IMG/VR virus record: IMGVR_UViG_3300046804_000662
Span: 1 to 35,236 of that record
Length of the DNA: 35,236 nt
Reading direction: 5' to 3' (one strand)
From: a virus
Both the position numbers and the translations under genes were made by a program. Positions 1 to 35,236 of this stretch are shown here, one piece after another (position 1 is the first letter of the stretch; each line of letters begins with the position of its first letter). A model generated the notes under the pieces. The model saw only the letters and a list, made by a program, of their open reading frames with translations. It did not search any database and was not told where the DNA came from.

Positions 1-2
1 TA

Positions 3-1253
3 ATCTCTGGTGCATCTGGTAGTATGATTGATGCAACACAAAAAAATAACATTGAAACAATTGGTGATGTTCACACAGTTCCGTTTAGTCCTTATAGTGG
101 AAATTATTATAGTAACTACTTTGATGGTGGTAGTTTTGTGCAAGCATCAAGCACGACAGCAATTACTACGTTAGGAACCCAAAATTTTACATTAGAAGGT
201 TGGGTAAACTTAACCGCTACCCAGGGCACACAATCAGCTCCGTTTTATATTCAAGGTGTTACTGGATCAGACATTTTAGCAATATACTTTAACACAAGCA
301 ATCAGTTAATTGGCAGAATTCGTGACAGCGCAAGCACTACATTAACTACACTTACTGGAACAACTGTGTTGACTCAAGGTAGGTGGTATCACGTGGCATT
401 TACTAGAAATGGTTCAACTTTGACTACATACATTAATGGTGTACAAGAACAAACTGCATCTGTGGCAGCACACAATCTTACAATGGGCACAGTTAATTTG
501 CTTTTAGGTAAATCACCTACTGTAAATTATACTGGATATGCATCTAATTTTAGATTAATATACGGTCAATCACTATACAATACCACCTTTACTCCACCAA
601 CTAGCCCATTAACTGCAATTACTGGAACTGAAATTTTAGTAAATCAAAACAATAAGTTCATTAATAACGGAAATAGCGCAGTAACATTGACTACTTCAGG
701 CACACCGTTGGTGAAATCAACAAATCCATTCCGAGTTAATACTGGATTGAGTTATTGGTTTGATGGAAACGGCGACCGATTGGCTATTCCATATAGCATA
801 GCTTCACCTGCATTATTATCACAAGTAGGTGCGTTTACCTTTGAATGTTGGTTTATGATGACAACACAACCTGGTGTTAACACATATTTGTTAGGTAGAA
901 ATGCTGGCGGATTCTTTGGTATAGCTATCAACACTTCAAATATTTTAATAGTTGATAAACAAGGTGTTGGAACACAAATTACAGGCACAACCACATTAAA
1001 ACTTGGACAATGGTATCATATAGCAATGTCTTATGATGGCACATATACTAGATTATTTTTGGATGGTGTGTTAGAAGGAACTGTTGCTGGCACGGGTGGT
1101 GATGGTAGCGCACCCACAACAATTGCATATTATGAAGCTTCCACATCTTCAAGTTTTTATGGTTATATTTCTGATATAAGATTTACAAAATTTGCACGAT
1201 ATTCGTCAAATACCACATTTACTGTTCCAACAACACCAGTATTAGGACAATAA
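3..1253 (+). CDS. LamG-domain tail/adhesin protein, 5' truncated by window edge
   Basis: The reading frame is open to the window edge (codons readable from base 3), and the residues before the first ATG at 24 continue a domain, so the true start lies outside. About 417 residues are visible. They hold two laminin-G/concanavalin-like beta-sandwich domains, roughly residues 35-205 and 250-415 of the visible part. Each shows the pattern 'F..EGWV/ECWF', a central 'GRWYHVA' or 'GQWYHIA', then 'YINGV' or 'FLDGV', and ends with 'GYASNFRL' or 'GYISDIRF' and a 'TFTPPT/TFTVPT' strand. These modules are common in virion-associated proteins of aquatic phages and are thought to bind glycans; the ligand here is unknown. 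The position at the head of the tail-fibre cassette fits a receptor-binding or accessory fibre role. The family is certain at domain level, the exact function is not. Confidence 0.8.
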   Translation: MSGASGSMIDATQKNNIETIGDVHTVPFSPYSGNYYSNYFDGGSFVQASSTTAITTLGTQNFTLEGWVNLTATQGTQSAPFYIQGVTGSDILAIYFNTSNQLIGRIRDSASTTLTTLTGTTVLTQGRWYHVAFTRNGSTLTTYINGVQEQTASVAAHNLTMGTVNLLLGKSPTVNYTGYASNFRLIYGQSLYNTTFTPPTSPLTAITGTEILVNQNNKFINNGNSAVTLTTSGTPLVKSTNPFRVNTGLSYWFDGNGDRLAIPYSIASPALLSQVGAFTFECWFMMTTQPGVNTYLLGRNAGGFFGIAINTSNILIVDKQGVGTQITGTTTLKLGQWYHIAMSYDGTYTRLFLDGVLEGTVAGTGGDGSAPTTIAYYEASTSSSFYGYISDIRFTKFARYSSNTTFTVPTTPVLGQ

Positions 1254-1256
1254 ATA
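1249..1256 (+). promoter_or_regulatory. Candidate T4-type late promoter box (AATAAATA)
   Basis: AATAAATA matches the NATAAATA form of the gp55-dependent late promoter. It overlaps the stop codon of the LamG gene. A start of transcription about six bases downstream would give a leader of roughly 37 bases before the ATG at 1299. The motif is AT-rich and overlaps coding sequence, so a chance match is possible. Confidence 0.4.
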
Positions 1257-1297
1257 TGGAATTAAAACAAAACGGATCATATTCGGTAACTCAATAA
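1256..1297 (+). CDS. Possible 13-codon leader peptide upstream of repeat fibre gene
   Basis: A mini-ORF (MELKQNGSYSVTQ) starts at ATG 1256 and stops at TAA 1295-1297, two bases before the ATG of the next gene at 1299. It has a plausible Shine-Dalgarno AGGA at 1244-1247, eight bases upstream, whereas the large downstream gene has none. This suggests translational coupling by re-initiation. It could instead be the remnant of the N-terminus of another tail protein. Nothing shows that the peptide itself has a function. Confidence 0.25.
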   Translation: MELKQNGSYSVTQ

Positions 1298-1298
1298 A

Positions 1299-2999
1299 AT
1301 GTCTTTATTAAAAGTAAAACCATTCATCATAGATGATAACACAGCAAGTTCTGCATACGCAGCGCAGAACACCACAGCTGTGTTTGCCAATTCTGCTTTT
1401 GATAGAGCCAATGCAGCATACTCACAAGCAAATACTGGTGCACCGGATAGTTGGGCAAGAACACAAGCCAACAATGCATATGATACCGCAAATTCTGCTG
1501 GTTCATTTGCTAATGGTGCCTTTATTACCGCAAACACAGCATATGGGTGGGGTAACCATGCATCAGTTGGTTATGCAACGACAACTTATGTTGGAACACA
1601 AATTGCCAATCTTGTTAATTCTGCGCCATCAACATTAGACACATTAAATGAATTAGCAGCTGCATTAGGTAACGATGCTAATTTCAGCACAACAATTACC
1701 ACAACTCTTGGCATCACAAATTCATTTGCTAATGGTGCTTTCTTAAGAGCTAATGCATCTTATATTGCTCAAAATACCACAGCATCTTTTGCAAATGGTT
1801 CATTTGATAAAGCCAATTCTGCTGGTTCATTTGCCAATGGTGCTTTTGCACACGCAAATGCGGCTTTTACGGCCGCAAACAATGCCACAGATTCTTGGGT
1901 AAGAACACAGGCAAACAATGCTTATGACACAGCCAATTCTTCTGGTAGTTTTGCCAATGGTGCCTTTGTAACTGCAAACTCTGGTGCTAGTTTTGCCAAT
2001 GGTGCCTTTGTTACAGCCAATTCATCAGCATCATTTGCCAATGGCGCCTTTGTTACAGCCAATTCTTCTGGTAGTTTTGCAAATGGTGCCTTTGTTACAG
2101 CCAATTCATCAGCATCATTTGCTAATAGTGCATTTGATAGAGCAAATGCAGCATACAATACCGCAAATACAGGTGCACCAGATTCTTGGGGAAGAACACA
2201 GGCAAACAATGCATTTGATAGAGCAAATGCAGCATACAATACCGCAAATACAGGTGCACCAGATTCTTGGGCAAGAGCACAATCAAATAGTGCGTTTGAT
2301 GTAGCCAACTCTGCGGCATCATTTGCTAATGGTTCTTTTTTACGAGCAAATGCATCATATATTGCACAGAATACCACAGCATCTTTTGCAAATGGTTCAT
2401 TTGATAAGGCCAATTCTGCTGGTGCATTTGCTAATGGTGCCTTTGTAACTGCAAACTCAGCTTACGCCGCACAAAATACAACGGCAGATTTTGCAAACGG
2501 GGCTTTTGTAACCGCAAACTCTGGTGCCACGTTTGCTAATGCTGCGTTTGTGACAGCAAATTCAACTGCACAATTTGCAAATTCAGCCTTTGATAGGGCT
2601 AATGCGGCCTACACACAGGCAAATACAGGTGGCAGTGGATCCGATACTTGGGCTAGAACACAGGCTAATGCTGCGTTTGAAACGGCAAATTCTATTACAG
2701 GAAACATTGCAGTCAACATAGACACCTTTGTTGGTGACGGCAGCAACACAAATTTCACAATGTCTACTGCACCAACAGATGCAAACAACGTTATCATCAA
2801 CGTTAACGGTGTTATACAATTAAAAGAAGCATATACAGTAACAGCAAATTCCACAACACTTACACTATCATCAGCACCGGCCGTTGGTGCCAAGGTCGAT
2901 GCAATTATCTTTAAGAGTGGTGCAGTATCATCAACATCAGGTGGTGGTGGAACAACAAGAGCCCAATCTATGACGATGGGTATATTATTCGGAGGTTAA
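1299..2999 (+). CDS. ANxAF-repeat tail fibre / virion structural protein
   Basis: The 566-residue protein is built largely from alanine/asparagine repeats of the type FANGAFVTANSSAS (14 residues, two heptads) and AFDRANAAYNTANTGAPDSW. Low-complexity proteins of this kind recur in marine T4-like phages as tail-fibre or virion components. The heptad-compatible spacing suggests a long trimeric rod, which is inference. Residues of about 465-545 form a different, beta-rich module (DTFVGDGSNTNFTM ... NVIINVNGVIQ ... YTVTANSTTLTLSSAP) seen at junctions in many phage fibres. The C-terminus is Gly/Thr-rich. Two 27-residue units at 2130-2210 and 2211-2291 share 61 identical bases, indicating recent duplication. 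The start has no clear Shine-Dalgarno sequence. A strong one for the next gene (GGAGG, 2991-2995) lies in the last codons. Confidence 0.75.
   Translation: MSLLKVKPFIIDDNTASSAYAAQNTTAVFANSAFDRANAAYSQANTGAPDSWARTQANNAYDTANSAGSFANGAFITANTAYGWGNHASVGYATTTYVGTQIANLVNSAPSTLDTLNELAAALGNDANFSTTITTTLGITNSFANGAFLRANASYIAQNTTASFANGSFDKANSAGSFANGAFAHANAAFTAANNATDSWVRTQANNAYDTANSSGSFANGAFVTANSGASFANGAFVTANSSASFANGAFVTANSSGSFANGAFVTANSSASFANSAFDRANAAYNTANTGAPDSWGRTQANNAFDRANAAYNTANTGAPDSWARAQSNSAFDVANSAASFANGSFLRANASYIAQNTTASFANGSFDKANSAGAFANGAFVTANSAYAAQNTTADFANGAFVTANSGATFANAAFVTANSTAQFANSAFDRANAAYTQANTGGSGSDTWARTQANAAFETANSITGNIAVNIDTFVGDGSNTNFTMSTAPTDANNVIINVNGVIQLKEAYTVTANSTTLTLSSAPAVGAKVDAIIFKSGAVSSTSGGGGTTRAQSMTMGILFGG
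1947..2118 (+). repeat. 42-nt tandem repeat block encoding SFANGAFVTANSSA units
   Basis: Four consecutive in-frame units of about 42 nucleotides encode near-identical 14-residue segments (FANGAFVTANS). They are highly similar at DNA level (for example 'ggtgcctttgttacagcc' recurs), so the array can expand or contract in multiples of 14 residues without breaking the frame. Confidence 0.8.
2130..2291 (+). repeat. Two tandem 81-nt units in the fibre gene
   Basis: The unit at 2130-2210 is repeated at 2211-2291. The first 61 bases of each copy are identical (2130-2190 and 2211-2271), and differences are confined to the last 20. The unit encodes 27 residues beginning AFDRANAAYNTANTG. Confidence 0.9.
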
Positions 3000-3000
3000 C

Positions 3001-3363
3001 ATGGCAGCACCAAATTTATTAACAAGCACATCAGTAACGGGAAACGTTGCAGGACAAGCAATAACAACTTCAGCAACTGCAATCGTATCTAATGCAAGCA
3101 GTAGTGGTAAATTATATAAAATTAATTCTTTATATGTTTCAAATATAAATGGTTCAGCAAGTGCTGACGTTACTGCTGATGTTTACAAAAACGGTACAAC
3201 TGCATATAGATTAGCTTACTTAATTACTGTTCCAGCAAAATCGACAATCAACATTGTTGCAAAAGATATAACAGTTTATTTGGAAGAAAATGATAGTTTA
3301 AGATTAACTGCCAGTGCAAATAGTTATTTGGAAGGCGTTTGTTCTTTTGAGGTTATCAGCTGA
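3001..3363 (+). CDS. Small beta-rich virion structural protein
   Basis: The 120-residue protein has alternating beta-strand pattern and no predicted membrane segment. Its shape (N-terminal 'APNLLTSTSVTGN', central 'KINSLYVSNI', late 'VYLEENDSLRLTASA') resembles a small protein that recurs beside tail genes in cyanophages and other marine myoviruses, described there only as a structural protein. It is preceded by a strong Shine-Dalgarno GGAGG (2991-2995) that overlaps the end of the preceding fibre gene. Its TGA stop overlaps the ATG of the next gene (TGATG), so the two are probably translationally coupled. The role is inferred from context; no catalytic motif is present. Confidence 0.65.
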   Translation: MAAPNLLTSTSVTGNVAGQAITTSATAIVSNASSSGKLYKINSLYVSNINGSASADVTADVYKNGTTAYRLAYLITVPAKSTINIVAKDITVYLEENDSLRLTASANSYLEGVCSFEVIS

Positions 3364-4544
3364 TGAGTAATTCATTTAAAGGCCTTGGTGATATTAGAAA
3401 AGTTGCAAGGTCAACCTGGTCAAATCAACCAACAGGAATGTTTTCTCTAGATACACAATATAGAGAAAATTTAAATAATATTTGGCCAAATTCAAATACA
3501 ACAATGATAATTAGCGGTGCAATGTCACAAGCACCTTATTTACAAAGTTATGCTATTGGTGGCCAACAAGATGGTAGCTACCAACAAGGTTTAGATTATA
3601 GATTTGCAAATAATTCTATTGGTTTGGCAATTGCTGGTCAAGCAAATGATGTGTCTTGGGAAAAAACAGGAACTTACATTGCTGTAGCTCACGCAACAAC
3701 ACCTTATGTAACGATTTGTAAAAAAACTATAACTAACAATTGGTATCCAACATTAACAAAATTATCAAATCCTGCAACGTTACCACCAGCTACAGGAAAT
3801 GGTGTGGAATTCAGTCAAGATGGAATTTACCTTGCTGTAGCTCACAACACGACACCTTTTGTAACAGTCTATAAAAGAAGTGGTGATACATTTACTAAAT
3901 TAACAAATCCAGCAACATTACCGGCTAGTTCGGGATTTGGAGTATCATGGAGTCCGAGTGGAACTTATCTTGCTGTAGCTCACGCAGTGACACCTTTTGT
4001 AACAATTTATAAATTAGATAAAACAACCGACACTTTAACAAAACTTTCCAATCCTGCAACGTTACCACCTAGTACAGGTGCTAGATGTGCATGGAGTCCA
4101 GATGAAGGATACCTTGCTGTAGCTCACACATCGACACCTTTTGTAACAGTCTATAAAAGAAGTGGTGATACATTTACGAAAGTGGCCAATCCATCAACGT
4201 TGCCAGCCAGCGTTGGCAATGATGTATCATTTAGTCCTGATGGTCGGTGGTTAGCAGTTGCACATAATAACACACCATATTGCAGTTTATATGATACAAC
4301 TGGTGGTGGATTTACATATGTTTCTATATCAAGTTATTTTGGAACATTACCAACAGGAACCGGTCAATCGGTGGTGTTTTCGAAAGATAGTAATATATTA
4401 TATATTGGCCATACAACATCACCTTTTTTAACTTTGGTTGGTGGACTTAAAAATTGGGCTGGGGGTGGTTTAACATCGTATTTTTTCGATACTGATATCA
4501 CACCTGTTCCATTAGGAACACTTTTAGGTATAGACGTTTACTGA
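3363..4544 (+). CDS. Beta-propeller (WD40/YVTN-like repeat) tail protein
   Basis: The 393-residue protein carries at least six repeats of about 46-51 residues, each with a core 'YLAVAHxTTPFVTVYKR' followed by 'GDTFTKLxNPATLPA'. The cores fall near residues 107, 158, 204, 252, 298 and 345. Such repeats normally close into a beta-propeller. This suggests a disc-like binding module displayed on the tail, for which the ligand is unknown. The first 75 residues (MSNSFKGLGDIRKVARSTW) are non-repetitive and may attach it to the virion. Two stretches of 46 bases (3850-3895 and 4132-4177) are identical, evidence of recent blade duplication or gene conversion. The start overlaps the previous stop. Confidence 0.7.
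   Translation: MSNSFKGLGDIRKVARSTWSNQPTGMFSLDTQYRENLNNIWPNSNTTMIISGAMSQAPYLQSYAIGGQQDGSYQQGLDYRFANNSIGLAIAGQANDVSWEKTGTYIAVAHATTPYVTICKKTITNNWYPTLTKLSNPATLPPATGNGVEFSQDGIYLAVAHNTTPFVTVYKRSGDTFTKLTNPATLPASSGFGVSWSPSGTYLAVAHAVTPFVTIYKLDKTTDTLTKLSNPATLPPSTGARCAWSPDEGYLAVAHTSTPFVTVYKRSGDTFTKVANPSTLPASVGNDVSFSPDGRWLAVAHNNTPYCSLYDTTGGGFTYVSISSYFGTLPTGTGQSVVFSKDSNILYIGHTTSPFLTLVGGLKNWAGGGLTSYFFDTDITPVPLGTLLGIDVY
3850..4177 (+). repeat. 46-bp identical direct repeats within propeller gene
   Basis: Bases 3850-3895 and 4132-4177 are identical and 282 bp (94 codons, two blades) apart. Further related copies at 3681, 3972 and 4254 are less conserved. Confidence 0.9.
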
Positions 4545-4545
4545 A

Positions 4546-4553
4546 AATAAATA
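4546..4553 (+). promoter_or_regulatory. AATAAATA box immediately before start codon
   Basis: AATAAATA lies five bases before ATG 4558. If used as a T4-type late promoter, transcription would start at or beside the ATG and give a nearly leaderless RNA. There is no Shine-Dalgarno sequence in this gap. A chance match in an AT-rich spacer is a real alternative. Confidence 0.3.
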
Positions 4554-4557
4554 AAAC

Positions 4558-5289
4558 ATGGCATTAACAACAATACTCCCATCAGGTTTAAATTCAGCGA
4601 ATGATTTTTCATCGTTGGTGCCGTCTGCCTACTCAACAGCAAATGCGGCCTTCATACAAGCTAACGCAGCGTTCACTCAGGCAAACACCGATGTAACAAA
4701 CATATCGATTTCAACTGGTGTTTATGGTGGTGCATCTGTTGCTCCTGTTATTACCGTAGCTGCCAACGGAAGAATAATTGCGGTAAGTAACGTGTCTATT
4801 TCAGGTGGCGGCGGTGGCGGTGGAGCATCCGTAACTGTTGGTCCAACTGCACCTTCACCCGCAGCAAATGGTTATTTGTGGTATGATGACACCTCAACGG
4901 GTGAATTGTTTGTTTATTCTTCTGGTAGTTGGGTAACAACCAGTATTATGCCAGCAACAAATGCAAATGATCCTGTCATTACAGGACCAACACAAGCAAA
5001 CGAAGCTACAACACAAACATTTACAATTTCTAATTATAATGGAAGTTACGTATATATAATTGGTGTAACTGGTGGTTCTGTAACACGAACTGCACAATCA
5101 ATATATTGGACGATGCCGTCTGTTACCACCAATACCACACATTATATGACAACACAAGTTGTTATAAATGGAGCAACGTCAGCAGTAGATACAAGAACAG
5201 TTTTGGTTGTTAACTTGAATGTGGATGATACATCAATAATTGTAACTGATTTTTCCTTTAATAACCTTAATTCTGGTTGGGTAATATAA
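4558..5289 (+). CDS. Tail fibre protein with ANxAF anchor and Ig-like region
   Basis: The 243-residue protein has three visible parts. Residues 25-45 carry the 'STANAAFIQANAAFTQAN' repeat also found in the large fibre gene at 1299. Residues of about 95-125 match a small module common in phage tail proteins ('GPTAPSPAANGYLWYDDTSTGELFVYSSGSWV'-type, with the conserved GxLWYD and GSWV). Residues of about 135-225 look like an immunoglobulin-like beta domain. The stop at 5287-5289 overlaps the ATG of the 865-residue propeller protein. The pair may therefore work as anchor and head of one tail structure; this is inference. No Shine-Dalgarno sequence is seen before ATG 4558. Confidence 0.6.
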   Translation: MALTTILPSGLNSANDFSSLVPSAYSTANAAFIQANAAFTQANTDVTNISISTGVYGGASVAPVITVAANGRIIAVSNVSISGGGGGGGASVTVGPTAPSPAANGYLWYDDTSTGELFVYSSGSWVTTSIMPATNANDPVITGPTQANEATTQTFTISNYNGSYVYIIGVTGGSVTRTAQSIYWTMPSVTTNTTHYMTTQVVINGATSAVDTRTVLVVNLNVDDTSIIVTDFSFNNLNSGWVI

Positions 5290-7886
5290 TGAGAGCTTAT
5301 TCATCTAACGCAACTTTTTTTAGTAACATTTACACACAAGAAGCAATTGATACCAATTGGAACGAATATCAAATTGTTGTTACAAGCCCATCAAATAACG
5401 TTGCCATTAGAGCAGCAGATTCAAACACGACTAATTTATCCGTATTAGATGAATCTAGAATCTATGCAGGAAATACAATTTACTTAACTACTGATGGTGC
5501 AAACGTTGTTAGTGGTATAGCAGGTGTGATAACAACAGGAACAATTAAAACACAAAACTCAACACCTGTTGCAGTTGCATCAAAAAGTAATACAAATAGC
5601 ATTTTTCAAACTATAGGTGTACCTTCTGGTGTTTCATACCCTTATGGAAACAGAGGTTTCTATTTGCGACCAGATGGAAAATACTTTTATATTGTTAACA
5701 ATGATGGAGTCGCACCAGCAATAGTAGAATTTCAATTGGCCACACCAGGAAATTTTAATACTGCTACAGCTACAGGTAAAACATTTACTGCTCCCGGACA
5801 AAACGGCATAGGTGGAGTTTGTTTTTCAAATGATGGTCGTTATTTGTATACTGCTGGATCAGCTTCCCAAGTTTTGATGAGATTTACATTAAGAACCCCA
5901 TGGGACCTTTCAACAGTCAATGCAACATTAGATGTTCAAACCTATGGTCTGAATTCTTATATGTCTTTTCCAGATAAATGTACCAACATTAGAATTAGTG
6001 CTGATGGCACAAAAATTGTTTTGATATCATCATATTCCACAAATGCCGGAAAAGTTTATGCATACAATTTTGGAACTCCATGGGATGTAACATCATTAGT
6101 TTCTGTGCCATATATCAATGGTATTGCGCCAACCGGATCTATTGGACCAGTTGATGTTTCTTTAGATGGATCGACATGGGTTTGGTTATCTAGCATGCCA
6201 GGTAATGCAGTATATCAGCACAACATATCTGTCGCAGTAGCAGCAACTCCATGGAATTCAACAACATTAGGTTCACCCATAGTTTTAAATTTAGCAAATT
6301 CTACATATCAAATATATTTTTCTACATCATATCCAATGAGTCCATGTATTCATAGAGATGGATCATTAACATTATTGCCGAGTATTTATGCCACATCAGG
6401 ATCAACATACAGTAAATTACATGCACACTATGATGTGGATATTTTGTTGAGTAAGAATATAAACATTAGTTCTTTTGGTTTATCTGCAACACCAACACAA
6501 GTTTGGATCAGTCAACCAACCACAAACGTTGCTTTAACATCGACTTCCAATTCAATGTATTCATATGCAAGAGAATTGGAATTGGATGTATCAATAGGTG
6601 GTTATACCGGTTCAAACGCAACCACAGCTGCAGCTACTGTTGGTATTGATGGTTCAGGTGTTCTTCAGATTGGTGATACAATATCTTTAAACAATACAAC
6701 AACAGTCACATTGACAGGTGTTACTGAAACTGCAAACGGTTTAATAAGACAAGATCCAGGAACAGCAACAGATTATATCAAATGGAGTGGTAAAACATTT
6801 GCCACTGGTTTAACAAATCCTAAAGTTAGATTTAGTGACGATGGTTCTAGAATGTATGTTGCAGGAACAGGAGCTCTTGCAACACCGACATTGTATATGT
6901 ATACATTATCTACACCATGGGATATAACCACAGCCACTTGGAACAATAAAGATTACATAAGATTGTCTACTTTGAATGGTGGTTACACACACAAAGATTT
7001 TGATATTAAACCTGATGGAAGTAGTATTGTTGTTTTAAGTGCTAGTAGTGAAGCTAGTTCTAACGTTGTTGTTAGAACAGATTACTATACTATGTCCAGA
7101 AAACATGATATAAATTCATTAACGTTTGTTAGACAAACAAATGCTTATGGTGGTTATGGAACAACCAACTATGTTGGACCCGGTCGTTGGAACAAAAATG
7201 GAACACAATTTTCTTTTTGCATATACTCCACATCAAATGATACATATTATCAAGGTTATTGGAGCTGCACAACACCATATGATATGAATACGGCCGGTGC
7301 TTTTCAAACATTTAGCACAGGTGGCGGCGGCGCTGGTGTATATTATTCTGGTTGGGATAGTGTCTGGACACCAGACGGTTTAAATTTATTAACAGGTGGT
7401 ATCAGTAACGGAACAAATCCTGGTTCTGATGCATGGGTTTTCACAAGAACCGCTAATACAGCATATCAATTAACTTCAGGTATGTTTGGAACAAGAACAA
7501 GCGCACTATCAACAATAGCTATTGATTGGCCAGCAGCGAGTGGTGTCACAACATCAAGCACAGCAAATTCAATGGATATTTCTACTGATGGAACAAAATT
7601 ATATTTGGCATTGACTAACGGAACAATATATCAATTTAATGTAAGAACCAAATCCTTAACTAAATATGCTTTGACATTTGCGACACAAGCAAATCCACCA
7701 GGAAGTATTTTTATACCCGACAGAAGTTCAACAGTATCAATGACGGCTACCGCAAATGCAAACAATTTAATTTTAACTTCAAATACTGTAAGTGCAAATG
7801 GAAGGGCGTTACAATTTAAATTTACAAATACACCTTTAAATAGTGAAATTACTCAAACAAGAATTAATTTAAAGAAATCACAATAA
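5289..7886 (+). CDS. Large beta-propeller-like tail protein
   Basis: The 865-residue protein has repeated blade-like segments with the core 'SxDGxxxY' followed by 'FxLxTPWDxST'. Examples are near 'LRPDGKYFYIVNND', 'FSNDGRYLYTAGSA', 'FSDDGSRMYVAGTG' and 'ISTDGTKLYLALTN', with 'TPWDLST', 'TPWDVTS' and 'TPWDITTA'. This repeat family occurs in phage and bacterial surface proteins and is expected to form one or two propellers, split by a non-repetitive stretch near residues 430-500. I chose ATG 5289, which overlaps the upstream TAA (TAATG). An upstream TTG at 5277 is in frame but less likely. The frame is closed by a stop at 5268. There is no fibre-type anchor at the N-terminus, so attachment may depend on the neighbouring 243-residue protein. 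Arginine is mostly AGA, unlike the capsid gene. Confidence 0.65.
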   Translation: MRAYSSNATFFSNIYTQEAIDTNWNEYQIVVTSPSNNVAIRAADSNTTNLSVLDESRIYAGNTIYLTTDGANVVSGIAGVITTGTIKTQNSTPVAVASKSNTNSIFQTIGVPSGVSYPYGNRGFYLRPDGKYFYIVNNDGVAPAIVEFQLATPGNFNTATATGKTFTAPGQNGIGGVCFSNDGRYLYTAGSASQVLMRFTLRTPWDLSTVNATLDVQTYGLNSYMSFPDKCTNIRISADGTKIVLISSYSTNAGKVYAYNFGTPWDVTSLVSVPYINGIAPTGSIGPVDVSLDGSTWVWLSSMPGNAVYQHNISVAVAATPWNSTTLGSPIVLNLANSTYQIYFSTSYPMSPCIHRDGSLTLLPSIYATSGSTYSKLHAHYDVDILLSKNINISSFGLSATPTQVWISQPTTNVALTSTSNSMYSYARELELDVSIGGYTGSNATTAAATVGIDGSGVLQIGDTISLNNTTTVTLTGVTETANGLIRQDPGTATDYIKWSGKTFATGLTNPKVRFSDDGSRMYVAGTGALATPTLYMYTLSTPWDITTATWNNKDYIRLSTLNGGYTHKDFDIKPDGSSIVVLSASSEASSNVVVRTDYYTMSRKHDINSLTFVRQTNAYGGYGTTNYVGPGRWNKNGTQFSFCIYSTSNDTYYQGYWSCTTPYDMNTAGAFQTFSTGGGGAGVYYSGWDSVWTPDGLNLLTGGISNGTNPGSDAWVFTRTANTAYQLTSGMFGTRTSALSTIAIDWPAASGVTTSSTANSMDISTDGTKLYLALTNGTIYQFNVRTKSLTKYALTFATQANPPGSIFIPDRSSTVSMTATANANNLILTSNTVSANGRALQFKFTNTPLNSEITQTRINLKKSQ

Positions 7887-8266
7887 TGTTAGACAGTAAA
7901 ATTGTTGAAATTTATCCTCAGATGTTCAAGAAAGTTTATACTTTCTATGAAGATCCTGTTAAAGGATATAAAGCCGAAAAAACGGAAAGAATATACAATT
8001 CTACCGTGGAATATAACGGTTGGACATTTGATGCTGATGAAAAAAGTATGGATAGAATGTCTAGACATTTACAGATATCGACAATGACTTTCTTGCAGGA
8101 ACAATCAAGTGGTATTTCAACAACTACTGCATGGCAAAATAATTTCACAGACAAAAAAATTAACTGGAAATTAAACAACAACACGATACAAGAGATTAGT
8201 GTCGAACAACTACTTGAAGTTTATACAATGTGTGTCGATAATATGTCCAACAATTGGTTAAGATAA
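7886..8266 (+). CDS. DUF4376-like tail-associated protein
   Basis: The 126-residue protein begins with a beta-rich segment (KKVYTFYEDPVKGYKAEKTERIY). It ends with a helical region followed by 'INWKLNNNTIQEISVEQLLEVYTMCVDNM'. That ending resembles the phage DUF4376 pattern, in which a 'W..adn..v.lt..ql..l' motif closes a protein encoded beside tail fibres. Some relatives act as fibre assembly factors or baseplate-proximal parts; which applies here is unknown. ATG 7886 overlaps the preceding TAA. The call rests on pattern recognition and has moderate certainty. Confidence 0.5.
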   Translation: MLDSKIVEIYPQMFKKVYTFYEDPVKGYKAEKTERIYNSTVEYNGWTFDADEKSMDRMSRHLQISTMTFLQEQSSGISTTTAWQNNFTDKKINWKLNNNTIQEISVEQLLEVYTMCVDNMSNNWLR

Positions 8267-8278
8267 TAGGTAACAATC

Positions 8279-8527
8279 ATGGCTTTTCCATCAAATCCAA
8301 CAAACGGTCAAACAACTCAACAATTCGGAAGAACATTCACCTATAACAGTTCATTAGGTGCATGGAGAACTTTTAAGAATAGTGATATCGCCACTTTAGG
8401 TTCAATCTCAAATTTACAACTAACTGGCGGTTCAAACAATCAATATATCACCACAAACGGTGCAGGACAATTAAGTTTTACAAGTTTACCAACCAGTTTG
8501 GATCCATTCTTGTTAATGGGAGCATAA
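8279..8527 (+). CDS. Small tail protein with 'FPSNPTNGQ' module
   Basis: The 82-residue protein starts with 'AFPSNPTNGQTTQQFGRTFTYNSSLGAWRTF'-type sequence: FPxNPxxGQ, then an aromatic strand, then GAW. This is a module found as an N-terminal or stand-alone unit in many phage tail proteins. The C-terminal half (LTGGSNNQYITTNGAGQLSF) resembles a linker strand used in marine phage fibres. A Shine-Dalgarno-like AGGTAA lies upstream. Its presence between fibre genes suggests a connector; the function is unknown. Confidence 0.55.
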   Translation: MAFPSNPTNGQTTQQFGRTFTYNSSLGAWRTFKNSDIATLGSISNLQLTGGSNNQYITTNGAGQLSFTSLPTSLDPFLLMGA

Positions 8528-8533
8528 TAAAAA

Positions 8534-8863
8534 ATGGCAACAGCATATAAAGTATTAGGTCAACAAAACCCGGCAGCTGCAACAACTACAACACTATACA
8601 CGGTGCCAGCGGCAAATAGTGCAGTCGTATCAACAGTCAACATTTGTAATCTATCGACCACTGGTAGCACATTTAGAATCGCTGTAAGTCCTGCTGGAGC
8701 AGCACTTGCTAACTCACAATATCTAGCTTATGATATTCCAGTTGCAGGCCAAGATTCTATTTCACTAACTGTTGGCATGTCATTATCAGCAACTGATGTA
8801 GTAAGAGTTTATGCCAACAATACATCAGTTAGTTTTACTGCATTTGGCACGGAGATTTATTAA
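8534..8863 (+). CDS. Conserved small virion protein
   Basis: The 109-residue beta-rich protein starts 'ATAYKVLGQQNPAAATTTTLYTVP' and ends 'SFTAFGTEIY'. Proteins with this beginning and end are frequent beside tail genes of cyanophages and other marine phages, where they are called structural or hypothetical. It has the same general shape as the 120-residue protein encoded at 3001 (strand-rich, N-terminal Thr/Ala stretch, late 'T-x-x-D-V/S-x-R' region), but the two are not close in sequence. The TAA overlaps the ATG of the glycine-rich adhesin, and a Shine-Dalgarno GGAG for that gene (8851-8854) sits in the last codons. Confidence 0.6.
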   Translation: MATAYKVLGQQNPAAATTTTLYTVPAANSAVVSTVNICNLSTTGSTFRIAVSPAGAALANSQYLAYDIPVAGQDSISLTVGMSLSATDVVRVYANNTSVSFTAFGTEIY

Positions 8864-10731
8864 TGGCGGTTAAAAAATATACAAAAAGTAATTCTCAAAG
8901 AAAGAATTACAATTTTGTAGACCCATTGAATCCTCCAGAACAGCGTATTGACGCTACTGGAGGAACAATAAGTTATGCCGGACCATATAAGATTCACACC
9001 TTCACCGCAAACGGAACATTCACGGTCACACAAGGTTCATATCAAGAAATAGACTATCTGATAATTGCTGGTGGTGGACCAGCTGGTCGTGGTAACGGTT
9101 CTGGAGCTTCTGGTGGTGCCGCAGGCGGCGCACTAATGAATTGGGTAGGATTAGCAAATACGTTTTATGCACAATGTATTGGTCCAGAATTATACACACA
9201 ATCAGGTGATGTTTGGACCGTTAACGTTGGTGCAGGCGGTGTAGCTCTAGACAACAACAGTATTAACGGTTGTGGTGGTGATAGTTGGTTATTGAAAAAT
9301 GGATTTGAAATACTAAGAACTTATGGTGGCGGTGGCGGCGGTGGCGGCACAGCTGCGTTTGTTGGCTACAATGGAGGTTGCGGTGCCGGCAGTCCAGGAA
9401 CAGGTGGTAACGGCACCAACCAATGGCCAACAACTCTACCTAGTGCATTAGTAAACGAGTATCAATACCAGTTCAATCACGGTAAAACTACTTCACCTTA
9501 CAAACAAGGAAATGGAAACTGCGTTCCAGGTGTTACTGCTGCTAACCAACGACAAGGTGCTAGTGCTGGTGCATGGACACCTTCAATTTATTACTGGTCA
9601 GTAGTTGGAACGGACACAACAGTTAGAGGTTCGTCAGGCATTAACGCATATCCAGGTTATGGTTTTAAAACCTCTTTTGGTGGCACCTATCAAACATACG
9701 GAAATGCAGGATACTGTGGCACACAATATACTGTGGCAGGAACTCCTGCTGCACCAACAACACCAGGATCAGGTGGACATTCTATGATTACCACTGGTTT
9801 AAGTGGTAATGGTTCAGCTGGCCAAGTAATCTTCAGATATTTAACCAATAAAACCATTGCAGCTGCAAACGTTGAAATGTTGATTGTAGGTGGCGGTGGT
9901 GGATCGGGTTCAATTTCTTCTGGTCCAGGTGGCGGCGGCGGTTCTGTAATTTATTATGGAAACGAATCTGCAAACACAGGTGGACCAGTAAAACTTTACA
10001 ATGGAACATACACAATAGTTGTTGGTGCTGGTGGTGTATTGTCAACGTCACAGACAGTTTCGAGTCGAGGAGGACAATCTAGTGTCATAGGTGTTCCCAA
10101 CGATACAGTTACACACTACGGCATCGCTGCAGCAAACACATTTGGTGGTTTTGATGCTTATGGTGGCGGTTCAAAATACAGAGCTTTAGAGGAACTACAC
10201 GGATCAGGCCACGGTGTTTATGGTGGTCAAAACGTATATCAATATGGTTATCCAGCACCTGGCCATGGGTTCAGAGGCGGCGCCGGTTTCGGTGGTGCAC
10301 CAACCTGTCATGGCGGCGGTGGCGGCGCAGGCGCTGTAGGTGGAGATGCTGTCAACTTAACCAATGGTGGGGCTGGCGGTATAGGCAAACAGTATTCAAT
10401 AAGTGGCACCGCTACTTATTATGGTGGCGGTGGCGGCGGCGCAAGATCCACAACTGGTGGAACAATTGCTGCTGGTGGTCTTGGCGGTGGCGCAGCTGGT
10501 CTGAATGGAACGAACACAGTAGCAAACAGCGGAACAGTAAACACAGGTGGTGGTGGCGGAGGCGCACAGGGCGGCACCTCTGGTGGTGCAGGTGGTTCAG
10601 GCATAGTAATCATTAGATATCCCGATAGTTATCCAGCTGCAAACGGAACAACAGGTTCACCAACTGTTGTTGTTTCTGGTGGTTGGAGAACATACACATT
10701 TACCCAGTCTGGAACTATATCATTCGGTTAA
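8863..10731 (+). CDS. Glycine-rich tail adhesin / receptor-binding protein
   Basis: The 622-residue protein has two successive glycine-rich domains. The first follows 'YKIHTFTANGTFTV' and 'DYLIIAGGG' (about residues 45-330). The second begins 'VEMLIVGGGGGSG' (about 343) and ends with 'GGSGIVIIRYP' (about 575). Runs of four to eight glycines recur (GGGGGGGG near 160), as in glycine-rich phage proteins whose polyglycine II helices form adhesin tips (T4-like gp38 type). The ending 'WRTYTFTQSGTISFG' repeats the short strand motif of the N-terminus. It is a strong candidate for host-range determination, by analogy only. High glycine content makes the opposite strand proline-rich and open, but that is a shadow. 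Confidence 0.7.
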   Translation: MAVKKYTKSNSQRKNYNFVDPLNPPEQRIDATGGTISYAGPYKIHTFTANGTFTVTQGSYQEIDYLIIAGGGPAGRGNGSGASGGAAGGALMNWVGLANTFYAQCIGPELYTQSGDVWTVNVGAGGVALDNNSINGCGGDSWLLKNGFEILRTYGGGGGGGGTAAFVGYNGGCGAGSPGTGGNGTNQWPTTLPSALVNEYQYQFNHGKTTSPYKQGNGNCVPGVTAANQRQGASAGAWTPSIYYWSVVGTDTTVRGSSGINAYPGYGFKTSFGGTYQTYGNAGYCGTQYTVAGTPAAPTTPGSGGHSMITTGLSGNGSAGQVIFRYLTNKTIAAANVEMLIVGGGGGSGSISSGPGGGGGSVIYYGNESANTGGPVKLYNGTYTIVVGAGGVLSTSQTVSSRGGQSSVIGVPNDTVTHYGIAAANTFGGFDAYGGGSKYRALEELHGSGHGVYGGQNVYQYGYPAPGHGFRGGAGFGGAPTCHGGGGGAGAVGGDAVNLTNGGAGGIGKQYSISGTATYYGGGGGGARSTTGGTIAAGGLGGGAAGLNGTNTVANSGTVNTGGGGGGAQGGTSGGAGGSGIVIIRYPDSYPAANGTTGSPTVVVSGGWRTYTFTQSGTISFG

Positions 10732-10738
10732 GGAAAAA

Positions 10739-11092
10739 ATGGCACACTTTGCACAATTAGATGAAAATAATATTGTAACTAGAGTTCTTGTGATTGACCA
10801 AGAAACTATTGATACTGGAGCTTTTGGTGATCCAGAAAGTTTTGTTCAAACAAGTTACAATACATATGGTGGTGTTCATATATTGGGAGGAACACCATTA
10901 AGAAAAAATTATGCTGGTATAGGATATACTTACGATTCAGTTCGTGACGCTTTCATTGCACCAAAACCCTACGATTCTTGGACACTAAATGAAGAAACTT
11001 GTTGTTGGGAACCACCAACACCAATGCCAACAGATGATAAAATTTATCACTGGAACGAGGAGACACTTTCTTGGGTGGAACAAGTTACATAA
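10739..11092 (+). CDS. Conserved marine-phage tail-region protein
   Basis: The 117-residue protein has the highly conserved core 'TSYNTYGGVHILGGTPLRKNYAGIGYTYD...AFI.PKPYDSWTLNE...WEPP'. This is found across cyanophages and other aquatic myoviruses near tail or fibre genes. No function is established that I know of. I chose ATG 10739 because a Shine-Dalgarno GGA lies just upstream (10732-10734) and because the family starts with 'MAHFAQLD'. An upstream in-frame alternative would overlap the adhesin gene. The C-terminal part repeats a 'CCWEPPTP' / 'LSWVEQV' pattern with regularly spaced tryptophans. Confidence 0.65.
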   Translation: MAHFAQLDENNIVTRVLVIDQETIDTGAFGDPESFVQTSYNTYGGVHILGGTPLRKNYAGIGYTYDSVRDAFIAPKPYDSWTLNEETCCWEPPTPMPTDDKIYHWNEETLSWVEQVT

Positions 11093-11099
11093 CCAGAAG

Positions 11100-11107
11100 C
11101 ATAAATA
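11100..11107 (+). promoter_or_regulatory. Late promoter box (CATAAATA) for the gp13 operon
   Basis: CATAAATA lies 20 bases before ATG 11127 in the only gap between the fibre cassette and gp13. Transcription would start near 11113, leaving a leader of about 14 bases that contains the Shine-Dalgarno AGGGGG (11116-11121). It overlaps the left arm of an inverted repeat (see separate entry). Confidence 0.65.
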
Positions 11108-11125
11108 TCCCTTATAGGGGGATAT
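11105..11125 (+). promoter_or_regulatory. Hairpin covering the gp13 ribosome-binding site
   Basis: ATATCCC (11105-11111) is a perfect inverted copy of GGGATAT (11119-11125), with a seven-base loop. The right arm contains the Shine-Dalgarno sequence of gp13, and the left arm overlaps the late promoter. RNA read through from upstream would contain both arms; RNA started at the late promoter (near 11113) would lack the left one. Confidence 0.5.
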
Positions 11126-11126
11126 A

Positions 11127-11903
11127 ATGGCACAACCAATCACAACAAGAGCAGCATTTAAAGAATATTGTCTGCGTAGACTAGGTTTTCCTGTAATTGA
11201 AATCAACGTTGATGACGACCAGGTTGAGGATCGTATTGACGATGCTTTGCAATACTGGCAGGATTATCATTTTGATGGTCTACAAAAAGTCTATTATATT
11301 AAAAGACTAGACCAAACAGACATTAATAACAAATATTTGAATTTAGCTGACGCTAGAGATTCATCAAACAACGTATTACAAATTGCTGGTGTCACCAGAA
11401 TATTTCCTATTTCTGACTCACACATGCAAGTTAATATGTTTGACCTCAGATACCAACTCCGTTTGAATGAGTTGTATGATTTCACATCCGCTTCCTACAT
11501 CAACTATACATTAACCCTACAACACCTACGCATGTTGGAACAGTTGTTTACTGGTGAAGTGCCTATTAGATTCCAGAGACACATGCAAAGATTGTATATT
11601 GATTGGGGTTGGGGTCAAAATCAAGCACCAATAGGAACAACAGTTATTGCGGAATGTTATGCAGTAATTAATCCCGATGTGTATACACAGGCCTGGAACG
11701 ACCGTTGGTTAAAAGAATATGCAACAGCACTTATCAAACGCTCTTGGGGTAATAACCTTAAAAAGTTTGATGGCATCCAATTACCAGGTGGTGTCAAATT
11801 AAACGGAGATAAAATCTATACTGAAGCTAAAGAAGAAATAGATGCTCTACATGCAGAAATCGGTGACAAGTATGGTGCACCACTAGAAATGTTCATGAAC
11901 TAA
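11127..11903 (+). CDS. 13: Neck (head completion) protein gp13
   Basis: The 258-residue protein matches gp13 of T4-like phages by its opening 'TRAAFKEYCLRRLGFPVIEINVDDDQVEDRIDDALQYWQDYH' pattern (a conserved 'LG.P.i.inv...Q..DrI.dAl..w..yH') and 'WGNNLKKFDGIQLPGGVKLNG' near residues 205-228. gp13 joins the portal-side neck to the tail after DNA packaging, together with gp14. Its length is usual for marine T4-like relatives. A strong Shine-Dalgarno AGGGGG precedes the ATG. It is followed immediately by gp14 and gp15. Confidence 0.92.
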   Translation: MAQPITTRAAFKEYCLRRLGFPVIEINVDDDQVEDRIDDALQYWQDYHFDGLQKVYYIKRLDQTDINNKYLNLADARDSSNNVLQIAGVTRIFPISDSHMQVNMFDLRYQLRLNELYDFTSASYINYTLTLQHLRMLEQLFTGEVPIRFQRHMQRLYIDWGWGQNQAPIGTTVIAECYAVINPDVYTQAWNDRWLKEYATALIKRSWGNNLKKFDGIQLPGGVKLNGDKIYTEAKEEIDALHAEIGDKYGAPLEMFMN

Positions 11904-11904
11904 A

Positions 11905-12786
11905 ATGGCAACATCGGTTTATTTCAATAATTATAACTCTCTTGCTGAGCAAAGAGTAATCGAGGACTTGATTGTTGAATCAATCAAGATTATGGGCTTT
12001 GACGCCTATTATTTGCCTATTGAAAATGAAACAGACCGAGACATTTTATACGGTGAAGATCCGGTTAAAAAGTTTAGTGCAGCGTTTCCAATCGAATTCT
12101 ACCTATCAAGTTCTATGGAATATGAAGGAGAAAAAGAATTCTTCTCCAAGTTTGGTTTGGAGATTAAAAACAACGTCAGTATCATACTATCAAAACGTTC
12201 CTTTTCTCAACGTGTTCCACAAAATACATTTACTAGACCTAGAGAAGGTGATTTGATTTATGTTCCATTTTTGAATGGCACAGGTGAATTGTTTGAAATC
12301 AAATTCACCAATCAAACTAAAGACTTCTTTATGTTAGGACGTAAAATACCATTCTTCTATGAATTGGAACTTGAGAAATTCAAATACTCACAAGAACTTA
12401 TCGATACTGGTGTTGAGGATATCGATGATGTTATGATTCAATCCGCTTATACATTAGAATTGAATACGGGTGTTGGAACAGGAACATTCGAACAACGTGA
12501 AATTGTTTTCCAGTCCGATGACGGCACGCAAGCAAATGCGTATGTGGTGGCAATAGTGCAAGAATGGGTTAAACCAGACGATACATTGAAAGTGTCAAAC
12601 GTTGCAGGTGAATTCCGTGATAACGTTGCAATTATAGGTGCGACAAGCGGTGCAGAATATTACCTATCTTCATATGATCCATTAAAAGATAGCACAAGAA
12701 ATGAAGCTTATGATAACGCTTACTTGAATGACACCGCAAGTAATATCATAGACTTCACAGAAACAAATCCGTTTGGAAGAATCTAA
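11905..12786 (+). CDS. 14: Neck protein gp14
   Basis: The 293-residue protein is the second neck (head completion) protein. Typical features are 'AEQRVIEDLIVESIKIMGFDAYYLP' at the N-terminus and 'RPREGDLIYVPFLNGTGELFEIKF' with 'FFMLGRKIPFFYELELEKFKYSQE' in the middle, as in gp14 of cyanophages. It acts with gp13 to seal the filled head and accept the tail. It starts one base after the gp13 stop and its TAA overlaps gp15 (TAATG), consistent with one operon. A GGAAGA at its 3' end serves gp15. Confidence 0.92.
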   Translation: MATSVYFNNYNSLAEQRVIEDLIVESIKIMGFDAYYLPIENETDRDILYGEDPVKKFSAAFPIEFYLSSSMEYEGEKEFFSKFGLEIKNNVSIILSKRSFSQRVPQNTFTRPREGDLIYVPFLNGTGELFEIKFTNQTKDFFMLGRKIPFFYELELEKFKYSQELIDTGVEDIDDVMIQSAYTLELNTGVGTGTFEQREIVFQSDDGTQANAYVVAIVQEWVKPDDTLKVSNVAGEFRDNVAIIGATSGAEYYLSSYDPLKDSTRNEAYDNAYLNDTASNIIDFTETNPFGRI

Positions 12787-13802
12787 TGTCAACATATAAT
12801 CGTGTCATAAGAAAATTAGTTGTTGGTTTTGGTAACCTGTTTGACAATATAACATTGTATAGGTTTAAACCAGACAACACCGAATCGGAAAGATTTATTG
12901 TTCCAATCGTATACGCTTCCAAAGAACGTTATGTTATGAGACTGGAAGAAGATTTGAATTTGGACAAAAAGGTTCAAACAACTCTACCTAGAATGTCATT
13001 TGAAATGGCAGGATTAAGTTACGATTCTAGTAGAAAACAGAATACAAATATTAAAAATTTTGCAGGCACATCAGGCACTGGTGTATTGGCACAATATAAT
13101 CCAGTTCCATATAACTTCGATTTCAACCTCTACATATATGTTCGTAACATTGAGGATGGAACACAAATCATAGAACATATTTTACCATTCTTTACACCAG
13201 ATTATACAATCAAATTGAATTTAATTCCTGAAATGGGAATTATTAAGGAAATTCCAGTTGTATTAAATAACACCAGTCATGATATTGTGTATGAGGGTGG
13301 TCGAGATAATGAAACCAGAATGATTATCTGGACATTAAACTTTACAGTCAAAGGTTTCATATTTGGTAAATTCAGAGAAACAAACGTTATCAATCGTGCT
13401 TTCGTATCAGTATATAATCAAGTGAGACAAGATGAATTAATAGAATTTTATATGGATTTAGATTCTGGTTATGGAACATATAAAGTTGGAGAAACTGTAT
13501 ATCAAGGATACACGGCAGACGATGCAACAGCTACAGGAATAGTTGTTCAATTTACAGATAACATCTTACGTTTAAAAGAACTAACAGGAAACTTTGTGTC
13601 AGATAAACCTATATACGGAATTAATACATTGGCAAATTACAACTTTACTTCCTATAACTTGAACCCATTGAAATTTGTTGAAGTTGATTCAGTTGGTAGA
13701 GTTACAACAGACATTGATTATATGTCTGTGGATAAAGAAGAAGCCAAGGCCGATAATACGTTGGCCGAGGTTGTTACTATCAATAAGGCCGCAAACCAGT
13801 AA
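12786..13802 (+). CDS. 15: Tail terminator / sheath stabiliser gp15
   Basis: The 338-residue protein matches gp15 of T4-like phages. It opens 'NRVIRKLVVGFGNLFDNITLYRF', followed by 'FIVPIVYASKERYVMRLEEDLNLDKKVQTTLPRMSFEMAGLSYDSSRKQN', a signature stretch of the family. gp15 caps the tail tube and sheath and binds the neck. The protein is longer than T4 gp15 (272 residues), with the extra length in a C-terminal domain from about residue 215 ('SGYGTYKVGETVYQGYTADDATATGIVVQF'). This extension resembles a small beta module found inserted in cyanophage structural proteins. Confidence 0.9.
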   Translation: MSTYNRVIRKLVVGFGNLFDNITLYRFKPDNTESERFIVPIVYASKERYVMRLEEDLNLDKKVQTTLPRMSFEMAGLSYDSSRKQNTNIKNFAGTSGTGVLAQYNPVPYNFDFNLYIYVRNIEDGTQIIEHILPFFTPDYTIKLNLIPEMGIIKEIPVVLNNTSHDIVYEGGRDNETRMIIWTLNFTVKGFIFGKFRETNVINRAFVSVYNQVRQDELIEFYMDLDSGYGTYKVGETVYQGYTADDATATGIVVQFTDNILRLKELTGNFVSDKPIYGINTLANYNFTSYNLNPLKFVEVDSVGRVTTDIDYMSVDKEEAKADNTLAEVVTINKAANQ

Positions 13803-13820
13803 ACAAAACGAGAGAATTAA

Positions 13821-15788
13821 ATGTCTAAACAAATTATCAATCTTGGTATTAGAGCGAACGATGGCAAAGGTGATTCATTACGAGTTGCTTTTGGTAAAAC
13901 AAATAACAACTTTACTGAGTTGTATAATACCGTTTCTCATAATTCCAACGTATCAAATACTTACTATGAAACAAATCAAGAATTAGCTCAGAACGCATAC
14001 AACAAAGCGAATACTGCATCTCTTGGTGATATTTTGTTTTTGGACACCACAATGTATAGTAATACAAAAGTGGAAATTGGCAACGACCATCATGGATTGA
14101 AAGCATGGGGTTTATTATTTGGTCAAACCACAACGCAAGCCAATAATGCATACGGAACCAGTGTTGCATATGATAGTGAAAATAATATATTGGCTTCGTT
14201 CACAACACAAAATGAAGTTACTGGTTTGCCACAATCAACAGTTATTAAATTTGATTCTCACGGTTTAGTTTACTGGAGAAATTCTGTTCCTGCCGCAAAC
14301 GTTAATAATACTTTAGTAGCAAGTTATGCTGATTCTGTTTATGTTGATGCAAACAATAATGTTTATTTGTTGACAAATATTCCAGACGATTCATCAACAT
14401 TAGTTACTAAATTTAATTATCTTGGTCAAAATGTTTGGAATACATTAATTTCAGATTCTACCGACTCAAGAGACATAGTTGTTGATGATGAAGAATTCCC
14501 GTATTATGTTGGTCACCATAACCTAATCACTGGTTTAGATATTACTGGTGAATTATATTTTACACACTTCAATTTAAATACAGCAAACACACATTCTGTA
14601 ATGGCGTTACCAAATAGAGGTGGTGTTTATGTTGGAACAGATACCGGCCAAGTTCATAAATTTGATACAGAAGGTGTATATCAATGGTCAAATCAAGTTA
14701 GTGCAGCTGGAGAAATAATTTCATCATTAACATATGACGGTGCAAATAATTGGTATGCAGCTGCATGGACCAACATTTTCAAGTTTGCTCCAGATAATAC
14801 ATTACTTTGGGAAAAAGAAATTCAAGGTCTTGATCCAAGAATTGCTTCCATAAAATATAGTGATAATTATCTATATGTTATGGGTGCAACAGAAGATCCA
14901 AATTCAAAAGATGCATTTATCATTTACAAATTACACTCAGCAAATGGCGAATTGGTATGGGCAAACTCTTTAGAAATTACTGGTGCATCACAGAATAATG
15001 GTTTGGGTCGTAGAAGAATGGATGTAAAAGGAGATTTTATCCTTATTACCGGTCATGCATATCCAAACAACAGCACCAAAGCGATTGCAACAATATATCA
15101 ATTACCAATTGACGGAACATTACCAGGAACTTATTTTGGTTCAAACTCAACAACATGGGGAGCTCACACATACGTTACAGTTCCTGAAGCAACAACTGTA
15201 ACCAGTTCTCAAGTTGGCAGTGGTAATACAACAGTAACAATTGCTGAAAATGTGAACTATGCCTACACGATGCCAGATGTTGCATATCAAAATCCAAGTC
15301 CAGAAAACGAAGAAACAATCAATTATTTCCTACAAAAATGGAACTTCACAGAAGATGGAACTTTAGTTATACCTTCTTCTGGTTCAGATTTGGCCATAGA
15401 GTTTAGTGGTAAAGGTGTTGCAAACGTTGGTGCAACAACACTTAAAACTACAAGCAATTCATTTGATGGTATTACAATTGAATTAGATGTTAATGCATCA
15501 ATCAATAAAATTACCCCAGTTGGTGGAGGTAACGGTGGCCACTATCATCTACCAAACGGTTTTGAAGGGCAGATTATGTATATCGTCCCAGCTGAAGGTG
15601 GCGAAATGAATACTCATTACACAACAATGAGTTTTGATTCTGCAAGATGGTCTAATGGTAATGGTGTTATTAATCAGAACAACGCTAGTTGGTGGTTACC
15701 ATTCCACGGTTCTCAAGGTGGACACGCTGTATTGACCTTAATATTTACAGATGGTGCTTGGAATCTACCACATAATTATTTCGATTAA
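13821..15788 (+). CDS. Fibre-like virion protein inserted between gp15 and gp16
   Basis: The 655-residue protein begins with 'INLGIRANDGKGDSLRVAFGKTNNNFTELY', a conserved phage module (about residues 5-35) often used to anchor fibres. It is followed by an ANxA-type stretch (NAYNKANTAS). Residues of about 90-390 carry PQQ/YVTN-like propeller repeats such as 'VYVGTDTGQVHKFDTEGVYQWSNQVS', 'IFKFAPDNTLLWEKEIQG' and 'IYKLHSANGELVWANSLE'. The C-terminus (about 560-655) is a beta-rich tip ending 'LIFTDGAWNLPHNYFD', like tips of marine phage fibres. A Shine-Dalgarno GAGAG precedes the start. It is not a T4 core gene; its place between neck and terminase suggests a neck-attached fibre (whisker) or decoration, which is inference. 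Confidence 0.6.
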   Translation: MSKQIINLGIRANDGKGDSLRVAFGKTNNNFTELYNTVSHNSNVSNTYYETNQELAQNAYNKANTASLGDILFLDTTMYSNTKVEIGNDHHGLKAWGLLFGQTTTQANNAYGTSVAYDSENNILASFTTQNEVTGLPQSTVIKFDSHGLVYWRNSVPAANVNNTLVASYADSVYVDANNNVYLLTNIPDDSSTLVTKFNYLGQNVWNTLISDSTDSRDIVVDDEEFPYYVGHHNLITGLDITGELYFTHFNLNTANTHSVMALPNRGGVYVGTDTGQVHKFDTEGVYQWSNQVSAAGEIISSLTYDGANNWYAAAWTNIFKFAPDNTLLWEKEIQGLDPRIASIKYSDNYLYVMGATEDPNSKDAFIIYKLHSANGELVWANSLEITGASQNNGLGRRRMDVKGDFILITGHAYPNNSTKAIATIYQLPIDGTLPGTYFGSNSTTWGAHTYVTVPEATTVTSSQVGSGNTTVTIAENVNYAYTMPDVAYQNPSPENEETINYFLQKWNFTEDGTLVIPSSGSDLAIEFSGKGVANVGATTLKTTSNSFDGITIELDVNASINKITPVGGGNGGHYHLPNGFEGQIMYIVPAEGGEMNTHYTTMSFDSARWSNGNGVINQNNASWWLPFHGSQGGHAVLTLIFTDGAWNLPHNYFD

Positions 15789-15796
15789 AATAAATA
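15789..15796 (+). promoter_or_regulatory. AATAAATA box immediately before gp16 start
   Basis: AATAAATA ends six bases before ATG 15803. If it is a late promoter, the RNA would start at or next to the ATG. No Shine-Dalgarno sequence is present in the gap. Confidence 0.3.
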
Positions 15797-15802
15797 AAGA
15801 CT

Positions 15803-16222
15803 ATGAATACATTTGACAAAAACATGGAAAAATTATTTGATGTATCACCTGTTGAACCAAAGGAACAACCTTTGGTTCCCGTTCAACCAAAATCACCGGT
15901 TGATAGTTTGGATTTGAAACAAGATTTGGTTGATTCTTATGAACAAACAAAATCAAATCTACAAGACTTGATTGATTCGGGTAAAGATGCAATGGAAGAA
16001 TTACGTCAGATTGCCAGTGCAGGTCAACATCCACGTGCGTTTGAGGTTTATGCCACTTTACTAAAGAATATGGTAGATGCCAACAAAGAACTATTGAATG
16101 TTCAAAAACAAATGCGTGATATGGATGGCAAAAAGAAAGATGAAACTGGTACCAAAATCGACAAAGCTATCTTTGTTGGTTCAACCGCTGAGTTAAATAA
16201 ACTCATCAAAGGTAAAGAATGA
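15803..16222 (+). CDS. 16: Terminase small subunit gp16
   Basis: The 139-residue, mostly helical acidic/basic protein lies directly before the large terminase. Its core 'DLIDSGKDAMEELRQIASAGQHPRAFEVYATLLKNMVDANKELLNVQKQM' matches the central coiled-coil domain of gp16 in T4-like marine phages. gp16 forms a ring that recognises replicated DNA and stimulates the ATPase of gp17 to start packaging. Its stop overlaps the start of gp17 (ATGA), so the two are co-translated. The region before residue 45 is low-complexity and probably disordered. Confidence 0.88.
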   Translation: MNTFDKNMEKLFDVSPVEPKEQPLVPVQPKSPVDSLDLKQDLVDSYEQTKSNLQDLIDSGKDAMEELRQIASAGQHPRAFEVYATLLKNMVDANKELLNVQKQMRDMDGKKKDETGTKIDKAIFVGSTAELNKLIKGKE

Positions 16223-17925
16223 TTGATGATGACGATTATGGCCAATTAAATCCTAATGATTCGTATAGGGATAATCCATTACTAAAAAAGGCAGGAGTTA
16301 AGGTTGATTATACTCAGGAACAAGTAGATGAGTATGTCAAGTGTGCCAAAGATCCTGTTTATTTTGCAGAGAACTACATCAAGATTGTTAACGTTGACGA
16401 AGGTCTGATGAAGTTTAAGATGTGGCCTTTCCAAAAGGAAATGATTAAGACTTACCATGAAAATCGTTTCTCTATCACCAAGTGTCCTCGCCAGGTTGGT
16501 AAAACCACCACCTCGGTCGCATATCTTCTTTGGTTGACACTCTTTACTGATACACAAAACGTGGCCGTTCTGGCGAACAAGGGTTCTCTTGCACGTGATA
16601 TTCTTTCCAAATACCAGCTGGCATATGAAAACTTACCAATGTGGTTGCAACAAGGTGTCGTGGTGTGGAATAAAGGTAACGTTGAACTTGAAAACGGTTC
16701 TAAGATTATTGCGGCATCTACATCTAGTTCTGCCATTCGTGGTGGATCATTTAACTGTGTATTCTTGGACGAATTTGCGTTCGTTCCAAACAACATCGCC
16801 GAAGAATTCTTTAACTCTGTTTACCCTGTAATTTCATCTGGTAAAACGTCCAAGATTATTATTGTGTCCACGCCGAACGGTATGAACCTGTTTTATAAGT
16901 TGTGGATGGATGCAATCAACAAGAAGAACAACTATAAGACTTTTGAGATTCACTGGTCTATGGTGCCTGGACGTGACGAAGCCTGGAAAGAAGAAACAAT
17001 CCGTAACACAAGCGAACGTCAGTTCAGACAAGAATTTGAAACGGAGTTCTTGGGTTCATCAAATACTTTGATATCTGGTTACAAATTACAGACTATTGTT
17101 TATCGTGATCCAGTTGCCAACCATGACATGATGAAGATTTATGAACATCCCGTCAAAGAAGGTATTAACGAATCTAAATCAGACCACTTATATTGTATTT
17201 GCGTTGACGTTTCTGAAGGTAAAAACTTGGACAGTTCAGCATTCCAAGTCATCGATATATCACAGACACCATACAAACAGGTGGCGTCATATGCAAGTTC
17301 CTCAATCACACCAATTTTGTTTCCAACAGTCATATATAATGCAGCAAGATATTACAATGATGCATATGTATTGGTAGAAATAAACAATAATCCTCAAGTT
17401 GCAGATTCTTTACACCAAGATTTTGAATATGAGAACCTATGGAAGGTATTTACAGGCAATAAAAAACCACAACAATTGAGTGCAGGTTTTGCCCGTGGCA
17501 TTCAAATGGGTTTGAAAATGTCACCTCAGGTTAAAGCAATTGGTTGTTCCAACCTGAAAACTTTGATTGAAGGTGACAAGTTATTAATTAATGACTTTGA
17601 TACTTACTCAGAACTTACCACATTTGAACAACAAAAGAATTCATTTGCGGCTGCTTTGGGTTCAAACGATGATTTGGTAATGTCTCTTGTGATTTTTGCT
17701 TGGGCAACAACTCAACAATACTTTAAGGAAATTGTAAATCACGACATAAGAAAACAAATTCAATTAGAACAGATGAACCAGATGGACGAAGATGTTTTAC
17801 CAGCACCAATCATTGATGATGGTTTAGAACACGACTTTGAAATCATCGGTGGCGACATGTGGGAACTTGCAGACGGTGGTGAAACGTATGCAAAGTTTAT
17901 GAGGAACAGACTAGAAAGGTTATAA
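16219..17925 (+). CDS. 17: Terminase large subunit gp17
   Basis: The 568-residue packaging motor has all expected parts. Walker A is CPRQVGKTT (residues 89-97, Lys95). A coupling-type segment 'ASTSSSAIRGGS' follows, then Walker B 'VFLDEF' with Asp184-Glu185. A 'VSTPNG' motif III follows. The C-terminal RNase H-fold nuclease domain begins at 'CVDVSEGK' with Asp330 as the first metal ligand, and the acidic 'SNDDLVMSLVI' lies near residue 490. It cuts concatemers and drives DNA into the head through the portal gp20. It is slightly shorter than T4 gp17 (610). Arginine codons are mainly CGT/CGC, as in other core genes. No intron or intein is seen. Confidence 0.97.
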   Translation: MIDDDDYGQLNPNDSYRDNPLLKKAGVKVDYTQEQVDEYVKCAKDPVYFAENYIKIVNVDEGLMKFKMWPFQKEMIKTYHENRFSITKCPRQVGKTTTSVAYLLWLTLFTDTQNVAVLANKGSLARDILSKYQLAYENLPMWLQQGVVVWNKGNVELENGSKIIAASTSSSAIRGGSFNCVFLDEFAFVPNNIAEEFFNSVYPVISSGKTSKIIIVSTPNGMNLFYKLWMDAINKKNNYKTFEIHWSMVPGRDEAWKEETIRNTSERQFRQEFETEFLGSSNTLISGYKLQTIVYRDPVANHDMMKIYEHPVKEGINESKSDHLYCICVDVSEGKNLDSSAFQVIDISQTPYKQVASYASSSITPILFPTVIYNAARYYNDAYVLVEINNNPQVADSLHQDFEYENLWKVFTGNKKPQQLSAGFARGIQMGLKMSPQVKAIGCSNLKTLIEGDKLLINDFDTYSELTTFEQQKNSFAAALGSNDDLVMSLVIFAWATTQQYFKEIVNHDIRKQIQLEQMNQMDEDVLPAPIIDDGLEHDFEIIGGDMWELADGGETYAKFMRNRLERL

Positions 17926-17936
17926 AACCAGCCTTT

Positions 17937-17944
17937 CATAAATA
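17937..17944 (+). promoter_or_regulatory. Late promoter box (CATAAATA) for tail sheath gene
   Basis: CATAAATA followed by CTCTT closely resembles T4 late promoters. It lies 56 bases before gp18 (ATG 17993), which has a good Shine-Dalgarno AAGGAG at 17981-17986. The predicted leader is about 43 bases. Confidence 0.7.
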
Positions 17945-17992
17945 CTCTTATGGTATTTTGCCAAAAGAACATAATAATTCAAGGAGAATAAA

Positions 17993-19684
17993 ATGGCATT
18001 TCAAATCTCTCCAGGCGTAAATGTAGCTGAAGTGGATGCAACAACCGTTGTTCCAGCAGTTCAACAAACCGCCGGTGCATTTGCTGGAGCATTTCAATGG
18101 GGTCCAGCAGACAAAGTAAAACAAATAGACAGCGAAATAACTCTTGCCAGCACATATGGCAAACCAGATTCAGGATCAGCAGTATCATTCTTTACTGCGG
18201 CTAATTTCTTGTCTTATGGTAACAACTTGAGTGTTGTCCGTGCAGTTGGTGCATCTTCAAACAATGCAACTGACGGTAGCGGTCTTAACGTTCAGATTAA
18301 AAATGAAGATGATTATGAAGCTAATTTCTTAAGCTCAAACAACGGAAATGACTATGGACCATTCGCAGCACGTTATCCAGGTTCACTAGGAAACTCAATC
18401 AGTGTTCATGTTTGCGCTAATACAGAAACATACGGAACATGGTCATACAAAAATTATTTCACATCTGCACCAAGCACATCAGATTTTGCTGATTCAGTAG
18501 GTGGACAAGATGACGAAATGCACATTGTTGTTGTTGACCAAGATGGTTTGTTCACAGGTTCCGCTGGTGCGATTCTAGAAACTTACGCTTTCGTTTCTGC
18601 CGCTTCTGACGCAGTTATCAATGGTGTAACAAACTACTACAAACAGGTTATTTTGAACAACTCAAAGTATATCTATGCAATGGATCCTGTTGAATATACA
18701 ACCACAAACTCAACATGGGGTCGCTCAGCTGCTGGAAGAAACTTTGCAAGTCCTGCAACAAATCAAGTAATCGAATTGACAACAGGTTCAAATGCAACAC
18801 CAACAGACGGAAACGTAGAATCTGCTTACGATTTGTTTGCAAACAAAGAATCTATTGACGTTGCGTTGGTATTGACTGGTGGTCATTCTGTTGCAGTTCA
18901 ACAATATGTTATCGACAACATTGCTGTTGGTCGTGCAGATTGTGTGGCATTTATTTCTCCAAGATACACAGACGTTGTTAATAAGACAGGTGATGAAACA
19001 ACCAATATTCAAGACTGGTTAACAGCATTGTCTAGAAGTTCATCATACGTTGTTGCCGATTCTGGTTGGAAATATCAATTCGACAAATACAACAATACCT
19101 ATCGTTGGATTCCATTGAACGGTGACATTGCTGGTCTATGCGTATACACAGATAACGTTCGTGACCCATGGTTCTCACCAGCAGGTTTCAACCGTGGCGC
19201 AATTAAGAACTGCATCAAATTGGCATGGAATCCAAACAAATCTTTCCGTGACACATTGTATGCAGCAGGTGTAAACCCTGTTGTATCTTTCCCTGGCCAA
19301 GGAACAGTATTGTTTGGTGACAAGACATTGTTGAACAAACCTTCTGCATTTGACCGTATTAACGTTCGCCGCTTGTTCATCACACTTGAGAAAGCAATTG
19401 CTCAAGCTGCTAAGTATTCAATGTTTGAATTGAATGATGAATTCACAAGAACACAATTTGTTGCTTTGGTATCACCATTCTTGCGTGACATTCAAGGTCG
19501 CCGTGGTATAACTGACTTCAGAGTTGTTTGCGATACAACAAATAATACACAACAAGTTGTTGATAGTAACCAATTTGTTGGAGATATCTATATCAAGCCT
19601 GCACGTTCAGTTAACTACATTCAATTGAATTTCGTTGCTGTTGGAACAGGTGTTGACTTCGTAACAATCGTTGGCGCAGCTTAA
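17993..19684 (+). CDS. 18: Tail sheath protein gp18
   Basis: The 563-residue protein is the contractile sheath subunit. Evidence includes the N-terminal 'FQISPGVNVAEVDATTVVPAVQQTAGAFAGAFQWGP' (conserved 'SPGV.v.E.d.t' opening), the conserved central 'WIPLNGDIAGLCVYTDNVRDPWFSPAGFNRGAI' and the C-terminal 'NVRRLFITLEKAIAQAAKYSMFELNDEFTRTQF', all classic for Myoviridae sheath proteins. Copies polymerise around the gp19 tube and contract on infection. It is shorter than T4 gp18 (659). It has its own late promoter and strong ribosome-binding site, as expected for a highly expressed protein. Confidence 0.97.
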   Translation: MAFQISPGVNVAEVDATTVVPAVQQTAGAFAGAFQWGPADKVKQIDSEITLASTYGKPDSGSAVSFFTAANFLSYGNNLSVVRAVGASSNNATDGSGLNVQIKNEDDYEANFLSSNNGNDYGPFAARYPGSLGNSISVHVCANTETYGTWSYKNYFTSAPSTSDFADSVGGQDDEMHIVVVDQDGLFTGSAGAILETYAFVSAASDAVINGVTNYYKQVILNNSKYIYAMDPVEYTTTNSTWGRSAAGRNFASPATNQVIELTTGSNATPTDGNVESAYDLFANKESIDVALVLTGGHSVAVQQYVIDNIAVGRADCVAFISPRYTDVVNKTGDETTNIQDWLTALSRSSSYVVADSGWKYQFDKYNNTYRWIPLNGDIAGLCVYTDNVRDPWFSPAGFNRGAIKNCIKLAWNPNKSFRDTLYAAGVNPVVSFPGQGTVLFGDKTLLNKPSAFDRINVRRLFITLEKAIAQAAKYSMFELNDEFTRTQFVALVSPFLRDIQGRRGITDFRVVCDTTNNTQQVVDSNQFVGDIYIKPARSVNYIQLNFVAVGTGVDFVTIVGAA

Positions 19685-19690
19685 TAAATA
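19683..19690 (+). promoter_or_regulatory. Late promoter box (AATAAATA) for tail tube gene
   Basis: AATAAATA overlaps the end of gp18 and lies 20 bases before ATG 19710, with Shine-Dalgarno AGGAGA at 19699-19704. A start near 19696 gives a short leader with the ribosome-binding site intact. Confidence 0.55.
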
Positions 19691-19709
19691 AACGATATAG
19701 GAGAAAACA

Positions 19710-20252
19710 ATGTCATTCAATGTAGCAGAATTCAGAGCAAATATGATTGGGGACGGTGCCCGTCCTAATCTGTTCTCTGTATCTTTAATATTTCCATCAA
19801 GTGTATCTAACTCAACAGCTGCTGGCCAAAAAATAACTTTTATGGCCAAGACAGCACAGTTGCCAGGTTCTTCAATTGGAACCGTTCCTGTTTATTATTT
19901 CGGTCGTGAAATGAAGTTTCCAGGAAACAGAACATTTGCAGATTGGACATTAACAATCATCAACGATGAAGATTTCGTAATCAGAAACTCTTTAGAGAAC
20001 TGGATGAACTTGATTAACAGTCATTCAGGTAACGTAAGAGCTGGTGCCGCAAGAAACTCTGGTGGTTATTCTGTTGATGCAAGTGTTATTCAATACGGCA
20101 AAACTGGCCAAGAGTTGAAGAAATACAAATTCGTTGGTATGTTCCCACTAGATTTGGCACCAATCGACCTAGATTGGGGTTCAAATGACGCAATTGAAGA
20201 ATTCACTTGCACATTTGCTTATCAATTCTGGGAAACAGATACAACTTCCTGA
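19710..20252 (+). CDS. 19: Tail tube protein gp19
   Basis: The 180-residue protein is the inner tail tube subunit. It shows 'RANMIGDGARPNLFSVSLIFPS' at the start, 'FMAKTAQLPGSSIGTVPVYYFGREMKFPGNRTFADWTLTIINDEDF' in the middle and 'EFTCTFAYQFWE' at the end, all typical of gp19. Hexameric rings stack under gp18 to form the DNA channel. Length agrees with T4 gp19 (163) and its marine relatives. A strong intrinsic terminator follows within eight bases, ending the sheath/tube unit. Confidence 0.95.
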   Translation: MSFNVAEFRANMIGDGARPNLFSVSLIFPSSVSNSTAAGQKITFMAKTAQLPGSSIGTVPVYYFGREMKFPGNRTFADWTLTIINDEDFVIRNSLENWMNLINSHSGNVRAGAARNSGGYSVDASVIQYGKTGQELKKYKFVGMFPLDLAPIDLDWGSNDAIEEFTCTFAYQFWETDTTS

Positions 20253-20259
20253 TAATTAC

Positions 20260-20291
20260 GGAGGGCCCACACGGGTCCTCCATGTTTTTTT
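20260..20291 (+). terminator. Intrinsic terminator after gp19
   Basis: GGAGGGCCC (20260-20268) pairs with GGGTCCTCC (20273-20281), with one G-U pair and an ACAC loop, followed by a run of seven T (20285-20291). This is a classic Rho-independent terminator between gp19 and gp20. Confidence 0.9.
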
Positions 20292-20313
20292 GATTTTATA
20301 ATTAGACAAAAAT

Positions 20314-22050
20314 ATGGCAAACAACAATAAATTTTCACTGTTCGGTTTTACTATTTCTCGCCAAAAGGATGAGGAAGAGGCAACTGTTCAACAATCTTTT
20401 GCACCACCATCGCAAGATGATGGGGCATTAACTATTACATCTGCCGCTTATTACGGCACATATGTTGACCTAGACGGGACAGCAAAGAATGAGGTAGAAC
20501 TCATCTCTCGTTACCGTGAAATGGCAATGCAACCTGAAATAGAATCTGCGATAGATGACATAGTTAATGAAGCCATTGTGCAAGATGACGATGGACTAAT
20601 CACTAAAATTATTTTAGATGATTTGAAACAACCAGAAAAAATTAAGAATGCTATTAAAGAAGAATTCAATACCGTTTTACGTTTATTGGATTACAGAAAA
20701 ATGGCTCAAGATATTTTCCGTAGATACTATGTTGATGGTAGAATGTATTATCACATCATCATTGACCGTGAAAATCCACAAGAAGGTATCAAAGAACTTC
20801 GTTACGTAGACCCACGTAGATTACGTAAGGTCCGTGAAATGAGAAAACAAAAGGATGAGAGAACTGGTGCGGATGTTTTACAACCAGTGAACGAATACTA
20901 TATCTACAACGACAAGGTTGTTAGTGGTAGTGCATCCAATTTTGGTCCTGTTGGCGTTCGCATTACAACAGACTCCATTATTTCGGTTGTGTCTGGTCTT
21001 ATGGACTCACGCCGTGCGGTTGTTCTCAGTTATCTACATAAAGCAATCAAGCCTCTTAATCAACTACGTATGATTGAGGATGCAACGGTCATTTACCGTA
21101 TTTCGAGAGCTCCAGAGCGCCGCATTTTCTACATTGACGTTGGTAACTTGCCAAAATTGAAAGCAGAACAATACCTGCGTGACATTATGATTAAGTATAA
21201 AAACAAACTTGTCTATGATGCTAACACAGGTGAAGTTCGTGATGACCGTAAGTTCATGTCCATGATGGAAGACTTTTGGTTACCACGTAGAGAAGGTGGT
21301 AAGGGCACAGAGATTACTACACTGCCAGGTGGTCAAAACCTAGGTGAACTGGAAGACGTTAAATACTTCCAAAAGAAATTATACGGTGCGTTGTGTGTGC
21401 CTATTTCTCGTTTAGAACCAAACCAAGGTTTCTCACTTGGAAGAACATCTGAAATTACCAGAGATGAATTGAAATTCTCCAAGTTTGTTGACAGACTACG
21501 TAACAAATTTTCAGATGTATTCAATCAAGCGTTACGAGTTCAATGTGTTCTAAAAGGTATTTGCACAGACGAAGAATTTGATTTATTTAAAGAAAATATC
21601 CATTACGATTTTATTAAAGACAATAACTTCTCCGAATTAAAAGAAGCAGAATTAATTTCTAACAGATTGACTTTATTACAAGCCGTTGACCCTTATACAG
21701 GTCGTTACTTCTCTCAAAAGTGGATTCAACAAAACGTATTGCGTTTGTCTGATGATGAGATTAAAGAGATGGATAGTCAAATCGAACAAGAAAAAGAAAT
21801 GGGTCTTGGATTGCCAGTTGGTGTGACTAACGATGTTGCACAACAGCAAATGTTAGGACAAATTCAAACCGACCAAATGGTTCAACAGGCAGAATTGATG
21901 CCAGACCAAGGTCAAGATGGCGGAGGTTCTAGTGGTGGTTCATCATCTAAACCAAAGTCAAAGAGTTCCAATAGTTCAAAACCGGTTAAAGGTGACCTTA
22001 GCTTAGAAGAAGTTGAGAACACATTTACCAGATTGAAACGTATTTTATAA
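20314..22050 (+). CDS. 20: Portal vertex protein gp20
   Basis: The 578-residue protein matches the portal of T4-like phages: 'YYGTYVDLDGTAKNEVELISRYREMAMQPEIESAIDDIVNEAIV' near the start, 'YYVDGRMYYHIIID...GIKELRYVDPRRLRKVRE', 'KFMSMMEDFWLPRREGGKGTEITTLPGGQNLGELEDVKYFQ' and 'PISRLEPNQGFSLGRTSEITRDELKF'. The dodecameric portal starts head assembly and is the docking site for gp17. The C-terminal 70 residues are Gln/Gly/Ser-rich and end in a short helix (SLEEVENTFTRLKRIL). It follows a terminator, yet no good late promoter or Shine-Dalgarno sequence is seen before ATG 20314. It probably depends on partial read-through or a weak promoter. Confidence 0.96.
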   Translation: MANNNKFSLFGFTISRQKDEEEATVQQSFAPPSQDDGALTITSAAYYGTYVDLDGTAKNEVELISRYREMAMQPEIESAIDDIVNEAIVQDDDGLITKIILDDLKQPEKIKNAIKEEFNTVLRLLDYRKMAQDIFRRYYVDGRMYYHIIIDRENPQEGIKELRYVDPRRLRKVREMRKQKDERTGADVLQPVNEYYIYNDKVVSGSASNFGPVGVRITTDSIISVVSGLMDSRRAVVLSYLHKAIKPLNQLRMIEDATVIYRISRAPERRIFYIDVGNLPKLKAEQYLRDIMIKYKNKLVYDANTGEVRDDRKFMSMMEDFWLPRREGGKGTEITTLPGGQNLGELEDVKYFQKKLYGALCVPISRLEPNQGFSLGRTSEITRDELKFSKFVDRLRNKFSDVFNQALRVQCVLKGICTDEEFDLFKENIHYDFIKDNNFSELKEAELISNRLTLLQAVDPYTGRYFSQKWIQQNVLRLSDDEIKEMDSQIEQEKEMGLGLPVGVTNDVAQQQMLGQIQTDQMVQQAELMPDQGQDGGGSSGGSSSKPKSKSSNSSKPVKGDLSLEEVENTFTRLKRIL

Positions 22051-22063
22051 TTAGGAGAAAAAA

Positions 22064-22279
22064 ATGGCAACAGCAAGAGAAATTATTGACTACGCAGAAG
22101 CAGACAATCCAAACGAAATGCGTAATGCATTGTATTCTGCCTTACATGACAAGGTTATGTCACACATTGAAAACCACAAAGTTCAAGTTGCAAAGCAATT
22201 AATGAACCCATCCGGTCCTTCTGGTGCCACAGCTGAAGATGAAGTTGTCTATGCAGCAGAACCAGCTGCAGCAGAATAA
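22064..22279 (+). CDS. 67: Small prohead core protein (gp67-like)
   Basis: The 71-residue protein lies between the portal and prohead protease genes, where T4-like phages encode the small core protein gp67. It has a helical N-terminal part (AREIIDYAEADNPNEMRNALYSALHDKVMSHIENHKVQVAKQLM) and an acidic, Ala/Glu-rich tail, as expected of a scaffold component that gp21 would cut. Family membership is based mainly on position, size and the 'ENHKVQVAKQLM' helix, because sequence conservation in this family is low. AGGAG at 22054-22058 is a good Shine-Dalgarno sequence. Confidence 0.55.
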   Translation: MATAREIIDYAEADNPNEMRNALYSALHDKVMSHIENHKVQVAKQLMNPSGPSGATAEDEVVYAAEPAAAE

Positions 22280-22293
22280 TTTTGACATATTGG

Positions 22294-22301
22294 TATAAAT
22301 A
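22294..22301 (+). promoter_or_regulatory. Perfect T4-type late promoter box (TATAAATA)
   Basis: TATAAATA lies 28 bases before the ATG of the unknown beta-rich gene at 22329, in the gap after the gp67-like gene. It is an exact match to the T4 late consensus. TTGACA at 22282-22287 is too close to act as a matching -35 box. Confidence 0.75.
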
Positions 22302-22328
22302 TAATTCAAACAATAACAGGGATTACAA

Positions 22329-22850
22329 ATGTCAAATTCGTTTACATATCAGGTAATGAAAGACACAACAGAACATGCGGTTATTAAGTTAACTGGTTCT
22401 TTTGATGGCACAGGACAAGAAGCGAACGCAGTTCGTATTCAAGCAAACACATTGTATGGTGCTCTAGATAGCTCAAAAGCAAATCTATTATCATCATCTG
22501 CAAATACTGGCGCACTATCATTCTACGGACTAGCAGTATATCGTTTATGGTATGACTGTTCAACAGATGGTGATGTTAAATTATATTGGAATGCAGCAAC
22601 ACCAGTTCCTATCATGTATATGAACGGCAATGGTGAATATGATGCCGTAGGAAACTGGATAACAATTCCAAACAATTCAAAGGGAACAACTGGTTCCGTA
22701 GGCGATATTGGTATCGAAACTAGAGGTATGATTGCAAACAGTTCATACACAATTATTATGGAACTACGTAAAGACAACGAACACTATCAGCGTGGCCAGA
22801 TGAATGATCCTGCAGCGTTCAATTATCCACCTTACAGTATTCGTCCATAA
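22329..22850 (+). CDS. Unknown beta-rich virion protein between gp67-like and gp21 genes
   Basis: I do not recognise a functional family. The 173-residue protein is strand-rich, with no membrane segment and no catalytic pattern. Features include 'TEHAVIKLTGSFDGTGQEANAVRIQANTLYGALD' at the start, 'LYWNAATPVPIMYMNGNGEYD' and 'GDIGIETRGMIANSSYTIIMELRK' near the end, and a proline/tyrosine-rich C-terminus. Similar proteins occur among structural genes of other aquatic T4-like phages as uncharacterised virion proteins. It has its own perfect late promoter. That, and its place within the head-assembly block, suggest an abundant late product such as a decoration or head-associated protein. This is inference. 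Confidence 0.5.
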   Translation: MSNSFTYQVMKDTTEHAVIKLTGSFDGTGQEANAVRIQANTLYGALDSSKANLLSSSANTGALSFYGLAVYRLWYDCSTDGDVKLYWNAATPVPIMYMNGNGEYDAVGNWITIPNNSKGTTGSVGDIGIETRGMIANSSYTIIMELRKDNEHYQRGQMNDPAAFNYPPYSIRP

Positions 22851-22866
22851 GTTATAAGGCAATCAA

Positions 22867-23511
22867 ATGAAACTTATTAGAGAACTTACCGAATCGGTCG
22901 AATACTTAACGGAAGAAAAAGATGGAAAGAAAACTCTTTACATCGAAGGTCCGTTTCTAGTAGCAGAAGCAGTTAACAAAAACAAACGCATGTATAAAGA
23001 AGAAACCATGCGTAATGAAGTTAACCGTTATAACGAAGAATACATTTCTAAAAATCGTGCCTTTGGTGAATTGGGTCACCCAGACACCCCATCTATTAAC
23101 CTTGACCGTGTATCACACTTAATCGTTGGTCTACGTCAAGAAGGAAATGCATGGATAGGCAAAGCAAAAATTCTTGAAACCCCTATGGGTAACATTGCAA
23201 GAAACCTTATCGAAGGTGGCGCACAACTTGGTGTGTCATCACGTGGTATGGGTTCTCTTAAAATGGAAAACGGCATCAATGTCGTTCAAGGAGACTTTCA
23301 TCTAGCCACAGCGGCAGATATTGTAGCAGACCCTTCTGCACCTGGAGCTTTTGTTCAAGGTATTATGGAAGGTAAGGAATGGGTGTTGGTGAACGGCATT
23401 TGGACCGAACAACACTACGATGAAGCTAAATTACAAATTAAGCAAGCATCACGCAAAGATATTGAATCCGTAAGTTTACGTATCTTTGAAAACTTCCTTA
23501 AAAAACTTTAA
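22867..23511 (+). CDS. 21: Prohead core protease gp21
   Basis: The 214-residue serine protease of family S77 matures the head by cutting core and capsid proteins. The catalytic histidine is in 'GELGHP' (His71) and the nucleophile in 'GVSSRG' (Ser124/Ser125), with the family pattern 'LYIEGPFLVAEAVNKNKRMY' at the start and 'NLDRVSHLI' after the histidine. Length matches T4 gp21 (212). It is followed by scaffold gp22 and capsid gp23, its main substrates. Confidence 0.95.
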   Translation: MKLIRELTESVEYLTEEKDGKKTLYIEGPFLVAEAVNKNKRMYKEETMRNEVNRYNEEYISKNRAFGELGHPDTPSINLDRVSHLIVGLRQEGNAWIGKAKILETPMGNIARNLIEGGAQLGVSSRGMGSLKMENGINVVQGDFHLATAADIVADPSAPGAFVQGIMEGKEWVLVNGIWTEQHYDEAKLQIKQASRKDIESVSLRIFENFLKKL

Positions 23512-23512
23512 A

Positions 23513-23520
23513 TATAAATA
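23513..23520 (+). promoter_or_regulatory. Perfect late promoter box (TATAAATA) for scaffold gene
   Basis: TATAAATA starts two bases after the gp21 stop and 29 bases before ATG 23549. A second ATATAAAT-like match lies ten bases further on. The Shine-Dalgarno sequence AAGGAGA is at 23534-23540. Confidence 0.75.
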
Positions 23521-23548
23521 TCCAATATAAATCAAGGAGATTCTCAAA

Positions 23549-24817
23549 ATGGGAAAATTTAATCTGACAGACGCCGCTAAAGCAGTTTTAACAGAAGGTG
23601 CAAAAGAAAACTTTGAAGCTTCTGTAAGCCGTGGCCACAAAGATGCACCAGCTAAGTTGCCTACATCTGTTGCCTATGGCACAAAAGATGTTGGTGAAGT
23701 TGCTGGCGAAGTTAAGAAACAAGACGATGATGAAGGTGATTACACCAAAGGTGTTCCAACAGCAACACCTCCAGGAGCAACACCACCAGTTGGTTCTCAA
23801 CCAATGCAGAAACTATCTGGTCAACCAGGTGAGTCACAAGGTTCTGAACACAAAGCTGTTCAAGCAGACGCAACAGACTACAATGCAATCCGTGACCGTA
23901 TCAAAGCCAAACTTGCTCCACAAATGATGAAAGCAAATCCAGGCGCAACATTCCAATCTTATTCAGAAGAAGAAGTTAAGGAAGATGAAGTTGTGGCTGA
24001 AGAAAAAGGTGAAGGTCATGAAGATGAGGCTGAAGATAAGAAACTTATCAAGTCTATGATGAAGAAACAAAAGATGAAAGAAGATATGGATGCAGACGTT
24101 TCTGCTCTATTGTCTGGTGAAGAACTTTCAGAAGAATTCAAATCAAAAGCAACTACAATTTTCGAAGCAGCAGTTATTGCTCGTTCACAATCCATTATGG
24201 AAGAAATCGAAGAAGCATTGTATGAAGAATTTGAAGTTGCAGTTGAATCAGTTAAAGAAGATTTGGCTAAGAAGTTGGATGACTACATCAACTACATGGC
24301 AGAAGAATTCTTCAAAGAAAACCAAATTGCAATCGAAAAAGGTCTACGTTCCGAAATCGTTGAAGATTTCATCCGTAGTCTAAAAGGTGTATTCGAAGAA
24401 CACTACATCGACATTCCAGAAGAAAAAGTGGATGTGGTTGAAGAATTGACAACTAAGGTTGAAGAATTGGAAACTTCTATCAACGAAGAAATTGCTCGTA
24501 ACGTTGAAATGAAGAAACAAATTAATGAGTTTAAAAAGAATGAGGCTATACATGCAGTATGTGAAGGCCTAACGCAGACACAAGTAGAAAAATTGAAAGC
24601 ACTTGCAGAGAGTGTTGAGTTTACTACTGAAGAAGAATTCGGACAAAAATTGGAAACATTGGTAGATTCATACTTCCAACAACCAGTTAAGGCCGCAGTT
24701 AGTTCTGCTCTGAACGAAGAAGTTGTGGTTGAGGAAGACAACAAGCCATCTACTGGCGCTGTTGATCCACAAATCGCACAATACGCACAAATTATCTCAA
24801 AATCATTGGTTAAATAA
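23549..24817 (+). CDS. 22: Prohead scaffolding core protein gp22
   Basis: The 422-residue, very Glu/Lys-rich, helical protein lies between protease gp21 and capsid gp23, the fixed place of the scaffold in T4-like phages. The N-terminal 115 residues are disordered, rich in Pro/Gly/Gln. Residues of about 150-350 are long coiled-coil segments (for example 'EEIEEALYEEFEVAVESVKEDLAKKLDDYINYMAEEFF'-type heptads), followed by 'ALAESVEFTTEEEFGQKLETLVDSYF', a recognisable gp22 C-terminal pattern. It fills the prohead and is degraded by gp21. It is longer than T4 gp22 (269), as usual in marine relatives. Confidence 0.9.
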   Translation: MGKFNLTDAAKAVLTEGAKENFEASVSRGHKDAPAKLPTSVAYGTKDVGEVAGEVKKQDDDEGDYTKGVPTATPPGATPPVGSQPMQKLSGQPGESQGSEHKAVQADATDYNAIRDRIKAKLAPQMMKANPGATFQSYSEEEVKEDEVVAEEKGEGHEDEAEDKKLIKSMMKKQKMKEDMDADVSALLSGEELSEEFKSKATTIFEAAVIARSQSIMEEIEEALYEEFEVAVESVKEDLAKKLDDYINYMAEEFFKENQIAIEKGLRSEIVEDFIRSLKGVFEEHYIDIPEEKVDVVEELTTKVEELETSINEEIARNVEMKKQINEFKKNEAIHAVCEGLTQTQVEKLKALAESVEFTTEEEFGQKLETLVDSYFQQPVKAAVSSALNEEVVVEEDNKPSTGAVDPQIAQYAQIISKSLVK

Positions 24818-24820
24818 ATA
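24813..24820 (+). promoter_or_regulatory. Late promoter box (AATAAATA) for capsid gene
   Basis: AATAAATA overlaps the gp22 stop and lies 40 bases before ATG 24861, with a leader that includes the Shine-Dalgarno sequence AAGGAGA (24846-24852). Confidence 0.55.
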
Positions 24821-24860
24821 AAATTTACCAATATAAGATACTAACAAGGAGAACTACTAA

Positions 24861-26207
24861 ATGTATCTAACCGAAGAACTACAAAAGAAATGGGCACCTG
24901 TCCTTGAACACGAAGGATTGGAAGCCATTAAAGACCCATACAAGAAAGCTGTTACAGCTCTTGTTTTGGAAAACCAACAACGTGAAATGGCAGCTGCTGC
25001 TCAGCAGTTGAACGAAACAGCAGTTTCTGCTGCACCAACAAACGTTACAGGTTCTGGCATTCAGAACTACGACCCAATCTTGATTAGCTTGGTTCGCCGT
25101 GCATTGCCTAACTTGATTGCGTATGATGTTGCTGGCGTTCAGCCAATGACAGGCCCAACAGGTTTGATTTTCGCAATGCGTGCTCGTTACAATGCACAAT
25201 CTGGTGCACCTGGTAACACAAACGAAGCATTCTTCAACGAAGCAAACACAGACTTCTCTGGTGCATTGTCTACTGGTAACCCATACGGTTTCGCTGGTAA
25301 CAACACAACAGATATCCGCACAAACCCTGTTGCAGACTTGACTGCTAACCACTTCACAACTGGTATCGGTATGTCTACATCTACAGCAGAAGCTTTGGGT
25401 GCTGATACTGATAGTCCATTCAAGCAAATGGCATTCAGCATTGAGAAAGTTACTGTAACTGCTCAAAGCCGTGCATTGAAAGCTGAATACTCACTAGAAC
25501 TTGCACAAGACTTGAAGGCAATCCATGGTTTGGATGCTGAAACAGAATTGTCTAACATTCTGTCAACAGAAATCTTGGCTGAAATCAACCGTGAAGTTAT
25601 CCGCACAATCTATACTTGCGCTGTTCCTGGTGCTCAGTATGGCACAACAACTGCTGGTGCTTTCGACTTGGACACAGACTCTAACGGTCGTTGGTCTGTT
25701 GAACGTTTCAAAGGTTTGATTTTCCAAATCGAACGTGATGCTAACGTTATTGCTAAGCAAACTCGTCGTGGTAAAGGTAACGTGATGATTGTATCATCTG
25801 ACGTTGCTTCTGCTATGGCTATGGCTGGCGTGTTGCAATACACACCTAACCTATCTGCTGACTTGCAAGTAGATGACACTGGCAATACATTTGCTGGTAT
25901 GTTGCACGGTCGTATCAAGGTCTACATCGACCCATACTTCGGTGGTTACACATCTAACCAAGAATTGGTGACAATCGGTTATAAGGGTACTTCTCCTTAT
26001 GACGCTGGTATTTTCTACTGCCCATACGTTCCTCTACAAATGGTTCGTGCAGTTGACCAGCACACATTCCAACCAAAGATTGGTTTCAAGACTCGTTACG
26101 GCATGGTTGCAAACCCATTCGCAACTGGTTTGACAACAGGTAATGGCGCATTGAACGCACGTTCAAACGTTTACTACCGTATCTTCCAAGTTAAGAACTT
26201 GATGTAA
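24861..26207 (+). CDS. 23: Major capsid protein gp23
   Basis: The 448-residue protein is gp23 of T4-like phages. Diagnostic stretches are 'DPILISLVRRALPNLIAYDVAGVQPMTGPTGLIFAMRARY', 'KVTVTAQSRALKAEYSLELAQDLKAIHGLDAETELSNILSTEI', 'ANVIAKQTRRGKGNVMIVSSDVASAMAMAG' and 'FQPKIGFKTRYGMVANPFA'. The first 60 or so residues form the helical pro-region that gp21 removes, with the cut expected near 'NVTGSGIQNYDP'. Codon use is strongly biased: every arginine I read is CGT or CGC, and leucine is mostly TTG. The fibre genes instead favour AGA and TTA. This fits very high expression. A strong terminator follows. Confidence 0.98.
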   Translation: MYLTEELQKKWAPVLEHEGLEAIKDPYKKAVTALVLENQQREMAAAAQQLNETAVSAAPTNVTGSGIQNYDPILISLVRRALPNLIAYDVAGVQPMTGPTGLIFAMRARYNAQSGAPGNTNEAFFNEANTDFSGALSTGNPYGFAGNNTTDIRTNPVADLTANHFTTGIGMSTSTAEALGADTDSPFKQMAFSIEKVTVTAQSRALKAEYSLELAQDLKAIHGLDAETELSNILSTEILAEINREVIRTIYTCAVPGAQYGTTTAGAFDLDTDSNGRWSVERFKGLIFQIERDANVIAKQTRRGKGNVMIVSSDVASAMAMAGVLQYTPNLSADLQVDDTGNTFAGMLHGRIKVYIDPYFGGYTSNQELVTIGYKGTSPYDAGIFYCPYVPLQMVRAVDQHTFQPKIGFKTRYGMVANPFATGLTTGNGALNARSNVYYRIFQVKNLM

Positions 26208-26230
26208 TCCCCGTTAAGAGGGATATTTAC

Positions 26231-26259
26231 AGAGGGTGCTTCGGCACCCTCTTTTTTTT
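26231..26259 (+). terminator. Intrinsic terminator after gp23
   Basis: AGAGGGTGC (26231-26239) and GCACCCTCT (26244-26252) form a perfect nine-pair stem with a stable TTCG loop. The pairing ends in a T run to 26259. It ends the capsid transcript. Confidence 0.95.
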
Positions 26260-26263
26260 GGCT

Positions 26264-26271
26264 CCTAAATA
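26264..26271 (+). promoter_or_regulatory. Weak late promoter-like box (CCTAAATA)
   Basis: CCTAAATA differs from NATAAATA at one position. It lies just after the gp23 terminator and 18 bases before ATG 26289, with a Shine-Dalgarno sequence GAGGAG between. It could restart late transcription for the tail-tube-like gene. Confidence 0.4.
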
Positions 26272-26288
26272 CTGATAGAGGAGATAAA

Positions 26289-26801
26289 ATGACAGCTTTA
26301 AATAGAAGTCCTGAGAATACAAACTTTCTACAACCGACAAAATACCTTTTGACGTTTGATAGAATTAGAACGACACAATACTTTTGTCAGACTGTTAATT
26401 TACCTGGTGTATCATTAGGTGAAGTTAATCGTGCTACGCCTTTTTTGGACATGTATTCTCCTGGAACAAAACTGACGTATGAACCATTGCAAATAGAGTT
26501 TATATTGGACGAGAAGTTGCAAGGATGGAAAAATCTATACGACTGGTTCTTAACAATGGCTGATCCTGATGGCTTTGAAAAGCGTGATGGTAGTAGAGAA
26601 CTACAAACCAATAAACATTTCTCGGATGCCACATTGTCCATTTTAAGTGGTCTAAACAATCCACTTATCAGAATACAATATACAAATTTATTTCCTTTGA
26701 GTATCAGTGATATTAGATTTGATTCAACACAATCTGCGGATACAATAATGACCGCAACGGCATCATTCAGATATCAATCATACAAATACTTGACAGTTTA
26801 A
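26289..26801 (+). CDS. Tail-tube-fold structural protein (gp19/gp3-like position)
   Basis: The 170-residue protein opens 'FLQPTKYLLTFDRIRTTQYFCQTVNLPGVSLGEVNRATPFLDMYSPGTKLTYEPLQIEFILDEKLQGW'. The 'F...I..tqyFcQ.v.lPGvs' and 'G.klty..l.i.F..De.l..w' patterns are typical of tail-tube-fold proteins of T4-like marine phages. It is a distant relative of gp19 encoded here. In cyanophages the gene between gp23 and uvsY is a small tail protein, often labelled gp3 (tail completion); the fold argues for a tube or tube-end role. The exact homologue is uncertain. The final codons contain the -35 box of the next promoter. Confidence 0.7.
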   Translation: MTALNRSPENTNFLQPTKYLLTFDRIRTTQYFCQTVNLPGVSLGEVNRATPFLDMYSPGTKLTYEPLQIEFILDEKLQGWKNLYDWFLTMADPDGFEKRDGSRELQTNKHFSDATLSILSGLNNPLIRIQYTNLFPLSISDIRFDSTQSADTIMTATASFRYQSYKYLTV

Positions 26802-26818
26802 TCATTTTGTGTTATAAT
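26790..26818 (+). promoter_or_regulatory. Perfect sigma70 promoter for the recombination module
   Basis: TTGACA (26790-26795) and TATAAT (26813-26818) are separated by exactly 17 bases, a full match to the bacterial housekeeping promoter. The -35 box overlaps the last codons and stop of the preceding gene. Transcription should begin near 26825, about 60 bases before uvsY. It is expected to be an early promoter read by host polymerase alone. Confidence 0.9.
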
Positions 26819-26830
26819 GTTTTGAATGGA

Positions 26831-26857
26831 TAAAATCACATTAAGTTGTTGATTTTA
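26831..26857 (+). promoter_or_regulatory. Inverted repeat in uvsY leader
   Basis: TAAAATCA (26831-26838) and TGATTTTA (26850-26857) are perfect inverted copies with an 11-base loop, placed just after the predicted start of early transcription. It may be an RNA hairpin that protects the 5' end or a binding site. It is AT-rich and has no T run, so it is not a terminator. Confidence 0.45.
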
Positions 26858-26885
26858 AATAACAATTTGTAATTTTTGAATAGAT

Positions 26886-27320
26886 ATGGAAACACTTGAA
26901 CAAGTTTTAAAAATGTGGGAATCGGATGCGGTCATAGACCAAACCGAACCATCTAAAGAACTATTAAACATTCCCAAATATCATAGTAAGTATCTTGGTA
27001 TTCTTACTAAGCATAAGATTGCCTCAAAGAAGGCTCACTTTGATTATCTACGTATGCGTAAGGTCAAGTGGGAATACTTCACTGGTAAAATGTCACAAGA
27101 AGAATTGGAACAATACGGTTGGGAACCGTTCCAGTTCGCACTCAAATCAGACATAAACACATATCTAGAGGCAGATAAAGACCTCATCAAGTTACTTGAA
27201 AAGAAAGTTTACCACGAAGAAGTTGTGTCGGTGTTGGAATCTATTATGAATGAGTTGAAACAACGAACATGGCAACTACGTGATTTCATATCATGGGAGA
27301 AGTTCATTGGCGGACAATGA
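26886..27320 (+). CDS. uvsY: Recombination mediator UvsY
   Basis: The 144-residue helical protein matches UvsY of T4-like phages: 'LEQVLKMWESDAVID' at the N-terminus, 'PKYHSKYLGILTKHKIASKKAHFDYLRMRKVKWEYFTGKMSQEELEQYGWEPFQF' in the middle and 'LESIMNELKQRTWQLRDFISWEKFI' at the end. UvsY loads the UvsX recombinase on gp32-coated single strands. Length is close to T4 UvsY (137). It is the first gene after the early promoter and overlaps uvsW by 14 bases if the TTG start is correct. No clear Shine-Dalgarno sequence precedes it (only AGAT). Confidence 0.9.
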   Translation: METLEQVLKMWESDAVIDQTEPSKELLNIPKYHSKYLGILTKHKIASKKAHFDYLRMRKVKWEYFTGKMSQEELEQYGWEPFQFALKSDINTYLEADKDLIKLLEKKVYHEEVVSVLESIMNELKQRTWQLRDFISWEKFIGGQ

Positions 27321-28800
27321 TTTAATAATAACCAAGGTAAACGAAGTCTACGGAAAAGTGGATTGCGAACGCCATATTGCACGGGAACTATCCGAATACT
27401 TCACGTTCTTTGTTCCTGGTTACCAGTTCGTTCCAGCCTATCGGAATCGAATTTGGGACGGTAAGATTCGACTATTCAACTTACAGACCAGTCAAATATA
27501 CTTGGGTCTGATGCCCTACCTATTAGAATTTTGTGATGAAAGAGGTTACACATACTCTCACAACTTTGTCAAAGATGATTATTCAGTATATTTGGCAGAA
27601 AAATTTATCAAAACATTAAATCTACATTCTAACGGTCAACCAATCAGCGTTAGAAAACACCAGATGGACGCATTTATACACACTATGCGTAATCGTAGAG
27701 CGTTAATATTGTCTCCAACTGCATCTGGTAAATCACTAATCATCTATCTGATTTGCAGACAACTATTAGACTATCAAAAACTAAAAGGTCTAATCATTGT
27801 TCCAACAACTTCTTTGGTTGAACAGTTATACTCCGACTTTGGAGACTATGCAAGTGAAAGTGGTTTCAAAAACTACATGCATGTGCATAGAATTTATCAA
27901 GGCAAAGAAAAGAACACGGACAAACCCATAACAATATCAACGTGGCAATCTCTGTATCAGTTACCTAAAGAATACTTTGAACAGTTCGATTATATCATTG
28001 GTGATGAGGCACACCTTTTCAAAGCACAATCTTTGACCACAATTATGACCTCGGCCAAAAATACGAAATATCGTATTGGTCTAACAGGCACTTTAGATGG
28101 AACTAAAACCCACAAACTGGTTTTGGAAGGGTTATTCGGTCCTGTTGAAAGAGTTACAACCACAAAAGAACTGATAGACACTAAACAGTTATCAGATTTT
28201 ACCATTAAATGTCTTGTTTTAAAACACAATGAAGATATTTGTGATGAAATGAAAAACAAAACATATGCGGAAGAAATACAGTATTTAATTTCTAATGAAC
28301 CTAGAAACAGATTCATACGCAATCTAACAATTTCTCTGAAAAATAACACTCTGGTTCTCTATCAGATGGTAGAAAAACATGGCCAAATTCTTTATGATAT
28401 GATTAAAGAAAAGGCAGGAGATAGAAAAGTATTCTTCATACACGGCGGTGTGGATACGGAAGATAGAGAACGAATCAGAAAGATTATGGAGGAAGAAAAT
28501 GACGCTATTATCGTGGCTTCTTTTGGCACTTTTAGCACTGGTATCAACATACGCAATCTTCACAATATCATATTTGCGAGCCCGTCTAAGTCACGTGTCC
28601 GTAATTTGCAGAGTATTGGAAGGGCTTTACGCAAATCAGGTGGAAAAGAACAAGCAACTCTCTATGACATTGCAGATGACCTCAGAATCAAAAAACACGT
28701 AAACTTTACGCTGCAACACTTCATCGAAAGAGTTAAGATATATAATGAGGAGAAGTTCTCATTTAAGATATACAATATAGGACTAAAAAATGGCAGTTAA
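27307..28800 (+). CDS. uvsW: RNA-DNA/DNA helicase UvsW
   Basis: The 497-residue SF2 helicase unwinds R-loops and recombination intermediates and helps shift T4 from origin to recombination-dependent replication. The N-terminal UvsW domain shows 'VPGYQFVPAYRNRIWDGKIRLF'. Helicase motifs are I 'SPTASGKS' (Lys142), II 'GDEAH' (233-236), III 'LTGT' and VI 'QSIGRALRKSG'. I prefer TTG 27307: GGGAGA at 27295-27300 is a good Shine-Dalgarno sequence, and the conserved region begins a few residues later (DLIITKVNEVYGKV). GTG 27280 is the upstream alternative. The end overlaps the next gene by 11 bases. Confidence 0.95.
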   Translation: MADNDLIITKVNEVYGKVDCERHIARELSEYFTFFVPGYQFVPAYRNRIWDGKIRLFNLQTSQIYLGLMPYLLEFCDERGYTYSHNFVKDDYSVYLAEKFIKTLNLHSNGQPISVRKHQMDAFIHTMRNRRALILSPTASGKSLIIYLICRQLLDYQKLKGLIIVPTTSLVEQLYSDFGDYASESGFKNYMHVHRIYQGKEKNTDKPITISTWQSLYQLPKEYFEQFDYIIGDEAHLFKAQSLTTIMTSAKNTKYRIGLTGTLDGTKTHKLVLEGLFGPVERVTTTKELIDTKQLSDFTIKCLVLKHNEDICDEMKNKTYAEEIQYLISNEPRNRFIRNLTISLKNNTLVLYQMVEKHGQILYDMIKEKAGDRKVFFIHGGVDTEDRERIRKIMEEENDAIIVASFGTFSTGINIRNLHNIIFASPSKSRVRNLQSIGRALRKSGGKEQATLYDIADDLRIKKHVNFTLQHFIERVKIYNEEKFSFKIYNIGLKNGS

Positions 28801-29140
28801 AATTTTACGCTTTAAAGACGGTCTGGATGTTATTTGTGATATCCTTTTTGAAAAGGACAACAAGATGGTAATTGAAAACCCTATGTTGTTCGAACTAAGA
28901 GGAGCAAATTTGGTGTTACAACAATGGTTACCAATGGCCGTCATGAAGGGCGAGTCTGTGGAAATTTATGTGGATAGCATCATATGTTCAATGGAACCAT
29001 CGGAAGATTTTGCAGAATACTACATTACTTCCATGGAAAGATTGAAAAACTTTGAGAGGAAAGAGAGAGAAGTGGATATTAGTGATGAGGTGTTAGCAGC
29101 TTTTGAAGAAAAAGAAACTGGTAAAGCCCTAATACATTAA
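28790..29140 (+). CDS. Small Sm-like-fold protein, conserved beside uvsW
   Basis: The 116-residue protein begins with a strand pattern 'VKILRFKDGLDVICDILFEKDNKMVIENPMLFEL' that resembles an Sm/Hfq-like beta barrel (strand, 'G', strand, then 'NP'). Residues 40-65 carry 'WLPMAVMKGESVEIYVDSIICSMEPS', and a helix follows (EYYITSMERLKNFE). Small proteins of this shape stand near uvsW and gp55 in cyanophages with no known function. RNA binding would be an attractive guess but is unproven. Shine-Dalgarno AGGA at 28778-28781. It overlaps uvsW, so it belongs to the same operon. Confidence 0.5.
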   Translation: MAVKILRFKDGLDVICDILFEKDNKMVIENPMLFELRGANLVLQQWLPMAVMKGESVEIYVDSIICSMEPSEDFAEYYITSMERLKNFERKEREVDISDEVLAAFEEKETGKALIH

Positions 29141-29212
29141 TATCATAGGGGGACACCGTGGACTTTAACACATGTCAAGCCCTTTGTCAATAACTTTTTA
29201 TGGTATATTTGA

Positions 29213-29758
29213 ATGAGTAAACAAAAACATTATATAAACAATGAAGATTTTTTAAAGGCATTAGTAGACTACAAAACTAGATGCACAGAGGCCGCCGCAC
29301 AAGGCAAACCTAAACCTAATATTCCCAATTACATTGGCGAATGTTTTATGAAGATTGCCGAAGGTCTATCACACAAACCAAACTTCATCAACTACACATA
29401 TCGTGATGAAATGATTGCCGATGGTATCGAAAACTGTCTGATGTATTTCGAGAACTTTGATCCTACCAAATCTAAAAATCCATTCGCATACTTCACTCAA
29501 GTAATCTATTTTGCTTTCTTACGCAGGATTCAAAAAGAGAAGAAACAACTATACGTCAAATACAAGGCCACAGAAATGTATGGTGTTTTGGATGAATTCG
29601 AAATGTTAGAGAGTGAAGATGGTGTCACCAAACAATTTGAATTGTATGAGAATATTTCCGAATTCATTGAGAATTATGAAGATGCCAAAAAGACCAAAAA
29701 GGAAGCCAAAAATTTGGTAAAGAAACCAAAAGGACTTGAAAAATTTATTGAGGAGTGA
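29213..29758 (+). CDS. 55: Late-promoter sigma factor gp55
   Basis: The 181-residue protein matches gp55 of marine T4-like phages: 'HYINNEDFLKALVDYKTRC', 'PNYIGECFMKIAEGLSHKPNFINYTYRDEMIADGIENCLMYFENFDPTKSKNPFAYFTQVIYFAFLRRIQKEKKQLYVK'. The middle part is the region 2-like core that contacts core polymerase and the TATAAATA box, including 'NPFAYFTQVIYFAF'. The C-terminus is Lys-rich and may hold the sliding-clamp-binding end. It directs transcription from the late boxes found throughout this window. The usual co-activator gp33 is not visible here. The upstream gap of 72 bases contains no convincing promoter. Confidence 0.93.
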   Translation: MSKQKHYINNEDFLKALVDYKTRCTEAAAQGKPKPNIPNYIGECFMKIAEGLSHKPNFINYTYRDEMIADGIENCLMYFENFDPTKSKNPFAYFTQVIYFAFLRRIQKEKKQLYVKYKATEMYGVLDEFEMLESEDGVTKQFELYENISEFIENYEDAKKTKKEAKNLVKKPKGLEKFIEE

Positions 29759-29762
29759 TATA

Positions 29763-30095
29763 ATGAAATATGATATTTTCGATATTGGTGGTGAAGTCGT
29801 TAAAGATAATGAAACCTATTTGTTACGAGACAATACACTACTAGAAAAATTAACCGTTAGTAGCACAAGATTACATCCATCAAAAAGCACCAGAGGTCAC
29901 ACCCATGCAGGCCAAGAAGAAGTATATTTCTTTGTGTCTGGTTCTGGCAAAATAGAATTAGATGGTGATGTTTATGATGTTGAAAAGAACTCAATGATTC
30001 TAATCAAAGACGGTGTATATCACAGAGTATACAACACATCCGAAACTGAAGAATTATATTTCGTTTGTGTGTTTGACAGTAGGAGAAATCACTGA
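29763..30095 (+). CDS. Single-domain cupin protein
   Basis: The 110-residue protein is a small cupin. Motif 1 is 'RGHTHAGQEEVYFFVSGSG' with His46, His48 and Glu52/Glu53 as metal ligands, and motif 2 is 'DGVYHRVYN' with His87. Small cupins of this type act on sugars or bind small ligands; the substrate is not evident. I chose ATG 29763, which has the excellent Shine-Dalgarno sequence AGGAGTGAT just before it, over an in-frame upstream alternative at 29736. Its TGA overlaps the ATG of a cytidylyltransferase, which suggests the two act in one pathway, possibly on phosphosugar or surface polymer precursors. Confidence 0.85.
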   Translation: MKYDIFDIGGEVVKDNETYLLRDNTLLEKLTVSSTRLHPSKSTRGHTHAGQEEVYFFVSGSGKIELDGDVYDVEKNSMILIKDGVYHRVYNTSETEELYFVCVFDSRRNH

Positions 30096-30535
30096 TGACA
30101 GTTGGATTTACTTGTTCCACTTTTGATTTGTTCCATGCAGGACACATCATCATGCTTAAAGAAGCCAAAACACAATGTGATTACCTAATTGTAGGACTAC
30201 AAACTGACCCTACCATAGATAGACCAAAAGAAAAAAACAAACCAGTTCAAAGTATTTTTGAACGTTATGTTCAGTTGCAAGCTTGCAAATTTGTGGATGA
30301 AATAGTGGTATATGCAACGGAAAAAGATTTGTTGGACATATTGCTTTCTTATCCAATTAATGTTAGAATATTAGGTGATGAATATGAAAACAAAACTTTT
30401 ACTGGTAGACAAGAATGTATCAGTAAAGGTATTAAGTTTTATTTCAATAAACGTGAACACACTTTTTCCACAACAGAATTACGAAAAAGAGTGGTAGATG
30501 CAGAAGCTGAAAAGATGATGAAAAATATAGTATGA
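30095..30535 (+). CDS. Glycerol-3-phosphate cytidylyltransferase-like nucleotidyltransferase
   Basis: The 146-residue enzyme belongs to the HxGH nucleotidyltransferase superfamily. The signature is 'STFDLFHAGHIIML' (His14 and His17), and the second signature is 'FSTTELRKRV' (ISSTxxR type) near residue 128. Middle residues 'DYLIVGLQTDPTIDRP' and 'KFVDEIVVYATEKDLLDIL' are typical of the TagD/RfaE-like branch that makes CDP-glycerol or nucleotide-activated heptose. Similar genes occur in cyanophages and pelagiphages. The acceptor cannot be told from the sequence. It overlaps the cupin at its start and gp47 at its end (ATGA). Confidence 0.8.
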   Translation: MTVGFTCSTFDLFHAGHIIMLKEAKTQCDYLIVGLQTDPTIDRPKEKNKPVQSIFERYVQLQACKFVDEIVVYATEKDLLDILLSYPINVRILGDEYENKTFTGRQECISKGIKFYFNKREHTFSTTELRKRVVDAEAEKMMKNIV

Positions 30536-31599
30536 AAGTAGCCATAATAACCGACCAACATTTTGGTGCCAGAAATGACTCTACGTTGTTTCTAGATTTC
30601 TTTGAAAAGTTTTATAAAGATGTTTTCTTTCCAACATTAGAAAAAGAAAAGATTGATACCGTATTAATTCTTGGTGATACCTTTGACCGTAGAAAGTATG
30701 TCAACTTCTTTTCATTGAAACGTGCCAAACAAATGTTCTTTGAACCACTTTTTAATCGTGGTATACAAGTTCATATGTTGGCTGGCAACCACGACACCTA
30801 CTTTAAGAATACGAATGATGTTAACTCAGCAGACTTGCTGTTGGGTGAATACGGCATTTCATTAAATGTGATTGACCACCCAGCTGAAATCTACGTTGGT
30901 CCCCACAAAATCTGTATGATGCCTTGGATATGTGCCGAGAATTATGAAGATTCTATGGAAACATTAAAAGATACCGATGCAAAATTTTGTATGGGTCATT
31001 TTGAGATTGCCGGCTTTGCCATGTATCGTGGTATGCCATCAGAAGGTGGTCTAGACCGCAGTATTTTTAGAAAGTTTAGTCACACATTTAGTGGTCATTA
31101 CCACCACAAATCTTCCAGTGATGATATCTTTTATCTTGGAAACCCATATGAATTAACGTGGCAAGATTATAACGATCCACGTGGTTTCCATTTGTTTGAT
31201 TTAGATACACATCAATTGGAGTTCGTAGAGAATCCATATAAAATGTTCCATCGAATTATCTACGATGATAAGGAACAAACAATCAAAGAGATTGACAATA
31301 TGGATTTGAAACCATACACCAACACATACGTTAAAGTGGTTGTAATAAACAAAACCAACCCGTATTTGTTTGACAAGTTCATGAATAACCTGTATAATGT
31401 AAACCCAGCAGACATTACTATTGCGGAAGACTTTTCAGAATTGACTGATGATGACACTTTAGTGGATGAAGCTGAAGATACTCTTACCATACTCAACAAA
31501 TATGTTGATGGTATTACAGAAGAAAGTATCGACAACGATAAATTGAAAACAATATTGAAAGAACTCTACGTAGAGGCATTGAATACTGAACAAGCATGA
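30532..31599 (+). CDS. 47: Recombination nuclease subunit gp47 (Mre11-like)
   Basis: The 355-residue calcineurin-type phosphoesterase is the nuclease half of the gp46-gp47 complex that resects DNA ends for recombination-dependent replication and host DNA degradation. Metal-binding motifs are complete: 'TDQHFG' (Asp8, His10), 'LGDTFD' (Asp49), 'GNHD' (85-88), 'MGHFEI' and 'SGHYHHKS'. Length matches T4 gp47 (339). The start overlaps the cytidylyltransferase stop and the end overlaps gp46 (ATGA), giving tight coupling. Confidence 0.96.
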   Translation: MKVAIITDQHFGARNDSTLFLDFFEKFYKDVFFPTLEKEKIDTVLILGDTFDRRKYVNFFSLKRAKQMFFEPLFNRGIQVHMLAGNHDTYFKNTNDVNSADLLLGEYGISLNVIDHPAEIYVGPHKICMMPWICAENYEDSMETLKDTDAKFCMGHFEIAGFAMYRGMPSEGGLDRSIFRKFSHTFSGHYHHKSSSDDIFYLGNPYELTWQDYNDPRGFHLFDLDTHQLEFVENPYKMFHRIIYDDKEQTIKEIDNMDLKPYTNTYVKVVVINKTNPYLFDKFMNNLYNVNPADITIAEDFSELTDDDTLVDEAEDTLTILNKYVDGITEESIDNDKLKTILKELYVEALNTEQA

Positions 31600-33314
31600 T
31601 TTTATTCCAAAAAATTAAGTGGAAGAATTTTCTATCCACTGGTGCCCATTATACCGAGATTGATTTTACCAAGTCCAACAACACATTGATTGTTGGTCAC
31701 AACGGTGCAGGCAAGTCTACAATCTTAGATGCATTATGTTTTGGATTGTTTGGTAAACCTTTCCGTAAAATTAACAAACCACAACTTGTAAATTCAATTA
31801 ACAGTAAGGATACTGTAATTGAGATACATTTTAATATTGGCCAAAAGAAATATAAGGTCATTCGTGGAATTAAACCGAATGTATTTGAAATTTATTTGAA
31901 TGATGTTTTGCTGAACCAGGATGCCGCTGCAAAAGACTATCAGGAAATACTAGAGAAGAATATTCTCAAATTAAATTATAAGTCCTTTACGCAGGTGGTA
32001 ATCCTTGGTTCAGCATCCTTTGTTCCGTTCATGCAACTATCGGCTGCTGACAGGCGTGCTATCATTGAGGACCTTTTGGACATCCAAATATTTTCTTCAA
32101 TGAACAATGTCATCAAGGAAAAAAATTCTGAAATCAAAGAGAACTTGAATAAAACAAAGTATGCCATATCTCTTGCAGAAGAAAAAATAAACCTACAAAA
32201 ACAAAACATCGAGGAAAATAAAAAGAACACCGATGCGGAAATTAATAAAAAGAAAGAAGAAATAAGAAAATCTAATGAACAATTGGTGGAATTAAATAAA
32301 ACTGTGGGTCTAATACAGAAACACATTGACGTATTACAAAATAAAGTTGGTGATAAGAAAGAGAAACTTGACAAAAAAGCCAAGGGTCTATTTCAAATCA
32401 AAGGTAAGGTGCAAACTAATATTGACCGTAATCAAAAGGAGATTGACTTCTATGAAAACAACCATGACTGTCCAACCTGTAAACAACCAATTACTACCGA
32501 ATGGAAAGATTCTCAAGTTAAAGAAAAGACTCAGAAAATTTCTACACAAAAAACTGGCTTGGAAGAAATAGAACAGGAGTTAACCAAAGTAACTTCTGAA
32601 ATGAAATCTATTACGGATATCATCGCACATATAAATGCACATAATGGTGAAATCATCAAACACACTTCAACCATAACTGCCATAAACCAATACATTTCAA
32701 AACTGAATGTGGAGTTACAAGAATTATCTGTGCGAGATATCAATACAGAAGGCGTCAACCAAAAATTAATTGAGTTAAATGCTGAACTAAATGAACATAA
32801 AAAATATTATGAAGAAGTGTTGACTGAAAAACACTATTATGAATTTGCAGGATCATTGTTGAAAGATGGGGGCATCAAGACTAGAATCATTAAACAATAT
32901 TTACCTATTATGAATAAGTTGATAAACAAATACCTAACAGCAATGGATTTCTTTGTTAACTTTAATATCAACGAAAACTTTGAAGAAACAATTAAGAGTA
33001 GGCACCGTGATGAATTCTCTTATGCCAATTTCTCCGAAGGTGAAAAGATGCGTATTGACTTGGCACTATTGTTTACATGGAGACAGATTGCCAAATTAAA
33101 GAACTCTACCAATACAAACTTATTGATACTGGATGAAGTGTTTGATTCAAGTTTGGATACTGTTGGAACAGAAGAATTTTTAAAGTTGATACAAGAAATG
33201 GGCAAAGAAACAAATGTGTTTGTTATTTCCCACAAGGGCGACCAACTGTTCGATAAATTTAGGAGCGTAATTAAGTTTGAGAAAAAGAACAATTTCAGTC
33301 GTATTGCCAAATAA
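31596..33314 (+). CDS. 46: Recombination ATPase subunit gp46 (Rad50-like)
   Basis: The 572-residue SMC-like ATPase has Walker A 'GHNGAGKST' (34-42, Lys40), a coiled coil of about residues 180-420 broken by the zinc hook 'CPTC' (Cys292, Cys295), the ABC signature 'NFSEGEKMRIDLALLF' (Ser480) and Walker B 'LILDEVFDSS' (Asp513-Glu514). It partners gp47 in end resection. Length agrees with T4 gp46 (560). The last two sense codons and the TAA stop form part of the left arm of the hairpin described at 33307-33359. Confidence 0.97.
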   Translation: MILFQKIKWKNFLSTGAHYTEIDFTKSNNTLIVGHNGAGKSTILDALCFGLFGKPFRKINKPQLVNSINSKDTVIEIHFNIGQKKYKVIRGIKPNVFEIYLNDVLLNQDAAAKDYQEILEKNILKLNYKSFTQVVILGSASFVPFMQLSAADRRAIIEDLLDIQIFSSMNNVIKEKNSEIKENLNKTKYAISLAEEKINLQKQNIEENKKNTDAEINKKKEEIRKSNEQLVELNKTVGLIQKHIDVLQNKVGDKKEKLDKKAKGLFQIKGKVQTNIDRNQKEIDFYENNHDCPTCKQPITTEWKDSQVKEKTQKISTQKTGLEEIEQELTKVTSEMKSITDIIAHINAHNGEIIKHTSTITAINQYISKLNVELQELSVRDINTEGVNQKLIELNAELNEHKKYYEEVLTEKHYYEFAGSLLKDGGIKTRIIKQYLPIMNKLINKYLTAMDFFVNFNINENFEETIKSRHRDEFSYANFSEGEKMRIDLALLFTWRQIAKLKNSTNTNLLILDEVFDSSLDTVGTEEFLKLIQEMGKETNVFVISHKGDQLFDKFRSVIKFEKKNNFSRIAK

Positions 33315-33359
33315 GTTAAAGTTTGTTTTTGTATAAATAAAAAAGAATAACTTATTTGG
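33307..33359 (+). promoter_or_regulatory. Long-range hairpin hiding the RBS of the endonuclease VII-like gene
   Basis: CCAAATAAGTTA (33307-33318) and TAACTTATTTGG (33348-33359) are perfect 12-base inverted copies, extended by two G-U pairs. The left arm covers the end of gp46. The right arm ends inside the likely Shine-Dalgarno GGTG (33358-33361). The 29-base loop contains a late promoter. No T run follows, so it is not a terminator. Confidence 0.75.
33332..33339 (+). promoter_or_regulatory. Perfect late promoter box (TATAAATA) inside the hairpin loop
   Basis: TATAAATA is an exact T4 late consensus. Transcription from it would start near 33345, after the left arm of the inverted repeat and just before the right arm, giving RNA that cannot form the hairpin. 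It is the only exact late box seen downstream of the sigma70 promoter. Confidence 0.75.
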
Positions 33360-33366
33360 TGCAAAA

Positions 33367-33825
33367 ATGGCTAGACAAAAAAAGTATACAGATTTACCAG
33401 ACAGAAATCATCCAGATTACATGAAACTTTACGTGGCAAAGCGTAAAGATGAATTGAAAGAACAACAAAAGGTTTATAGAAGTAAAAGATTGGAAGATAA
33501 TCCAAATCATTATAAAGAACATTATAAGAAATATGAACAAACGAGTCGGCAATGGAGGACGATAAACAAACCCACAATTGCAGAAAATCAATGGAAATCC
33601 CGTGGTATCGTTGACATGTCTTATGAAAAATTTTTGTGTGAACTGGATAAACAAGATTATAAATGTATGGTGTGCAATAAAGAGTTGACAAATCCTCAAG
33701 TTGACCATGACCACAACACCGGAAAATATAGAGGTATACTATGTGTGCCTTGTAATAATGGACTAGGTGTGTATGAAAAGAAAAAAGATTTGTTTGAAAA
33801 TTATTTGAAAAGGATTGCAAAATGA
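33367..33825 (+). CDS. Endonuclease VII-family HNH nuclease
   Basis: The 152-residue protein ends with a recombination endonuclease VII core. This has zinc cysteines Cys100-x2-Cys103 and Cys126-x2-Cys129, with the active-site 'VDHDHNTGKYRGIL' (Asp113 to His116) and 'CNN' between or after them. In T4 gp49 (Holliday junction resolvase, 157 residues) this core is N-terminal and followed by a dimerisation region. Here it is C-terminal and preceded by about 95 basic, Lys/Tyr-rich residues. It may be the gp49 functional equivalent or a free-standing DNA-cutting nuclease of the same family. Late-only translation (hairpin and internal late promoter) favours a packaging-linked resolvase. Its stop overlaps the deformylase start. 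Confidence 0.8.
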   Translation: MARQKKYTDLPDRNHPDYMKLYVAKRKDELKEQQKVYRSKRLEDNPNHYKEHYKKYEQTSRQWRTINKPTIAENQWKSRGIVDMSYEKFLCELDKQDYKCMVCNKELTNPQVDHDHNTGKYRGILCVPCNNGLGVYEKKKDLFENYLKRIAK

Positions 33826-34427
33826 GTATAGAAACCACAGAAGATATTGTCTTATACGACACAGAACAAGCCATTAAAGTTAAACAGCCTACTCCGGCAC
33901 CGGTTGAAACATTTGATTTGGTTCCACCTGACCATCCAGCTCTTTACAAAGTTTTACCAGAATTTGACTTTGCAAATGCACCTATTAATCCAAATAGTTT
34001 TGCATCCACTTTGGTAGAAACTTGTAAGAAACATAACGGCATTGGTCTATCTGCTAACCAATGTGGTTTTGAATACCGTGTTTTTGTTATGGGTGCAGGC
34101 GAAGAATATGTGGCATACTTCAATCCTAAAGTTATTTCTTCCGAAGGTGAGAAACATATGGAAGAAGGATGCCTATCATTCCCTTTCCTAAACCTACACA
34201 TCACTAGACCTGAGAAAGTGGAAATCGAATACCAAGACTACATGGGACAACCACATACCAAAACATTTACTGGTATATCTGCAAGATGTTTTCTCCATGA
34301 GCTTGACCACATGAACGGAATCGTGTATACTAGCCGTGTAAAACCTCTTGCGTTGCAATTTGGTTTAAAGAAACTGGATAAAATCCGAAGAAAATATTTT
34401 AAAATTCCTAAAGCAAAAAGAAAATAA
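33822..34427 (+). CDS. def: Peptide deformylase with N-terminal extension
   Basis: The 201-residue enzyme removes the formyl group from new proteins. All three motifs are intact: 'GIGLSANQ' (73-80), 'EGCLSFP' (Cys117 as metal ligand) and 'HELDH' (159-163). About 25-30 residues precede the usual start of the domain and end in a Pro-rich linker (KQPTPAPVETFDLVPPDHPAL). The extension has no signal peptide character. Deformylase genes are common auxiliary genes in cyanophages and other marine myoviruses, where they may sustain host or phage protein maturation. The gene overlaps the nuclease upstream (ATGA) and the DUF4338 gene downstream (TAATG), so it would share the late transcript from 33332 and early read-through. 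Confidence 0.93.
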   Translation: MSIETTEDIVLYDTEQAIKVKQPTPAPVETFDLVPPDHPALYKVLPEFDFANAPINPNSFASTLVETCKKHNGIGLSANQCGFEYRVFVMGAGEEYVAYFNPKVISSEGEKHMEEGCLSFPFLNLHITRPEKVEIEYQDYMGQPHTKTFTGISARCFLHELDHMNGIVYTSRVKPLALQFGLKKLDKIRRKYFKIPKAKRK

Positions 34428-35236
34428 TGGCTACACCTACTGAATTTGTTGATGCACAATGGGAGAAATGGCAGGTCTTAAATGAACCTGAACGTTTCGA
34501 ACACATTGATACTGAGCAACTGAAAGATGTTTTAATTCAGGACCTTAGATATGCATCACAAATGGATGTTAGAGAATACACCCTATATCAAAAATGGTTA
34601 GAGGTGCATGAGAAATATCCAACAAGAACAATCACAACTTTATTTGGTGATGATGTTCAGTTGGTAGATGTTACTCAAAAGAAACTTATTGAAAAGGTCA
34701 AAGAAAACTTTTGGATGCCAGAAGGTCCTGATGACTATGAAAGGTTGAAACCTAAATTGGTTCTCTCTAATGGTCCTCTGGCAGAAACGTGGAATGCTAT
34801 TCGCACATTTTCCTCTACGATGAAAAACAATTCAAACATTGGTCGTAATCTATATTACACCGTTGTTGATGAAGTGACGGAAAAATACCTAGGTGTCATT
34901 TGTATTTCATCCGACTTCTTAGACTTAACACCAAGAGACACCGCAATCGGTTGGCCTAGGGACGTTAAGACACAACAAGGTATGATTAATCATACTGCAA
35001 TTGGTTCAACAATCGTTCCATTACAACCACTCGGTTTTAATTATATGGGTGGAAAATTACTAGCACTATTGTGTCTCGCTGACACCGTTCAAAAAGATTG
35101 GAAGAAACAATATGGAGACGTTCTCGTTGGAGTTACCACTACTAGCCTTTATGGCAACACTAAGTCCAATGGCTTATCTCAGTATGATGGTTTGGAACAT
35201 TGGAATAAAATGGGTTTCTCAAGCGGTTCGGTTGCT
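34427..35236 (+). CDS. DUF4338 (DruA-domain) protein, 3' truncated by window edge
   Basis: The frame is open from ATG 34427 to the window end (270 codons) and overlaps the deformylase stop by one base. The first 80 residues are helical ('TEQLKDVLIQDLRYASQMDVREYTLYQKW'). From about residue 150 the sequence follows the DUF4338 pattern: 'YLGVICISSDFLDLTPRDTAIGW', then 'NHTAIGSTIVPLQPLGFNYMGGKLLALLCL', 'DWKKQYGDVLVGVTTTSLYGN' and 'LEHWNKMGF'. This domain is named for DruA of the Druantia anti-phage system, yet it is also found in phages, where its role is unknown. No partner Druantia genes are visible. The assignment is by recalled pattern and needs a profile search. Confidence 0.6.
   Translation, partial: MATPTEFVDAQWEKWQVLNEPERFEHIDTEQLKDVLIQDLRYASQMDVREYTLYQKWLEVHEKYPTRTITTLFGDDVQLVDVTQKKLIEKVKENFWMPEGPDDYERLKPKLVLSNGPLAETWNAIRTFSSTMKNNSNIGRNLYYTVVDEVTEKYLGVICISSDFLDLTPRDTAIGWPRDVKTQQGMINHTAIGSTIVPLQPLGFNYMGGKLLALLCLADTVQKDWKKQYGDVLVGVTTTSLYGNTKSNGLSQYDGLEHWNKMGFSSGSVA

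Follow-up and report, generated by a model that had tools for sequence, protein, structure and literature searches.

A candidate early-off/late-on control region in an optional EndoVII-family nuclease cassette of a T4-like phage

Known translational switches and the locus compared with them

Several T4 genes have structures at their start sites that block translation. A review lists e, soc, 49, and I-TevI among them (PMC3014915), which confirms the precedent that an earlier note on this DNA had drawn on. In the case of e, late promoters just upstream give RNA without the 5' strand of the stem (PMC3014915). A second review describes such structures joined with late or middle promoters in I-TevI, I-TevII, I-TevIII, segB, and Aeh1 mobE (PMC2988022).

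The locus analyzed here resembles several of these systems. It lies in a 35,236-nt stretch of viral DNA (IMG/VR record IMGVR_UViG_3300046804_000662), referred to as the window. As with I-TevI, and also I-TevII and I-TevIII, the cargo appears to be a mobile nuclease, and the position of the late promoter leaves only read-through RNA able to fold over the ribosome-binding site (PMC2988022). Unlike those genes, the one in the window has no intron, the left arm of its hairpin lies in the 3' coding end of gp46, and its product is an EndoVII-family HNH protein. Aeh1 mobE and T4 segB are likewise free-standing nuclease genes in phage operons with a hairpin and a late promoter (PMC2988022), whereas here the nuclease family and the site are different and the upstream gene receives a new end from the cassette. 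T4 gene 49 has the EndoVII-family core and is listed with an inhibitory start-site structure (PMC3014915), but it lies between pin and nrdD and encodes an N-terminal HNH core followed by PF09124, while the present gene is optional and its core is C-terminal. T4 e and soc also have an inhibitory stem in early RNA (PMC3014915), but they are not mobile. Overall the sequence fits best with a mobile free-standing, possibly homing, nuclease under a switch of the I-TevI/mobE/49 type. We put the probability that the feature is an early-off/late-on control region of an optional nuclease cassette at about 0.68. The features concerned are the following.

29213-29758, plus strand: gp55 late sigma factor (phrog_234, E=3.3e-64), the expected reader of ATAAATA promoters
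31596-33314, plus strand: gp46, SbcC-like recombination nuclease subunit (phrog_77, E=1.3e-176), with its stop codon at 33312-33314 in the left arm
33296-33796, plus strand: optional cassette of about 500 bp, missing in phages L013 and L014, whose sequences flanking the site are about 99% identical to the window
33296-33314, plus strand: replaced 3' end of gp46, holding most of the left arm (from comparison of tails with relatives lacking the nuclease gene)
33307-33318, plus strand: hairpin left arm CCAAATAAGTTA, predicted in read-through (early) RNA only
33332-33339, plus strand: late promoter TATAAATA in the apical part of the hairpin, with a predicted RNA start at about 33345
33348-33359, plus strand: hairpin right arm TAACTTATTTGG, in early RNA and predicted late RNA, overlapping the first two bases of GGTG
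33358-33361, plus strand: GGTG, Shine-Dalgarno-like as read from the sequence, 5 nt 5' of start codon ATG 33367
33367-33825, plus strand: 152-aa EndoVII-family HNH nuclease (PF02945, E=9.5e-15)
33822-34427, plus strand: peptide deformylase (PF01327), its start overlapping the nuclease stop (ATGA)

The proposed mechanism concerns an optional, presumably mobile EndoVII-family HNH gene that has come to separate gp46 from the deformylase gene in a T4-like phage. In early and middle read-through RNA the end of gp46 would pair with the segment upstream of the nuclease start and hinder the ribosome to some degree. Late transcription dependent on gp55, from TATAAATA within the hairpin, would give RNA beginning near 33345. 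This RNA would lack the left arm, and the nuclease would be translated from it. Ribosomes finishing gp46 would sit over the left arm and might unfold the hairpin, a point that counts against the switch.

The hairpin and its late promoter

A perfect 12-bp inverted repeat surrounds the promoter motif directly upstream of the nuclease gene. The repeat, the box, and the right arm are exactly where the earlier note had placed them, and the left arm does hold the end of gp46. The repeat extends to imperfect arms of 24 nt separated by 5 nt. The right arm had been said to run into GGTG; it reaches the GG, but the remaining bases are outside the perfect repeat, and the next T is able to form a G-U pair. 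No other inverted repeat in the window is perfect over 12 bp with a loop of 3-40 nt, and 0.25 would be expected per window in first-order Markov sequence. The probability of a 12-bp repeat with a loop of 15-40 nt in one 70-nt stretch of the local composition is 0.0002.

Predicted folds differ between the read-through RNA and the predicted late RNA in the direction that a switch calls for. RNA 33290-33400 has a predicted fold of -21.4 kcal/mol (z -3.0), while RNA 33345-33400 is without strong structure (-3.4 kcal/mol, z +0.7); the earlier note had proposed this comparison. The isolated hairpin is predicted at -16.9 kcal/mol at 37 C. Its minimum free energy stem extends above the perfect 12 bp, and therefore part of TATAAATA itself is paired. 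When folded with longer flanks, several lineages, among them the window, show only a modest early-to-late change in Shine-Dalgarno exposure, which counts against the switch. The layout is nevertheless that expected of a switch: the repeat in the read-through RNA reaches the ribosome-binding site, and the promoter lies between the arms, so that the predicted late RNA is without the left arm. The promoter-in-hairpin arrangement proposed earlier is supported by the sequence.

The evidence for the promoter is its position rather than its number, because TATAAATA occurs three times in the window and 2.9 occurrences are expected. ATAAATA is found ten times on the plus strand. Nine of these copies are 13-65 nt upstream of gene starts, a zone that makes up 5.4% of the window (binomial p=4e-11), and the remaining copy is 11 nt from a gene start. 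Judging from this placement, ATAAATA is a genuine late-promoter signal in this phage. The RNA start near 33345 was predicted from T4 late-promoter geometry. A gene-blind scan covered 167 ATAAATA-to-ATG pairs from 13 phage fragments and T4. The lowest possible shuffle p, 1/301, is shared by the window site, an HNH_3 gene, and a nucleotidyltransferase-like gene present in two copies. The T4 sites picked up at p<=0.05 were 26/51, I-TevII, and e; regulation is already known for 26, I-TevII, and e (PMC2988022, PMC3014915).

The nuclease cassette

The nuclease gene and its control region are carried on an optional insert. The gene order in the window is uvsY, uvsW, gp55, gp47, gp46, the 152-aa PF02945 gene, peptide deformylase, and a DruA-domain gene. 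In blastn the window is 98.8% identical to L013 up to 33295 and 99.1% identical from 33797, and in L013 the ends of these matches meet, overlapping by 10 nt. The presence and absence of the gene between such flanks fits the insertion pattern of a homing endonuclease, and the cassette may have moved by homing. It contains a recoded 3' end of gp46 with the left arm, the late promoter, the right arm, and the EndoVII-family HNH gene. The last 19 nt of gp46 use other codons and a TAA stop, and the C-terminal peptide NNFSRIAK is unchanged. The gp46 tail of relatives without the nuclease gene, AAGGATTGCAAAATGA, includes the deformylase ribosome-binding region; where the cassette is present, this tail instead closes the nuclease gene. 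In L096 the nuclease end is of a different local type, GTGGCAAAATGA, which is like the gp46 tail of L085-like phages. In the empty-site phages L013 and L014 the deformylase start overlaps the gp46 stop instead of the nuclease stop. With this exchange of overlaps, the switch may delay deformylase synthesis from read-through RNA as well.

The distribution of the gene points to repeated change at this site. On the gp46 tree, lineages with the gene are interspersed among lineages without it, and well-supported branches require at least four changes; gains and losses are inseparable on this tree, and sampling was biased in that the basal lineages bearing the gene were found through the gene. For the window, the recoded tail speaks for a gain of the cassette, but relaxed constraint after insertion could also give the recoding. 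Eight relatives that lack the gene at this site have no PF02945 match in 96-180 kb, and these genomes may be incomplete. Two phages without the gene, L065 and L066, have a recoded gp46 tail, AGCCGTATTGCAAAATAA plus TAA, possibly the remnant of a cassette since lost or else a resistant allele. We tentatively suggest that the replacement tail repairs the gp46 peptide, supplies the left arm of the switch, and confers resistance to the nuclease, the original tail having become the 3' end of the nuclease gene. This is possible rather than probable; if true, host-gene repair, timing, and self-immunity would all be served by one short sequence.

The protein has the catalytic core of the EndoVII family in a different domain arrangement. 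The PF02945 core is at residues 93-148, the C-terminus of the window protein. Within it the zinc cysteines C100, C103, C126, and C129 and residues D113, H114, H116, and N130 are invariant in an alignment of 11 relatives, and the protein is presumably an active nuclease. The PF09124 dimerization domain gave no match in the window protein and matches T4 gp49 at E=1.5e-33. An AlphaFold model (pLDDT 90.6) has T4 EndoVII as its best structural match, a weak one covering about 88 columns of the core only (TM about 0.35). A search of bacterial and archaeal genomes found no relatives of the protein.

Recurrence in relatives and alternative explanations

The layout recurs at the same site in other lineages, with hairpins of varying strength. 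In the window and nine other lineages the gene between gp46 and deformylase is preceded by a hairpin around a promoter-like box, which lies about 30-37 nt before the gene start; this box deviates from perfect ATAAATA in L006 and L109. The hairpin pairs the Shine-Dalgarno sequence directly in L006, L104, and L107, and in L006 a perfect 13-bp stem (ACTCCAAAAAGTT/AACTTTTTGGAGT) covers it. The earlier note had regarded uncompensated loss of pairing in relatives with the same gene order as evidence against a switch, and this is seen in part. L003 and L096 keep the order with shorter stems that end beside the Shine-Dalgarno sequence and do not bury it, and in L113 the gene has neither promoter nor intergenic gap.

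The arms were compared across lineages for compensatory change, a check that the earlier note had proposed. Swapped arms pair worse than own arms, with p=0.006 over 10 lineages and 1e-4 over 13 sites. Without the window and L006 the test is not significant (p=0.17-0.25), and the covariation signal is carried largely by these two. A seven-lineage alignment has 70.4% paired cells in register and a covariation score of 0.130, compared with at most 0.093 when slid. Five base pairs have changed on both sides, and the outermost pairs over the Shine-Dalgarno sequence are formed mainly in the window. The per-site duplex-energy test is significant only for the window, L006, L104, and L059, and single-site p-values of relatives were not relied upon. 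Nuclease sites exceed 45 other late promoters in pairing across the predicted RNA start (p=5e-4) and in pairing of the Shine-Dalgarno sequence and start (p=0.007), and do not differ from them in whole-region folding z (p=0.14). This comparison is conservative because strongly structured controls (a nucleotidyltransferase-like gene, HNH genes, and a terminator-like site) were kept.

The distribution of similar layouts ties the candidate switch to nuclease cassettes and not to the insertion site. Non-nuclease inserts between gp46 and deformylase have the ATGA overlap and no ATAAATA. These include a methyltransferase-like gene in L016 and its kin and a heme-oxygenase-like gene in L086, both named by eye from translations. 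A GIY-YIG gene, in L059, does have ATAAATA. EndoVII-like inserts occur elsewhere, between gp47 and gp46 in L048 and L182-184 and before gp46 in L115, and these too have a late promoter between inverted repeats. Related layouts are found at nuclease genes elsewhere, in L048/L182-184, L059, L121, L125, L141, and L201.

Several further sites have promoter-flanking repeats. In L141 (9573-9604, HNH gene) and L121 (5368-5391, a NUMOD-like fragment with no Pfam match) a late promoter lies between short perfect repeats that take in the Shine-Dalgarno sequence. In L201, which belongs to another phage, the repeat TAGGGTT/AACCCTA surrounds TATAATAAATA upstream of an HNH-like gene that is part of a nucleotide-metabolism operon. 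In L194, L196-L199, and L204 a palindrome around GTATAATAAACAA abuts the start of genes that appear by eye to be Zn-ribbon/GIY-YIG-like. It lies upstream of position 1501 (1121 in L198), and its end pairs have changed together (GG/CC, GGG/CCC, AG/CT). The L196 gene is between thioredoxin-like and queE-like genes and does not reach Pfam GIY-YIG. In L128 (2925-2960) and the G010 homologue a perfect 13-bp promoter-flanking hairpin (GTTCCTCCGGAAT/ATTCCGGAGGAAC) precedes a nucleotidyltransferase-like gene and buries its Shine-Dalgarno sequence, which makes it a very strong candidate for a switch on a non-nuclease gene. In L139 (13500-13564) a strong GC-rich terminator-like hairpin is followed directly by a late promoter within TTTTCATA/TATGAAAA, which precedes a 173-aa gene.

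The nature of the nuclease and the role of the hairpin can each be explained in other ways. The earlier note proposed a resolvase made only when packaging begins, and a true Holliday-junction resolvase equivalent to gp49 would be consistent with the EndoVII-family HNH core and its conserved catalytic residues. It would also agree with the inhibitory start-site structure of T4 gene 49 (PMC3014915), upstream of which ATAAATA is followed by CCCTTA/TAAGGG before the start. However, the gene is missing in the near-identical L013 and L014 and was not found in the eight 96-180 kb relatives, recurs as an insert at other sites, and encodes a protein without PF09124, with a reversed domain layout and a structural resemblance to T4 EndoVII confined to the core. 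The packaging-timed resolvase is therefore unlikely. By domain and presence tests the window nuclease is not a gp49 orthologue, and the EndoVII family name should not be taken to mean resolvase.

A chance or weakly functional hairpin in AT-rich sequence around an ordinary late promoter would account for the composition of the region, the weak pairing in some relatives, and the overlap of local folding z with controls. It is quite unlikely given the low local probability and uniqueness of the repeat, its tied best rank in the 167-site scan, and the recurrence of promoter-flanking pairing across lineages. The palindrome is also centered on the promoter, as it would be if the nuclease or another protein bound there as a DNA operator and repressed its own synthesis. 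The operators of I-TevI, and probably of I-TevII and I-TevIII, overlap their own promoters (PMC2988022). A shared operator would keep its sequence, but the arms differ by lineage, the window having CCAAATAAGTTA and L006 ACTCCAAAAAGTT, while own-arm pairing is kept and extends to the Shine-Dalgarno sequence, so this explanation appears distinctly improbable; operator and RNA-switch roles are not exclusive. An intrinsic terminator or RNA-processing site shielding the cassette from upstream transcription would suit a hairpin that follows directly on the gp46 stop codon. Most of the stem is A-U, though, and the sequence after the right arm, GTGCAAAAATGG, has no U tract, nor does the complement of the left arm. 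The terminator was rejected for want of a U tract on either strand, and shielding of this kind is very improbable.

An early-off/late-on switch on an optional nuclease cassette would extend the circuit of cultured T4 relatives to uncultivated, metagenome-derived T4-like phages. Natural comparisons, between phages about 99% identical that differ in carrying the cassette and between lineages in which the hairpin is strong, weak, or missing, bear on why mobile nucleases stay silent early in infection.
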